Part shown: positions 1 to 64,000 of the stretch, piece by piece | How the letters are laid out: each line of letters opens with the position of its first letter | Position numbering within the stretch: position 1 is the first letter of the stretch | Source: Dehalococcoidia bacterium | Lineage (GTDB): Bacteria; Chloroflexota; Dehalococcoidia; Lucifugimonadales; Lucifugimonadaceae | Length of the DNA: 64,000 nt | Assembly (NCBI GenBank): GCA_028285005.1 | Contig: JANQQP010000016.1 | Span: forward strand, 62,001-126,000 | Direction: 5' to 3' | Translations under genes and position numbers: made by a program | Notes under the pieces: generated by a model | What the model saw: the letters and a program-made list of their open reading frames with translations, nothing else | The model's database searches: none | What the model was told of the DNA's origin: nothing

Positions 1-2
1 AC

Positions 3-182
3 ACCCGGCAGGCGCTGATTGAGGCGAAGAAGCAGGGCATCACGCCGTTTTGCCTGACCGTCGACAAGTCAGGCCACGACTACCTGAAGACGATGATGGA
101 GGACTTCTCATACGAGGTCCTCCCAGACATCAACATGCTGCCGGCAAGGCTGCCACAGCTGTACCGCGCCCTGACGACTTAG
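3..182 (+). CDS. C-terminal fragment of a NorD/CbbO-like VWA-domain protein (5' end outside window)
   Basis: Open frame from the window start: TRQALIEAKKQGITPFCLTVDKSGHDYLKTMMEDFSYEVLPDINMLPARLPQLYRALTT*, typical of the NorD-type VWA C-terminus. Confidence 0.7.
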   Translation, partial: TRQALIEAKKQGITPFCLTVDKSGHDYLKTMMEDFSYEVLPDINMLPARLPQLYRALTT

Positions 183-324
183 GGGAGCGGTCACCCTTAG
201 ACGGGTATCTGTAAGATCGGTTAATTTTCTCGCTCTCAGAGCTCCGTATTCATCTGCGCAGTTGCCCCAAAAGCACGTCGTGTATCATCTCGACCTCTAT
301 GTGAGACACGATGTGGAGTGAACA

Positions 325-816
325 GTGCCCCAAATGAAATGGCTCATACGGCTTGCCATTTCTATTCCTAGCGGATTGGTTGCGGCGGTGTTGATTACGT
401 TCCCAGTTCATTGGGGCGTAACCATGGTGACAGCGTGCAACGAAGATGGCTTGATCATTGACGAATCCGGCTGCAGTCGCAGCTTATGGTCGCTAATTGA
501 TGCTGAAACGCTAGAGCGAGTTGCATATTCCGCGGCAGTTCCTGCAGCGTTTGTCTACGTTGCCTGCGCGGTTATGCCGGTCCGCAAGCTTTGGATGCCG
601 AGCTTAGTCGCGGCGCTTTGGGTGGCGTTCTTCGGGTTGGTAACAAGCTTTTCGGTACTCGACTCTGGGTTACAGCTCGACTACTCCGGATTAGGTTGGT
701 TGGAACTGTTCGTAGTAGCTGTTCTGAACATTGCCGTGCCAATCGCGTTGGCGGTTTCGATCTCGCGATCCTGGAAAACCGAACTTCGGCGAATGAAGCA
801 TACCCACGTTCTTTGA
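325..816 (+). CDS. hypothetical membrane protein
   Basis: 163-aa ORF with several hydrophobic segments. Confidence 0.6.
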   Translation: MPQMKWLIRLAISIPSGLVAAVLITFPVHWGVTMVTACNEDGLIIDESGCSRSLWSLIDAETLERVAYSAAVPAAFVYVACAVMPVRKLWMPSLVAALWVAFFGLVTSFSVLDSGLQLDYSGLGWLELFVVAVLNIAVPIALAVSISRSWKTELRRMKHTHVL

Positions 817-820
817 GTGA

Positions 821-1210
821 TTGGATCTGCGAAGATTTATTGAAAGGCTTGGGACCAAAGTGCAAGTCATCAAGGCTCTACCGCTACTCGGAATCGCAAT
901 GCTAACCGGGTGGATCTACGCCGAGTTCGGCAACGTTCTGATACTGCTTACATCCGCCTGGTTTTCAGTTCTATTTCTGGCATCGGCATTTGCCCCATCT
1001 AAGTACGGCTCTTCCTTCGAATCCGAGTTGTACCGCCAGACCGGATTCCTGAGTCCGGGTGAACTCGTTGTAGTGATGTTCGTGATGGCGATATTTTCTT
1101 TCGTCGCATACTTCATTGTTCAATCCCACTGGTTTCTTCTTGCTCATGGTGCTTGGTGGGGCTTAGCTACTACATCGCGCATGTTTGGGCGTAACCCTCG
1201 CAGAGTCTGA
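821..1210 (+). CDS. hypothetical membrane protein (TTG start)
   Basis: 129-aa ORF directly after the previous one, hydrophobic segments. Confidence 0.5.
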   Translation: MDLRRFIERLGTKVQVIKALPLLGIAMLTGWIYAEFGNVLILLTSAWFSVLFLASAFAPSKYGSSFESELYRQTGFLSPGELVVVMFVMAIFSFVAYFIVQSHWFLLAHGAWWGLATTSRMFGRNPRRV

Positions 1211-1313
1211 GTTGTCGCTCGAAGGAACATGTGAAGGGTGTGCGGTCCATAAGCGCGGTACCTTCAACGAACTAGCGAACTCGGATCGAAAGGGACGTTA
1301 GCCCCCAACCACT

Positions 1314-2561
1314 CTAAACCTCGTCCCCAGCAATCGCTCTTGCTGCCTCTGTCAGCACGAACATGGCGGCGCGAGGGAGGGCGCGGTCTGGGGACTGGTA
1401 GAAGCGGCCTCGCAGAACTTTCTGGCCGGTTGACGATGCCAGGCCGACGAAGATGGTGCCCTTCATCTGCTCGTCGTCTTCGCTGGACGGCGGCGTGATC
1501 CCGATGCCGAGTTCTGCGCCCATCAGTTGACGGGCATTCACAGCCATCTGTCTCGCAGCGGCCTCACTCACCATTCCGGTCGTACGGCCGGCTGGCCCGC
1601 CCAGCATCGACTCCAGCAGGGGAGTGGCTAACGGTGCTCCTCCCGGTCCGGTGATCATCGAGCCTCGGAACCAGCGCTCATGACCTGTCGCCTGGGACAG
1701 CAGCGATGCCAGCATCCCACCGGTGCCGGAGTCAACCACGCCAAGGGTTATGCCTGCGTCTACAAGTAGCTCGCCGAGCCGAGTGGCCGCAGAATCGTCA
1801 TCAGCGCCCCAGATTGCAGGTCCGATGCGGCTTCTGATCTCTGCCTCCAGCGGCTCAATCAGCGCGTTCGCTTCTGCATCGGTCGCAGCCCGGGAAATGA
1901 TTCGCAGCTGAATGCCGTCCACATGGGCGTAGATCCCGAGATAAGGGTTCTCAGTGCCGAACAGGTCTCCAAGCACCTCATCGATGCCACCCTCGGTCAT
2001 GCCGACCGTTCGCAGTATGCGGGTGTGGACGACGCCCGCGCCGGTCATCTGCCGGACCGCCGGGCCAATGTGATTGTTCCACATGCGCTTGATCTCGCGG
2101 GGCGGCCCGGGAGTCATGAAGATGTGACTGCCGTCGCGCTTCACCCACCAGCCTGGAGCCGTGCCACCGGGGTTTGGCAGGAACTCAGCGGACGGGATGA
2201 TATGGGCCTGCTTGATGTTGGTGCTTGGCATCTTGTCGATACCCCGCTCACGGAATACGCCCTCGATCCACGCGACCATCTCCTGGTCGACGGTCAGGTC
2301 TTCGCCGAGCACATTGGCGACCGCCTCACGAGACAGGTCGTCGCTGGTAGGACCGAGACCGCCTGAAGTGATGATGACCTGTGATCGGTTCAGCGCACGG
2401 TTGATGGCCTCGTGCAGGTGTTCGAGGTCGTCGCCAACCTGCGAAGACCACCGGACGGTGACGCCGGCGTTTGCGAGCTCCTGCGCGAAGTAGGAAGCGT
2501 TGGTGTCGACGATCTCGCCCATCAGCAGCTCCCTGCCGATGGTGATGATCTCTCCGTTCAT
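1314..2561 (-). CDS. cinA: CinA family protein (competence/damage-inducible, nicotinamide-nucleotide amidase-like)
   Basis: EIITIGRELLMGEIVDTNASYFAQEL and TSGGLGPTSDDLSREAVA motifs; likely start at MNGEIITIGREL. Confidence 0.93.
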   Translation of the reverse strand: MNGEIITIGRELLMGEIVDTNASYFAQELANAGVTVRWSSQVGDDLEHLHEAINRALNRSQVIITSGGLGPTSDDLSREAVANVLGEDLTVDQEMVAWIEGVFRERGIDKMPSTNIKQAHIIPSAEFLPNPGGTAPGWWVKRDGSHIFMTPGPPREIKRMWNNHIGPAVRQMTGAGVVHTRILRTVGMTEGGIDEVLGDLFGTENPYLGIYAHVDGIQLRIISRAATDAEANALIEPLEAEIRSRIGPAIWGADDDSAATRLGELLVDAGITLGVVDSGTGGMLASLLSQATGHERWFRGSMITGPGGAPLATPLLESMLGGPAGRTTGMVSEAAARQMAVNARQLMGAELGIGITPPSSEDDEQMKGTIFVGLASSTGQKVLRGRFYQSPDRALPRAAMFVLTEAARAIAGDEV

Positions 2562-2680
2562 GGTCGTCTCTCGCTGGGTCTCTCGGGCTTCCGACACGCC
2601 GTGGGTTGTTGCGGCGTGCAGTGTAGCGAATGACAGGCCAACGGGCGGCGCAAGTAGGGCGGTGGTGGGAACTTGAAGAG

Positions 2681-3709
2681 CTACGAACCGATCAACGGCT
2701 CGCCGTGGAACAGCTCAAGCACCTGGTCCGCCCAGTCTCTGTCCACCAGGATCACGTCAGAGGTCTCGTTGGCGACCGCGTAGCGGTGGTTGCCGTCGGG
2801 CGTTACCGCACCAATCGTCATCGAGACTCTGTTCACCTCGGTGACGTTGGGCTGGGTTGGTGACGGGCTCTCGATTCGAATCGCCATGTAGGGCGAATCC
2901 TCGTCTGCGCCATAGGGCTCGAACGCGGTCTGGTCAGGCAGACCAAGCGCAACCGCGCCGTCGATCTGGCGGTCTGCGATGTGCTCCAACGCCGACCGGA
3001 AGGCATCTTCGTCCACAGCCTGCGAGCCTGTGCAGGGGTCGGCCTCAACGGGAATATCGCAGAGGTGGTAGCTGTCAGTCTCACGGTTGATTCCGTATGC
3101 GCGAACAACCTCGTTGTCCTCGAACAGCAGGACCTCGCGGACCTCATCGGGATTGAGCACAAACAGCCACTCAGGCACCGGAGGGTCCTGGACCAGCCGG
3201 TTAAGTACACCGCTCCAGCTCTGGTCGACTAGCACTAGTTGCGGGAACCCTTCGACCTGCGCATAGGTGTTCTCGCCATCGACCGTCGTATCGCCGACCA
3301 GCAGGACTCGTTCCTCGCCATTGCGTAGTCCAATGGAGTAGCGGCCGGTCGGCTCATCGAGGCCAAACTCGGCCGGGTTATCGAATGTCTGCGCGAGCAC
3401 ACGGGAGGTCCGAGGTCCGCCCAGCAGCGTGGTGATACCGCCGAACCGGAACAGGTCGGCGGGCGTTTCCTGGTACTCCGCCGATTCGTCGAAGTACCAG
3501 CGGCGGATGCTCTCTCTGTAGTGGAATGAAACCGATTCGCCCTCATTCTCGAGAGAGATGCTGACAATGTCTTCAACGGGAACGTTGTAGAAGAATGGTG
3601 GCTGCTCAACGCTGCTTTCTTCACCGAAGTCCATATTGACGACCACGGCTGCGCCGACGGCGACCCATGACCCTATGATGAGGACGATCAGGCTAGCTCG
3701 AAGGTTCAT
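2681..3709 (-). CDS. DUF4340-type protein linked to a Gld-like ABC system
   Basis: N-terminal TM, repeated degenerate segments, position in the GldA/F/G-like cluster. Confidence 0.7.
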   Translation of the reverse strand: MNLRASLIVLIIGSWVAVGAAVVVNMDFGEESSVEQPPFFYNVPVEDIVSISLENEGESVSFHYRESIRRWYFDESAEYQETPADLFRFGGITTLLGGPRTSRVLAQTFDNPAEFGLDEPTGRYSIGLRNGEERVLLVGDTTVDGENTYAQVEGFPQLVLVDQSWSGVLNRLVQDPPVPEWLFVLNPDEVREVLLFEDNEVVRAYGINRETDSYHLCDIPVEADPCTGSQAVDEDAFRSALEHIADRQIDGAVALGLPDQTAFEPYGADEDSPYMAIRIESPSPTQPNVTEVNRVSMTIGAVTPDGNHRYAVANETSDVILVDRDWADQVLELFHGEPLIGS

Positions 3710-3712
3710 AGC

Positions 3713-5479
3713 CTACCGCCTGCGCCACCAGGACCAGACTCCAGCCAGACCGATGAGCGATGGCATTAGCAGCCAGCCGCTCCAGCGAATGAAGTCTCGT
3801 TCGGTGGATGTCAGGACTAGTTCCCGGAAAGCTTCGGTCTTGGAACGAATGGAGATTAACTCGAAGTCTTCTGCGAGCCAGTTGACGGAGTTGACGAAAA
3901 GGTCGCCGTTCTTGGCCGAGGCGAAGGCCTGGTTGGACGCAAAGTCCGTGTCGCCAATCACCACGATGTTAGCTTCTACGAACTCGCCTTGTTCAACGAT
4001 TGGCGCGCCCTGAAGCTCCGAGATGGCTTCGATCGTCACTGCGATTGGCAGCGGTCCAGGGCGATCTGCGGAGTTCTGGTTGAATTCGATGTCGCCGTCC
4101 ACGTCAGTCTCGGCCCAGCTGGCGAGCGTCGAGGTCGCGATCACCCGGTACTGGACGAACGGCGTGCCCGAGTCCGTCTGCGGTATCGTCGCCGGGTCTA
4201 CGGTCGTGGCGAGGTACGTCGAGCCGGGGAAGTAGAGCACGTCGAACTCGGGGCTGATCTCGTGCGGCGGGAACTGCTGATTCGACCGCTTGATCTGCAG
4301 GAACATCGGGTTCGGCGGGATGAAGCTTGCTGTGTCGACCACTTCACCGACACCGACAGCCACTCCGTAGCGAGACAGGAACGCAAGGAAGCTGTCAGGC
4401 GTGGTGTCGGGTTCGAGCATCAGCAGGACAGAACCGCCCGTGCGGGCGTACTCGCGCAAGATCTGGGAACCGTTCTCGGACAGCTCCTGGGTCGGGTCAG
4501 CGATCACGATGACAGCGGGCCACTCTTCAGGCGGAGCGTTGACGATCAGCGCGCCAAGCTCCTGCATCGTGGCGTTTGTCACGCGGTAGTTTTCACGGTC
4601 GAGCGCCGCTGCTGCCAGTCCGTAGCCATCGGGCGTTGCGGAATCGGTAATCTGCCGCTCCGAGTGGCCAGAGATGAACATCACCTGCTTCTGCTCGATC
4701 TGGTTCACTACCAGCAGGCCGGTGACGAGGTCCTGCTCTGTGAACGTGTCGAGTTCGCTGCTGCTGTCCTCCGCTGGTGTCACGATCTCGCGTCGCTGCG
4801 ACTCGACACCTTCCACAACCAGTGCTGGGAACGCGGTGACGCCGAATCGGCTGGCTTCGCCGGGGTTTAGTTCGGGGTCGATCTGGCGGTATTCGAGCGG
4901 GAAGCTGGTTGACCGGCGTGAGAACTCAGAAAGAGTGTCTTCGGTCTCACGCCATGCCGCACGCTCCTGCGCAGTGTCTGTCGGGAAGAAGGCCGTGATT
5001 CGGATCGGCTCCTTAAGATTTTCCAGCGTCACCCGCACCTTGTCTTCAAGCAGGAACTCTTTGGTGAAGGTTGTGTCCACACGGAGGAAGCCCGGAGGAT
5101 CAGGCCGGGACTCGGACCAGAAGAGCAGATAGTTGATGGCGCCTGCGATTCCGATTGCCACGAGCAGGATAGTGACGGAGTTGAAGCCGTACCTGCCGCT
5201 TCTCCCGAATACCACACCGCGCACTGTGCGCCAGGCGATGCCACCGGCGATAACGAGCAGGACAAGCCCGATGAGCATCACTATGAGGGCGGCGCCTCGA
5301 AGGTCAGCGATGAAGACCCAGACAATGCCGCCAAGCAGGATTCCGCCCACGCCCGCAAGCGTGAACGACTGCGTCAGCGATGATGCGTTGTCTCGCAGAC
5401 GCTGGTAGAGGCCGGCCGCAGTGGGTCGGACGTCATCAGGACGCGGCCTGTTTGCTGGCGGTTCGTTCGAAGTGGTCAT
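3713..5479 (-). CDS. GldG-like ABC-type auxiliary transport protein
   Basis: N- and C-terminal TM segments, VFISGHSERQITD and GGSVLLMLEPDTTPDSF motifs, operon context. Confidence 0.82.
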   Translation of the reverse strand: MTTSNEPPANRPRPDDVRPTAAGLYQRLRDNASSLTQSFTLAGVGGILLGGIVWVFIADLRGAALIVMLIGLVLLVIAGGIAWRTVRGVVFGRSGRYGFNSVTILLVAIGIAGAINYLLFWSESRPDPPGFLRVDTTFTKEFLLEDKVRVTLENLKEPIRITAFFPTDTAQERAAWRETEDTLSEFSRRSTSFPLEYRQIDPELNPGEASRFGVTAFPALVVEGVESQRREIVTPAEDSSSELDTFTEQDLVTGLLVVNQIEQKQVMFISGHSERQITDSATPDGYGLAAAALDRENYRVTNATMQELGALIVNAPPEEWPAVIVIADPTQELSENGSQILREYARTGGSVLLMLEPDTTPDSFLAFLSRYGVAVGVGEVVDTASFIPPNPMFLQIKRSNQQFPPHEISPEFDVLYFPGSTYLATTVDPATIPQTDSGTPFVQYRVIATSTLASWAETDVDGDIEFNQNSADRPGPLPIAVTIEAISELQGAPIVEQGEFVEANIVVIGDTDFASNQAFASAKNGDLFVNSVNWLAEDFELISIRSKTEAFRELVLTSTERDFIRWSGWLLMPSLIGLAGVWSWWRRR

Positions 5480-5485
5480 TGGTTC

Positions 5486-6250
5486 TTAGCGCAGCCTTCT
5501 TGCTTCAAGAACTACGACGGTGAGGATCAAGAAGACGCCTGTAAGCGACAGGTAGTAGGCGATATCTCCGAGTGAGATGATGCCGCGGGCGAAGTCCGCG
5601 AAGTGACCTCCCTGTGCGACGCCGAAGCTGTCGAGGTCGAACACCGAGAACGATGCGCCCAGCTGGAAGCCGTTGAGTACTTCCTGCGCCGTCCCTGTGA
5701 CTCGTTCCGAGATCAGGTCGATCAACGTCAGTGCAGTAAGAATGCCGGCTCCGACGACCAGTCCAACAATCTGGTTAGAGCTAAGGGCGGAAGCAAATAT
5801 GCCAACTGCCAGAGTGGCGGCGCCGTACAGGATCAGGCCCAGGTATCCGCTTGCGATTGGTCCGCTGTCAGGCACTCCGTAGATGTACAGGAGCAGCACG
5901 AAGAAGAGCGAGAGGGCGAACATGGTGATCAGGATGACGAAGGCGGACAGGAACTTGCCGATGACAACTTCGGCCTCTCTGATCGGCGAAGTGAACAGCA
6001 GCTCAAGGGTGCCGAGCTTCTGTTCCTCAGCGATGAGCCTCATCGTGAGCGCAGGCGACATGAAGATCATGAAGAACACGGCGCCTGCGAGGAAGCCGCG
6101 GATCGATGCCTCTGAAAAGGCGTCGGAAACCGATGCGACGAAGAAGAAGCCTGTGATCGCCAGGAATGCGGCTGCAACGACGTAGGCCATTGGGGACGCA
6201 AAGTAGGTGCGGATCTCTTTGCCCGCGATCACTCCGATGTTGGTAAGCAC
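5486..6250 (-). CDS. ABC transporter permease (GldF/ABC-2 type)
   Basis: AGKEIRTYFASPMAYVV, MRLIAEEQKLGTLELLFTSPIREAEVVIGKF. Confidence 0.9.
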   Translation of the reverse strand: MLTNIGVIAGKEIRTYFASPMAYVVAAAFLAITGFFFVASVSDAFSEASIRGFLAGAVFFMIFMSPALTMRLIAEEQKLGTLELLFTSPIREAEVVIGKFLSAFVILITMFALSLFFVLLLYIYGVPDSGPIASGYLGLILYGAATLAVGIFASALSSNQIVGLVVGAGILTALTLIDLISERVTGTAQEVLNGFQLGASFSVFDLDSFGVAQGGHFADFARGIISLGDIAYYLSLTGVFLILTVVVLEARRLR

Positions 6251-6253
6251 GGT

Positions 6254-7225
6254 CTAGTCTTCAAACTCCTCTTCAGTGGTCAACTGCAGGAAGATCTCTT
6301 CGAGAGTGAGTGGGAGGGGGTTGAGCGTCGTCAGGCCCCAGCCCTTATCAACGATCGTCCGGGCGATCTCCTCGGACGCTCCCTGGTTGGGCCTTGCGTC
6401 TACGAGAAGGGCAAGCCTGCCTTCGCTCTCTGCCCGCTGCTGATTCTCTGCCCTGTTGTCTGACCTGGCGTCGACGACCATGCTGAGGTCTCTGAGAGCG
6501 TTGATCACCTCTCGGGCTTCCGCGTTTTTCACGCCAAGCTCAATCCGCTCTGCGTGCAGAAGCCTCGAAGACAGTGCAGATGGCTGGTCGTCAGCGACTA
6601 TGCGGCCGTCGTTGATAACGAGCACTCGTTTGCAGATCATGCTGACTTCGGGAAGGATGTGCGAGCTAAGAAGCAGCGTGTGCTCGGAGCCAAGCTCGCT
6701 GATCAGTTCACGTGTCTCAACGACCTGGATTGGGTCGATGCCGATGGTCGGCTCGTCCATGATCAGCACGTCAGGGTTATGGAGAATCGCCTGGGCGATA
6801 CCTGTGCGCTGCCGGTAGCCCTTCGACAGCCGGCCCACAAGCGTGTTTCGGTAGTCACCGAGCTTCACAACATCGATGACACGATCGAGCCGTTCCTCGA
6901 TCCACTTCCGGTTCATGCCGCGAATCCTGCCCATGTAGCTCAGGTAGTCGGTTACGGTCATGTCGAGGTAGAGCGGAACCGATTCGGGCAGGTAGCCGAT
7001 GTGGCGTCGAGCGTCGAGCGAGTGAGATTCGATGTCGTATCCGGCGACGGTCACCTTGCCTTCAGACGGTGGAGTGAAGCCGGTTAGGACGCGCATCGTG
7101 GTCGTCTTCCCTGCGCCGTTTGGCCCCAGGAAGCCGACAATTTCGCCCTTGAGTACTTCAAACGACACGTCGATCACGGCCGGATATGGGCCGAAGTTCT
7201 TCGACATGTGTTCGAGCTTGATCAA
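6254..7225 (-). CDS. ABC transporter ATP-binding protein (GldA-like)
   Basis: Walker A GPNGAGKTTT, signature LSKGYRQR, Walker B VLIMDEP. Confidence 0.95.
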   Translation of the reverse strand: MIKLEHMSKNFGPYPAVIDVSFEVLKGEIVGFLGPNGAGKTTTMRVLTGFTPPSEGKVTVAGYDIESHSLDARRHIGYLPESVPLYLDMTVTDYLSYMGRIRGMNRKWIEERLDRVIDVVKLGDYRNTLVGRLSKGYRQRTGIAQAILHNPDVLIMDEPTIGIDPIQVVETRELISELGSEHTLLLSSHILPEVSMICKRVLVINDGRIVADDQPSALSSRLLHAERIELGVKNAEAREVINALRDLSMVVDARSDNRAENQQRAESEGRLALLVDARPNQGASEEIARTIVDKGWGLTTLNPLPLTLEEIFLQLTTEEEFED

Positions 7226-7519
7226 ATTCGGTATCCCTCCGCAGGGCCGATATTTCCAACCGCCAGGTTTCTAGCTGCCGTGCGTCGCGGTTGCTGCCCG
7301 GTCTTGCGAAGACTGGATACGCCGGTTTGTGCCACAGCGGATTTCGCTCCGCACAAGCACGCAAGTGTACCGGAGATGCAGTTTTACTGTCAGCAGGTAA
7401 GGATGTGGGATGAACGAATCCGTAGCTCACGGCTTCTGTCGCTCACCGTTCGACACACTGAATAGTAGGATGATACTGGGACATCGATCTGACGCCAGAA
7501 CAACTCTGAGGCCGATAAA

Positions 7520-8674
7520 TTGATCTACCTGGACCACGCGGCCACAACTCCTGTCAGGCCCGAAGTGTTCGAGGCTATGCAGCCTTTCTTCTCGGAGCAC
7601 TTTGGCAACCCTTCAAGCCTCTACGGACTTGCCCAGGAAGCGCGTGACGCAGTTGCCGAATCTCGCGAGAGGGTCGCGGCCGTCCTGAACTGCCGGACGA
7701 GCGAGGTGGTGTTCACTGGGAACGGCACGGAGTCGAACAACACTGCGATCAAGGGCGTTGCTTCGGCAATGCGTGAAAAAGGCCGTCACATCATCACCTC
7801 GGCAGTCGAGCACCACGCAGTCCTGCATCCGGCTGAGCAGTTGGAGAAGGATGGCTTCGAGGTTACGGTGCTACCGGTCGACGAGTTCGGCCGCGTGAGC
7901 CCGCAGGCGGCCGCCGACGCCGTCAGACAGGACACAGTGCTGATCAGCGTGATGCTCGCCAACAACGAGGTCGGCACGACGCAGGATGTCGCCGAAATCT
8001 CGAGGCTCGTCAGAGAGCGGTCGGCGGAGCTGGGCGGTGAGGTCAAGGTACACACGGACGCTGCGCAGGCCGCAGGGAAGATGTCGCTGGACACGAAGTC
8101 ACTCGATGTCGACCTGCTATCTCTCACCGGACACAAGATCTACGCGCCAAAGGGAATCGGCGTGCTATTCGTCCGGCGAAACACACCGCTTGAGCCACTC
8201 TTGAGCGGAGGTGGACAGGAGCGGCAGCGCAGGTCAGGCACAGAAAACGTCCCTTACATCGTGGCGATGGGCGCCGCGCTGGAACTCGCGGAGACGGAGC
8301 GAGAGGATTTCGTAAGCCGAACGGCGGCCCTGAGGGACAGGATCGAGTCGGGAATCTTGAAGCAGATGCCTGACACGAAGCTGAATGGTCACCCGGAACA
8401 GAGGCTGCCGAACATCACGAACCTTTCGTTCACAGGTGTGCAGGGCGAGCCTGTCCTACTCGGGCTCGATTTCAAAGACATCGCTGCCTCGTCGGGTTCG
8501 GCGTGTAGTTCGGCATCTGTGGAGCCGTCGCACGTGCTAATGGCCATGGGCCTGACTGAAGAGCTTGCGGTTGGTTCCGTGCGCATATCGCTGGGGCGTG
8601 AATCTTCAGAAGCCGACGCGGAAGAAACGATCAAGGCGTTGCCTGAGATCGTGGACCGTCTACGCTCAATGTGA
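7520..8674 (+). CDS. cysteine desulfurase (NifS/IscS-like; TTG start)
   Basis: IYLDHAATTPVRPEV, SLTGHKIYAPKGIGVLFVRR, SSGSACSSASVEPSHVL. Confidence 0.95.
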   Translation: MIYLDHAATTPVRPEVFEAMQPFFSEHFGNPSSLYGLAQEARDAVAESRERVAAVLNCRTSEVVFTGNGTESNNTAIKGVASAMREKGRHIITSAVEHHAVLHPAEQLEKDGFEVTVLPVDEFGRVSPQAAADAVRQDTVLISVMLANNEVGTTQDVAEISRLVRERSAELGGEVKVHTDAAQAAGKMSLDTKSLDVDLLSLTGHKIYAPKGIGVLFVRRNTPLEPLLSGGGQERQRRSGTENVPYIVAMGAALELAETEREDFVSRTAALRDRIESGILKQMPDTKLNGHPEQRLPNITNLSFTGVQGEPVLLGLDFKDIAASSGSACSSASVEPSHVLMAMGLTEELAVGSVRISLGRESSEADAEETIKALPEIVDRLRSM

Positions 8675-8851
8675 CCCGAACGTGCCGTGAGATCGAGACG
8701 CGACCACCGTTACAATAGCTCGGTTGCAGACTGTTGCCTGGCGCAGACGAGCCGGGCAATGAATCCAAGAAGTGTTCGCTGAACGAACATCTCAAAGAAT
8801 AGGCTGACCACTTGGTCAGCAGATAGTGACCGTAGTTGTACGGAGACTGAT

Positions 8852-9784
8852 TTGACTGACGAGCAGAAAAGGACAGGTGTTCCGGCTGGCGGGCAAACGG
8901 ATGCCGCTGCAGACAAGCCTGGACCAGTGGACGAGGCTGAGGTTGGAGCCCGGCTGATGGCTGAGGAGGAGGCTTGGAAGGCCTTCCCCAAGCAGGTGCA
9001 GGCGGCGATCACCTACGCCGGGTCGAACAAGTACGACTACGGCCCACAACTGCGCAAAGTTGAACTCGATTACACGGTAGTCAGCGCTGAGGCGATGAGC
9101 GACGAGATCACTCGCGTCGTGCTGTCGTACCAGCCACAGAAACGATTCAAGGGTCAGTCCGGCTCCGAATACCTCGACGTTGACCGGAACGGCACAGTGC
9201 AGGCCAGACGGCAGATTCGCGTACCAAAAGAGTCAATGCCATGGCTGCTAATCGGTATCGCGACCCTCTCGGTCATCGCCGCTGCCATTATCGTGCCTGT
9301 GATCACGCTCGTAGAGGATGAGCCCGACAGAACGTTCGTAGCCGGTAGAACGTTGTGGGTGCAGTCTGACCAACCGAGGATTGGCCCGTACGTCACCTAC
9401 GACGCAATTGATACAACGGGTGTGCCAAGGACCTGGATTGTCATCCCTGAAGGCGAAGGCACGTCGATTGCCTACGTGAATCTCAGGCTGATCAACCAGA
9501 CCTCAGGCATCGTGAACCTTGCAATCGACACGGATGCCGTTGAGATCACGACTGAGGATGGCGTAACGGTACGGCCGATCGATGTCGTGGCACGGGTGCG
9601 ATGGCCTGCAGAGGGCGAGCAACTCAACCCACGCCTGGACGTTCTCAACCTTCCGCTCTGGGGCGACAAGACGCTTCAGTCCGGACAGGAGCTGTCCGGG
9701 TTCATGGCGTTCGAAGTGCCGATCGGCAGCGAGATCGCGTCTTTGCGTTGGGCCGCAACCGACGTGGCGAACATCAGGTACTGA
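8852..9784 (+). CDS. hypothetical single-pass membrane protein (TTG start)
   Basis: 310-aa ORF with TM segment LLIGIATLSVIAAAIIVPVITLV. Confidence 0.7.
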   Translation: MTDEQKRTGVPAGGQTDAAADKPGPVDEAEVGARLMAEEEAWKAFPKQVQAAITYAGSNKYDYGPQLRKVELDYTVVSAEAMSDEITRVVLSYQPQKRFKGQSGSEYLDVDRNGTVQARRQIRVPKESMPWLLIGIATLSVIAAAIIVPVITLVEDEPDRTFVAGRTLWVQSDQPRIGPYVTYDAIDTTGVPRTWIVIPEGEGTSIAYVNLRLINQTSGIVNLAIDTDAVEITTEDGVTVRPIDVVARVRWPAEGEQLNPRLDVLNLPLWGDKTLQSGQELSGFMAFEVPIGSEIASLRWAATDVANIRY

Positions 9785-9858
9785 TCGCGTCGACAGCGGG
9801 TCTGAGTCTTATGCCGAGCGTCGCGGACAAAGTGATGCGCAGCGGCTAAAATCCCGCA

Positions 9859-12483
9859 ATGCCCAGCGCGAGATCACCAAAGGCCCCGGCGCGCAAGAAG
9901 AACCGCCTCTCGCCCGGACGCCGCCAGTATTTGCAGTTCAAGCAGCAGTATGCCGACGCACTGCTGCTTTTCCGCATGGGCGATTTCTACGAGACCTTCG
10001 ATGAGGATGCGGAGAAGATGGCCGAGATTCTGGACATCGCTCTCACGTCGCGGGACGTCGGCGGTGGGGCCAGATCGGCGCTTGCAGGAATACCTCATCA
10101 CGCTCTGAACGGCTATCTGCCTCGGCTGGTGAAGTCCGGACTGAAGATCGCCATTGCCGAGCAGGTCTCGGATCCGGCCACGACCAAGGGCATCGTCGAC
10201 CGAGCCGTTGTGCGCGTCGTTACTCCGGGCACGGTGCTTGAGCCGGGCATGCTGGATGCAGATCGCAACAACTACCTCGCCGCAGCTGTGAGTGACGGTC
10301 AGACCGCTGGCCTGGCTTACGTTGATGTTTCGACGAGCGAGTTCGTGACGTCTGAGCTGAGCCTGGACGCTCTTGACCGGGAGCTTGAGCGACTCGGTCC
10401 GTCCGAGCTGTTGGTTGATGCGACGGTGCGGCAGGCTTTCGAGGCGCGGGGCGAGGGATCATCGAGCCGGCCCGCGGTCATCCGGGATATCGACGAATCC
10501 CGGATTGATACAGACCTGGCGACGGACCTGCTGAAGCGGCACTTTGAAGTCGAGTCACTCGAGGCGTTCGGCTGTGCCGACTTAGTCAATGCCACGCTGG
10601 CCGCCGGCGCTGTGATCGATTACTTAGCGACCACTCAACTCGGCGCAATGCCGCAGGTGACATCGCTGCGCACGGTCTCGTATTCGGACTACGTGGAGCT
10701 GGACCGGCGAGCGCTGAGAGACCTCGAAGTGCTCGAATCGTCGACCGGACGAAGTGACGCGCCCTCGCTGCTCTCGACTCTCGACCACACTCGCACAGGC
10801 CCGGGTGGCAGAATGCTCCACAACTGGCTTTCGAGACCGCTAATGGATGTCGGAGCTATCGGACATCGGCAGGATGCCGTTGCGGACTTCGTCGACAACC
10901 CGGCGAAACGCGAGCAGGTCCGGGAGGTTCTGCGCGGTTTCGCTGATCTGGAGCGTTTGCTGAACCGGGCCCGTACCTTTGCCGCGACGCCCAGAGATAT
11001 CAAGGCGATGGGACGGTCGCTCGAGCGGATTCCAAGATTGATCGAGATCGTTGGCGAGCCGACGAACGGTTCACGATCTACGCCGCTGGCAGGCCTAAAG
11101 CCATGCGATGAAGCGGCGGCGCTGATCTCGGTTGCGATAGATGACGACGCGCCAGCCAATGTTGCTGACGGCAGCGCTGTTGCGAGGGGTTTTGACCCAG
11201 CGTTGGATGAACTGCGTGACCTCGCAACGAATGCCCGCGGTGCTATCGCGTCGATTGAGTCGGACGCCCGTGAATCGACCGGGATCAAGTCGCTTAAAGT
11301 CGGCTACAACAAGGTGTTCGGCTACTACATCGAGGTATCTCGACCGAACCTGGACCTGGTTCCGGAGGAGTTTGAGCGCAGGCAGACCCTTACCGGCGGC
11401 GAGAGATTCATCACTCCGGAACTCAAGGAGCTGGAGTCGAAGATCCTGGGTGCGAGTGAACAGATCGAGGAGCTCGAACGCACGATCTTCCGCCGAGTGT
11501 GCGGCGAAGTGGCGGCGCATGGTGAGCGCATCATGGCTGCCGCCGCTGCAGTGGCGTGGCTCGATGCCGTCGTGAGCATGGCCGAGGCTGCTGCTCTGAA
11601 CGGTTGGGTGAGGCCGGCCATTGACGACAGTGATGTGATTCATATCAAGGACGGCAGGCATCCAGTTGTCGAGGCAGCGCTCGGGCCCGGCAAATTCGTG
11701 CCTAACGACACTGACCTGTCATCCGGCGAGACGCAGGTGGCGATCATCACCGGGCCGAATATGTCAGGAAAGTCGACCTACATCCGGCAGGTCGCAGTGC
11801 TGGCCCTGATGGCCCAGACAGGTTCGTTTGTTCCTGCTGCTGAGGCGCGCTTTGGAATCACCGATCGCATCTTCACGCGTGCCGGGCTGAGCGACGACAT
11901 CGCAGGCGGACAGTCCACCTTCATGGTGGAGATGGTTGAGACCGCGACGATTCTGAACCAGGCGACGAACCGATCGCTTGCGGTGCTGGACGAAATCGGT
12001 CGAGGCACGAGCACGTACGATGGCCTGGCGATAGCAAGAGCAGTCGCAGAGCATGTTCATAACGACCCAAGACTTGGCTGCAAGACGCTCTTCGCCACTC
12101 ACTACCATGAGATGACTGCGCTGGCGGACGAACTGCCAAGGGCCGCCAATTTCCGGGTGGCAGTTTCCGAGGACGGAAACGAAGTCGTGTTCCTGCGCCG
12201 CATCGTGCCGGGTGGCGCAGACCGCAGTTACGGTGTGCATGTGGCAAGGCTTGCTGGAATGCCGCAGCCGGTTGTGGCACGGGCGTGGGACCTTCTCGAC
12301 AAGCTCGAAAGTGGAGCAAAAAGGGGAGACAACGGGTCGAACGCGCCTGCCCCGCAGTTGCCGCTATTTGGTGAGGAGCCTGAGATTGTGAGTGAGCTGC
12401 AGAAGCTGAAGATCGACGAGATGACGCCACTCGATGCCCTGAACGCGTTGTACAGACTGCAGCAGCAGTCGAAGGGCGACTGA
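9859..12483 (+). CDS. mutS: DNA mismatch repair protein MutS
   Basis: QQYADALLLFRMGDFYETFDEDA, GPNMSGKSTYIRQ, DEIGRGTSTYDGLAIA. Confidence 0.98.
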   Translation: MPSARSPKAPARKKNRLSPGRRQYLQFKQQYADALLLFRMGDFYETFDEDAEKMAEILDIALTSRDVGGGARSALAGIPHHALNGYLPRLVKSGLKIAIAEQVSDPATTKGIVDRAVVRVVTPGTVLEPGMLDADRNNYLAAAVSDGQTAGLAYVDVSTSEFVTSELSLDALDRELERLGPSELLVDATVRQAFEARGEGSSSRPAVIRDIDESRIDTDLATDLLKRHFEVESLEAFGCADLVNATLAAGAVIDYLATTQLGAMPQVTSLRTVSYSDYVELDRRALRDLEVLESSTGRSDAPSLLSTLDHTRTGPGGRMLHNWLSRPLMDVGAIGHRQDAVADFVDNPAKREQVREVLRGFADLERLLNRARTFAATPRDIKAMGRSLERIPRLIEIVGEPTNGSRSTPLAGLKPCDEAAALISVAIDDDAPANVADGSAVARGFDPALDELRDLATNARGAIASIESDARESTGIKSLKVGYNKVFGYYIEVSRPNLDLVPEEFERRQTLTGGERFITPELKELESKILGASEQIEELERTIFRRVCGEVAAHGERIMAAAAAVAWLDAVVSMAEAAALNGWVRPAIDDSDVIHIKDGRHPVVEAALGPGKFVPNDTDLSSGETQVAIITGPNMSGKSTYIRQVAVLALMAQTGSFVPAAEARFGITDRIFTRAGLSDDIAGGQSTFMVEMVETATILNQATNRSLAVLDEIGRGTSTYDGLAIARAVAEHVHNDPRLGCKTLFATHYHEMTALADELPRAANFRVAVSEDGNEVVFLRRIVPGGADRSYGVHVARLAGMPQPVVARAWDLLDKLESGAKRGDNGSNAPAPQLPLFGEEPEIVSELQKLKIDEMTPLDALNALYRLQQQSKGD

Positions 12484-12526
12484 ACCGCCCGGAATTGAAA
12501 CCGAACGAACCGAATAGGAGAAAAAG

Positions 12527-13924
12527 ATGCTGATCGCTGGGACTGCACGGGCCCATATCACTCCACCTGTTGGCATCGCACATGCTGGCTGGGGCGCGCA
12601 GACGCACCAGCGGGCTGAAGGCGTGGACATGCCGCTCTACTGCACAGTGCTCTATGTGAGCGACGACGAGGGCGGTACTGAACTGGCGTTCTTCGACGTC
12701 GATGAAGGCACGATCAGTGTGAAGCGGGACCGGATTATGCGAGACGCCATCTCATCGGCGAGCGGCATACCCGGAGAGAACCTGCGCATCGCCTACACCC
12801 ACACTCACTCGGGACCGGTGACGGGCGTCAGTTGGATTGTCGAGGGCGCTGACCTGGTTGAGCCGTGGCTCGACTCGATACCACCGAAGGCTGTGGCTGC
12901 TTTGGAGGAAGCAAAGAAGAACGCAAAAAGGGCAAGAGTCACAACTGCGTCGGGTCAGTGCGAGATCAATGTGAACCGTAGGCCGCAGACCGAGGACGGC
13001 ACACGCTACACAGGCAGAGACTGGGACGGCTTCGTCGATCACGAAGTGTTGGTTACGGCGTTTGATGACGAGGACGGCGAGCCGATCGCGACCATCGTGA
13101 ACTACGCCTGCCACCCGACGATCATGGCGCAAGACAACCGCCTCATCACGCCTGACTACCCGGGTGTGACGCGAAAAGTGGTTGAAGAGAACGTCGGTGG
13201 CATGTGCTTGTTCCTTCAGGGCGCTGCTGGCAACATCGGGCCGATCGACGGCTTCACCGGTGATCTTGCCGTTTATCACAAGGCGGGTCGCCGGCTAGGG
13301 CTTGAGGCGTCGAGAGTGCGGCTTGGTATGGACCCGGTACCGCGCAAGGAAAGGCTGGTGAAGATCGAGCCATCGGGCGCCGATCTCGGGCTATACGTCG
13401 ATGAGCAGTCAGGCGAGCCAGACGATCGCCTCGGCGCGAGCTACGAGATGTTCACCCTTCCGGCGAAGGAGCTTCCGCCGCCCGAGCAGGTGAGGGCCGA
13501 GTTCGACGCGGCGCAGCAACACCTGGAGCAGGTGCGGAAGCGGACTTCGGACATCGAGGAGATCAAGAAGGCAGCATTCCCGTCCAAGCGCGCCTACATC
13601 GCCCAGAACATTGCGCAGGTGTTCGGTACCGGCGGATCCGTCGACCTGCCTATCCAGGTGATGCGCATCGGCAACACGGCATTCGTCGCGCTTCCGGTGG
13701 AGGCGTTCGCCGAGATCGGCGTCGAGGTGAAGCGACGCTCGCCAGCGGACTGGACCGTCTTCGGGGGCTACTCGAACGGTTACTACGGCTATATGCCGAT
13801 GAAGTACGCCTATCCCGAAGGTGGATACGAGGTGACGACAAGCCCGTTCGCCCCAGGAGCCGCTGAGCAGGCGATTGAGGCGTGCGTGCAGGCCATAGAC
13901 GCCGTCTGGCAGAAGTCTCTATAG
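12527..13924 (+). CDS. neutral/alkaline non-lysosomal ceramidase N-terminal domain protein
   Basis: GTARAHITPPVGIAHAGWG, HTHSGP, NYACHPTIM; SD AGGAG upstream. Confidence 0.8.
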   Translation: MLIAGTARAHITPPVGIAHAGWGAQTHQRAEGVDMPLYCTVLYVSDDEGGTELAFFDVDEGTISVKRDRIMRDAISSASGIPGENLRIAYTHTHSGPVTGVSWIVEGADLVEPWLDSIPPKAVAALEEAKKNAKRARVTTASGQCEINVNRRPQTEDGTRYTGRDWDGFVDHEVLVTAFDDEDGEPIATIVNYACHPTIMAQDNRLITPDYPGVTRKVVEENVGGMCLFLQGAAGNIGPIDGFTGDLAVYHKAGRRLGLEASRVRLGMDPVPRKERLVKIEPSGADLGLYVDEQSGEPDDRLGASYEMFTLPAKELPPPEQVRAEFDAAQQHLEQVRKRTSDIEEIKKAAFPSKRAYIAQNIAQVFGTGGSVDLPIQVMRIGNTAFVALPVEAFAEIGVEVKRRSPADWTVFGGYSNGYYGYMPMKYAYPEGGYEVTTSPFAPGAAEQAIEACVQAIDAVWQKSL

Positions 13925-14011
13925 CTTTCGCGAAGGCCCAGGCGTTTTACTTGTCAGTGTGTCGTCGCGCAGGTGCGATGATGCTTGCAAGTATCGGGCA
14001 AGTCGCAACGC

Positions 14012-14764
14012 ATGGAATACGCATTCGCCATCATCGGCCTGTTTGCTGGCGCTCTCATGAACGCCGTGTCCGACCGCGTGCCTCCGCTGCACCCGGAATA
14101 TGACGGCCCGTTCATCAGCGACCGCGCTCGAAAGCTGGCGTGGTGGGAATACCTGCCGCTACTTTCGTTCATCGGCGCAAGACGCGCTCCGCGCATGCAG
14201 ATTGCAAACGGCGCGTGGCGCTACCCGGCACTTGAGTTCCTGACGGCCGGCGCGTTCTGGCTGGCAGCGATCAGGTTCGAGGACAACACTGCGGTGATGA
14301 TCGCTGTAGCGCTCTTCGCAGCCTCTTTGATCGCGCTGGCGTTCATCGACTTCGAGACGAAGTACCTGCCGTTCAAGTTAGTCTGGCCAACCGGCATAGC
14401 TGCGCTGGCGTTCGCCCCGTTCTGGCCGGACCTCGAGTGGTGGCAGTCGCTGGCAGGCGCTGCGGCGGGCTTCGCAGTCTTCTACCCGATCTACTGGATC
14501 GGCTTGCGCATTGACCGTCCGCTCATGGGCGGAGGAGACGCTTATCTGGCGGCGGCGATGGGAGCGATGCTCGGCCTGCAGATGCTGTTCCTCGGGCTCT
14601 ACATCGGCGTCTTGATCGGCGGAGTTGCGGCTCTAATCGTGCTCGCCGGGCGGATGTTCGGCAGGCGTGAGCGCGTCATCGCTTATGGCCCGTACCTTTC
14701 GATGGGCGGACTGATCGCGCTCTACTACGGCAGACCAATAGTCGACTGGGTTGTCGGCACCTGA
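14012..14764 (+). CDS. A24-family prepilin peptidase
   Basis: MEYAFAIIGLFAGALMNAVSDRVP, FIDFETKYLPFKL, MGGGDAYLAAAMGAMLG (GGGD motif). Confidence 0.85.
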   Translation: MEYAFAIIGLFAGALMNAVSDRVPPLHPEYDGPFISDRARKLAWWEYLPLLSFIGARRAPRMQIANGAWRYPALEFLTAGAFWLAAIRFEDNTAVMIAVALFAASLIALAFIDFETKYLPFKLVWPTGIAALAFAPFWPDLEWWQSLAGAAAGFAVFYPIYWIGLRIDRPLMGGGDAYLAAAMGAMLGLQMLFLGLYIGVLIGGVAALIVLAGRMFGRRERVIAYGPYLSMGGLIALYYGRPIVDWVVGT

Positions 14765-14859
14765 CGCTCGCCCCTGAGACCCGGTCTCTTCCAGGTTCAG
14801 CTAAAGTTGTCAGCCGTTCCGGTTACTCAACCTGATTCGGCGCCCTGGGCCTCATCCGC

Positions 14860-15492
14860 ATGCCTCTGTTCGAAACCCTCATCGTCGGCGGATTGCAGAC
14901 CAACTGCTACATCCTGAAGGCGGACGACTCCGACGAGTGTGTGGTGATCGACCCCGGCGGCGAGCCGCAGCGCGTTATCGACGCCGTCTCGTCTGCGGGC
15001 CTCGAACTCACTCGTATCCTTTGCACGCACGGTCACCCTGACCACACAGGCGGAGTGAGCTTGTTACATGATGAACTAGGCGGCAGCTTCTATCTCGCCT
15101 CTTCCGACATCAAGTACTCAGCTCAACCCCCGGGATGGCTGCTTGCAGCGCTGGGCGGCTACCAGCAACCGCCGCAGCCGGACGCGTCGCTCAACAGCGC
15201 AGCGTCGGTTCAGCTTGGAAGCGAGAAGATCGTCTTCATACGCACGCCTGGCCACACGCCCGGCAGCACCTGTTTCCTGTTCGAAGGGATGGTGTTCACA
15301 GGCGACACGCTGTTCAAAGACTCGATCGGCCGCTACGACCTGCCTGGCGGTGACGGCAAACAGGAACTTGAGAGCATCCGAGACCGACTGCTTGTGCTGC
15401 CCGACGAAATCCTCGTCTATCCGGGTCACGGACCGTCCTCAACCATCGGCGACGAACGGAGATCCAACCCGTTTTTGACCGAAATCGTCTGA
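14860..15492 (+). CDS. MBL-fold metallohydrolase (glyoxalase II-like)
   Basis: CTHGHPDHTGG, TPGHTPGSTCFL, FTGDTLF, VYPGHGP. Confidence 0.95.
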   Translation: MPLFETLIVGGLQTNCYILKADDSDECVVIDPGGEPQRVIDAVSSAGLELTRILCTHGHPDHTGGVSLLHDELGGSFYLASSDIKYSAQPPGWLLAALGGYQQPPQPDASLNSAASVQLGSEKIVFIRTPGHTPGSTCFLFEGMVFTGDTLFKDSIGRYDLPGGDGKQELESIRDRLLVLPDEILVYPGHGPSSTIGDERRSNPFLTEIV

Positions 15493-15582
15493 ATTAGGGC
15501 GTGCAGCCCCGTTTTCGCGCTAGGCGCGCTTGCGCCTGTGGGTATGATGTGGGGAAGTTAAGACGCTTGTGGGGAGGGCGAT

Positions 15583-16164
15583 TTGAAGCTCGGCGAATCT
15601 GACGCACTGATAATAGTTGATGTCCAGAACGACTTCTGTCCAGGCGGATCACTGGCGGTTGAGGGCGGCGACGAGATCGCCACTGCGCTGTCAGGACTGG
15701 CGATGCACTTCAGGATGAGCAGCGCCCGTATCTTCGCAACGCAGGACTGGCACCCTGAGAACCACTCGTCATTCAACGACAATGGCGGGCCGTGGCCTCC
15801 GCACTGTGTGCAGGGTTCGAAAGGCGCCGAGTTTCACGAGAACCTCGAGCTCCCGATCGGCACTTCGATAGTTCGCAAAGGAGCGAATCCGGAAGTCGAC
15901 GCATATTCCGGCTTCCTGGACTCCACGCTCGAAGAGCAACTCCGCCGCACCGACATTAAGAGGCTATTCGTTGGCGGTCTCGCCACCGATTACTGTGTGC
16001 TCAACACTGTGCTTGACGCCCGAGCGCTGGACTTCGACGTGTTCGTTGTCGAGGACGCCATTGCGGCCGTCAACGCGGAGGCCGAAGACGGCGAGAAGGC
16101 TGTCGAGAAGATGAAGGGCGCCGGGGCGGAGATGACGACAATCGATGGCGTCAAAGCTGCCTAA
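15583..16164 (+). CDS. pncA: nicotinamidase/isochorismatase family (TTG start)
   Basis: ALIIVDVQNDFCPGGSLAVEGGDE, FATQDWHPENHSSF, GGLATDYCVLNT. Confidence 0.93.
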   Translation: MKLGESDALIIVDVQNDFCPGGSLAVEGGDEIATALSGLAMHFRMSSARIFATQDWHPENHSSFNDNGGPWPPHCVQGSKGAEFHENLELPIGTSIVRKGANPEVDAYSGFLDSTLEEQLRRTDIKRLFVGGLATDYCVLNTVLDARALDFDVFVVEDAIAAVNAEAEDGEKAVEKMKGAGAEMTTIDGVKAA

Positions 16165-17444
16165 GAGTCGATTCTTTCGATGAGCGACTCCAACGCCGGA
16201 GTGAGGCGCACGGAGTAGGGCTCCGGGTCTTTGAGTCGCTTTACCTCTTCCGGCAGCATTTCCAACTGCTGCTGGAGCTTGGCGGCGACCGTCTCGATGT
16301 CATCCGGCTCCGCTTTGGGCTTGCCGTTCTTGAACACAGTTTCGAGTAGAGGCTGACTGCCGTTAGGAGGCGCTTCTCTGGCCGTCCCGATGTAGTCGCC
16401 AGTGAAGATCCCATTCTGCGAAGTGCGGAACACCTGCTTCGGTCCGGGTAAGGTCGCCTTTCCGGGACTGAGCTTCCTGGAGTTTCGGCGGTCGTATGTG
16501 ACGAGCTTGTAGACAGAGTCCAGGTATGGCGCGTCTGCGGAGACTACATAACGAGTGCCGACACCGAACGCGTCGATAGGCGCGCCGTCCGAGACGAGTT
16601 TTGCGATGGAGTGCTCGTCCAGGCCTCCAGTCGCAATGATCTTCACTTCGGTCAAGCCGGCGTCGTCGAGCATGCGTCTTGCCCGGCGTGAAAGAGCGTC
16701 CATGTCTCCGGAATCGAGCCTGATCGCGTTCAGGTTATGTTCTTGCGCCCGCATCTCCGTACCGACGGTGATCGCATTGCGAATTCCCTGTTCGACGTCG
16801 TAGGTGTCCACGAGCAGTGTGGTCGATTTCGGAAACTCACTTGCGTAGGCCCTGAACGCGGTTAGCTCATCTTCAAACGACTGAACGAACGAATGGGCCA
16901 TCGTCCCGGTGGACGGGATGCCGAACCTCGCCGCTGCCCTGAGGTTGCTGGTGCCTGAGAAGCCGGCGATTGCGGCGCAACGGGACGCGAGATCGGCCGC
17001 TTCGTCGCCCTGCGCACGCCTCGCTCCAAACTCCACCAAAGGCCGGTCCCCGGCAGCCTGCTTGATTCGGACCGCCTTCGTCAGCACCGCTGACTGGAAC
17101 GTGACCGCGTTCAGGAGCGCGGTCTCGAGTATCTGCGCTTCGACTAGAGGCGCGGTGACCTCGAGCACCGGTTCATCTGCGAAGACCACGGAGCCTTCGC
17201 TCACTAATCGTACTGAGCCGCTGAACCTGAAGTCTGCAAGCGCCTCCAGAAAGTCCGGCATCAGTGGCGTGGTCGCCCTCAAGTAGTCGATGTCTTCGCC
17301 CGTGAATCGAGCGGACTCGATGTGAGCAAGCGCAGAGTCGATGCCTGCAACTGCGTAGAACGCTCGATCGGGTGGATAGCCACGGAAGAACAGACTGAAG
17401 GTAGCTGTGCCGTTCATACCTCGCCGCCAGAAGGCCTGAGCCAT
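16161..17444 (-). CDS. pncB: nicotinate phosphoribosyltransferase
   Basis: GTSNLRAAARFGIPSTGTMAHSFVQSF, VDTYDVEQGIRNA, IRLDSGDMDALSRRAR. Confidence 0.93.
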   Translation of the reverse strand: MAQAFWRRGMNGTATFSLFFRGYPPDRAFYAVAGIDSALAHIESARFTGEDIDYLRATTPLMPDFLEALADFRFSGSVRLVSEGSVVFADEPVLEVTAPLVEAQILETALLNAVTFQSAVLTKAVRIKQAAGDRPLVEFGARRAQGDEAADLASRCAAIAGFSGTSNLRAAARFGIPSTGTMAHSFVQSFEDELTAFRAYASEFPKSTTLLVDTYDVEQGIRNAITVGTEMRAQEHNLNAIRLDSGDMDALSRRARRMLDDAGLTEVKIIATGGLDEHSIAKLVSDGAPIDAFGVGTRYVVSADAPYLDSVYKLVTYDRRNSRKLSPGKATLPGPKQVFRTSQNGIFTGDYIGTAREAPPNGSQPLLETVFKNGKPKAEPDDIETVAAKLQQQLEMLPEEVKRLKDPEPYSVRLTPALESLIERIDS

Positions 17445-17567
17445 CGTCAGCTCGTAGAGATCGACGAACAGGGCTTTGCTGTATCTGGCGTGTCGCAGGG
17501 CGGCGGCTCCGGGCGGAAGCGATTTGGCACCGGATGATACCGGTCAGAGCGCCGGGCGCGAAGCCGG

Positions 17568-18167
17568 TTAGGTGGCCCGGACGGTAGCCAGTAGCTCGGC
17601 GGCGGTTGGCCGGTCGGCGATGTCTTCGGCTATGCGGTAAGCGAACAGGTTGCCCTCGGCATCAAACACATACGCGGCCGGTGCCGAGACACCGTCATCA
17701 AGCAGGTTGAAGATCCCCCACGCACGAGCCACGTCTGCATTGCTGTCATGCAGCACCGGGAACTGCAGTGCGTAGCGCTCGGCCATGCGAGCGGCATCGA
17801 ACTCATCATCAACACTGATAGCGATGACCTGCGCGCCGCTCGCCAGGAATTCGGCGTAGCGCTCTTGCAGCTCCACGAGCTGCGCATGGCAGATGCCTCA
17901 GAAGAAGCCGCGGTAGAAGACCACGACCACAGGCTGCTGGCCGCGGATTTCCGAGAATCTGACGACCTGGCCGTTGCTGGCGCCAAGCGTGAAATCAGGC
18001 GTCGCCACATCGTCCGGTGCCAGTCGGAGGATCCGGTCGTACTGGCCGTTTGTAGGCGGCAGTGAGCGGCCAGATGAGTCTGTGGCCGGCTCGTCTGAAC
18101 CGCATGCGGCTGCCACGGCGACCAGCAGGACCGCCGAGATGACAAGCAGGAGTCGAAGAGACTTCAT
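17568..18167 (-). CDS. peroxiredoxin/AhpC-TSA-like lipoprotein, probable selenoprotein (in-frame TGA = Sec at 17898-17900)
   Basis: Two track ORFs (17898-18167 and 17568-17876) are in the same frame, separated only by TGA; fusion gives ...PVVVVFYRGFF-U-GICHAQLVELQERYAEFLASGAQVIAISVD..., with TGA at the active-site Cys of the FYRGxxCxxC motif; N-terminal lipoprotein signal LLVAVAAACGSD. Confidence 0.85.
17867..17883 (-). promoter_or_regulatory. candidate bacterial SECIS hairpin downstream of Sec UGA
   Basis: On the minus strand GCAGCTC-GTG-GAGCTGC: perfect 7-bp stem, 3-nt loop beginning with G, loop starting 21 nt after the UGA. Confidence 0.75.
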
Positions 18168-18255
18168 ACTTTCAATCTATCTGACAGTCCCCGGTATCGC
18201 ACTGTGAAAGTGGCTGAAGTTTTCGTGAGGCTGGCTCGCATACGCTCAAACGCGA

Positions 18256-18283
18256 TCAGCCCCGGCAACGTTTCCGGGGCTGA
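18256..18283 (-). terminator. hairpin terminator downstream of hppA
   Basis: TCAGCCCCGG-N8-CCGGGGCTGA perfect 10-bp inverted repeat. Confidence 0.55.
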
Positions 18284-18309
18284 CTCTAGTTATCTGCTTC
18301 GACTGAGGT

Positions 18310-20436
18310 CTAAACGAACAGCGGACCGAAGATCAGCGAAACGACCGCCATCAACTTCAGCAGGATGTTGATGGAAGGGCCTGATGTGTCCTTGAACGGG
18401 TCTCCGACGGTGTCACCGGTGACGGCCGCCGCGTGCGCGTCCGATCCCTTGCCACCGTGGTGTCCGAGTTCGATGTACTTCTTGGCGTTGTCCCAGGCTC
18501 CACCTGCGTTAGCCATGAAGATGGCGAGCAGGAAGCCGGTGACGATTGAGCCTGCGAGCAGGCCACCAAGAGCGTTGGCACCGAGAATTCCGCCGACGAT
18601 GATCGGCGCAACAATGGCGACGAGACCCGGCAGAATCATGGCTCGGAGCGCACCGGTAGTCGAGATCGCAACTGCCTGGGCAGCGTCTGGCTTCACGCCT
18701 TCGCGTCCCTCTTTCAGGCCTGGAATCTCACGGAACTGTCTGCGCACCTCTTCGATCATGAAGCCCGCGGCTGTTCCGACGGCCTGCATCGTTAATCCGG
18801 AGAAGAGGAACGGTAATAAGGCACCAATTAAGGCTCCAATCAGCACTTCTGCAGTGAGCAGGTCGAGCGTGGTGATACCGGCCATCTGGCCGTACGCCGC
18901 CATCAGAGCAAGCGCCGTCAGGACGGCAGATCCGATAGCGAAGCCTTTACCGGTCGCAGCCGTAGTGTTCCCAAGTGCGTCGAGAGCGTCGGTGCGCTCC
19001 CGGACTTCTGGCTCCAGGTGTGCCTGCTCGGCGATTCCGCCTGCGTTGTCGGCGACCGGACCGTAGGCGTCCGTCGCCAGCGTCACTCCAAGGGTCGCAA
19101 GCATACCGACCGCGGCCAGGCCGACGCCGTAGAGTCCTGCCAGTTCGTTGGCAGCCCAGACACCGATCACAACCGAGATGGTTGGGATTAGCGTGCTGTA
19201 GAAGCCGACTGCGACACCGGCGATGATGGTTGATGGGTGGCCGGTCTCAGACTGCTTCGCAATCCACGAAACCGGGTTGATGCTGATCGAGCCGAGCTTG
19301 AAGCCTTCGTAGGAGGTGAACCACTCGGTAGATGTGCCGATCACCTGTCCAACCACCAGCCCAATAACCACCACCCAGAAGAGGTCATAGTCACGACTTA
19401 ATCCAGGCAGGTTGTCTGTGAAGTCCATCTGAGAGATGGCGGCGGCGACGCCGATGAGCACGAGGCCTCCAGCGCCGAATATCCCGAACCGCAAAGCCCA
19501 CAACAACCTTCCCATCGTGGCCTCTGGTGGAGTGCGGACGAGCGCGGTTCCAATAAGCGCGGCGAAGATGCCGATGCCTGCTACGAGTATCGGAAGAACG
19601 ACTAAGTCGGCGTCGTACTGAATCGTGCCGCCGGTTGCCGCAGCGCCGACCGAGAAGGCCAGCGCGATCGTCGCGATGATGGACCCGACGTACGACTCGA
19701 AGAGGTCAGCGCCCATGCCGGCGACGTCACCAACGTTGTCGCCGACATTGTCAGCGATTACAGCCGGGTTTCGAGGGTCGTCCTCAGGCAGTCCCGCTTC
19801 AACCTTTCCGACGAGGTCGGCTCCAACGTCAGCGGCCTTGGTGTAGATTCCTCCGCCAACTCTTGCGAACAGGGCGATTGACGATGCACCGAAGCCAAAT
19901 CCGGCGATGACGTTGGGGTCACGGAACACGAGCCAGAGCAGGGTCACTCCGACGAGGCCGAGACCAACTACGGTCAAGCCCATCACCGTTCCGCTGCCGA
20001 ATGCGACTCGAAGCGCCGGGTTCAATCCAGTCTGTGCGGCTGTGGCGGTACGAGTGTTTGCTCGCACCGCAATGCTCATTCCGGCCCAGCCTGCGAGGCC
20101 CGAGCCGATGGCACCAACAAGATAGGAGATGGCGGTCCAGGGACCGTCACCCTCGATGCCACCTTCACCCCGCAGATCCTGGAGCTGCTCGATTCGATCG
20201 TTGTCGAGGATGTTGAAGTCGATGAACAGCGCTACAAGCACGAACACGACTATCACGAAGGCTGCGAGATAGAGGTACTCGCGTCGCAGGAATGCGATCG
20301 CACCTTCCTGGATCAGCGCCCCGATGTCCCTGACTGCGTCTGTTCCTGACGACTTGCTGGTAACCCACCTGGCGAACCCGCCTGCTGCGAGGAGCGCAAC
20401 TGCACCCGCGATGATCGCCACCATCATTGAGCTCAT
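18310..20436 (-). CDS. hppA: membrane-bound ion-translocating pyrophosphatase (K+-dependent type motif)
   Basis: VGGGIYTKAADVGADLVGKVEAGLPEDDPRNPAVIADNVGDNVGDVAGMGADLFES; GNTTAATGKGFAIGSA. Confidence 0.97.
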   Translation of the reverse strand: MSSMMVAIIAGAVALLAAGGFARWVTSKSSGTDAVRDIGALIQEGAIAFLRREYLYLAAFVIVVFVLVALFIDFNILDNDRIEQLQDLRGEGGIEGDGPWTAISYLVGAIGSGLAGWAGMSIAVRANTRTATAAQTGLNPALRVAFGSGTVMGLTVVGLGLVGVTLLWLVFRDPNVIAGFGFGASSIALFARVGGGIYTKAADVGADLVGKVEAGLPEDDPRNPAVIADNVGDNVGDVAGMGADLFESYVGSIIATIALAFSVGAAATGGTIQYDADLVVLPILVAGIGIFAALIGTALVRTPPEATMGRLLWALRFGIFGAGGLVLIGVAAAISQMDFTDNLPGLSRDYDLFWVVVIGLVVGQVIGTSTEWFTSYEGFKLGSISINPVSWIAKQSETGHPSTIIAGVAVGFYSTLIPTISVVIGVWAANELAGLYGVGLAAVGMLATLGVTLATDAYGPVADNAGGIAEQAHLEPEVRERTDALDALGNTTAATGKGFAIGSAVLTALALMAAYGQMAGITTLDLLTAEVLIGALIGALLPFLFSGLTMQAVGTAAGFMIEEVRRQFREIPGLKEGREGVKPDAAQAVAISTTGALRAMILPGLVAIVAPIIVGGILGANALGGLLAGSIVTGFLLAIFMANAGGAWDNAKKYIELGHHGGKGSDAHAAAVTGDTVGDPFKDTSGPSINILLKLMAVVSLIFGPLFV

Positions 20437-20706
20437 TTAGATAAGCCTCCGCGAAAGAACCTTCCCTGGACCCCTGTGTTGAGGATCGTGGAAGGTTCGA
20501 AATAAGTTGCGGCCCTGTCCGGCATTTTCGTCAGACGACAATTCGGCAGACCTGCCGCATTAAGCCCCTGTCCCTCCGTGTTGGGGAACCGACTAGCGAG
20601 GGTATCCCGCGGGCCGAATCAGGTCAACTGAACTGAGTATCAACTGTTCTGGATTGCGGGAGATAGTCCCAGCTTGCTTTTACCCCGGGCCCGCTGTCCC
20701 CGGCGT

Positions 20707-21708
20707 CTAAGCCTGCGTGAAAAGCTGGTCGAGTTGGCGCGTGGCGGCCTCTGGGTCATCGGCTTTGGTAACCGCTGTGGCGACGCAGGCCGAATCGGCG
20801 CCCGCTTCAGCCACCTGCCCTATGTTGTCTGCGTTGATGCCGCCAATAGCTATGACGGGCACACCGACCGAGCCTTTGACCTGCCGGAGAGTCTCGACAC
20901 CCGCTGGCCTTGTGTCCTGTTTGGTGTCTGTTGCAAACATCGCGCCAACTGCCACGTAATCGGCCCCGTCGGATTCGGAGTCCAATGCCTCCTGCTGCAG
21001 CGCGTTTGATGTGCCGACGATCTGTCCGCCGCGAAGTAGTTCCCGCGTCCTGCCAACCGGAATGTCTTTCTGGCCGACATGAACTCCGTCCGCGTTGATG
21101 AGTGCGGCGATGTCCACCCAGTCGTTGACGATGAAGACCGCTCCGGCCTCAGTGCACATCTCTTGCAATCGAGCAGCCGTCTCCAGTGTCGAATTACGTG
21201 CGCCAAGCTTGTCTCTGAGCTGGATAGCGCATGCGCCGCCCGAGAGCGCGGCTGCGGCGACATCGAGCACAGGACGTCCGTTCGTGTGCTCGGGGTCGAC
21301 GATCACGTAGATACCGTCGAACGAGGCTGCGACGCCCTGGCGCATGTCCCGGCCGACTCTGTCGGCAATCCTGTCCAGCACCTTCTCCGCCCGGCCTATC
21401 CAGTCAGCGGACAGGAACTCTTGGCCTTCAGGTGTAAGAGATTCGACCAGTCGCATCGCCTGACGCGCCGCGTCCACGGCGGTGAGTCCCGCTGACCTCG
21501 GGTTCTGGCCGCGGCCAGTGACATCGAGAAACGACTTTCGGTCGCGCTCTTCGTTGGCGAGATCGGACGGAATTGCCTCTCGAAGCGACTTGAGGTCAGT
21601 GGTGAGGCCAATCGGCGAGGTGGCGACATTCTCCAAGAAGCGGAGGTTGCGATGGATCGACTCCACCTGCGCCTGCAGGTACGCGTTCCGCTGGTCGCTG
21701 TCTGCCAA
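20707..21708 (-). CDS. thiE: thiamine-phosphate synthase with N-terminal helical (ThiD2-like?) extension
   Basis: GIYVIVDPEHTNGRPVLDVAAAALSGGACAIQLRDK, FIVNDWVDIAALINADGVHVGQKD, VPVIAIGGINADN. Confidence 0.9.
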   Translation of the reverse strand: MADSDQRNAYLQAQVESIHRNLRFLENVATSPIGLTTDLKSLREAIPSDLANEERDRKSFLDVTGRGQNPRSAGLTAVDAARQAMRLVESLTPEGQEFLSADWIGRAEKVLDRIADRVGRDMRQGVAASFDGIYVIVDPEHTNGRPVLDVAAAALSGGACAIQLRDKLGARNSTLETAARLQEMCTEAGAVFIVNDWVDIAALINADGVHVGQKDIPVGRTRELLRGGQIVGTSNALQQEALDSESDGADYVAVGAMFATDTKQDTRPAGVETLRQVKGSVGVPVIAIGGINADNIGQVAEAGADSACVATAVTKADDPEAATRQLDQLFTQA

Positions 21709-21887
21709 TGTCTGCTCCGAGGTGTGCTTCGGCCGAGGTCGTGAAAGTGCGCAGATTGTATGGCAAGGAGCATGTCAGGTCATGCTTCAGCCTGGCACCG
21801 CCCGCCCCAAGAGCATCCAAGCGGTGGTCAGGCATTACACTCCTGCAGCTTGCGAACCTTTGACATGAGTTCCGGAGTGAGAGCCTG

Positions 21888-22832
21888 ATGCCGGTAGACC
21901 GTCCAACCGAGGAGCAGCTGATTAGCTGGCTCAACAAAGATCTGAACAACTGGGGCCGATGGGGCGATGACGACCAGAAGGGGACGCTCAACCACCTCTC
22001 TGATGAGAAGACGAAGTCGGCGCTTTCGCTGGTGGAGGATGGCGCCACGGTTAGCTGCGCCATCAACATCAGCTATCAAGCAGAGCCAGATGTGCCTCGG
22101 CCGCCTGTCCACTTCATGGTGAGGACCGGCTACGACCACAAGGCGGGCGAGCCGAAGGAGCGCCAGGTCGCGATGGACTTTTTCGGCCTGATATTCCACG
22201 GCCACACCGTGACGCACATCGATTCGCTTGCCCATTTTTTCTGGGACGACAAGATGTACAACGGCTTCCCGGTGAGTGATGTGTCGACGGATGAGGGAGC
22301 AGCGACGAACAACGTGCTGGCCGGCAGCGGCGGGATCATCACTCGCGGAGTGCTGGTGGACGCGCCGTATCTTCGAGGCTCCGACCTCATCGAGCGCGGC
22401 GATGGTGTTGGCATAGCCGAGATCGAGAAGGCCGAGGCGGAGTGCGGTTTCAAAGTGGAAAAGGGCGATGTGCTGCTGATGCGCACCGGGCAGCTCGGTG
22501 AGAGAAAGCGGACTGGCGGAGTGAATGTGTGGGAGAAGGGGTCGGCCGGGCCGAAGCCGGAGATTCTGCCATTCATGCACGAGCGCGAGATCGCCGTGAT
22601 GGGCTCCGACACTGGCAACGACGTTGCACCGACCGGCTATGAGAAGTTCACGAACCCTGTCCACCAGGTCGGGATCGTCGGAATGGGGCTCTGGATCCTG
22701 GACAACGCGTGGCTGGACGACCTCGCAGCGGAGTGCAGGCGTCGTGGCCGCTGGCAGTTTGCGATCTCGATCAACCCGCTCCGGATACCGAACGCCACCG
22801 GATCGCCCGTGAACCCGATCGCTATCTTCTAG
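21888..22832 (+). CDS. cyclase family protein
   Basis: HGHTVTHIDSLAHFFWDDKMYNG, TRGVLVDAPYLRG, KGDVLLMRTGQ. Confidence 0.85.
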   Translation: MPVDRPTEEQLISWLNKDLNNWGRWGDDDQKGTLNHLSDEKTKSALSLVEDGATVSCAINISYQAEPDVPRPPVHFMVRTGYDHKAGEPKERQVAMDFFGLIFHGHTVTHIDSLAHFFWDDKMYNGFPVSDVSTDEGAATNNVLAGSGGIITRGVLVDAPYLRGSDLIERGDGVGIAEIEKAEAECGFKVEKGDVLLMRTGQLGERKRTGGVNVWEKGSAGPKPEILPFMHEREIAVMGSDTGNDVAPTGYEKFTNPVHQVGIVGMGLWILDNAWLDDLAAECRRRGRWQFAISINPLRIPNATGSPVNPIAIF

Positions 22833-22840
22833 ACCCGAGC

Positions 22841-23632
22841 TCAGCTCAGCGTGTCCGGCCGGTTGATCGTGATCACGTTGCCGCCATCGACGGGGAGGAC
22901 TACGCCTGTTACGTAGGAAGACAGATCGGACGCGAGCCATGCGATCGCCTCGCCGATCTCCTCAGGGCGGCCGGTTCTGCCGACAGGGATGGCGCCTCCC
23001 CAGTCGTCGCGGATAGACGGATTGGCGTTGAACCGCTTTTCCCAGCCTCCCGCCTCGATGATCCCGGGAGCGACGGCGTTGACCCTGATACCGCGGGTCC
23101 CGTACTTCGCTGCCGCCGTGACAGTGACACCGTTCACGCCGTACTTAGCGGCCGTGTAGCCCTCGTTAAGAGTCATTCGCAGACCAGCGATTGACGAGGT
23201 GTTGACGATTGATCCACCGCCTTGCTTGAGCATCTGCGCAATCTCGTGCTTCATGCAGTACCAGGTCGAGGTCGTGTTCAGCTCCATCGTCTTGATGAAC
23301 GCTTCCGGGTCGGCGTCCGGCCAGTCTGCGTTCGAAGGCACACTTCCGCCAGCGTTGTTAGCGGCGCAGTCCAGGCGGCCGTAGGTCTGGATGGCGAAAT
23401 CGACCATCGCCTGCACTTCGGATTCTTTCGTCACGTCGGTGCGGATGTGACTGGCTTCGCCACCGGCGGCCGATATCTCGTCGACGAGGCTCTGGAGCTC
23501 GGCTTCGCGGCGCGCTGCGACCACGACCTTTGCGCCGTGGGTAGCCATCACCTTCGCCGTCGCTCGTCCGATGCCGGAGCTTGCGCCGGTCACGAGGGCC
23601 ACTTTTCCTTCGAGCATGGACATCGCTTGCAC
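22841..23632 (-). CDS. SDR family oxidoreductase
   Basis: KVALVTGASSGIGRATA, NNAGGS, YTAAKYGVNGVT, VDGGNVITI. Confidence 0.94.
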   Translation of the reverse strand: MQAMSMLEGKVALVTGASSGIGRATAKVMATHGAKVVVAARREAELQSLVDEISAAGGEASHIRTDVTKESEVQAMVDFAIQTYGRLDCAANNAGGSVPSNADWPDADPEAFIKTMELNTTSTWYCMKHEIAQMLKQGGGSIVNTSSIAGLRMTLNEGYTAAKYGVNGVTVTAAAKYGTRGIRVNAVAPGIIEAGGWEKRFNANPSIRDDWGGAIPVGRTGRPEEIGEAIAWLASDLSSYVTGVVLPVDGGNVITINRPDTLS

Positions 23633-23645
23633 CTACCTCAGGAGT

Positions 23646-23816
23646 TCACTTCGGGAGTTCGGGGTCGTCATCGTCGTCTACATCCCAGCTATCGTTTCGC
23701 CAGCGCGATGGCCTCCAGCACGTCCACTCGAAGCCCTGGCCAATCACCGGGCGCAGGCAAGTGGCCAGAACGAAGAAGCCGATTACGATGAATATCGAGA
23801 TCACCCAGAACGGAAT
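23646..23816 (-). CDS. candidate small membrane protein (56 aa; ATT start, or GTG start at 23804)
   Basis: Open frame (I/M)PFWVISIFIVIGFFVLATCLRPVIGQGFEWTCWRPSRWRNDSWDVDDDDDPELPK*, with GAGGAG 8 nt upstream of ATT; absent from the ORF track. Confidence 0.5.
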   Translation of the reverse strand: MPFWVISIFIVIGFFVLATCLRPVIGQGFEWTCWRPSRWRNDSWDVDDDDDPELPK

Positions 23817-23855
23817 GGTTTCGTCTCCTCAGATGTGACGGACACGAACTGCCGG

Positions 23856-24257
23856 TTAGTAGCCTACGGCGTTTTCAATGATGCTGTGGCGCAGGACGCG
23901 GCCTGATGTGTCCATCTCGATTGCGAGGAGATCGATTCGCCAGTCTGCGTGTTCGGCGCCGGTCTCGGCAAGATAGCTCTGCGCTGCGGCGATCAGTCGT
24001 TCGATTTTCTGGGCAGAAAGCTGCTCTTCCGCTAAGCCGAACGCGTTTGAGCGACGTGTCTTGACCTCAACGAAAACGGTCTGACCATCCAGTTCGGCGA
24101 CAACATCGATCTCGCCTTCACGGACGCGGTAGTTTGTCCTGATGATCGCGTAGCCGTGTTCAGCCAGGATGTGGGCGGCCGCTGCTTCGCCTGCACGTCC
24201 AGCGCCGGCTGGCAGATTCAGACGGTTGGTCGCTCTCGATTTCCTGGTGGTTGGCAT
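23856..24257 (-). CDS. YraN/UPF0102 family nuclease-like protein
   Basis: GRAGEAAAAHILAEHGYAIIRTNYRVREGEIDVVAELDGQTVFVEVKTRRS. Confidence 0.93.
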   Translation of the reverse strand: MPTTRKSRATNRLNLPAGAGRAGEAAAAHILAEHGYAIIRTNYRVREGEIDVVAELDGQTVFVEVKTRRSNAFGLAEEQLSAQKIERLIAAAQSYLAETGAEHADWRIDLLAIEMDTSGRVLRHSIIENAVGY

Positions 24258-24262
24258 TTATG

Positions 24263-24916
24263 TCAGCGCCGTAGAATTGCCTCGCGCACGGGCCTGAACG
24301 AGCTGCGATGAATGTCGCACGGGCCGTGTTCCCTGAGTGCCGCCATGTGTGCAGCGGTGCCGTAGCCCTTGTGCGATGCGAAGCCGTAGACCGGAAACTG
24401 CTCCTCGAACACTGAAGCCATGAGCCTGTCCCGGGTCACCTTCGCGATGACGGATGCGGCTGCTATAGACATAGAGACAGCATCTCCCTTGATGATCGAT
24501 GTCTGCGGCAGCTCGATCCCTTCAAGCTTGAGCGCGTCTATCAGCAGGTGTTGTGGCTGCGGATCGAGTCCTTCGACGGCACGGCCCATCGCCAGCTTCG
24601 TGGCCGCAGCGATACCGATCGCGTCGATCTCGTCAGACGAGCAGGCGCCGACGGCGTGGGAAACTCCCGCGGCCACGAGTGCCTCAAACGCCGTCTCGCG
24701 CTGCGCCTCGGTCATCTGCTTGCTGTCAGTGAACATGCCGGACCAGTTGGCCGCATCGTCGGCGTTCAGTACCACGGCCCCTGCGACGACAGGCCCTGCG
24801 AGCGGGCCGCGTCCCACCTCATCTACTCCGCCAATGAACCTGATGCCGCGCTCCCACAGCTCCTGTTCGAACTGCAGCGTTGGTTTTGGCGGGACAAGGT
24901 CTGGCCGGGTGAGCAT
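24263..24916 (-). CDS. rnhB: ribonuclease HII
   Basis: GGVDEVGRGPLAGPVVAGAVVL, DSKQMTEAQRE, IIKGDAVSMSIAAASVIAKVTRD. Confidence 0.95.
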   Translation of the reverse strand: MLTRPDLVPPKPTLQFEQELWERGIRFIGGVDEVGRGPLAGPVVAGAVVLNADDAANWSGMFTDSKQMTEAQRETAFEALVAAGVSHAVGACSSDEIDAIGIAAATKLAMGRAVEGLDPQPQHLLIDALKLEGIELPQTSIIKGDAVSMSIAAASVIAKVTRDRLMASVFEEQFPVYGFASHKGYGTAAHMAALREHGPCDIHRSSFRPVREAILRR

Positions 24917-25033
24917 GTATTAGCCCGTCGGGAGAAGATGGTGTTGAGTCGCCAGACAGCTCAGCCCGGCGGCGCACGGAGCTTATATCTTCTCCCGCCA
25001 GTCACCAAGCCGGACGGCGGAACCGCAAGATGC

Positions 25034-26209
25034 TTAGCGCGCGGCGACTGCTTCGGACAGGCGCTCGGATATGGCTAGCTCAGAGGGTGGAGCAGGCTCG
25101 ATCAGCCCGCCACCGAGGACCTCGCCTTCGCTGAAGAAGACGGCGGCCTGGCCCGGAGTGATAGCTCGAACGGGCTGTTCGAACTCGATCTCAGCCCAGT
25201 CGCCATGTGGCGTCACGGTCGCGGCGGCGTTATTGCCGTTATAGCGGATGCGGGCCTCGCAATTGACCGGACCCTTAGGAGCGGCACCGGCGACCCAGTT
25301 GACGCCGGACACCCACAGTCTGGTCTTGAGCAGGTCCTTCGCGTCGCCAACCGTGATATCGCCGGTTGCCGCATTGATGTGCGTAACGAAGACCGGGCGT
25401 CCGGTCCCGCCGCTGATCGGCAGGCCCTTGCGCTGCCCGATGGTAAAGCCATGCACGCCATCGTGACTGCCGAGAACCGTCCCGTTCGAGTCCCTGACAG
25501 CCCCGGGCTTGCGGGTCTCGAGCCGCTGGTCGACGAACTCCTTGTAGTTGCCTGCAGGGATGAAGCAGATGTCCTGGCTGTCCGGCTTGTCGGCCACAGG
25601 CAAACCGAACTTCAGGGCTAGCGAGCGGATCTGCTCCTTTGTATAGCCTCCGACTGGCAGCGCCAGCTTCGCCAGCTTGTCCTGCGTCAGCGTGAACAGC
25701 ACATATGCCTGGTCCTTGAGCGGATCAACAGCGCTCATAAGCCTGAATCGGCCATCCTCGCTCTTCACCTGCGCGTAGTGGCCTGTCGCGACCAGGTCTG
25801 CGTCCATAAACTCCGCGCGTCGCACAAGAAAATCGAACTTGAGCCTGTCGTTGCATGCGAGACACGGATGAGGAGTGCGCCCGTTCTCGTACTCGCCAAC
25901 GAAGTAGTCGATCACGTGCTCCCTGAACTCGGACTCGAAGTTCATGTAGTAGTGCTTTGCGCCGATGATCCGGCAGGTCGTACGGGCGTCTTCGACGTCC
26001 TCAAGGGAGCAGCAGGACTTACTCAGCCGCCCGGCGTTCTCGAAAGGCGCGTCGAAGAGACGCATCGTGACGCCGATGACCTCGTAGCCTTGCTCTGCGA
26101 GTAGCGCGGCTGCGACGGAGGAGTCGACACCTCCGCTCATAGCCACAACGGCTCGTTTCCTGTTTCGATTGGCGCTCATCGTATTAAGTGTATCCACGAA
26201 GCGGCGCAA
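25034..26209 (-). CDS. mnmA: tRNA-specific 2-thiouridylase MnmA
   Basis: VVAMSGGVDSSVAAALLAEQGYEVIGVTMRL, TPHPCLACNDRLKFD, KPDSQDICFIP. Confidence 0.97.
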   Translation of the reverse strand: MRRFVDTLNTMSANRNRKRAVVAMSGGVDSSVAAALLAEQGYEVIGVTMRLFDAPFENAGRLSKSCCSLEDVEDARTTCRIIGAKHYYMNFESEFREHVIDYFVGEYENGRTPHPCLACNDRLKFDFLVRRAEFMDADLVATGHYAQVKSEDGRFRLMSAVDPLKDQAYVLFTLTQDKLAKLALPVGGYTKEQIRSLALKFGLPVADKPDSQDICFIPAGNYKEFVDQRLETRKPGAVRDSNGTVLGSHDGVHGFTIGQRKGLPISGGTGRPVFVTHINAATGDITVGDAKDLLKTRLWVSGVNWVAGAAPKGPVNCEARIRYNGNNAAATVTPHGDWAEIEFEQPVRAITPGQAAVFFSEGEVLGGGLIEPAPPSELAISERLSEAVAAR

Positions 26210-26296
26210 GTCGCCTGCGAGAAGTTACAACCTGTCTGGTCTGCCATTAGCGTTTTGTGGACGATCACTGACCTTCGCGCTGGTACAATTGCTGCG

Positions 26297-26680
26297 ATGG
26301 CAACAACACAAGACGCTGACACGCAGATCGAACTGAAGTCCACTTCTGACTACGCGCGCTACGCCGCCGAGTTCCTGTCCGAGCGTCTGGCATCCGACAT
26401 CGTTGTTATCAACGTCGATGGCATCTGCTCCTACGCCGACTTCTTTGTTATCGCCTCCGGTGAGACTGACCGCCACCTCGATGCGATGGCGAACGACCTG
26501 ACCCGAGAGATTCGCAACCGAGGCCTGCACGCCGGGCACCGGGAAGGCGCGGGCGAGGGCGGCTGGGTGCTGATCGACTTCCCCGGCTTTGTCGTCCACC
26601 TGTTCAGCCAGGACAGCCGCGACTACTACGCGCTGGACAAACTGTGGGCGCGTGGCACCGAAGTGGTGCGGCTGCAGTAG
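26297..26680 (+). CDS. rsfS: ribosome silencing factor RsfS
   Basis: DIVVINVDGICSYADFFVIASGETDRHLDAMA, GGWVLIDFPGFVVHLFSQDSRDYYALDKLW. Confidence 0.94.
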   Translation: MATTQDADTQIELKSTSDYARYAAEFLSERLASDIVVINVDGICSYADFFVIASGETDRHLDAMANDLTREIRNRGLHAGHREGAGEGGWVLIDFPGFVVHLFSQDSRDYYALDKLWARGTEVVRLQ

Positions 26681-26701
26681 GGCGTCGGTTAGACCGGGTC
26701 G

Positions 26702-27157
26702 CTACTCGGTGATCCAGCTCTCGATCTTCCTGTCCCAGCGAAGCAGCTCGTCTGCGCTGAAGAACAGCCCGACTTCTCTTGCCGCGTCATCGGCGTTCGC
26801 CGAGCCGTGGATCAGGTTCCGGCCAATGTCCACGCCGAGGTCGCCGCGAATCGTTCCCGGAGCCGCTTCTGCAGGCTTCGTCACGCCCATCATCTTGCGA
26901 GTGATCGAGATCGCATCCGGGCCTTCGAGCGCCAGCGCGACGACCGGCGACGATGTGATGTAGTCGACGAGGCCGTCGTAGAACGGCTTTCCCTCGTGCT
27001 CGGCGTAGTGTTGGCCGGCCAGCTCACGTGTGACCTGCATGAGCTTCAGCCCGACTATCTTGAGGCCTGTCTGCTCAAGCCGTCGGACGATCTCTCCTGA
27101 GAGTCCGCGCTGAACGCCATCAGGTTTCACGAGCACAAGGGTGGTTTCGGTTGCCAT
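26702..27157 (-). CDS. ndk: nucleoside diphosphate kinase
   Basis: ETTLVLVKPDGVQRGLSGEIVRR, HYAEHEGKPFYDGLVDYITSSPVVALALEG, IHGSANADDAAREV. Confidence 0.97.
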   Translation of the reverse strand: MATETTLVLVKPDGVQRGLSGEIVRRLEQTGLKIVGLKLMQVTRELAGQHYAEHEGKPFYDGLVDYITSSPVVALALEGPDAISITRKMMGVTKPAEAAPGTIRGDLGVDIGRNLIHGSANADDAAREVGLFFSADELLRWDRKIESWITE

Positions 27158-27286
27158 TTCTTCTCCAGCTCTGGGATCTCAGTGGACAAATGCGGTGCGC
27201 CAGGAGGCGCGATTAATGACCGTGTTGCCGACAGATTACTTTACCTGCGCTGGCGCGCTGCGTGTTGAAGCACGTGCTGGGTTTGC

Positions 27287-27982
27287 TCACTGTGCGGGCG
27301 ACGATTCCGGCTGCTGACCAGGAACCTTCCTCATAGTGATGCTGGGAGGGCGTGCGTAGATGGGACGGAGTTCGGTGGGTGGAGTGGCCTTACCAGCGCT
27401 GAACCGCTGATCTGCGATCTCAAGCAGCGACAGGGGAGAGCGGGTTGGCGATGCCGACGAGAGTATCCGATCTCCAGACACCATTCCCGTGATCGCATCG
27501 GCTCCCTCGCCGCAGAACAGCGCCTTCTCGTTGAACTGCTCTGGGATCTCTTCGATGGCCGCCAAGCCGGTCTCATGCGCTGGTTCTTTAGATATGAACG
27601 CAGCCCACGACAGTTCGTTCCTGCCAGCCGGTATCAGCGAGACGACGGGTGTTTCAGTGGTCGCTCGGTCAAGGAACGGATGAGCCTCAAGCATGTGAGT
27701 AGGAATTCCGACCGTCGGAAGCTCCCGTGGCAGCGCGAGGCCGATCACGGTGCTGATGCCGACCCGCACAGCGCTGAAGCCGCCGGGACCGAGCGCCACC
27801 GCTAGGTGCGTAATGTCAGCCGGAGTGAGTCCAGCGCGGCTGGTCAGCTCGACGATTGCCGGCATCAACTCCCGGCCATGGTTCTGATCTGACCTCCAGA
27901 CCATTTCCGTCCGGTCGCCCGATTCGGTCTGCAGTCCAACGCCAGCCCAGCGCGTAGAAGTGTCTGTGCCAACGAGAATCAT
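27287..27982 (-). CDS. tsaB: tRNA threonylcarbamoyladenosine biosynthesis protein TsaB
   Basis: ILVGTDTSTRWAGVGL, NHGRELMPAIVEL, ALGPGGFSAVRVGISTVIGLAL. Confidence 0.9.
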   Translation of the reverse strand: MILVGTDTSTRWAGVGLQTESGDRTEMVWRSDQNHGRELMPAIVELTSRAGLTPADITHLAVALGPGGFSAVRVGISTVIGLALPRELPTVGIPTHMLEAHPFLDRATTETPVVSLIPAGRNELSWAAFISKEPAHETGLAAIEEIPEQFNEKALFCGEGADAITGMVSGDRILSSASPTRSPLSLLEIADQRFSAGKATPPTELRPIYARPPSITMRKVPGQQPESSPAQ

Positions 27983-28503
27983 TCCGGCGCTTCCTGTCCT
28001 GGCATAAACGCCGCGCTGAGCGACTCATAGATTGCGGCCGACCTCATGGCCAGGTGAGCAGCTCGGTCGCCGCCCGGCGTGAGATGAATAGTGCGGTCGT
28101 CCGGCTCTTCCCCGAACTCGATCTGGATGAGCAGCGCATCGTGAGGGAAGTTACCGTCGGCACGCTCCGGCCATTCGATCGCCAACGCTCCGTCGGAAAG
28201 CCGCTCTTCCAACGCCAACTCCTCCACTTCGTCCGGCCCGGCGACACGGTAAAGATCGCAGTGGCTCAGCCTGATCCTTCCTCTGTACTCATTGACGATC
28301 ACGAAAGTCGGGCTGCGCGCAGGCACCTCACTTTCGATGCCGATTGCCATGCCGCGCACCATCTGCGTCTTGCCCGCTCCTAAGTCGCCCATCAGCAGCA
28401 CCACATCGCCTCGCCTGAGCGCTTCGCCTATGGCGCGACCGATCATGACGGTGTCGGCCTCGGAGTGGCTCTCGACCATCAACCCCTGAGCCTGCGACGG
28501 CAT
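27979..28503 (-). CDS. tsaE: tRNA threonylcarbamoyladenosine biosynthesis ATPase TsaE
   Basis: GDVVLLMGDLGAGKTQMVRG, SPTFVIVNEY, HCDLYR; overlaps tsaB by 4 nt. Confidence 0.93.
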   Translation of the reverse strand: MPSQAQGLMVESHSEADTVMIGRAIGEALRRGDVVLLMGDLGAGKTQMVRGMAIGIESEVPARSPTFVIVNEYRGRIRLSHCDLYRVAGPDEVEELALEERLSDGALAIEWPERADGNFPHDALLIQIEFGEEPDDRTIHLTPGGDRAAHLAMRSAAIYESLSAAFMPGQEAPE

Positions 28504-28522
28504 GATGGGAAAGGGAAACGGA

Positions 28523-29566
28523 CTATCTTGCACCAAGGTGGTCCCAGCCTCTGCTCTGCAGATCCATCTCGACTCCATCTGAATCGACCATGACTACGCG
28601 GTCGCCCTCGTCCGGCTCGTCCGTGATGTGCCCGATGTGAGTGAACATTCCGCGATGTCTGGCGAATAGGCGGTCCATCAGGTCGAACGGCAGTGTAAAC
28701 AGGAGCTCATAGTCCTCGCCGCCGCTAAGAGCCATCGGCAGTGCCTCTTCACCGAACTGCGACGTGAGTTCTTCCGGTACTGGGACGTCGCTAGCCTTAA
28801 TCACCGCACCAACCTCACTGGCGGCGCAGATCTTCTCCAGGTCGGCGACCAGCCCGTCGCTCACGTCCATGGCGCAGTGCACGCCATTCTCAACGAGCAT
28901 CTGACCCTCAGCAATTCTTGGCACAGGCCGGTAATGCGCCTGCTTAAGCGCCTCGGCATCCGCGCCCTCCAGTCCATCCAGCACGGCACTTAGCCCGCCT
29001 ACCGATCCTCCGATAGTGCCGGTCACGGCGATGAGGTCACCGGCTTCCGCGGCATCTCGACGCAGGACAACGGGTGAACCGTCCTCCTCGGCGGCTCGTC
29101 CCGTTAGCGCGACAGTTACGAAGAAGACGGAGGACGAGACCACGTCGCCGCCCACAATGCCACCACCGAACTCGGCAAATGCGCCGGTCAGGCCGCGATA
29201 CATCTCCTCCATGTCAGTCACTGCAACATCTGCTGGCACGCCGATGGTCACCAGCGTGTGCAGCGGCGCGGCGCCCATCGCCGCGATGTCGCTGAGATTT
29301 GAAACCGCCGACTTCCAGCCGACATCAGACCAACTTGCGCGTTCACGAAGGAAGTGCACTCCATCGACCATCGTGTCGGTGGTCATCACATGAATGCCGG
29401 ATTCGACGCTGACCGCAGCGGCGTCATCACCGATCCCGACGATGACTTCAGAAGCAGGCGGACTGTCGTCGATGACGCGCTTAAGTGCAGCGATCAACTC
29501 GAACTCGCCGGGACGGCCGGAATCCTGCTGCTGAGGTGAAGAGGTCATCCTGGCGATTATAGGCAC
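28523..29566 (-). CDS. thiL: thiamine-monophosphate kinase
   Basis: VIVGIGDDAAAVS, MTTDTMVDGVHFLRE, KSAVSNLSDIAAMGAAPLHTLVTIGVP, SGGEDYELLFTLP. Confidence 0.94.
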   Translation of the reverse strand: MPIIARMTSSPQQQDSGRPGEFELIAALKRVIDDSPPASEVIVGIGDDAAAVSVESGIHVMTTDTMVDGVHFLRERASWSDVGWKSAVSNLSDIAAMGAAPLHTLVTIGVPADVAVTDMEEMYRGLTGAFAEFGGGIVGGDVVSSSVFFVTVALTGRAAEEDGSPVVLRRDAAEAGDLIAVTGTIGGSVGGLSAVLDGLEGADAEALKQAHYRPVPRIAEGQMLVENGVHCAMDVSDGLVADLEKICAASEVGAVIKASDVPVPEELTSQFGEEALPMALSGGEDYELLFTLPFDLMDRLFARHRGMFTHIGHITDEPDEGDRVVMVDSDGVEMDLQSRGWDHLGAR

Positions 29567-29723
29567 CGACAGTCTCAGAATGGGGTGCTAAACCTGCTCT
29601 TAGCAGAGCACTGGTTCACGTGGTGGACTGGCTTCGGTTGTGCCAAATTGCTTGCGACTTCTAGTTCCAGCCGACCGGTGTATTCGACATCATGTTTTGC
29701 GTCGGAAGCTCGAAAGCCCGGAT

Positions 29724-30455
29724 ATGAGCCGAATCCTTCTACTCTCTGATATCCACGCGAACTTGGCCGCACTCGACGCGGTTCTTTTCGACGCCGCCCG
29801 CCGCGCGGAGTTCGACGCGGTGTGGTCGCTTGGCGACGCGGTCGGCTATGGCCCGCGTCCGAATGAGTGCCTCGACCGACTTCGTGAGATCGAAGCCGTA
29901 ACGATCTCCGGCAACCACGAGCTTGCGGCACTGGGCGAGATCAGCGCCAGCGAATTCAATCCCTTCGCCAGGTTCGCTATCGAGTGGACTGCGAGCGCAC
30001 TAACTCCAGAGTCCCGCGCCTACATCGAAGCGATGCCGCTTACCGCTGTGCACAGCGACTTCACACTGGCCCACGGCACGCCTCGTGACCCTGTCTGGGA
30101 GTATCTGACCGACATCGAGGTTGCTAAGGCGAACGTCGATCAGATCGAGACTCTTCACTGCATCGTTGGCCATACGCACGTTCCTGCGGCATTCCGGGTG
30201 TCGAGAGATGACACAGAGCTCTGGCCAGGCGATGGCGAGGCAGTCAGCCTCAACGGCGCGAGGTGGTTCTTGAACCCGGGCAGCGTCGGCCAGCCAAGAG
30301 ATGGTGACCCAAGGGCGGCGTATGCGTTGCTCGACTTGAGCGAAATGGTCGTCGAGTTTCGCCGAGTCGAGTATCCGATCGAAGAGACGCAGCGCCAGAT
30401 GGAGGCTGTGGATCTGCCAGATATGCTCATCCAGCGGCTTAGCTTCGGCCGCTAG
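29724..30455 (+). CDS. metallophosphoesterase family protein
   Basis: RILLLSDIHANLAALDAVL, LGDAVGYGPRPNECLDRL, SGNHELA, VGHTHVPA, LNPGSVGQPRDGDPRA. Confidence 0.95.
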   Translation: MSRILLLSDIHANLAALDAVLFDAARRAEFDAVWSLGDAVGYGPRPNECLDRLREIEAVTISGNHELAALGEISASEFNPFARFAIEWTASALTPESRAYIEAMPLTAVHSDFTLAHGTPRDPVWEYLTDIEVAKANVDQIETLHCIVGHTHVPAAFRVSRDDTELWPGDGEAVSLNGARWFLNPGSVGQPRDGDPRAAYALLDLSEMVVEFRRVEYPIEETQRQMEAVDLPDMLIQRLSFGR

Positions 30456-30555
30456 CGCTGTGAGGGGTGGCGAGGCTTCGCGCTGCGTGGGAACATGCTC
30501 TGGCGCGTTAGACCACACGCGCATCACAATCTGAATACGCCGCCCGGAGGGCACG

Positions 30556-30741
30556 ATGCCAGTTGTACAGATAGCGCTCTACTCAGGGCGCACGCCGGAC
30601 CAGAAGGAAGCGATCGCAAAGGCCGTCACCAAGGCGATCTCCGACACCGCCGGGATCCCGGACGACGCGACCACGATCATCTTCCAGGAAGTCGACAAGC
30701 ACGACTGGGCTGTCGGCGGAGTACCGGCCTCGAAGCAGTAG
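30556..30741 (+). CDS. 4-oxalocrotonate tautomerase family protein
   Basis: MPVVQIALYSGRTPDQKEAIAKAVTKAISDTAGIPDDATTIIFQEV; N-terminal Pro1. Confidence 0.9.
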   Translation: MPVVQIALYSGRTPDQKEAIAKAVTKAISDTAGIPDDATTIIFQEVDKHDWAVGGVPASKQ

Positions 30742-31016
30742 AGGCCAGAGACCGGTTGGACGCGAACACGCTGCGTCGGAGTTCTTGCTACTGCGCTAGC
30801 TTTTGGATGACCAGCCCGGCGACGAGCTCTTCAAGCACCCAAAGCACGTAGGCGACGTGGATGCGGATTGCCGCCACGGCCATCGAATCGGTCTGTTCGG
30901 AGTGCCGACGAGAGCCAGTCAACCGACTCCCGCTTTCCACAGAATCTCCGTGAATGGTCAGTAGTTGCGCGCTCGCCAAGTTGACATGCCGTAGGGCCTC
31001 AGTTTGAATGGTTCGC

Positions 31017-31091
31017 GGCGCGCTAGCTCAACGGCAGAGCAAGTGACTCTTAATCACTAGGTTCGGGGTTCGAATCCCCGGCGCGTCACCA
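31017..31091 (+). tRNA. tRNA-Lys(CTT), CCA encoded
   Basis: Acceptor GGCGCGC/GCGCGTC, anticodon stem AGTGA/TCACT with loop CTCTTAA, T-arm CGGGG-TTCGAAT-CCCCG, ACCA end. Confidence 0.95.
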
Positions 31092-31103
31092 AGATCTGAT
31101 GCT

Positions 31104-31544
31104 GTGAATCGAGGGGGCGCGACGATGGCGAGTCGAGGCAATCGAGGAAGCGGGACTTCGTCTCGAAACAACGCGCGTTCAGCTCGTTCCAAGCAAATCG
31201 CGAGAAGCAAAGCGATTCAAAAGAACATCGCACAGCGAGAGTTCAACTACGGGGCTTTGGCAGGATTGATCGCAGCGCAGGTAACTGCGCAGCCTACGGT
31301 ACAGCCGGTTTCACCGCCCGTGAACGAACCAATCGTTGTCGACATTGACTACCGCCGACTGGCCAAAGAAATCACCCGTGAACTCTGGGGCGAAGACCCA
31401 CCCGGGACATTGATGGGGATTCGGCAGATCATCAAGCAGCAGCGCGCCGATCGGGATCTCGATCAGGAAACTCGCCAGTTTCTGGTAGAGACGGCCAACA
31501 AGCTTGATCGAGTTCTCGGATTTCTTGAGGACGATGCCGGATGA
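31104..31544 (+). CDS. hypothetical protein with basic N-terminus (island cargo)
   Basis: 146-aa ORF; Arg/Ser/Lys-rich N-terminus followed by charged helical segment; possible start at MASRGNRG. Confidence 0.6.
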   Translation: MNRGGATMASRGNRGSGTSSRNNARSARSKQIARSKAIQKNIAQREFNYGALAGLIAAQVTAQPTVQPVSPPVNEPIVVDIDYRRLAKEITRELWGEDPPGTLMGIRQIIKQQRADRDLDQETRQFLVETANKLDRVLGFLEDDAG

Positions 31545-31771
31545 TTGGGACGCCCACTCTAGCGTGTCTGGATGCGGTGAACTAACCGCCTACTAAATTC
31601 GCGGCGGCAGCCCATGGACTCATGGTCACAAGGGGCACATGCGCCTCCAAATCTCGACGCAAGATCGAGAGAAGTACTTCACAACGCCGGCTCTCTCATC
31701 TGGGCCACAGGTGAATCTCCCTGTGGACCGCGGCGCTTGTGGTAAATAGTGCACAGATTGGATCGTCACCG

Positions 31772-32623
31772 CTAATTGCCGAGTCCTAGTAGATACCCAA
31801 TTCCGTGCACCGCGGCTTGCGCCTGCCCAAGCGAAGTCACGACGGCAGCTGTCGCCATGAAGGGTTCGGCCTTTGCTTTGACCGCGAGATAGACGAGGGC
31901 TTCATGAACTCCACGCAACCTACCGAATGCTTCCGAAACTCGCCGAACAAAGGCTTGATTCTCAAGCGAATCTGGTGCAATCGCTGAGCCGGTCAATTGC
32001 GCAATCAGCTCGATGCTGGGCAGTAGACTGTATTCGGCAACGGTCAGGATGTCGGATCGCATCGAACAGAGCTCAATCAGTTCCAGGGTATGGTTCTTGA
32101 GATCCGCTAGTTTCGTCGCCACGGCTTGTCGGGTGGCCGTGTCGAGTTTGAGATTCGGCGCCGACGCGATCGATCCAGGGTTCGGTTGCGCAACGCCTGA
32201 GCCGTCCGTACCACCGTCACCGGCGAGTATGGCCAATCCTTGCTCCACCGTGCCTAGGTCCCTGACCAATTCGGCCGCTGGCACGCGGTCATGATCAGTC
32301 ACTCCAAGAATCGTCAGTGCCCGAAAGGGCCTTGACTGTTCCCGAAAATGGGCGAGTGTCTGTTTCCAGACTTCCGGATTCAGGTAGCTTGGATGCATGT
32401 GGATGGCGGATATCACGTCGTTGTTGACATTGATCAGTCCGGTCGCGTCATCGTCAGAAACGACGTGGTGTTGGATCGATCGCACAGTTGCGGTGAGACG
32501 CGTGCACGCCATCTCCAGCTGTTTCATCTGCCTTTCCATTGATCGACCTCCACCAAAGTCAAATTCGTTCCTAGCGTGATTTCGCAACATATCAAGCGAA
32601 CGCGTGATGGCGCGAGTCAACAA
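31772..32623 (-). CDS. hypothetical helical protein (island cargo)
   Basis: 283-aa ORF without a recognised family. Confidence 0.65.
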   Translation of the reverse strand: MLTRAITRSLDMLRNHARNEFDFGGGRSMERQMKQLEMACTRLTATVRSIQHHVVSDDDATGLINVNNDVISAIHMHPSYLNPEVWKQTLAHFREQSRPFRALTILGVTDHDRVPAAELVRDLGTVEQGLAILAGDGGTDGSGVAQPNPGSIASAPNLKLDTATRQAVATKLADLKNHTLELIELCSMRSDILTVAEYSLLPSIELIAQLTGSAIAPDSLENQAFVRRVSEAFGRLRGVHEALVYLAVKAKAEPFMATAAVVTSLGQAQAAVHGIGYLLGLGN

Positions 32624-32680
32624 CGTACGCGGCTCGATTCCCGGCGATGACAGTGGATCTTCGTCCGGGCATTTTGGTTG

Positions 32681-32740
32681 GGCAGAGCAAGTGACTCTTA
32701 ATCACTAGGTTCGGGGTTCGAATCCCCGGCGCGTCACCAA
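32681..32740 (+). repeat. partial tRNA-Lys duplicate (attR-like)
   Basis: ggcagagcaagtgactcttaatcactaggttcggggttcgaatccccggcgcgtcaccaa identical to 31033-31092; lacks the tRNA 5' end. Confidence 0.95.
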
Positions 32741-32992
32741 CTCAGAGGACACTCAGAATGAAGCTAACTGCGCGTTCCGAGTGATTCCAGAACTGATTCT
32801 GAATCGCCGGGTTGACCCTATCTCTGTCGGGAATTTAGATGGGTCAAATGTCAGGAATCGACGACACCATCTGTGACGCAGTCGTTTACCTCTGCAAAGA
32901 TACTGACGATGCGATGGTAGGACCAAAGGGCCCGTAGTTGCCTGAGATAGGCTTCCTGACTCAATCGGCGTTACCTCAGTACAATTGCGGCC

Positions 32993-33661
32993 ATGGAACT
33001 CAAAGAAGCGCTCGCCCGACTTGAAGAGCTCGGAACCGAAAAGGTGAGAGCCCAAAACGCGAAGCTCGGTGCGGGAGACAACCAGTTTGGTGTCAAACTC
33101 GGAGACATCCGCAAACTGGCGAAAGAGATCAAGACCGACCACGATCTGGCGATGGACCTCTGGAAGATGGGGAACATCGATGGGCAACTGTTAGCGGTCC
33201 TGCTGATGAAGCCGAAGGAACTTTCGGCTGAACAGATGGATCAGGTCGTCAGATCGGCCGACTTCGAACAGGTTGCGGACTGGCTCAATGCATACGTGGT
33301 CAAGCGTCATCCTGACAAGGAGACTCTGCGTCAACGCTGGATGGCAGACAGTGATCCGATGGCATCTCGCGCAGGCTGGAACCTTACTGCGGAGCGGATT
33401 TCGAAAACCCCCGATGGTCTCGATCTCACATCCCTTCTAGACCGCATCGAGTCAGAGATGGCGAACGCCTCACCGCAAGCGCAGTGGACGATGAACTCGG
33501 CCCTGGTGGAGATCGGAATCAACTTCCCTGAGCACCGGAGCAGGGCCATCGCAATTGGAGAGAAGCTGGGAGTCTTCCGCGACTACCCGGTCTCGAGAGG
33601 CTGCACCTCGCCATTTGCGCCGATCTGGATCAATGCGATGGTTGGCACAACCGCCAGCTAG
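32993..33661 (+). CDS. DNA alkylation repair protein (AlkD-like HEAT repeat)
   Basis: GVKLGDIRKLAKEIKTDHDLAMDLWKMGNIDGQLLAVLLMKPKEL, VADWLNAYVVKRHP. Confidence 0.85.
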   Translation: MELKEALARLEELGTEKVRAQNAKLGAGDNQFGVKLGDIRKLAKEIKTDHDLAMDLWKMGNIDGQLLAVLLMKPKELSAEQMDQVVRSADFEQVADWLNAYVVKRHPDKETLRQRWMADSDPMASRAGWNLTAERISKTPDGLDLTSLLDRIESEMANASPQAQWTMNSALVEIGINFPEHRSRAIAIGEKLGVFRDYPVSRGCTSPFAPIWINAMVGTTAS

Positions 33662-33913
33662 ACGGTCATGGCGGTCATCAGCAGTGAGCGGTCGAAGCCG
33701 TTCGAAGCGTCCTTCCAAGCGTCACTACTAAACGCGCTAAGTCTGCCACCCTACGTACTCGCTACAGGTCGACCTTAGGGGTGACCTCGACCCTGTTGCT
33801 CGGAGACCACCGAAGGCCTTCCGTGTTCCGATTCGTGGGATATCATCCCGCCGCCAATCATCTCCAGTCAGCCCCGCAGCCTATCTGCACCATCACCGAG
33901 CCCTCACACTGAA

Positions 33914-34777
33914 ATGGCGAACATGAAAAGCTCAACCCAGGGTGTGTCAGTCCCCGCGCTGTTCTTCCGGTTCAAATGGCGTATCAGCCTGACCCTCAGT
34001 CTCGTCTTGATAGAGGCGGCACTGACCCTGTTCTTCCCCCTCGCCATCGGCCTCGCCGTAAACGACCTGGTCGACGACAGCTACGCCGGCATCATCATCC
34101 TGGCTGGACTTACGTCCGGACTGCTGGTCATTGGCACGGCGAGAAGGTTCTACGATACCCGTGCCTACTCTGGCATCTACCGCATTGTGGCGAGCGAGAT
34201 GGTCGATCGTGAGCAGAGCAAAGGGACTGACGTCTCAACAATCTCCGCCCGGTCTTCGTTGCTGACCGAACTGGTTGAGTTCCTTGAGAACTCGCTCCCG
34301 GAGATTGTGACCTCATTGATAGGCGTGGTTGGGATCCTGGTGATCCTGGCGGGGATCAACATCTGGGTCTTCCTGGCCAGCCTCGGACTGCTCCTGATTG
34401 TGATCGTCACCTACTGGATCACAGGTGGGCGGAACCTGCGGCTGAATGCCGGGTACAACAACGAGTTGGAGCGGCGTGTAGATGCGCTTTCGGCAGGGAA
34501 TAGGCGCGGCATCTTTCTCCACTTCGCCAGGCTGATGCGATGGAACGTCCGACTGTCCGATCTGGAGACGAGCAACTACTTCGTCTTCTTCGCCGGGGTC
34601 GTCGCCCTGGTTATCTTTGCCCCGTTCGCCCTGATAAACGACGATGTGGAGGTTGGCTTCGTCACCGCCGCCTTGCTGTATGTCTTCCAGTACATTGAAG
34701 GTCTGGTCACTGCTCCGTACTATCTCCAGCAGGGCATTCGGCTCAAGGAGATCTCTGGCCGGCTAAGCTCCGACTAA
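33914..34777 (+). CDS. ABC transporter six-TM domain protein without nucleotide-binding domain
   Basis: Six hydrophobic segments, exporter-TMD-like layout, no Walker motifs in 287 aa. Confidence 0.7.
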   Translation: MANMKSSTQGVSVPALFFRFKWRISLTLSLVLIEAALTLFFPLAIGLAVNDLVDDSYAGIIILAGLTSGLLVIGTARRFYDTRAYSGIYRIVASEMVDREQSKGTDVSTISARSSLLTELVEFLENSLPEIVTSLIGVVGILVILAGINIWVFLASLGLLLIVIVTYWITGGRNLRLNAGYNNELERRVDALSAGNRRGIFLHFARLMRWNVRLSDLETSNYFVFFAGVVALVIFAPFALINDDVEVGFVTAALLYVFQYIEGLVTAPYYLQQGIRLKEISGRLSSD

Positions 34778-34813
34778 CTGAGTCGGCGCGGTACCAGTTC
34801 TAGCCGTCGACTC

Positions 34814-35986
34814 GTGAGGTGTCGCCTTTCGACTCCGACTAGTCGCTTTTTGCTGTTGTGCCGGAGTCGAAGTGCAGGCTCGGCGACCCAACTGGCCGAC
34901 ACGATGTCAGAACTCGTGAACAGGGGGACAAATCCAGACTTGATGGCTGCTAATCAGTTAGAGTTTCCACGACTGTTAACGACTCGGAGACTTCAGGAAT
35001 TGCAGAACGTTATTGACACCCCCATGGACTACGCTGACCGGATCCGACAAGAGCTGGGGAACTGCCTGGTTGAGACAGCTCTCCCTATCGGCGAGAAGTT
35101 CGTAGACAAGGTTCGGGATCGCTACGATCTTGGCGATCGCATCGTGCTCATCACGACCGACCGGCAAAGTGCCTTCGACCGGGTCCTGGCCGCTATTCCA
35201 TTCAAGGGACAGGTGCTCAACCAGACGAGCGAGTGGTGGTTTGAACAGACTCGCCACATCGTGCCAAACCATGTCCTGTCAATTCCCGATCCAAACGTCA
35301 CAATCGCCAGGAAATGCTCCGTGTTTCCGATTGAGTTCGTGGTGCGCGGATACATCACAGGGTCCACCAGCACCTCCCTGTGGACCGTTTACCAGAGCGG
35401 TCAACGCCAGTACTGCGGCAACGATTTGCCCGACGGCCTTGTAAAGAACCAAAAGCTAGGAGCGAATGTCGTCACGCCGACCACTAAAGGCGAGCACGAC
35501 CGTCCGATCAGTCCTGATGAGATCGTGTCGGAGAACTGGATGACCGCTGACGATTGGGAACAGTGCAGCCAGATTGCGCTGGAACTCTTCGCCTTCGGCC
35601 AGGCGCGGGCAGCCGAGCACGGCCTGGTGCTGGTCGATACCAAGTATGAGATGGGACGCGATCAGAACGGCGAAATCCGTCTGGTGGACGAAATCCACAC
35701 CCCCGACTCCAGTCGCTACTGGATAGCTGACACGTACCAGGAGCGTTTTGAGGCGGAACAGGAACCCGACAACGTTGACAAGGAGTTCCTCCGTCTCTGG
35801 TTCACGGAGAACTCCAACCCCTATGAAGACGAGGTTCTTCCACCAGCACCGGATGACCTTGTGATCGAACTCTCCAGGCGCTACATCTACCTGTACGAGA
35901 AGATCACCGGCCGCTCGTTCGAGTTTCCAGACGCGGACCAATCGATCGAGGCACGCCTGGCAAGCAATCTTGCCGGAGTCGTCTGA
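34814..35986 (+). CDS. purC: phosphoribosylaminoimidazole-succinocarboxamide synthase (true start probably 34904 or later)
   Basis: DRIVLITTDRQSAFDRVLAAIPFKGQVLNQTSEWWF, EFVVRGYITGSTSTSLW, KGEHDRPISPDEIV, DEIHTPDSSRYW. Confidence 0.95.
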   Translation: MRCRLSTPTSRFLLLCRSRSAGSATQLADTMSELVNRGTNPDLMAANQLEFPRLLTTRRLQELQNVIDTPMDYADRIRQELGNCLVETALPIGEKFVDKVRDRYDLGDRIVLITTDRQSAFDRVLAAIPFKGQVLNQTSEWWFEQTRHIVPNHVLSIPDPNVTIARKCSVFPIEFVVRGYITGSTSTSLWTVYQSGQRQYCGNDLPDGLVKNQKLGANVVTPTTKGEHDRPISPDEIVSENWMTADDWEQCSQIALELFAFGQARAAEHGLVLVDTKYEMGRDQNGEIRLVDEIHTPDSSRYWIADTYQERFEAEQEPDNVDKEFLRLWFTENSNPYEDEVLPPAPDDLVIELSRRYIYLYEKITGRSFEFPDADQSIEARLASNLAGVV

Positions 35987-36109
35987 ACCGCTGGCTAACC
36001 GGGCGATGACTCACACCAGACCGGCGAGAGTTATAGCCGCCTCTGCTTCAATCGACGCCTAATCGCGGCCGCTTGAATCGTCGTCATCCACGCCAACGCC
36101 TCTATGCTC

Positions 36110-36865
36110 TTACCCGCGGCCTATGTACGGCATCTTCGTTGCCATGATCGTCATGAACTGGACGTTCGTGTCTAGCGGCAGGTTGGCGATGAACAGGATC
36201 TGTTCGCCGACATAGCTCACGTCGAACGTAGGTTCGGGAACCATCTCGCCGTTAGCCTGCGGCACGCCGCCGGCCATTCTGGCAGTCATCGGTGTTGCTG
36301 CATTTCCGATATCGATCTGCGAACAGGCGATGTTGTACTTGCGACCATCGAGCGCAGTTGAGCGAGTCATGCCGGTTACGCCGTGCTTGGTCGCGGTATA
36401 AGCAGCGGAACCGGGTCGCGGCACGTATGCAGATATCGACCCGTTGTTGATGATTCGACCACCCATCGGGTCCTGATCCTTCATGATGAGCATCGCCTCA
36501 CGGGTGCAGAGGAATGTTCCCGTCAGGTTGATATCGACCACCATCTGCCATTTTTCTGGCGTGATCTCCTCGAGTGACGGCGCGGGGGTGTTGGTGCCGG
36601 CGTTGTTGAACAGCACGTCAAGCCGACCGAAGGTATCCATGGTCTTCTTGAACACATCGGCCACGGAATCGGCCTTGCCGGCGTCGGCGGATACTGGCAG
36701 GGCATTTCCGGAGTTTTCGCCAGCCAGGCTCGCGGTCTCTTCCAGAGCCTCAAGCCTCCGGCCGACAAGCGTCACCTTGTAACCATCTCCAAGTAGCGCC
36801 AGTGCTGCGCTTCGACCCACGCCACTTCCGGCTCCTGTGATCACTGCGACCTTGTTGTCGGCCAT
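36110..36865 (-). CDS. SDR family oxidoreductase
   Basis: [45 protein letters not shown]. Confidence 0.94.
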
Positions 36866-37067
36866 AAGAAATGCTCCCCTGAGAAATGTCTGATTGCTGA
36901 GCGGAGAGTCTATTCCTGGCAGCGACCACGGACAAGTCAGATCTGGTCGGACAGCCGACTTGAGGTTTCGCGCAAATCGCCTGAGTGGCGCAGGAAATCC
37001 TGCGGCAACTGCTACTCCAAGTCATTGCGGCACAGATTTCAGAGACTGGCCAGCTCCGGACGGTGGT

Positions 37068-37745
37068 TCAGCGTCGCTGCCACACGCCTTCCCACTGCGA
37101 CCATGTTCCCGATAGTGGCGGCGCTCGATGAGTCACGTCTTCCGTCACATGGACGATTGGATGAAAATCGGCCTCAAGGCGCTCTGCGATCTCAAGGCGA
37201 CTGAAAAAGTGGATCAACAGGGCCTCTTTCGGCCCGTCGTCGTAGCGTACGGTGAGTCCTCCGGCTCCGTCCCGCTCCACGACGCTATGCTGCCTGACAA
37301 TTTCGGTGGATACCGAGTTCACTCTCAGGAAAAACAGTCCTCCAGGACGCAGCACCTGAGCCACTCGACTGAAGTAGCTACTTACCTGAGCCGCGTTCCC
37401 GTGCTGGAACACCTGGAGCGCAACCAGATAATCGAACTTTCGGCCGTTGTCTTCAAACGTCGTGAAGTCGTCGCAGATCAGCCGATCTGGCTCGATACCT
37501 GGCCGCTGCTCGGATAACTGGCGCAGCGCCTCGGCGGAGACATCCAGTCCGATTAGCTGGAGACCGTGATCGACGAGCGGCAGAAAATTCCTGCCGTTGC
37601 CACAACCGACATAAAGTCCTGTCCACTGGTGGTCAGGGTCGTAGTGGTCCAGAGTCTCAGTGATCTTTGCCACGAACGGAAGAGGCGGATCTCCAACGTA
37701 GCGACCGGTTCGATATTCGGCGTCCCAACTCGAAGCGATCGACAT
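37068..37745 (-). CDS. class I SAM-dependent methyltransferase
   Basis: GLYVGCGNGRNFLPLVDHGLQLIGLDVSAEAL, VLRPGGLFFLRVNS. Confidence 0.9.
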   Translation of the reverse strand: MSIASSWDAEYRTGRYVGDPPLPFVAKITETLDHYDPDHQWTGLYVGCGNGRNFLPLVDHGLQLIGLDVSAEALRQLSEQRPGIEPDRLICDDFTTFEDNGRKFDYLVALQVFQHGNAAQVSSYFSRVAQVLRPGGLFFLRVNSVSTEIVRQHSVVERDGAGGLTVRYDDGPKEALLIHFFSRLEIAERLEADFHPIVHVTEDVTHRAPPLSGTWSQWEGVWQRR

Positions 37746-37914
37746 TCGAAGACGTCTCCTGTCCTAAGACCCAAGAATCAGGCGGCAGCGACCACACTTG
37801 GTAAGGGGAGTGATGCTTGCCCGGGACAGGCTACAACGTCACCTGCTCAACAAACGAGCAGGTGGCGCTTTGTGGAACGGCGCGACTCCGGCAAATGGCC
37901 AAACTTTCGTGGTG

Positions 37915-38292
37915 TCAGTCAGACTTCGTCAGGTCCTGGGCGATCATCAGCGCGTTGCCGTCCGGGTCGTAGAACGTGGCAGTGCTGACCATTCCCTCAA
38001 CTACGTCATTCTCGCCGTCGAACTTAACTCCGGCGCCTTCCAGGGCGCCTCTCGCCGAATCGATATCGGCTACGCCAAAGACCGGGACCAAATTGCCCGG
38101 TGCTGGCTCCATCTGTTCTCCAAGTCCCAGGATCACACCATCGGTCTTGGTGTGCATCTCGCTCCAGCCGGCTTCGTCGATGTGATGGATAAGCTCGAAT
38201 CCGAGCTTATCGCTATACCAGTCGGCGCTTACATGACGGTCCCGGACGGACATTGCGAGGGTGATGTTGCTATTTAGAGATACAAGCGGCAT
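37915..38292 (-). CDS. VOC family (glyoxalase-like) protein
   Basis: ITLAMSVRDRHVSADWYSDKLGFELI, FYDPDGNALMIAQ. Confidence 0.88.
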   Translation of the reverse strand: MPLVSLNSNITLAMSVRDRHVSADWYSDKLGFELIHHIDEAGWSEMHTKTDGVILGLGEQMEPAPGNLVPVFGVADIDSARGALEGAGVKFDGENDVVEGMVSTATFYDPDGNALMIAQDLTKSD

Positions 38293-38312
38293 CGAGTCTT
38301 CCCTTCGTACTA

Positions 38313-38328
38313 AAAGTAATGTAACTTT
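38313..38328. promoter_or_regulatory. candidate HxlR-type operator in divergent promoter
   Basis: Palindrome AAAGT-AATGTA-ACTTT in an AT-rich intergenic patch between divergent VOC and HxlR-like genes. Confidence 0.4.
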
Positions 38329-38333
38329 ATTTT

Positions 38334-38870
38334 ATGGACATAGAATCGCTTGTCAAGCTCACTTCCAGAGCATGGTCTCTGAACATACTGGCGCTGCTGC
38401 ACCAGGGAGTTCCGGGTCGCCAGGCGCCTTTACTGGCCGCAACGAGCGCTAGCAGGACTTCATTCGCTTCGAGCCTGGAGCATCTTGTGCAGTTGGAGCT
38501 GCTGGAGCGGAATCCTGGTCATGGCCACCCGCTGCGTCCGGAGTTTCGGCTGACTCAGACGGGTATCGAAGCGGCCGAGACCGCAGATAGGATTGTGAAC
38601 GCTGTCCCTGACGACGAGGAATTCGCTTTGCTGCGACGCAGTTGGACCGTTCCGATTCTTGCGGTGACTGACGCGCCCCGTCGCTTCTCTGTCATCAAGT
38701 CAGATCTTGCCCCGATTACGGACAAGGCACTTTCGACGTCGCTTTATCAGCTAGAGGCTCGAGAGTGGCTCCATCGAGAGATCGACACTTCGACGCGAGT
38801 GCCGTTTCCAACCTATAGCGCAGCAAACAGAGGGCTTGAGATCAATCACGCGATCTCACTGTCGGCATAG
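38334..38870 (+). CDS. tandem HxlR-like winged-helix transcriptional regulator
   Basis: Two wHTH-like halves: SLVKLTSRAWSLNILALLHQG... and LLRRSWTVPILAVTDAPRRFSVIKSDLAPITDKALSTSLYQLEAREWLHRE. Confidence 0.7.
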   Translation: MDIESLVKLTSRAWSLNILALLHQGVPGRQAPLLAATSASRTSFASSLEHLVQLELLERNPGHGHPLRPEFRLTQTGIEAAETADRIVNAVPDDEEFALLRRSWTVPILAVTDAPRRFSVIKSDLAPITDKALSTSLYQLEAREWLHREIDTSTRVPFPTYSAANRGLEINHAISLSA

Positions 38871-39286
38871 CCGGCGACGAACCTCCGAAACAGATGAGCT
38901 GAGTCGAACGGTGGCGGCTACTTTTTGACCGCCGCGTACCGGCCGATCTTCATCTTGTCGTTCAGCATCGCCTCGCCGAATGTCTTAGCCCTGATCATGG
39001 TGCCGGCCTGTGCACCAGGTGGTTTTTATTGAGAGGAGATGCATACTCGCGGTACCACGAGGGGACTAATTCACAGCGCCTGAGAGCAGCTCGACTCATC
39101 TGAACGACCACCTCTTCTCACCGCCATTTCAAGCTGTATCCACACCTGCTGCACAGAACTGATCAGCACTCTTGTAAGAGGAACGCGGGCGAAGATCGCA
39201 AATTGTCTCGTTCTGTCCCGAATAGCGCTTATGAGAAGCGCATCGGCATCTGTGAAATGAAGCAAATAACGGGTGGTTTGGTACCG

Positions 39287-40468
39287 ATGAATAAGCGACT
39301 TTTCTTGCTGGCAGTGCCTTTCTTGATGGTGCTGTCAGCATGTTCCCAGGGTGCTGGCGCTGCGGACCCGTCGTCTGAGACGACATCTGATACTCCTCAG
39401 CAACGGGTTGCCACGAGCCAGCCATCGGCAAATGACCGACTCTCGGCCATTCAGCCGACTTCCTCAAGGACTGAAACTGGTGCCATCAACACACGCCCGG
39501 CCCCAACGGCTACCGCTGTAGATGTCTCACCGGTCGGCTCTGTACCACCTCCACCCGATACCGTTGATTCAAATGTGAGCTCTCCGCGTCCGGCTCCAAC
39601 CGCCACGAGGATTCCAACTCCAACGCGGGCGCCATTCGACCCTAACGCAACTCCCACGCCGTTGTGGAGCTCGCCTCCAGTGATTGCTCCCACGTCCACT
39701 TCGACGCCGATTCCTTTGAACACGCCGTTCGTGCCGCCCACGATCGTTGCGGCTGCGCCGTCCGAGCAGTTCGATTCGCTGTTGACCTACGAATACTCAC
39801 TTCCGTCCGGCTGGTCCCAGGTAAGGACCGAGAACTCACTGGTCCTAGTCGATCGGACCGGCAAACTGACTGTTTCGATCAGCGAACAGGTCATCGAGCC
39901 GTGGAAATACCCGACAATCCTTGCCTTGGCCGCTCAGTTGACACCTGAGGAACCATCGGGCTGGGATCGGTGGAACCTCGTCTCCAAGCAGTCGGTTCGC
40001 TCTGGCAACGCGCACGAGTTCCGATACGGCGGTGAGAAGAACGGCGTCGAGTACATGAACTTCATCCACTGGTTCATGTGGGGCGACATTCACGTCCAGG
40101 TTTCGGCAGAAGTGCCGGAGTTCGACTGGAACATCAGCGGTTCAATCCGATCGACTCTCAGCAGCGTTCTCGAATCGTTCGAGCCGCATGATGATTCGCG
40201 GATCTTCACGGAGTCTGACGTGTTGACGATTCTCGCTCAGAGGCTTGATGACCGGCCGAGCGGTGTTTTCGCCCGCGACGACGTGGCACGCGCACGCTAC
40301 GAAATGACCTGCAGGCAGATTCTGACAGACCTCGTTCAGACGCCGTTGCACTTCGGTGCCGGCATGTGGCAGATGTCCGCTCAGACGCTTGAGAGCGTCG
40401 AGACATGGCGTGTGTTCGCACCTTCTGGCTCGATCGTGGCTCAGGACACGAACCAGAGCAGGTGTTAA
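39287..40468 (+). CDS. lipoprotein with Pro/Thr-rich linker
   Basis: MNKRLFLLAVPFLMVLSACSQG lipobox; PTPTR/TPTP linker. Confidence 0.75.
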   Translation: MNKRLFLLAVPFLMVLSACSQGAGAADPSSETTSDTPQQRVATSQPSANDRLSAIQPTSSRTETGAINTRPAPTATAVDVSPVGSVPPPPDTVDSNVSSPRPAPTATRIPTPTRAPFDPNATPTPLWSSPPVIAPTSTSTPIPLNTPFVPPTIVAAAPSEQFDSLLTYEYSLPSGWSQVRTENSLVLVDRTGKLTVSISEQVIEPWKYPTILALAAQLTPEEPSGWDRWNLVSKQSVRSGNAHEFRYGGEKNGVEYMNFIHWFMWGDIHVQVSAEVPEFDWNISGSIRSTLSSVLESFEPHDDSRIFTESDVLTILAQRLDDRPSGVFARDDVARARYEMTCRQILTDLVQTPLHFGAGMWQMSAQTLESVETWRVFAPSGSIVAQDTNQSRC

Positions 40469-40489
40469 TGACTGATTGACGAAGCATTG

Positions 40490-40522
40490 AAAGCGGGAGC
40501 GTCTCGACGACGCTCCCGCTTT
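40490..40522 (+). terminator. Rho-independent-like terminator
   Basis: AAAGCGGGAGCGTC-TCGAC-GACGCTCCCGCTTT perfect 14-bp stem followed by TTCGTTT-like tail. Confidence 0.85.
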
Positions 40523-40603
40523 CGTTTGACGAGCCCCATCGGCAACTTAGTCACGTGCTAGCCTGAGGGCACTTCCAGGACGATCGATAAGAGCGTATGT
40601 CAA

Positions 40604-41026
40604 GTGACGTCTAATCGGACTAGAGAGATTAGCCTGACCCCGATTGAGCGACGACTACGTCATCGAGGATCGGGCAATCTCACCGAGTTGCAGATCTCTC
40701 GCCGCCGCAAGGTGATCGACCGACTGGAGGTGGTTGACGAACGGACGTGGCGCTGGACAGGCCAGGCTAAGACAGCGAGAGGCAGACGTTATCCGCAGAT
40801 AGCGCTCACGCTCGGCGGAGGCGCTACCCAGCTGTTGAACGCTCGCCACGTGGTGTTCTACCTTGCGACCGGCTGGGTGCATGAGGCTGTTCAGCAGTAT
40901 CGGAGTCGCGACGGCGATCCGATGAATGTCCACCCCGACAACCTTGCACCAACGCCGCCGATCTCGAGTGCGAGGGCGAACAACAATCTCTGGGACACAG
41001 ACAGGCTCAGAGACTACTTCGGATAG
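40604..41026 (+). CDS. HNH-like (degenerate) small protein
   Basis: RTWRWTGQAKTARGRRYPQIAL...ARHVVFYLATGWV...MNVHPDNLAPT layout. Confidence 0.5.
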   Translation: MTSNRTREISLTPIERRLRHRGSGNLTELQISRRRKVIDRLEVVDERTWRWTGQAKTARGRRYPQIALTLGGGATQLLNARHVVFYLATGWVHEAVQQYRSRDGDPMNVHPDNLAPTPPISSARANNNLWDTDRLRDYFG

Positions 41027-41046
41027 CCGGTCGGCTCTGAGCGCGA

Positions 41047-41078
41047 ACAACGCCGGTGCAGTGTTACACCGGCGTTGT
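41047..41078. terminator. bidirectional hairpin terminator between convergent genes
   Basis: ACAACGCCGGTG-N8-CACCGGCGTTGT perfect 12-bp inverted repeat. Confidence 0.75.
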
Positions 41079-41098
41079 CTAAATCAGTGGCAAGTTCG

Positions 41099-41467
41099 CT
41101 AAGTCGCAGAAACCTGCTCAAACGAGATCGTGTTGCCTTCGGGATCGCGGGCCTTCGCGGCCATCACGCCTTCGTACACTTTGCGAGGCTTCTGGATGTC
41201 GACGCCGCGCTTCTTCAGGTCCCAGTAGGTGAAATCGAGGTCATCAACCTTCAGCGAAAGCAGGACTGAGCCGCTGCCTCGTATATCGCCGCCACCGTGG
41301 ATTGCCAGGGTGGAACTACCGGCATCGAACGCCACCCAGTTCTCGTCTTCGAGGCTCGCATCAGGCCCCGGATACGTCACCTTGAGTCCCACAACGTCCC
41401 TATAGAACTCCGCCATCTTCTGCACATCCCAGGCCATCAGGATCACCTGGTAAAGGTCTGCCGCCAT
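41099..41467 (-). CDS. VOC family protein
   Basis: YQVILMAWDVQKMAEFYRDVVGLKVTYPGP, ARDPEGNTISFEQ. Confidence 0.88.
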   Translation of the reverse strand: MAADLYQVILMAWDVQKMAEFYRDVVGLKVTYPGPDASLEDENWVAFDAGSSTLAIHGGGDIRGSGSVLLSLKVDDLDFTYWDLKKRGVDIQKPRKVYEGVMAAKARDPEGNTISFEQVSAT

Positions 41468-41696
41468 GATTCGTCTCTCCGCATATCGAAGTGTTGTTCA
41501 GTCCAAGGGTGGCCACGAAGTCGATGCTAGCAACGCGGCAGCATGGCCGCGAGGAAATGTTTTCACCTAAAACATATACAGAGACATAGATGGTGTAGTG
41601 CACGGCGGTGCGCATTGGCGCGAAAATAACAACTGAAACCTCAAAATGGGTTGGCATGTGTGGTTCGTCACGTGTGGATTCATTTTAGTTTGAACC

Positions 41697-42236
41697 GTGT
41701 CAGATATATTTGACAAATCGATCACCATCGGTGATCTCCTAGCTTTGGCTGGCGGAATCGTTTTCGTGGCGCTTCCGTTAATGTGGCGTTGGTGGCACCA
41801 TGCCAATCCCATTAAAGTGGGTGTAGCAATCACTTGGAGCGACCGGATTCAAATGCTGGTCAATGACAATTGGCATCGTTCGGTGATGATGCACCCTCTC
41901 GTAGAAGGTGGTGACCCTATCGTTGACGTGCGAGTCGCTCTTCGTGCAGGAGAATTGTACGAGGCCGAATTCTCCATCGGCGAGCGGAAGTGGTTCTGCC
42001 GCGAAGAGAAGCACCACCATAGGGTGCCCCGCTTGTTGTGTTGGCAATACCTTGCGGGTTCAGCCATTGTTATCGGTGCCGTATTATCGAGTACGCCGGA
42101 ATGGGACGCCATCAAGAGCGGCGCTCCTGCGCCGGATGGAGATGAATCCATGCGGCTCACGTGGATCCCGTATCCCGGTGGCGCATCATCCCATCGGGCA
42201 GTGTTCAATCCACCATTACAGCGGCATGAACACTAA
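41697..42236 (+). CDS. hypothetical membrane-anchored protein
   Basis: 179-aa ORF with N-terminal TM in an AT-richer patch. Confidence 0.5.
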   Translation: MSDIFDKSITIGDLLALAGGIVFVALPLMWRWWHHANPIKVGVAITWSDRIQMLVNDNWHRSVMMHPLVEGGDPIVDVRVALRAGELYEAEFSIGERKWFCREEKHHHRVPRLLCWQYLAGSAIVIGAVLSSTPEWDAIKSGAPAPDGDESMRLTWIPYPGGASSHRAVFNPPLQRHEH

Positions 42237-42476
42237 TTTGTGACGACTTTGAATGTGAAAGCACCAATTGGCTGGAAAGGTAAACTGCTTGTCGTCGCTA
42301 AAGTCGAACCCGAGCGTTACGTATTGGTAACGCGTACGATATCGGTTGGGGAAGTTAAGCCATCATTTACCGAAAGTTAGCGAGTTAGGAATTAATTGCC
42401 TGGAGGTGTGACAGAAACCGTACTTCCCACCACGCTGGAACAATGTGCGAGGGCAAGTGGCTGATCACGTCCGCCC

Positions 42477-42791
42477 TTACCCCTCCACAGACTCCAACGG
42501 GTTCACAGTCACGCGGCTCATTAGCACTTCGCCAGTGTTGGTGAACTGGTGCCTTGCGCCGCCTGGCACGAGCACTGCGTCGCCGGTCTTGATTGGATAC
42601 TGCTCGCCCTCAACGGTCACGACGCCCGAGCCTTCGGTGATGTAGGCCATGTGCTCCCAGGGATGAACATGGTCAGGGCTCGACTCTCCAGGCTGGTGGT
42701 GGACCATCAAGAGGACCGAGGTGGCGCTGCCTGCCTCGGGACCAAGGACCGGGTTGGATTTTCCTTCGGAATTCACTATGACTGGCTTCAA
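42477..42791 (-). CDS. cupin domain protein
   Basis: HQPGESSPDHVHPWEHMAYITEGSGVVTVEGEQYPIKTGDAVLVPGGARHQFTNTG. Confidence 0.93.
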   Translation of the reverse strand: MKPVIVNSEGKSNPVLGPEAGSATSVLLMVHHQPGESSPDHVHPWEHMAYITEGSGVVTVEGEQYPIKTGDAVLVPGGARHQFTNTGEVLMSRVTVNPLESVEG

Positions 42792-42821
42792 TTTGACGTT
42801 GTCCTTTGACGTTCAGATTTA

Positions 42822-43862
42822 CTAGGCGGAAGTAACCGGGATCACGGATCCTGCCTCTGGCGCCCCGGCTGCCACTGTGTTGCGAAGGGGCTCCGAGAAT
42901 CCCTCCGAGGCGATCTCGATCTCGTCTCCCGGCTCGAACTTCCATTGTCTCGTGCTGAACGACAGCTGGCTCGTTCCGAAGAAGTGAACATGCGCATCGC
43001 CTGGCGCCCGGTGCTGCGGATACTTGAAGTGGTGGTCCTCGCAGTTCGCCAGCGTGTGGCTCATGTACTCCTCGCCGGTGAACAGCGGCCCGGAATCGTA
43101 GATCGTCTCACCTGCCCGCCTGACGGTGCAGGTGAGCTGTAGCTCCTTGAAGTCGAAATCGGTGACCAGCTCGGGACCTACCGAGCACTCGCGCAACTTG
43201 GACGGGGCGAGATAGAGGTAGTTGATTCGCTCCGTCTCATGGTCCGACCACTCGTTGCCGAGCGCAAAGCCCAGCCTGCGGGGAGCGCCGGTCGGGTCGA
43301 TCATGTAGCAAGCCGCCAGTTCCGGCTCCTCGCCTCCGTCGAGCGCGAACGCCGGAAGCTCCAGCGTCTCACCCGGACCCTTGATGGCTGTGCCGTTACC
43401 TTTGTAGAACCACTCAGGCGAGGTGCCGCGGGTGCCGGATGAGGGCTTGCCACCGTCGAGTCCCATCTGGAACATCTTCGCCGAGTCGCTCTGCGGTTCG
43501 GCCGATTGCTCGCTATCGTCCGAATGCATCTGGTCCCGGGACTTCATCGAGCCGGTGTGAGTGAGTCCGGTCCCTGACACCAGGACTCGGTGCGGATCTT
43601 CGTGTGCCACTGGAGAGATCAGATGCGATGCATCGCCACCGGGAGCGCCGGCGAGAAGCTCGCTGTACGGCAGGCGGTCCGCTCCGTTCAGGCTCTCCGA
43701 AAGCACCTGCTCGAACGACTTACCGGCTTCGAAGCCTGCTTGCGCAACGTCATAGACGCTTTTCAGCGATGGCGAGGCCGAGGTGATGTCGGCGACTGAG
43801 TCGCCCTCGACCACTCCAACTCGCCTGCCTTTACCCGGGATAACGAACTGAACGACGCGCAA
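42822..43862 (-). CDS. AraD1/GguC-like fumarylacetoacetate hydrolase-fold protein
   Basis: VLVSGTGLTHTGSMKSRDQMH, PEWFYKGNGTAIKGPGE, LGFALGNEWSDHETERINYLYLAPSKLRECSVGPEL. Confidence 0.85.
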   Translation of the reverse strand: MRVVQFVIPGKGRRVGVVEGDSVADITSASPSLKSVYDVAQAGFEAGKSFEQVLSESLNGADRLPYSELLAGAPGGDASHLISPVAHEDPHRVLVSGTGLTHTGSMKSRDQMHSDDSEQSAEPQSDSAKMFQMGLDGGKPSSGTRGTSPEWFYKGNGTAIKGPGETLELPAFALDGGEEPELAACYMIDPTGAPRRLGFALGNEWSDHETERINYLYLAPSKLRECSVGPELVTDFDFKELQLTCTVRRAGETIYDSGPLFTGEEYMSHTLANCEDHHFKYPQHRAPGDAHVHFFGTSQLSFSTRQWKFEPGDEIEIASEGFSEPLRNTVAAGAPEAGSVIPVTSA

Positions 43863-43963
43863 TGTGCATTCCTCAGGGCTGATTCTGTCTGACTCGCCGC
43901 TCGATAGCGCTCAATACGGCGGCCCCGGCGAGGGGCACGGCTAGAATACCCTCCGCGTTTCCG

Positions 43964-45196
43964 TTGAGCGACCCGGCGATCGATGAGGTATTGCGTCTCG
44001 TGAAGATCACATCCGTCGAGGCCAAAGTGCTGGTTTGGCCTGCGATTGATCCGCCGTTCTGGATGTCGCTACTACCTGTGAACCGGCCGCATGAGCTGGT
44101 GATGCTCGTGCACACTGACGAAAGGCTCACAGGGATCGGCCACAGCGATCAGGCCGGAGATGTGTTTCGCGGAGGCAGCGACGGACAACCGCATCTCGCC
44201 AATGCCTCGAGGATCGTCCCGGATGCCATTGCGCCGCTACTCACCGGGGAAGACCCGCTCCAGGTCGAATCGCTCTGGCAGAAGATATTCGCCCTGACTT
44301 ACCGGCACCACTGGAACGCCGAGGGCTGGTCGAGGTCGAGCATGCTTTCGGCATTGGCAGCGATCGACATGGCGCTATGGGATATCCGAGCGAAGGCGAA
44401 AGGTCTCCCCGTCTTCCGACTGCTTGGCGGAGAAGACCCTCAGGTGCCGATGTACATCGCGGGCGGCTACTACCGCGAGGGCAAGGGGCTTTCGGAACTG
44501 GCGGACGAATGCCACCAGTACAGCGCGCACGGCTACAACGCGCTGAAGGTGCGCGTCGGTGGCATGTCGTTGGAGGAAGATGTCGAGCGAGTGCGCGTGA
44601 TCAGAGAGACCGTCGGCCCGGACATGAAGTTGATGCTGGACGCTAACGAGGCGTACGACTCCGACACGGCGATCGAGGCCGCTGCTGAGTACCAGGACAT
44701 AGGGATCTACTGGTTCGAGGAGCCGGTCGCCTGGTACGAAGGCAACACCGGACTACGCAAAGTGAGCGAGGCGATCGAGATTGATGTTGCGGGCGGTGAG
44801 CAGACGGCGACGCACTGGGAAGCGGCGGAGATGGCGAGCGAGGCCGCCATCAAGTTCATGGAGTTCGACTGCATGCGCACCGGCGGTCCCACGGAGTGGT
44901 TGCGTGTGGCAGATGTGTGCCGGAGAGTCGGCGTGCAGATGGCCCCACATCATGGTGCGCATATTCACGCCCATCTCGTAGCGGCAGCGAGCAACGGCCT
45001 GATCGTCGAGGCGTTCCCGGATCCATCAATGTACTCAACGCCTGAAGAGCTGGAGTTTGTGAGGTGGGACCGCAAGCGTGAGCTGTTCTCGGTGCATCCC
45101 GAGGTGCGAGACGGCTCGATGTGGCTGAGCGATATACCCGGCTGGGGCATCGAGCTGGACGAGGATGTCGTTGGGCGGCTCGAGGTGAAAGAGTGA
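43964..45196 (+). CDS. enolase-superfamily (mandelate racemase/muconate lactonizing) protein
   Basis: ALKVRVGG, LMLDANEAYD, YWFEEPV, VAGGEQTAT, APHHGAHIHAHL. Confidence 0.93.
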   Translation: MSDPAIDEVLRLVKITSVEAKVLVWPAIDPPFWMSLLPVNRPHELVMLVHTDERLTGIGHSDQAGDVFRGGSDGQPHLANASRIVPDAIAPLLTGEDPLQVESLWQKIFALTYRHHWNAEGWSRSSMLSALAAIDMALWDIRAKAKGLPVFRLLGGEDPQVPMYIAGGYYREGKGLSELADECHQYSAHGYNALKVRVGGMSLEEDVERVRVIRETVGPDMKLMLDANEAYDSDTAIEAAAEYQDIGIYWFEEPVAWYEGNTGLRKVSEAIEIDVAGGEQTATHWEAAEMASEAAIKFMEFDCMRTGGPTEWLRVADVCRRVGVQMAPHHGAHIHAHLVAAASNGLIVEAFPDPSMYSTPEELEFVRWDRKRELFSVHPEVRDGSMWLSDIPGWGIELDEDVVGRLEVKE

Positions 45197-45206
45197 CGGT
45201 CGCCGT

Positions 45207-46082
45207 CTAAAACAGTTCGAAGTAGCGCTTGAAGAACCGCTCGGGATCTACTTTGAAGCCGGCCTCCAGCGGGCCCTTCTCGTCCGGTCGCCAGTCCGTG
45301 ACTCCCTGTTCATCACCATCGTCCGTGCTGACCGACGCAAAGCCTCGTTCGTAGCCACAGATCGTTTCGTCGAACACAGCCACCGCTGCCAGCGGGTCGT
45401 GGAAGGTGATCAGAGGGCGGCGGCTAAACCACTCCTCGGCCATGTCAAGTACCGGCGCTAACAGCGGTGCACTGAAACGCTTGCGCACCTCATCCGCTTG
45501 CATCTGCACCTGCATCGTGATGTCCAGCCCGTGTACCAGAGTTCTGCTGGTTTCGGTGTTGAGGACGACTTCGGCCGCATGCGGGTCACAGTAGACGTTC
45601 CACTCGTAGGGTCCGCGTCCCATTTGATCCGGGCCGAATCGACCGCACATCAACACAAGCTGCTTTAGCTGCATGGGCACATCGGGATGGCGTTCGAAGA
45701 GTGTCGCCACGTTCGTCATAGGTCCGACCGCGAGCAGCGTGATCTCACCCGGGTTGCCGGTAATCAGATCGGCCATGAAGTCGACGGCGTCCTCGGACGG
45801 GAAGGTCTCGTCATGCGGCCAGCGCTCCAACGACGGAGCCTGCTGTGCGACGGGCTGGCGTGGTTCCACCTGCCGGGGATCAGCCGCGCCGGGCACTATC
45901 CGCACCTCTTTGCCGGCCACCTTGCACAGGACGCTGGCAAGCTTCGCCCGGACCTCGGGTTGGCCCGAGACCGTGGTGATTCCAACCAGCTCGCACTCAG
46001 GGTTGGCTAGCAGCCATGCAAGCGCCACCGCATCGTCTATGTCGGAGCCGATATCTGTATCGAACAGGACCTTTTCGGGCAT
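45207..46082 (-). CDS. nucleoside hydrolase
   Basis: KVLFDTDIGSDIDDAVALAWLLANPECELVGITTVSG, LAVGPMTNVATLFERHPD, EWNVYCDPHAAEVVL. Confidence 0.95.
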   Translation of the reverse strand: MPEKVLFDTDIGSDIDDAVALAWLLANPECELVGITTVSGQPEVRAKLASVLCKVAGKEVRIVPGAADPRQVEPRQPVAQQAPSLERWPHDETFPSEDAVDFMADLITGNPGEITLLAVGPMTNVATLFERHPDVPMQLKQLVLMCGRFGPDQMGRGPYEWNVYCDPHAAEVVLNTETSRTLVHGLDITMQVQMQADEVRKRFSAPLLAPVLDMAEEWFSRRPLITFHDPLAAVAVFDETICGYERGFASVSTDDGDEQGVTDWRPDEKGPLEAGFKVDPERFFKRYFELF

Positions 46083-46214
46083 TTCGCTCCTACATATCTG
46101 AACTCGTGATGAAATCCGCTCAGCTTGCAGATTCCGGTATATCATCCCGCCGCGACGGCCGCACAATCCGTCGTTCAACCGCAGTTGCAGCTTCCAGCAA
46201 GACAGGTGAGAACA

Positions 46215-47306
46215 ATGCGCACCCGATCAGCCATCTTCTACGCGGCCCAGCAACCGATCAGCGTCGAGGACGTGGAGCTGCAAGGGCCGCAGTCCGGCGA
46301 GGTTCTGGTGCGGGTTGCCGCCACCGGGGCTTGCCACAGCGACTACCACGCCATCGACGGGCACATTGAGGCTGCGACCGTACCGCTGGTGATGGGCCAT
46401 GAGGCTTCGGGCGTGGTAGAAGAGGTCGGCCAGGGTGTGTCGGCGTTTGCGCCCGGTGACAACGTTGTCTTCGCCATCAGGCCGATGTGCGGCAAGTGCA
46501 AGTACTGCTCGACCAACCGCTGGAACCTGTGCAACGGCAACAAGGCGCCACGCGGCTTCATGCCCGACGGGACGACCCGATTCAAAACGCTGGATGGCGA
46601 CACGCTGCACCACGGCCTTGCGACGTTCTCGCAGCATACCGTCGTGCCCGAGTGGAACCTGGTGAAGGTCGCGGACGATGCGCCGATAGAGAAGTTCGCT
46701 TCTATAGGCTGCGCGGTCGTGACCGGCGTCGGCGCTGTAGTGAACACTGCGCAGGTGAAGCAGGGCTCCACCGTCGCCGTTTGGGGTTGCGGTGGGGTCG
46801 GACTGAACGTAATCCAGGGAGCGGTGATCGCCGGAGCGGCGAAGATCATCGCCATCGATGTCGCGGAATCGAAGTTTCCGTTCGCCAGAAATTTCGGAGC
46901 GACCGATACGGTAGACGCCTCGAAGCACGACCCGGTTGAGGCGGTGATGGAGCTGACGGACGGTGGCGCAGACTACACGTTCGAGGTGATTGGCAAGCCA
47001 CCGACGATCAGGCAGGCGTTTGATGCCACCTGCGCTGGCGGAACAGCATGCATGGTTGGTGTGCCGCCGTCTGGCGGCGAGGTGAGCGTTCCGCTCGGAC
47101 CGCTATTCCTGGACCGCAGACTGATCGGCTCGTCGGCCGGCACCGGCAGCCCGCGAGTGGACTTCCCGTGGTTCATCGAGCTATACCGGCAGGGCCGCCT
47201 GAAGCTGGACGAGCTGCAGTCCCGCTATCGCCCGCTAGATGAGATCAACGAGGCGTTCGAGGACATGCTGAGCGGAGAAGTGGCCCGGACGATAGTGCGG
47301 CCGTAG
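46215..47306 (+). CDS. zinc-dependent alcohol dehydrogenase
   Basis: GACHSDYHAIDGH, GHEASGVVEEVGQGV, CGKCKYCSTNRWNLC, VWGCGGVGLNVIQGA. Confidence 0.95.
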   Translation: MRTRSAIFYAAQQPISVEDVELQGPQSGEVLVRVAATGACHSDYHAIDGHIEAATVPLVMGHEASGVVEEVGQGVSAFAPGDNVVFAIRPMCGKCKYCSTNRWNLCNGNKAPRGFMPDGTTRFKTLDGDTLHHGLATFSQHTVVPEWNLVKVADDAPIEKFASIGCAVVTGVGAVVNTAQVKQGSTVAVWGCGGVGLNVIQGAVIAGAAKIIAIDVAESKFPFARNFGATDTVDASKHDPVEAVMELTDGGADYTFEVIGKPPTIRQAFDATCAGGTACMVGVPPSGGEVSVPLGPLFLDRRLIGSSAGTGSPRVDFPWFIELYRQGRLKLDELQSRYRPLDEINEAFEDMLSGEVARTIVRP

Positions 47307-47313
47307 GGGCGAG

Positions 47314-48183
47314 TCAGCCTGGAACCACTATCGCCGGCAATGGCTCTCGACGACTCACCCAGTCTTCTGGCGGGTCTGAACTTCCGGACGCCAGGATTCC
47401 GCCCACGATCGCGCAGTTAGTGTCCATGTCGCCGCCTACCATCGCGGTCTGCATCATGGCTGGGACGAAACTCTGACGGTAGTGGGAGGCGATGAACATG
47501 CAAAACGGAACTGTATCGAAAGCGGCGACATAGGATCCGTTCCCAAGTTCCAGTGATGCCTCCACCACATCTTCCGGTCCAAAATCTTTCGCCTTGAGCA
47601 TTCGATCTCGAGTGCGACCGTCAGGCGTGTGATTCGCCACAGAGTCGATGAACTCGGTTGGCGAGAGTTCCGGGTCTGCAGCGTTTATTGCCGCCGCCAC
47701 TGAGACAGCTATTCCGCCCGCCTTGCCCTCTGGATGAGCGTGAGTGATCTCAGCAGAAAGCGCCGCCTGTTCCGCTGCCCTGGGTGGGTCGCCGGCGAAG
47801 AATGCTCCGATCGGCGCTGCACGCATGGCAGCTCCGTTGCCATAGGAGCCGTCGGGATAGTTCGAAACGGCAGCCATACGCCAGTCCTCTCCGTCAGCGA
47901 TGGACTGGAGGACCGCCATGGCCTGCCCGGCGTAGCCGCGATTCGGCTCCATGATGAAGCGAGATGCGAAGTTGACGGCCAGCGAACTCTGGTCGATCTC
48001 GCCAAAATCCCTGAGAATCTCGACGACCGATATCGCCATGGAAGTATCGTCGGTCCATCGCCAGGGAGCAGGCGGCAGCTCGTCCGAAGAGTGCCCGCTA
48101 AACAACATCCTGCCCCTGGTCTCTCCGTACCCGTCTCCAACTGAAAGACCTTCTAGCGATCTGATCGCATTCTCAAGGACCAT
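47314..48183 (-). CDS. ADP-ribosylglycohydrolase family protein
   Basis: SLEGLSVGDGYGETRG, WRWTDDTSMAISVVEIL, GNGAAMRAAPIGAFFAGD, MVGGDMDTNCAIVGGI. Confidence 0.94.
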   Translation of the reverse strand: MVLENAIRSLEGLSVGDGYGETRGRMLFSGHSSDELPPAPWRWTDDTSMAISVVEILRDFGEIDQSSLAVNFASRFIMEPNRGYAGQAMAVLQSIADGEDWRMAAVSNYPDGSYGNGAAMRAAPIGAFFAGDPPRAAEQAALSAEITHAHPEGKAGGIAVSVAAAINAADPELSPTEFIDSVANHTPDGRTRDRMLKAKDFGPEDVVEASLELGNGSYVAAFDTVPFCMFIASHYRQSFVPAMMQTAMVGGDMDTNCAIVGGILASGSSDPPEDWVSRREPLPAIVVPG

Positions 48184-48297
48184 CGCATCATCCCCTCGAC
48201 TGCCCAGACGGTTTGATGAATTACCGGTAGGCAGGTCCCCTAAACCTTGCCACATCTGGACCAAGAGACTCAACGGTCGATCCGTCGGCCGCCAATC

Positions 48298-49443
48298 TCA
48301 CCCCGCAATCATGCTGCGGTCTATCTCCACGCCGAGTCCGGGGCCTTGTGGCAGGTCCATCCAGCCGTCTTTGACTTCGGGGAAGTTGGCCATCATGGCG
48401 AACTTGTGGCGATAGTCGCCTACGGGCGGATCGTGCAGCAGTTCGAGGTATGGCGCGTTCGGCCATGACGCCACAAGGTGCAGGTGCGCGATCACGCCGA
48501 TGTTGCCTCCGCCGTGGTGCGGCACGATCTGCTTGCCCCATAGCTCGGCAAGCACTCCAACCTTGCGCAGCGCCGTGACACCGTCCATCACCATGCTCTC
48601 GGGTTGCAGCAGGTCATAGACGCCGTTCGTGACCATCTCGACGAACTCGTGCAATCCGGGATTGTTCTCGCCGCCAGCGATGCGCATCTCCACCTTCTGG
48701 CACATCTCGGCAATCTTGTCGAACTGGTAGCGGGGCAGCGGCTCCTCGAGCCAGTAAGCGCCCATGTCGTCCAGCTCGATAGCCGTCTCCATTGCACGCC
48801 GGAAGTCCCAGACCGGCCCCGGTTGCCACGTGCCGCTCGACTGCGCCTGGTTGGCGTCGACCATAACGTCCATCTGGTCGCCCACGGCATCCATCACCAT
48901 CTCGACGGTTCGCAGGTCCTCGGCCATGGTGTCGTGGTGGATTCGGAGCTTGATCGCCTTCCATCCTTCGTCGGCGCGTGCCCGGGCAAAGTCGGCGCGC
49001 TCTTCAGGCGTTGAGAGCATGATGGTGCTGGCGTATGGCGCCATGCGGTCGTCGCCGCCTCCCCAGAGCTTGTAGAGAGGCTGTCCGCAGGCCTTGCCGA
49101 TCAGGTCCCAGAGTGCGATGTCGATGCCGGCAGTGCCGTTGTACGGGAGGCCGCGGACGTAGTATCGGAGCGCGTGGGCGTGCTTCTCGACGTCGAAAGG
49201 GTCCTTGCCAAGCAGGTACTGCTTAATGGCCGGGATGAACTGGTCGCTGACAGCAGGACCGATGCCGACTAAGCCCTGGTCTGTGTGTATCTCAACGTAT
49301 GAGCCCCCGCCGATCTGAATTGGCATTGGGCGATCGGGGCTCCACGCAGGTGTGATCTCGCCGACCTCTTCTACAACGCGCAGTGGAATCGACTTCACGT
49401 CTGTGATCTTTATTCGGGCGGGCGCTTCGATTGTGTCTGGCAA
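48298..49443 (-). CDS. enolase-superfamily (mandelate racemase/muconate lactonizing) protein
   Basis: KAIKLRIHHD, VMVDANQAQ, YWLEEPLP, IAGGENNPGL, VPHHGGGNIGVIAHLHL. Confidence 0.93.
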   Translation of the reverse strand: MPDTIEAPARIKITDVKSIPLRVVEEVGEITPAWSPDRPMPIQIGGGSYVEIHTDQGLVGIGPAVSDQFIPAIKQYLLGKDPFDVEKHAHALRYYVRGLPYNGTAGIDIALWDLIGKACGQPLYKLWGGGDDRMAPYASTIMLSTPEERADFARARADEGWKAIKLRIHHDTMAEDLRTVEMVMDAVGDQMDVMVDANQAQSSGTWQPGPVWDFRRAMETAIELDDMGAYWLEEPLPRYQFDKIAEMCQKVEMRIAGGENNPGLHEFVEMVTNGVYDLLQPESMVMDGVTALRKVGVLAELWGKQIVPHHGGGNIGVIAHLHLVASWPNAPYLELLHDPPVGDYRHKFAMMANFPEVKDGWMDLPQGPGLGVEIDRSMIAG

Positions 49444-49677
49444 TTCGCTCTCCGTTTCTGGATTCCTTGGACGGGGGAATGGGCCTCTGATGAGTGAGAT
49501 TTGATCGGATCAGGTGCGCAGAGGCGTCGCGGGGTGGTAGTGTAGCCGCCATCACTCCTTAAGTGGCGAATTCGAGGCTCCAGGGCAGCCGTTCGCCCGT
49601 TTGAAGACTCGGCGAGACTTTGCCAGTTCATGGCGCATTTGAGCCGAGGGTCCGCGTCGCAGATTGGAGGCCGCATC

Positions 49678-50760
49678 ATGGCTGACTGGCTGATGTTCGT
49701 TGGAACTTACACGCGCACGGGCGCGAGCAAGGGCATCTACGCATTCCGCATGGACGAATCAGGCGGAATGACGCAGGTCCACGTTGAAGAGGGGATCAGT
49801 AATCCGTCGTTCCTGGCCATCCACCCGAACAAGCAGCGACTGTATGCGGTCGCAGAGGTTGCGGAGTCTTCAGGCGTGCCCGGGGGCGCGCTGATCTCCT
49901 ATGAGCTGGACGCTTCGAACGGCTCGCTGAAACGCATAAACCAGCAGTCGACAGGTGGCCCAGGACCGTGTCACGTGTCGATCGATGCGAGCGGCAAGTT
50001 CGCAGTCGTGGCGAACTACGGTGGCGGTAGCGTCTGCATGCTTCCAGTCAACGAGGATGGCTCTCTGGAGCCCAGTTCGCACTTCATCCAGCACTACGGC
50101 GGAACGAAAGTGAATCCGCAGAGACAGGAAAAGGCGCACGCCCACTCAGCAAACCTGTCTCCGGACAACAGGTTCGCCATCATCAATGACCTCGGGCTGG
50201 ACCAGCTTCGCGTCTACGAGATGGACCTCGACGCTGGCAAGTTGAAGTTCGTCGAGGATTCGTCGCCAAAGACTGCACCTGGTGCGGGACCGCGGCACTT
50301 CGACTTTCACCCGAACGGCCGCTACGCCTACGCCATCAATGAACTTGGCTGCACGGTCACCGCGTACAACTACGATGCTGCTTCGGGCAAGCTGACGGAA
50401 ATCAACACACTTTCGACTCTGCCGGAGGGTTACAGCGGCGAGAACACGACCGCTGACATCCACGTCAGTCCGGACGGCCGCTTCGTGTACGGCTCGAACC
50501 GGGGTCACAACACGCTGGCGATCTTCAGCATTGACGAGTCGAACGGTAGCATCGAGTTCGTTGGCGACCAGTCGACTGGCGGCAAGACGCCGCGGAACTT
50601 CGCTATTCACCCGGACGGCAAGTACCTCTACGCTGCCAATCAGGACAGCGACAGCATCATCCAGTTTGAGATCAACTCGGCAACAGGCGAGTTGACTCCG
50701 ATTGGGCGGGAGATTCGATGCCCAATGCCGGTCTGCCTGAAGTTCGTCGAGATGAGCTAG
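49678..50760 (+). CDS. lactonase family beta-propeller protein (6-phosphogluconolactonase-like)
   Basis: MFVGTYTRTGASKGIYAFRMDESGG, NPSFLAIHPNKQRLYAVAE, RHFDFHPNGRYAYAINELGCTVTAYNYD. Confidence 0.94.
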   Translation: MADWLMFVGTYTRTGASKGIYAFRMDESGGMTQVHVEEGISNPSFLAIHPNKQRLYAVAEVAESSGVPGGALISYELDASNGSLKRINQQSTGGPGPCHVSIDASGKFAVVANYGGGSVCMLPVNEDGSLEPSSHFIQHYGGTKVNPQRQEKAHAHSANLSPDNRFAIINDLGLDQLRVYEMDLDAGKLKFVEDSSPKTAPGAGPRHFDFHPNGRYAYAINELGCTVTAYNYDAASGKLTEINTLSTLPEGYSGENTTADIHVSPDGRFVYGSNRGHNTLAIFSIDESNGSIEFVGDQSTGGKTPRNFAIHPDGKYLYAANQDSDSIIQFEINSATGELTPIGREIRCPMPVCLKFVEMS

Positions 50761-50763
50761 CGA

Positions 50764-51282
50764 TCAGGCGATTCGTTCGGGATTGCCGGCTTCACTGATG
50801 GCGGCGTGCATGCCGTCTGCGAGTGCCTTCGGGTGCTTGACCGCCGATTCTGGCAGCACGATGGCGTTGTAGTCGTGAACGTCCATCTTGCGCTCAGTCT
50901 CGGCCTCCAGCTCATCGCCTGAGATCAGGACGATTCCGCAGCCCGGGTAGTTCTGGAGCACCTGGTGTGCAGCATCATCTGCCTCAGCGCGCTCGCCCGG
51001 AGGCTCATGGATCACAGTCACTCGCGGCGTCTGGCCCAGCATCGTGCTGCGCCTGAGGGCGGTCTCAAGATCTTCCATCCGGAATGTACCGACGATGTGG
51101 AAGCCGCCTGCGGCGTCGAGGGCCCGCTTCACTGCCAGGTGAAAGGCCCGGTTCCCGATGATGAAATAAGTTTCCTGGCGACCGAAGACCGGCTCACCCG
51201 CAGCGCTTTCAGGCGTGCGGTCACCGTGCAGCCTCATGCGGCCGGCGGAGTTAGGGTCTCGATTAGGGTAGCTCGGCGTCAT
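50764..51282 (-). CDS. hypothetical protein (degenerate response-regulator-like fold)
   Basis: 172-aa ORF with alternating beta/alpha pattern, GIVLISGDELEAETERKMDVHDYNAIVLPESA. Confidence 0.55.
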   Translation of the reverse strand: MTPSYPNRDPNSAGRMRLHGDRTPESAAGEPVFGRQETYFIIGNRAFHLAVKRALDAAGGFHIVGTFRMEDLETALRRSTMLGQTPRVTVIHEPPGERAEADDAAHQVLQNYPGCGIVLISGDELEAETERKMDVHDYNAIVLPESAVKHPKALADGMHAAISEAGNPERIA

Positions 51283-51304
51283 GTCCTGCCTCCCTTGCTT
51301 GTCG

Positions 51305-52915
51305 TCAGGCGGCCTTCTTCTCGTTCTGGCCGGCCTTGCGCTTCTCGATGGCGTCTGCCCATGCGAGACAGACTGCGGCGAGGTGAATCAGCTCTTCGTG
51401 CAACCGCTCCGGTGAACCGGCGGAGTAGGCCTTGCTCACCTCGGTGTACTCCTGCGAGGCGACCTTGTTGTACTTCTTGTCCGGCACACGAGGATCGCCG
51501 ATCGTCACGTCTTTGAGCGCCTTGGAGATGCCGATCTCGACGGTCATGCTCGACATGCCGGTATCTTTTGCGACCGGCTTCTTCTGAGCGACCGGCGTGG
51601 CGAGCTCAGGGTCGACCTGGCTGGTCTTCTTAGGAGCCGGTGCCGGCTTTTTCGCTTCAACTTCGGGAGCCGACGCTGCCTTCTGCTCAACTGGCTGAGG
51701 CGCAGGCTCTGGAGTTGCTTTAGCTTCCGGCTCTGGCTTGGCTTCCGGCTCAGGAGGCGTGTCAGGAGCTTGCACACCGCTTGCTAGCAGATCGGCGGGC
51801 GTCACGTCCGGTGGGGGCGTAAACGTCCAGTCGACCAGAGCGCTATCTGAGCGCTCCTCTTTAGCCGCGGGCGCTGCAGGCGCTGGCTCCGGTTTCGCAG
51901 GTGCCGGTTTCGCCTGGCTCACGGCCTGCTTCACTGGCGGAGCTGGTTCGGCAATCGGTGCCGGCTCGGGCTTCGATGCCGGTTCAGGAGTCGCCGATTC
52001 CAACTCTGCGGCAAATTCAGATTTAGGCTCGGGTGCCGCTGCCTCTTCGGGAAGCCCAGTCGGTTCGACTGCAACTGGAGCCTCAGGCTTGATCTTGGCT
52101 ACCGGAGTCGCTGGAGTAGTCTCGACATGCTCTGGAGTGACCACTTCTTCGGTCACCACCGACTCTTCCTTCTTTGCAGAGCCCTTGCGACCGAACGCAG
52201 CCTTCACCTTGTCCGAGAGTGATGACGGGCTTGCGACCATCTTTACGCGCTCGGACTCCGTCTCTGAAATAGGCTCTGGAGACTCCTCGGCAACAGGCTC
52301 TTCGATCACATCGCCTGCGGGTTCGAGCGCGGCCTCTTCGACCACCTCGGCAACCGGCTCTGGTGCCGGCTCAACCTCATCTTTACGCTCAGCTTCGGGT
52401 GTCTTCGTCTTCGCGGGTTCCACTTCAGCGACGACCTCGGCGACCGGCTCAGGTGCCTCCTCAACGACCGGAGCTTGTGGTGCGGGCGCTGGCTTCGGCT
52501 GCTCGATCACCTGGAACCTGCTTGGGGCCTCCTGCGCCTTCACTTCAGGCTGCGAAACCTCAACTTCAGGCTCAGCGGCCTGCAACTCCTCGACGGCCTG
52601 CTCGACCGTTTCGATCTCGATCACCGGGTTGCTGACAGATCCGTTCGTGCTGGCGGGTTCTTCCTCTACGGATGATCGCCTCTTGAACCGGCTGAAGAAG
52701 CCGCCCTCTTTCTTAGGCTTCTGCGCTTCAAGCGAAGCGATGATCGTGTCATGCGTTTCACCGGCTTCGAGGCGGGCGCAGTAGGCCTCTGCCTCTTCGT
52801 TCGACTTCAGTTCGACGAGTAGTTTCTCGACCGTCGACGATGCTTCGGTGCCGTTGGCCCAGACACCCCACTTTGATGAGAGAGAGTTTCGCTTGATTGA
52901 GTATTTGGCGGGCAT
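51305..52915 (-). CDS. Pro/Glu/Ala-rich low-complexity protein with conserved-looking ends
   Basis: 536-aa ORF; (E/A)P-rich middle; C-terminal SPERLHEELIHLAAVCLAWADAIEKR helix resembling the last helix of MazG-like proteins. Confidence 0.7.
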   Translation of the reverse strand: MPAKYSIKRNSLSSKWGVWANGTEASSTVEKLLVELKSNEEAEAYCARLEAGETHDTIIASLEAQKPKKEGGFFSRFKRRSSVEEEPASTNGSVSNPVIEIETVEQAVEELQAAEPEVEVSQPEVKAQEAPSRFQVIEQPKPAPAPQAPVVEEAPEPVAEVVAEVEPAKTKTPEAERKDEVEPAPEPVAEVVEEAALEPAGDVIEEPVAEESPEPISETESERVKMVASPSSLSDKVKAAFGRKGSAKKEESVVTEEVVTPEHVETTPATPVAKIKPEAPVAVEPTGLPEEAAAPEPKSEFAAELESATPEPASKPEPAPIAEPAPPVKQAVSQAKPAPAKPEPAPAAPAAKEERSDSALVDWTFTPPPDVTPADLLASGVQAPDTPPEPEAKPEPEAKATPEPAPQPVEQKAASAPEVEAKKPAPAPKKTSQVDPELATPVAQKKPVAKDTGMSSMTVEIGISKALKDVTIGDPRVPDKKYNKVASQEYTEVSKAYSAGSPERLHEELIHLAAVCLAWADAIEKRKAGQNEKKAA

Positions 52916-53181
52916 TTCGAGTTCCCAGGCGTTCCAGCGCTATTTCCGAACCTGTGAATAAGTCTCGCGTGTGTGAAGCCCCGCGCCGTTGGAGCAAAGC
53001 GTGCGTTTGGTTTGCCCATTGGACACAAACCTTGCACACACTTTCACCACACTGCCCGCGGCCTATTTTCTAACGGCTGGCGAATAGCTTTGTGGCGTGC
53101 AGGTGGAATTGACCGCATGCCGCAGCGACGATACGGCTCCGGAAGCCGCAGTTCGCTCCCTTATGACTGGACGCAGGAGCA

Positions 53182-54405
53182 GTGAGCAAAATGCTTGACC
53201 AGAACACGCCGAATGGTGACATCGGCGCCGCAAAGATCAAGGTTGTCGGTGTGGGTGGCGGTGGCTCAAATGCCGTTTCCCGCATGTACCGCGACCGCAT
53301 TCCTGAGGTCGACTACATCATCGTCAACACGGATGCACAAGCGCTGTCCCGCAGCGAGATGCCTGTCGTGATGCGCGTTGGTGACCAGACCGCTCGAGGT
53401 CTGGGTGTTGGCGGAGACCCTGAGCGTGGCCGCCAGTGCATGGAAGAGGACCGTGACCAGATCCGCGAGATGCTGGACGGAGCCGACCTTGTGTTCGTCG
53501 CCGCTGGAATGGGTGGTGGCTCAGGCACGGGTGGCGCACCTGTCGTAGCCGAAGTTGCGCAGGAGATCAACGCCCTTACTGTCGGTGTTGTCACCAAGCC
53601 GTTTAAATTTGAAGGTAACCGCCGGATGAAGCAGGCTGAGGAGGGCATCGCTCGCCTTACCGAGGTTTCGGACACGCTGATCGTTGTTCCGAACGAGCGA
53701 CTTCGCACGGCAGGTTCCGAGCCGATGACCATGGACACGGCTTTCCGTATGGCTGACGATGTACTGCGCCAGGGTGTGCAGTCGATCGCAGAGCTAATCC
53801 TGGTGCCGGGTGAGATCAACCTTGACTTCGCAGACGTCAGGTCTGTGATGAGGGGCGCTGGTCCTGCCTGGATGGCGATTGGCCACGGCCAGGGTGAGGA
53901 CCGCGCGAAGATGGCTGCAGAGTCTGCTCTGTCCAGCCCGATGCTTGAGGTGTCCATCGAGGGCGCCACAGGCGTGATCTTCAACATATCTGGTGGACGT
54001 GACCTGACGCTTGACGAGGTCAACACCGCCTCAGAGATCATCTCTGGCAAGGTTGACCCGGACGCCAACATCATCTTCGGTATGGTGACGGACCCGCAGG
54101 TCCAGGGCGAGGTGACCATGACAGTCATCGCTACCGGTTTCCCGGCTGAGGAGACCGCTAAGGTCCTGAAGCTGAACGGTCCTTCGGCTGTCGGCAAGGT
54201 TGAGAAGCCTGCCGCAGAAGAGGCGCCTGCCCCAGCTGCTGAAGAAGAAGAAGAGCAGGCTGAGGAGCTGATCGCCGAGCCAGTTGCCGAAGTCGAAGAG
54301 TCGGACGAGGCTGACAACGAGCCGGTTCCGCTGGACATGGACGAGGCGGTTGACGACGACGTTGACCTTCCGCCGTTCCTGCAGCAGCACAAAGACTCTG
54401 CCTAG
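53182..54405 (+). CDS. ftsZ: cell division protein FtsZ (GTG start)
   Basis: KVVGVGGGGSNAVSRM, FVAAGMGGGSGTGGAPVVAEVA, NLDFADVRSVM, C-terminal tail DLPPFLQQ. Confidence 0.96.
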   Translation: MSKMLDQNTPNGDIGAAKIKVVGVGGGGSNAVSRMYRDRIPEVDYIIVNTDAQALSRSEMPVVMRVGDQTARGLGVGGDPERGRQCMEEDRDQIREMLDGADLVFVAAGMGGGSGTGGAPVVAEVAQEINALTVGVVTKPFKFEGNRRMKQAEEGIARLTEVSDTLIVVPNERLRTAGSEPMTMDTAFRMADDVLRQGVQSIAELILVPGEINLDFADVRSVMRGAGPAWMAIGHGQGEDRAKMAAESALSSPMLEVSIEGATGVIFNISGGRDLTLDEVNTASEIISGKVDPDANIIFGMVTDPQVQGEVTMTVIATGFPAEETAKVLKLNGPSAVGKVEKPAAEEAPAPAAEEEEEQAEELIAEPVAEVEESDEADNEPVPLDMDEAVDDDVDLPPFLQQHKDSA

Positions 54406-54426
54406 TCCAAAGCTGAACGATTAATT

Positions 54427-54460
54427 GAAGAGGCCTGCCGCAACTGCGGCAGGCCTCTTC
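54427..54460 (+). terminator. terminator downstream of ftsZ
   Basis: GAAGAGGCCTGCCGC-AACT-GCGGCAGGCCTCTTC perfect 15-bp stem. Confidence 0.8.
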
Positions 54461-54616
54461 GCGTTCTTGCTGTTTGGCGCCGTGAGTTCGACAGATTCGC
54501 GACTGACCACGCTCGGTCTGCAACTGCTGTTCAATGGTAAGCATCACAGAGATGCTGGAGAGGTCAGAGCCATCGCCTCTCAAGCCTGATTACCCGTTGG
54601 CAGGAGCTCCGTCCCG

Positions 54617-55198
54617 ATGACTACCTCAAGACGCCTACTTATCCCTCTGAGCTTTCTGCTCATTCTTGTGGCCGCCTGCTCAAGCGGGCTTTCTGATGAA
54701 GAGGTCCGGTCGCTGGTTGACGAAGCTGTTGCGGAGGCGATGGTTAACTCAGCATCCCAGCCGGCGCCGGGCGGCGTAGTGACCGCCAACGAGTTCAGGC
54801 TCGTCGATGAAGCAGGAACGCTGAGGGCGTCGCTCAACTTCGATGAGAGCGGCACGGTCGGCCTTCAGATACTGGACGGGGATGAGGTTGCCCAGATCCA
54901 ACTCTTCGTGAGCGATGCACAGGGGGTTGCGGGGATCAGCCTGGCGGATGAGCGAGGTGTGGGCAGACTCGATCTGTTCATCGGTGATCAGGGCGAACCT
55001 GCTGTGCTTCTGTTCGACCAGCGAGCCACAATACGAAGCCGCTATGCGCTGAATGCCATCGGTGTGCCCGGCCTGTTCTTGCACGACATTGGCGGCGCCG
55101 AGAGAAGCATATTCGGCCAGTCGGATGACGGGTCAGGCAGCATCGCGATGTTCGAGCGGAACGGCAGCGTGGAGTTGGTCGTCCCCGGCGGTGAGTGA
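54617..55198 (+). CDS. hypothetical lipoprotein
   Basis: MTTSRRLLIPLSFLLILVAACSSG lipobox; repeated beta-strand units. Confidence 0.8.
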   Translation: MTTSRRLLIPLSFLLILVAACSSGLSDEEVRSLVDEAVAEAMVNSASQPAPGGVVTANEFRLVDEAGTLRASLNFDESGTVGLQILDGDEVAQIQLFVSDAQGVAGISLADERGVGRLDLFIGDQGEPAVLLFDQRATIRSRYALNAIGVPGLFLHDIGGAERSIFGQSDDGSGSIAMFERNGSVELVVPGGE

Positions 55199-55443
55199 GC
55201 AAGGGCCAGCGGCTTATGTTGGTGAGATTGTCCGCGGCCGAGTGGCCAAAATGAGCCGTATTCGCCGACTTACGAATTGTCCCGACTGCCAGAGTGACCG
55301 ATTCGCTCGAAATGAGTCGTATTCGCGTTTGGCAACCGGCGCGCCGAAACCTATCATCAGTAGGTCGCGGCGCTGTGCCTAACGTTCCCTGACCCGGGTC
55401 TCAGAAGCGCAGGCAGTTCCAGCCCATGCGCCGCGCAGCCGTC

Positions 55444-55529
55444 GGGGAAGTGGCGAAATGGCAGACGCGCATGCCTTAGGAGCATGTGTCTTAACAGACG
55501 TGTGGGTTCGAATCCCACCTTCCCCACCA
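55444..55529 (+). tRNA. tRNA-Leu(TAG), CCA encoded
   Basis: Acceptor GGGGAAG/CTTCCCC, anticodon loop CTTAGGA, long variable arm, T-arm GTGGG-TTCGAAT-CCCAC. Confidence 0.95.
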
Positions 55530-55830
55530 AATAGGTTCCGCGGTTTGGAAGCCCAGCCCGTAGCGTCCGGAGTTGAACTCGGTTGTGTTTTTCTAAGCCC
55601 TTCCGGTGCGTGCACTGTTTCGTGTTTTGCCGTTTGACCACGGCTGGCTCAGTTCTACACCTCAGGCCGAACGGGCCAAATATTGACCCCAAGAAATCAC
55701 ACTTAGTTAACTAATCTTTTGCCTCAGCGTTTGTGGGAACTGATGCGGTTCTCTACTATGTATCCCTCGATTTCGGAAGTGGGTGCGCCCTTCCGCAGGG
55801 GCGAGTCGTACCAGATAGCGCAATAGCGGC

Positions 55831-58800
55831 TTGAGGCTCGGACTGCGTATGTTGCGGATGAACTTCGTCGGAAAACTTCCGTTTGTGCTCGGACTGATGG
55901 CTGTGCTTGTTGTCGCAGCCTATGTCTTGAACACGCCGACGGCGCATCGTCCCGCGTTCGCCGCCACCGGCTCGGTCTTCGTGGCCAACGAAGGATCGAA
56001 AACGACCAACGAGAACCCATCGCCGACCGGCTACACGCCCGCCGCCACCGTTACTGGCAACTTTGACGACGGCGGTGGAGCGATCCCCACCGATTCGGAC
56101 CTGATCAGAATCGTTGCTCTGGATGCGGGTCTTCTCGCCCCTCAAAGTGTCACGAGCGCGGTCGAAGTCAACTCCACTGGTGACAGCATCGTCTCTGGCG
56201 CAGCGGGCGGAGTCTTCACTCTCAAGTTAACCGGTAGCGCCGGCAAACCGATCGCCGGATCTCTTGACGACGTTAGGCAGAACACCACCATCGAGTCCTT
56301 CGAACCTGGAGTCGGCCTCGTTGAGTTCAACGTCGACAGAGGAGGGTCGGCGCTCAAGATCACCAGCTTCCTTTCCGGCTCCGATAGCGAAGACGCCATC
56401 ATCGTGGTTCAGCTGCTGACGTCGGGCTCGTTCGACGTCTTCATGGTGACCTATGAGACCGTGATCCCTGAGCTGTCGGTAGCAAGCGTGAGAAGTGAGA
56501 TTGATCTGGCAGGAACCCTGATTTTCCTCGAGGAGACCGGGCCTAATACCGGCCGGTTCGAGGGATTCGTTCGGCTGGTCGGCCACTCACAGACCTCCAC
56601 GTGGGGAACCGTCGGTACCATCGACGGTGTGATCGAGTCCTCAACTGCGGGGACAATCCGGACCGATCACGGGATAGTTGAAGTGGAGTTCGTCGATTCA
56701 GACGGGGTTACTCGCCAAACACAGGTACAAGTGACGAACGGAACTCCGCCTCAGCCAGCATCCATCTTCGTCGCCAACGAGTTTACTCACCTGACCAATG
56801 AGAGCCCGCCGCCGATCGGGTATTCGGTGACTTCATCAGTCACTGGGACAGTCGAAGACGGTCGCGGTATCCCACTCAACTCGGACATGATCAAGGTGGT
56901 GATCGAGGATGAAGGGGTCAGCTCGCTCACACCCGTGACGACCACCGGCATCGTGATCACAGATGGCGGGACCGGAAACATGATCACTGCCGGGATCGGA
57001 TCGACCGCTCTGATCACCTTGCCCGGAATGGAAGCGCTTCCGATAACCGGAGACTTGGACCACGTTGAGGCCAACACATCGATCATCACGTTGGAAGAAG
57101 GTGACCTACTGGCCGGTAGCCGGTTATCGGTTGTCGGGTTCTTCCGCGGCGACGAGAACAACTCTCCCTGGATCAGGGTCGCGGTTACGATTCCGCCCTC
57201 AGGACCTTCATTCAGATACGCGATCACTGAGATCACCTTCGATACCGATGCGTTTGACACAGTGGAGGCAAAGGCGACCAGCGGACTTGTGCCCGGTGGC
57301 GTAACTTTCGCTGCAAGAGCGGAAGAGACGGGCGCGAATCGCTTCGTTGGATATGTGAGGCTGGTGCCGCTTGGCGTCACGGGCCCGGTGCCAGCTCTGC
57401 CAGTCGGGATTTCGACCGGTAGCGCTGCTCTGCTGCAGACCGGCATCGCACCAGTGACCTTCGAGTATGTCGACATAGGTGGAGAAACGCGCCAGACACA
57501 GGCCGAAGTCGTCGAACACATCGTGCCACCAGAATCCGAGCTTTACGTCGCCAACGAGTGGTCGAAACAGACAGACGAACTTCCCACGCCCGCCGGGTAT
57601 TCGTTCGCATCGACCATCCACGGAACTTTCGATGATGGTGGCGGCTCGATCCCCACGGATTCTGACCTGATCAAGGTGATCGTGGAGGACGATGCCGCCA
57701 GGGCGTTGACGCCGGTCCAAGTCACTGGAGGCGGCGTTGCCGTCACTACCGGTGGTGATGGCGGTTCAGGAATCACTGCGACAGCTGGCGCAACAATCTT
57801 CATCGCGTTGCAGGGTCAGGTCGGAGTTCCGATTGCTGGCGACCTGACGCATGTTCAAGCCAACACTTCGATCGTGTCTGCTGAGACAGGTGAGATCGCG
57901 GACTTCGAATTGACGATCACAGACTTCTTTGCTGGAGACGACACGAATCCGCCCTGGCTTGAAGCGATCGTCAATGTGTCGCCGTCTGGGCCGTCGTTCC
58001 AGTACACCATCACCGAAATCACCTACAACACTGCGCCTCAGAGCATTGTTTCGCTGAACGCATCCAGCTCACTGATTCCGGGAGGCGTTACCGTTGCGGC
58101 ACAGGAAGAAGGCTTCGGCACCGGCAGGTTCATCGGCTTTGTGCGACTGGTAGCCAGCGGAGTGACTGCCCCTGCGCCGGCAGGCGATCCCGGATTGACG
58201 CCTGCAACCGCAGCGCTGCTGCAGACTGATCTATCCCCGGTCACCTTCGAGTATCAGGATCCGGCCGGGCCCATACTGCAGACGCAAGTAGAGGTGACGA
58301 ACGCTATCCAGTCGCCTTCGCAGAGGCTATTTGCAACGAACGAGTGGTCTCTATGGACCACAGATCCGTCGCCTCCTTTCGGCCATACGTCCACCGAAGA
58401 CCTCTACGCGACCTACCCGGAGACCGGGCGTCTGATCCAACCCAATGCGGACTTGATACGCGTGATCGTCAGAGATGCCGGGTTCGACACCATTTCAGAC
58501 GTAACGAGTGCGGTAGAGGTTAGTCCCGGTGGTTCGAATATCGTGTCGGGAGATGCTTTCCAATCATTCGTGCTCACGCTGCCCGGGAGCGGGGACAATA
58601 CGATCGCCGGCGATCTAGCGACAGTTCAGCAAAACATCTCGATCCAGACCTTCACGCCGACGCCGACCGAACTGAATGCTGGGAACGGCGGATCGGCTCT
58701 GACGATCACGAACTTCTTCCCGGGCAGCGAGTTGGGCGACGGCTTCCTCAGCGTGCTCCTACAGGAATCCGGAACATTTGAGATTGATCAGGTCACCTAC

Positions 58801-60120
58801 CAGACGTCTTCCGTCGAGTCGGTAGTCGCGACCGCCTCAAGTGTTATCGATCCAACGGGTGTGTCGGTGTTTCTTGAAGAGACCGGCTTTTCAACAGGTA
58901 GGTTCGAGGGCTTCCTGCGGCTTGATGACCCCACGGCGGTTTCAACTGACGGGAGCATTCAGAACCTTGACGGAGCACCGGAAGTCCCAGGCGCGGCTGT
59001 GCTGCGCGTCGATGACGGCCCAGTAGTCGTCAATATCACGGACTCCGACGGCCTCGAGCGGGAAGTACTGGTCCACATAGACACCACGCCGCCCGAAAAC
59101 ACACCGACGGCGCCGGCGGATGGCTCCGCTACGCAGAACAATGTGCCAGCTTTTGGCGGCACCGTGACGGACTCAGGATCGGGCATCGCCATCGGCTCGG
59201 TTCTGGTGGCGGTAGACCCTCGTGACGATCCATCAAATGCAGCCCCCGCCGCGGACACCTTGACCGGTGAGCTTGTTGCCGGCGTCTGGACCTTGTCGAT
59301 TTCGACAGCCGGCGCACTAGACGGAGACAATAGCTTCAGCTTCACACAAACGCCCGGTGGCCCTATTCCGACTGGGGTTCCCAATCCGGACCACATCGTT
59401 GATTGGGCGATTATTGCATCGGATGTAGCCGGAAATCTCGCCATTTCAGACGTCGACCCGGCTACTGCAGGAGTTCAGCTGCCAACAGTGAGGATTGACC
59501 GGATAATCCCGCACTTCATCGGCGGTCCGAATGACAACACGACGGGACTGAGCTGGGACGGCGAAAAAGAAGTCTGGTCGAGGCAGTCTATCCGTGTCGC
59601 GTTTGCCGAGGACCTGACAAATGTGCAGGCCAGCGATTTCCTGATTGCGCTCGACTCGGGCGAGACCGTAGCACCGACTAGCATCGTGCTGCTCAACGAT
59701 CTTGAAGACTCAGACGGCGTGCCATTCAATCACCTGTGCTGTGGAACCCCACCAGCTGAGTATCTGAGGGGGGTGCACCAAACGGTCGAGTCACTGGTGT
59801 ACCTGGAGTTGCCAGTTGACATCGGGTACAGCGAAACCCCGAGCGTCGTTCTAGTCGACTACATACAGGACCTGGCTGGCAATTCGACACAGTTCGGTTC
59901 TGTCGAAATAGGAGACGGGCTTTTCGAACAATCGGCCTGTCCGGTCAATGCCTATGACACGGACCACGATGACTTGATCGACCGGGACGAGGCGTTGCAG
60001 GCGGTCTCTGACTTCCTGCTCGGCCATGTCGGTGCGTTCAACATCCTCTTGACCCGTTCCGAGGCCCTGGATATTGTCGCAGCGCACTTGCTTGGCCTTC
60101 CTGCGGAGTGCTCGTCATGA
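55831..60120 (+). CDS. large secreted/surface protein with four ~280-aa repeats and C-terminal dockerin-like motif
   Basis: N-terminal hydrophobic signal; repeat openings VANEGSKTTNENPSPTGY, VANEFTHLTNESPPPIGY, VANEWSKQTDELPTPAGY, ATNEWSLWTTDPSPPFGH; C-terminus DTDHDDLIDRDEALQAVSDFLLG...LTRSEALDIVAAHLLG. Confidence 0.85.
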   Translation: MRLGLRMLRMNFVGKLPFVLGLMAVLVVAAYVLNTPTAHRPAFAATGSVFVANEGSKTTNENPSPTGYTPAATVTGNFDDGGGAIPTDSDLIRIVALDAGLLAPQSVTSAVEVNSTGDSIVSGAAGGVFTLKLTGSAGKPIAGSLDDVRQNTTIESFEPGVGLVEFNVDRGGSALKITSFLSGSDSEDAIIVVQLLTSGSFDVFMVTYETVIPELSVASVRSEIDLAGTLIFLEETGPNTGRFEGFVRLVGHSQTSTWGTVGTIDGVIESSTAGTIRTDHGIVEVEFVDSDGVTRQTQVQVTNGTPPQPASIFVANEFTHLTNESPPPIGYSVTSSVTGTVEDGRGIPLNSDMIKVVIEDEGVSSLTPVTTTGIVITDGGTGNMITAGIGSTALITLPGMEALPITGDLDHVEANTSIITLEEGDLLAGSRLSVVGFFRGDENNSPWIRVAVTIPPSGPSFRYAITEITFDTDAFDTVEAKATSGLVPGGVTFAARAEETGANRFVGYVRLVPLGVTGPVPALPVGISTGSAALLQTGIAPVTFEYVDIGGETRQTQAEVVEHIVPPESELYVANEWSKQTDELPTPAGYSFASTIHGTFDDGGGSIPTDSDLIKVIVEDDAARALTPVQVTGGGVAVTTGGDGGSGITATAGATIFIALQGQVGVPIAGDLTHVQANTSIVSAETGEIADFELTITDFFAGDDTNPPWLEAIVNVSPSGPSFQYTITEITYNTAPQSIVSLNASSSLIPGGVTVAAQEEGFGTGRFIGFVRLVASGVTAPAPAGDPGLTPATAALLQTDLSPVTFEYQDPAGPILQTQVEVTNAIQSPSQRLFATNEWSLWTTDPSPPFGHTSTEDLYATYPETGRLIQPNADLIRVIVRDAGFDTISDVTSAVEVSPGGSNIVSGDAFQSFVLTLPGSGDNTIAGDLATVQQNISIQTFTPTPTELNAGNGGSALTITNFFPGSELGDGFLSVLLQESGTFEIDQVTYQTSSVESVVATASSVIDPTGVSVFLEETGFSTGRFEGFLRLDDPTAVSTDGSIQNLDGAPEVPGAAVLRVDDGPVVVNITDSDGLEREVLVHIDTTPPENTPTAPADGSATQNNVPAFGGTVTDSGSGIAIGSVLVAVDPRDDPSNAAPAADTLTGELVAGVWTLSISTAGALDGDNSFSFTQTPGGPIPTGVPNPDHIVDWAIIASDVAGNLAISDVDPATAGVQLPTVRIDRIIPHFIGGPNDNTTGLSWDGEKEVWSRQSIRVAFAEDLTNVQASDFLIALDSGETVAPTSIVLLNDLEDSDGVPFNHLCCGTPPAEYLRGVHQTVESLVYLELPVDIGYSETPSVVLVDYIQDLAGNSTQFGSVEIGDGLFEQSACPVNAYDTDHDDLIDRDEALQAVSDFLLGHVGAFNILLTRSEALDIVAAHLLGLPAECSS

Positions 60121-63100
60121 GGACTCAACTCCGCTGGAATGTCGCGGTCTTGTTCGTGATCGGCGCAGCGATCGTTGCGTCGTTCGGCGCGGGTTCGTGG
60201 TCGGCCGTCGCCGATGGCACCGGTGGGACTGGCGGGACCGGAAGCACAGGCGGCTCGGGCGATACCGGAGGCACGGGTGGTACAGGAGGTACCGGAGGAA
60301 CGGGCGGGACTGGCGGCACAGGTGGCACCGGAGGGACTGGCGGTACTGGAGGCACTGGAGGAACGGGCGGGACTGGCGGTACTGGAGGCACTGGAGGAAC
60401 GGGCGGCACTGGTGGAACCGGAGGCACAGGTGGAACCGGAGGCACCGGAGGCACCGGTGGTACGGGCGGAACCGGCGGGACCGGAGGCACCGGTGGACCG
60501 ATTCCGCCTGAAGACCAGATAGGAGATGTCCTCGATCTGCCTCAAAACATCGTGATGAGCCCAGGCGAGACGATTGAACTAGAGCTCGAACTGCTGAACA
60601 GCAGTCTCCAGCCGCGGATTGACTTTCCAAACACCTCATTCTCCTGGTCCGTGGAGTCTGGTCCCAGTATTTCCATCGTCGGAAACGCGACAAGCAGGAA
60701 CGTATTCATCCGCGCTGAGGCGGCAGGTGTAAGTACGTTGGAGGGCCGGGTGACGCAGGATCTGGATCCTGTAGATTCAATTTGGATAAGGCAGACCACC
60801 ATCGCGGTCAACGCGCAAACGCCTTCGGTTACACGAACCGTCAGCTCCAACTTCGCCCTGGCTGGGGATGAGATCACGGTCACTCTGACACCCAGCCAGT
60901 TCGGAGTCTTCTACGCGGTCAGCGAGGACATCGATGGCCTCGAGATGGTCTCCGATACAGCTGACCTTTTCATGCAAGACACGTTCATCATGCTCGGCGC
61001 TACTCCATTCGACTATGTCGTTCGGATTCCGGTAGCGGCACAGGATGGTGACACGTTCACGATTACAGGCGGGTTCTGGGAGACGCCGGGCAACGAACAT
61101 CCGGTTTCACCGGCGAGCACGACCATCACCGTCGGCGGGGAGCCCATCCCAGCACTAGCACTTGTGGACGAATTCGGTCTCTCTTCCCAACCGATATCAC
61201 TGCCCGCGATCGGCTCTTCTGTCCGGCTATCCGTAGATGTGATCGAACATGTTGGTTTGTCCGACGCTGTTCAGCTGCTTGTTTCGCATGATCCCCTGGT
61301 TACTGCGGTGCAGAACGCTTCTTGTTCAGGTTCGTTCAGCGGGGCGTTTAGTCCGGCAGATGCTGTAGTAATCGACGCCTCGGGAGGGTCTTCGTTCACC
61401 TGCTTCACGCCAGCTGGCACGAATGTGGCAACCGGATCCATCATCGAGTTCGATCTGGTCAGGACCGGCTTCGGCACCGACCAGATCGGACTTTCTACCG
61501 CTGGTGACTTTGGAACGGCGTTCTTCCTCAAAGGAGACGAAACGCCGGCTGACGTTTCCGGTGTTTCGCAAGTCGCCGACCTTGCTGAGCCCGCGCCGAC
61601 GCCGACCCCAACCGTGCCGCCAGCAACCGGCGGCGGTGGAGGCGCGCCAGCGGCTCCCCAACCGACAGCTACGCCCATACCCTTGCTGCCGACCGAGCCC
61701 ACAAGCGTTTCTGTGGAGGCGGGCGATGGCTTTGCGATCATCAGGTGGCAGCCTCCTGCATCCCCGGGCTCGTTCCCGGTTTCCTCATATACCGCCAGCA
61801 TCCTGGGGCTGCCGACGGTTCAAGTTCTCTCCGCCGAAGCCCGTTCGGCGCAGTTCAATGGCCTGCCAAATGGCGTGACGGTTCAGCTACGCGTTTGGGC
61901 CAGCACTGCAGCCGGTGATGGACCTCCGTCCAGTCCGCTGGCAGTCACACCGACAGGACCGCCCGGTTCGCCACAATCGGTCACTGCTCAGTTGCTGGCG
62001 AACGGTAGCTCTATAAGTGTGAGTTGGCAGCCACCGGCGAATGTATCCAGTGGTCAAATCACGGGCTACACGGTGACCGAGACATCGAGTTCGGTAGCGC
62101 CTTTGCAAGTTGGTGGCGATACGTTGTCCGTCACGTTCGAGGACCTCGCGGCTGGAACGTATTCGTTCACTGTAGCGGCCGACAGCGCAAGCGGACTAGG
62201 TGAGCCATCGGCGCCGACTGTTCCGATCGTCATCGAGCCGCCGCCTGTACAAGCCGCGCCGGATTCGCCCAATGGAGCGATTGCGGCTGCGATCGCTCCA
62301 AACGACGTAGATCTCGCTGAGGACGATGTCAGTGGCCTGGCGGAAGTTGCCGGAGGCACTCCTGCGACAACAAGCTCGGCGGTTGAACTTACCAACGACA
62401 CCGACGGAATCAGGCTTGGGCTGCCGGTCGAGACTAACGGCCAGCCTGGACCGGTCGACCTCGAGTTCGCGAGCAGCCAGCTCAGCCTCGACTTCAACGA
62501 TGGCGTCGGCGAGTTTTCGCTGACGGCCTCCGAGGGCGTTACTGTGATGGGTTCCGGCTCTCTAGAGACTGTCGGAGATCAGCTCTCGGTCGCTGTAGAC
62601 AGGCTCTGGATGCAATACAGCCCTGAGATTCAGACCTCTAACGGTTCGCCAGCTTCGGCGATCGAATTCTCGGTTGACCTGACGGACGTCCCCGACGGTG
62701 GGACTTTGGTCGCGGTTCCGGTGAATGGCTTCGAGGAGCTGGACATTCCCAACGCGGGCCAGCTCCAGAACGTGCTGGAATCTCAGGGTCTGCTGAGTGG
62801 GACGGGTGCAGATGACCTGGCGTTGCTAGTACAGGTCGACGTGCAAGACGAGGATTCGTCGCTATTTAGCTCGAACAGCGTTTCGATCACGGTCGACTCT
62901 GGTTGGGTCGCGGCTCACGAGGCCTCAGGCGCTCTGCTTTTCCTGATCAAGATCAGCGATAACGGACTGGTCTTCTCCGCCACGCCACAGTGCGAGACAA
63001 TATCTGGCGGAGTATCGGTCTGTAGAGCGACGTTCCTCGGCGCCGCGGGCGGCTTCTCTTCATTCGGATTGCTCGCAACTCAGCGCGCTCCTCTGCCGAC

Positions 63101-64000
63101 ATCAGAGCCGATCACTCGTGATGCGACCGCTACGCCGGTGGCGTCCGTCGCTGCGCCGACCCCAACGCCTGCGACTGCGGCAACCCCGTCGCCCGCAGCA
63201 ACCGCTCCACCGTCGAGCGAAGCAACGCCAACGGCAACATCTTCAGCCCCGACCCCGACTGCATTGCCTCAACCGCTGCCGACGCAGACCTTGCCGATCG
63301 ACGATGGCACAGGTGGCGGTTCAGGCGGCCTTGTCGTAATTCTCGTCGTCGCCGGAGTAGCAGTGCTGGCGGTTGGAGGTGCTGGCACTTATGCCATCCG
63401 ACGGCGGAACGGCAACGGCACCGTGATCGGTAGCCTGCTCCTGACGGTTGCTATCGGTGGGACGATCTTGCTTGCGAACGAGTTCACACCGGTTGCCGCT
63501 CAATCCCCCGTTGCCGAAGTAGGTCCGACTGATCTACGACGGCCTTTGGTCGACGCCGCCCTTGTTCGGGCCGCGGATCCGTTTGCTGACGTGCGCAGCA
63601 TCAATTCGCAGACGCGGTCGGTGCCGCAGGCGGGACGTGCCGCAGCGGTACAGCCCGTAGGCGGATTCAACCCACTCGTACAGGCTCCGGCACAGGTCAG
63701 CGATGGCAAGGTCCTGATCAAAGCGGTTAGTGAGTCTCCGCACGATCTGGCCAGAGAGATGATTGGACTAGGTCTGACCAATACCAGGGTCTACGGCAAC
63801 ACCGTCTCCGGAATGTTGCCCGTCGGCTCCGTCAGCCAGGTCGACCAGCTAAACGACGTTCTCTCGGTTTCGTCGCAGCAGCCGTTCGTTCGCAGGGGGT
63901 CAGTCACAAGCCAGGCGCATGAAGCGTTGCGCTCAGACGAGATCTTCGGAGATTTCCATGCGGATGGATTTGGAGTGACCATCGGAGTCATCTCGGACAG
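60117..64000 (+). CDS. very large secreted protein, 3' end outside window: (GGT)n tract, cohesin-like and Fn3-like segments, TM segments, start of S8 subtilase domain
   Basis: Continuous frame read through by hand from ATG at 60117 (overlaps the previous stop as ATGA) to the window edge with no stop; ends ...RSDEIFGDFHADGFGVTIGVISDS. Confidence 0.85.
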   Translation, partial: MRTQLRWNVAVLFVIGAAIVASFGAGSWSAVADGTGGTGGTGSTGGSGDTGGTGGTGGTGGTGGTGGTGGTGGTGGTGGTGGTGGTGGTGGTGGTGGTGGTGGTGGTGGTGGTGGTGGTGGTGGTGGPIPPEDQIGDVLDLPQNIVMSPGETIELELELLNSSLQPRIDFPNTSFSWSVESGPSISIVGNATSRNVFIRAEAAGVSTLEGRVTQDLDPVDSIWIRQTTIAVNAQTPSVTRTVSSNFALAGDEITVTLTPSQFGVFYAVSEDIDGLEMVSDTADLFMQDTFIMLGATPFDYVVRIPVAAQDGDTFTITGGFWETPGNEHPVSPASTTITVGGEPIPALALVDEFGLSSQPISLPAIGSSVRLSVDVIEHVGLSDAVQLLVSHDPLVTAVQNASCSGSFSGAFSPADAVVIDASGGSSFTCFTPAGTNVATGSIIEFDLVRTGFGTDQIGLSTAGDFGTAFFLKGDETPADVSGVSQVADLAEPAPTPTPTVPPATGGGGGAPAAPQPTATPIPLLPTEPTSVSVEAGDGFAIIRWQPPASPGSFPVSSYTASILGLPTVQVLSAEARSAQFNGLPNGVTVQLRVWASTAAGDGPPSSPLAVTPTGPPGSPQSVTAQLLANGSSISVSWQPPANVSSGQITGYTVTETSSSVAPLQVGGDTLSVTFEDLAAGTYSFTVAADSASGLGEPSAPTVPIVIEPPPVQAAPDSPNGAIAAAIAPNDVDLAEDDVSGLAEVAGGTPATTSSAVELTNDTDGIRLGLPVETNGQPGPVDLEFASSQLSLDFNDGVGEFSLTASEGVTVMGSGSLETVGDQLSVAVDRLWMQYSPEIQTSNGSPASAIEFSVDLTDVPDGGTLVAVPVNGFEELDIPNAGQLQNVLESQGLLSGTGADDLALLVQVDVQDEDSSLFSSNSVSITVDSGWVAAHEASGALLFLIKISDNGLVFSATPQCETISGGVSVCRATFLGAAGGFSSFGLLATQRAPLPTSEPITRDATATPVASVAAPTPTPATAATPSPAATAPPSSEATPTATSSAPTPTALPQPLPTQTLPIDDGTGGGSGGLVVILVVAGVAVLAVGGAGTYAIRRRNGNGTVIGSLLLTVAIGGTILLANEFTPVAAQSPVAEVGPTDLRRPLVDAALVRAADPFADVRSINSQTRSVPQAGRAAAVQPVGGFNPLVQAPAQVSDGKVLIKAVSESPHDLAREMIGLGLTNTRVYGNTVSGMLPVGSVSQVDQLNDVLSVSSQQPFVRRGSVTSQAHEALRSDEIFGDFHADGFGVTIGVISD
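60213..60500 (+). repeat. 9-bp imperfect tandem repeat encoding (Gly-Gly-Thr)n
   Basis: Runs of GGN-ACN-GGN with varied synonymous third positions. Confidence 0.9.

Follow-up and report, generated by a model that had tools for sequence, protein, structure and literature searches.

The closest described relatives of the gene studied here are the "Prx-like" selenoproteins, in which UXXC replaces TXXU. This family was reported from the Sargasso Sea (PMC1088965), and later papers list it as a Prx-like thiol:disulfide oxidoreductase with PF00578 and a UxxC or UxxU motif (PMC1794560, PMC13188914). Our gene is placed in this family by the features stated for it: PF00578, a thioredoxin-like UxxC for TxxU, UGA recoding, and Cys homologues in other bacteria are common to both. 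Our family differs from the published descriptions as a predicted Chloroflexota lipoprotein with several paralogues per genome, tandem genes, and chains with several selenocysteines (multi-Sec chains). Lipoprotein export, expansion in Chloroflexota, and multi-Sec chains were not found for the Prx-like family in the open-access literature searched. A search of that literature for selenoproteins of SAR202, Dehalococcoidia, and Chloroflexota gave no report of the family of our gene, which in Chloroflexota is large and apparently unreported. The PrxU-type Sec peroxiredoxins (TxxU, NF040737) share with our protein the peroxiredoxin fold and a UGA-encoded active-site Sec, but the Sec of our protein lies three residues earlier, at the Thr position, and the score against NF040737 (45.4 bits, cut-off 270) does not make it a member. 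The top-scoring NCBIfam model is NF040769 (SelL-related redox protein), which matches 18 of 18 family members; our protein, with 58.9 bits where 120 are required, does not belong there either. NF041057, the Rcas_1661 family of thioredoxin-like (seleno)lipoproteins, is a named selenolipoprotein family that matches 3 of the 18 members weakly and has no match to our protein at E 0.1. None of the NCBIfam selenoprotein cut-offs is exceeded by the protein.

The gene lies on the minus strand of the window, the whole 64,000-nt stretch of DNA analysed, and its features are listed in Table 1. The frame runs from an ATG at 18167 to a TAA at 17570-17568, with the TGA at 17900-17898 (codon 90 of 200) as its sole interruption. 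The upstream ORF, 18167-17898(-), closes at this TGA, the next possible start is a GTG at 17876, seven codons on, and standard gene calling yields two fragments. These coordinates confirm the earlier note on this DNA, which had described two minus-strand ORFs in one frame, split by a TGA and with seven codons to the next start. The layout of open frames is no evidence by itself, since the window holds 8 TGA codons with flanking open stretches at least as long on both sides; the evidence is homology. A redox motif around the TGA was looked for at the other seven sites and none was found. The gene stands alone between its two neighbours, so that no operon context hints at the substrate. Elsewhere in the window, positions 32668-32736 (+) give a weak tRNA match (31.1 bits, Rfam cut-off 29 bits) for which ARAGORN makes no call.

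Table 1. Features of the probable selenoprotein gene and its neighbours, in window coordinates
Feature	Position	Strand	Basis
Selenoprotein gene, 199 residues with Sec90, complete	17568..18167	-	stop is TAA; homologues TGA-bearing
Predicted N-terminal signal peptide, lipobox VAAA-C	18105..18167	-	sequence pattern; helix 3-19 in model
Putative lipid-attachment Cys22	codon 18104-18102	-	lipobox by pattern
AhpC/TSA (peroxiredoxin-fold) domain, residues 56-174	17646..18002	-	PF00578
UGA codon 90, selenocysteine reading	17898..17900	-	TGA in 64/80 homologous domains
Cys93, second residue of UxxC (U90-G-I-C93)	17889..17891	-	invariant in A1; alignment to 2ywn
SECIS-type hairpin GCAGCUC-GUG-GAGCUGC, 7 bp stem	17867..17883	-	pairing conserved across Sec genes
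Membrane pyrophosphatase-like neighbour gene	18310-20436		name by eye
Nicotinate phosphoribosyltransferase-like neighbour gene	16161-17444		name by eye

A homologue is present in 213 of 393 genomes of the class, and nearly all of the best matches carry exactly one TGA. The 64 domains with TGA at the column of our gene all have Cys at +3 (UxxC), and the column TGA is nearly always their sole in-frame TGA. The remaining domains of the 80 are two with Cys-Cys, one TxxU peroxiredoxin, one YxxC, four redox-dead paralogues, and otherwise Ser/Thr-xx-Cys peroxiredoxins. The homologues thus have U or C at this position, as the selenocysteine proposal had foreseen, and S, T, Y, D, and N occur only in paralogues or distant peroxiredoxin types. 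A more distant peroxiredoxin of the same class (L091, G151:C2) has its TGA at the second position, giving the classical Sec-Prx motif TxxU. Same-genus relatives are 54% and 49% identical to our protein over the whole length and have TGA at the same codon. Cys homologues with FYRGxWCPxC occur in many phyla; the contig scan for homologues used a Cys pattern and returned Cys homologues only. In a quick tree of 76 Sec and 85 Cys rows, many inner branches of which are poorly supported, our gene clusters with the same-genus Sec genes, and the Sec and Cys labels need only 7 changes each, which indicates that Sec is an inherited state in this Chloroflexota group with few conversions.

The two fragments given by standard gene calling would suit a pseudogene, that is, a nonsense mutation truncating a Cys peroxiredoxin. 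This reading is highly improbable and was rejected, because independent genera and families have TGA at the same codon; the earlier note had likewise argued that a chance mutation would be unlikely to hit it. Conservation is also no lower after the TGA than before it, with 67 of 109 residues identical to the relative L026 in the second half and 42 of 83 in the first, and the differences between the two genes cluster at third codon positions (67 versus 33 and 24). An error of sequencing or assembly, with TGA standing for TGC or TGT, might be suspected in a draft of 46 contigs, and the note had raised it against its own reading; the probability of such an error is close to nil, as the same TGA is found in dozens of separate assemblies of independent genomes, including the single-contig genomes G298, G264, and G332. 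If UGA had been reassigned across the lineage to a standard amino acid, it would also be open in frame as seen here. This explanation has a negligible chance, since TGA is the ordinary terminator of 14 of the window's 36 long non-overlapping ORFs and the in-frame TGAs of the homologues sit at the redox column, with a SECIS-type hairpin after them.

The source genome, a draft of 3.29 Mb estimated at 87.7% completeness, contains all four of the genes that the note had named for a search, selA, selB, selC, and selD. The tRNA-Sec (selC) scores 69.7 bits, above the Rfam cut-off, and has the anticodon TCA; selB scores 326 bits, and selA (549 bits) is found on the same contig as the window, about 6 kb before it. 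The selD gene (367 bits; L020, G000:C34:5758-6684) has one in-frame TGA of its own (...SCAGUAGK...). Sec-containing SelD proteins are known and the TGA of this selD resembles them, so that the SelD of the source genome is probably itself a selenoprotein. The strongest TGA homologues come from 34 genomes, 33 of which have tRNA-Sec; for the class as a whole the figure is 270 of 393 (hypergeometric 2.7e-5). The one exception, G308, is a fragmented 320-contig draft in which selB is present. Contrasted with genomes lacking the TGA across the whole class the association is weak, because tRNA-Sec is common there.

A SECIS element near the UGA had been proposed as a further check, and the search revealed a hairpin with a stem conserved beyond coding constraint. 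The stem-loop begins 14 nt after the UGA and overlies the codons for Q-L-V-E-L. In bacterial SECIS elements the apical loop lies about 16-37 nt from the UGA and has a G early in the loop; the loop of our hairpin, GUG, lies 21 nt from the UGA and agrees in both respects. Across the Sec genes, the codons for Gln and for the second Leu covary at synonymous positions: the combinations at codons +6/+10, counted in related and non-independent sequences, are CAG/CTG in 30, CAA/TTG in 21, the G-U pairing CAG/TTG in 6 together with one further G-U pair, and CAA/CTG in 1 (Fisher 6e-9). Stem cells are paired in 88.6% of cases, compared with 16-44% when the strand is slid. When codons were drawn synonymously by each gene's own usage, 4.55 of the 7 pairs were expected and 6.2 observed in the Sec genes (Wilcoxon p=5e-12), whereas the Cys homologues (n=82) have no pairing excess (3.04 observed, 3.15 expected). 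This difference indicates that the hairpin at 17883-17867 is likely the SECIS element. In our gene alone all 7 pairs form against 4.7 expected (P 0.02), and folding of the 76 nt around its UGA alone is not significant (z -0.36). On the tree, 6 of 126 branches change both sides of the stem, with 14 changes per side (P 0.001). The most stringent test, restricted to independent pairs on branches with support, gave 4 of 6 pairs the same way and 0 opposite (p about 0.125), which is consistent with the covariation but underpowered.

The read-through protein matches PF00578 (AhpC-TSA) with 103 bits (cut-off 26, 1.3e-29), and the match spans the TGA. The AlphaFold model has a mean pLDDT of 87, mostly 89-98 from residue 51 on, and positions Sec90 at the start of helix 91-102. 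The best matches among solved structures are peroxiredoxins such as Bcp4 and AhpE. In the alignment to solved peroxiredoxins Sec90 falls on the TxxC Thr and Cys93 on the peroxidatic Cys, indicating that Sec takes the place of the first Cys in a CxxC of the thioredoxin type and not that of the canonical peroxidatic Cys. The earlier proposal that the TGA replaces the redox Cys to give UxxC is therefore correct as to UxxC, but not as to the position of a canonical peroxidatic Cys. The putative lipoprotein signal that had been read at the N terminus shows the pattern VAAA-C22, and many homologues share a hydrophobic stretch and a similar lipobox, likewise by pattern.

Computation has shown the fold, the presence of the Sec machinery, and the conservation of both the TGA column and the hairpin, and with the TGA in homologues, selA/B/C/D, and the hairpin the selenocysteine reading made beforehand has gained support. 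We consider it very likely (probability about 0.93) that the UGA at 17900-17898 encodes Sec in an exported peroxiredoxin-fold lipoprotein and that its decoding is directed by the hairpin. Sec insertion, lipidation, the substrate, the electron donor, and the catalytic order are what we infer from these results. SelB with Sec-tRNA(Sec) would decode the UGA under the direction of the hairpin, and the protein would be exported, lipidated at Cys22, and anchored at the outer face of the membrane, where Sec90 and Cys93 would form a UxxC redox pair. Selenium chemistry favours Sec90 as the nucleophile and Cys93 as the resolving residue. Sec90 would most likely attack a peroxide or a substrate disulfide, Cys93 would resolve it as a selenenylsulfide, and this could then be reduced by an extracytoplasmic thioredoxin-like donor.

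The same Sec-containing protein may be a thiol:disulfide oxidoreductase of the thioredoxin/ResA type instead of a peroxidase, a possibility to which we give slightly less than an even chance. The UxxC sits at the place of the CxxC of thioredoxins, ResA ranks second among the NCBIfam matches (53 bits, short of the cut-off), the profile also matches ResA structures, and "thiol:disulfide oxidoreductase" is the family name used in the literature (PMC13188914). The best Pfam and fold matches, on the other hand, are peroxiredoxins, e.g. AhpE and Bcp. As far as the motif goes, UxxC would fit a disulfide reductase and a peroxidase equally well.

Beyond our gene, the source genome has at least three further Sec members, on contigs C12 and C32 and in a two-domain protein on C44. 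The latter (L056, G000:C44:164200-166600) is a predicted two-domain lipoprotein with CxxC in its first domain and UxxC in its second. In related genomes, e.g. G318, G288, and G388, two to three such genes lie in tandem, and family members were also found in other classes of Chloroflexota. Chains with two Sec domains occur in G378, G257, G303, and G313, and the two-domain chains L048, L031, L032, and L033 carry an in-frame TGA in each of their two domains. A 705-residue frame of the single-contig genome G298 (L074, G298:C1:2059700-2062800, minus strand) comprises three peroxiredoxin-like domains joined by Pro/Thr-rich linkers, each with its own in-frame TGA (UGIC, UGFC, UGYC) and its own hairpin, an apparent triple-Sec lipoprotein. 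These multi-Sec chains are computed readings, and for the family, which is expanded in the class, export as lipoproteins is predicted from the sequence pattern. Our gene has about an even chance of being one unit of an expanded modular selenolipoprotein family in Chloroflexota, in which Pro/Thr-linked chains with two to three Sec, one hairpin per domain, and Sec members with Cys or redox-dead partners would jointly form a cell-surface redox relay. This modular multi-Sec lipoprotein expansion is more novel than the gene itself.

Standard annotation splits such genes or labels them pseudogenes, and a whole surface antioxidant or redox system may therefore be invisible in Chloroflexota genomes. 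The conserved hairpin together with its synonymous covariation provides a clean signature for finding more members. Chains with several Sec would be unusual among bacteria, since each UGA in the one message needs a local hairpin of its own for recoding, and such chains would offer a natural experiment on the efficiency with which several consecutive UGAs are read through in bacteria. The family also includes paralogues in which the two redox residues are both lost (L070, L071, L072, and L073), which have, for instance, TTDELDI for UxxC. Three of these (L070, L071, and L073) adjoin a Sec member, and a redox-dead paralogue lies beside a Sec gene in the relatives G366, G374, and G190. In the tree L070-L073 form one clade, the sister of which is the CxxC domain of the source genome.
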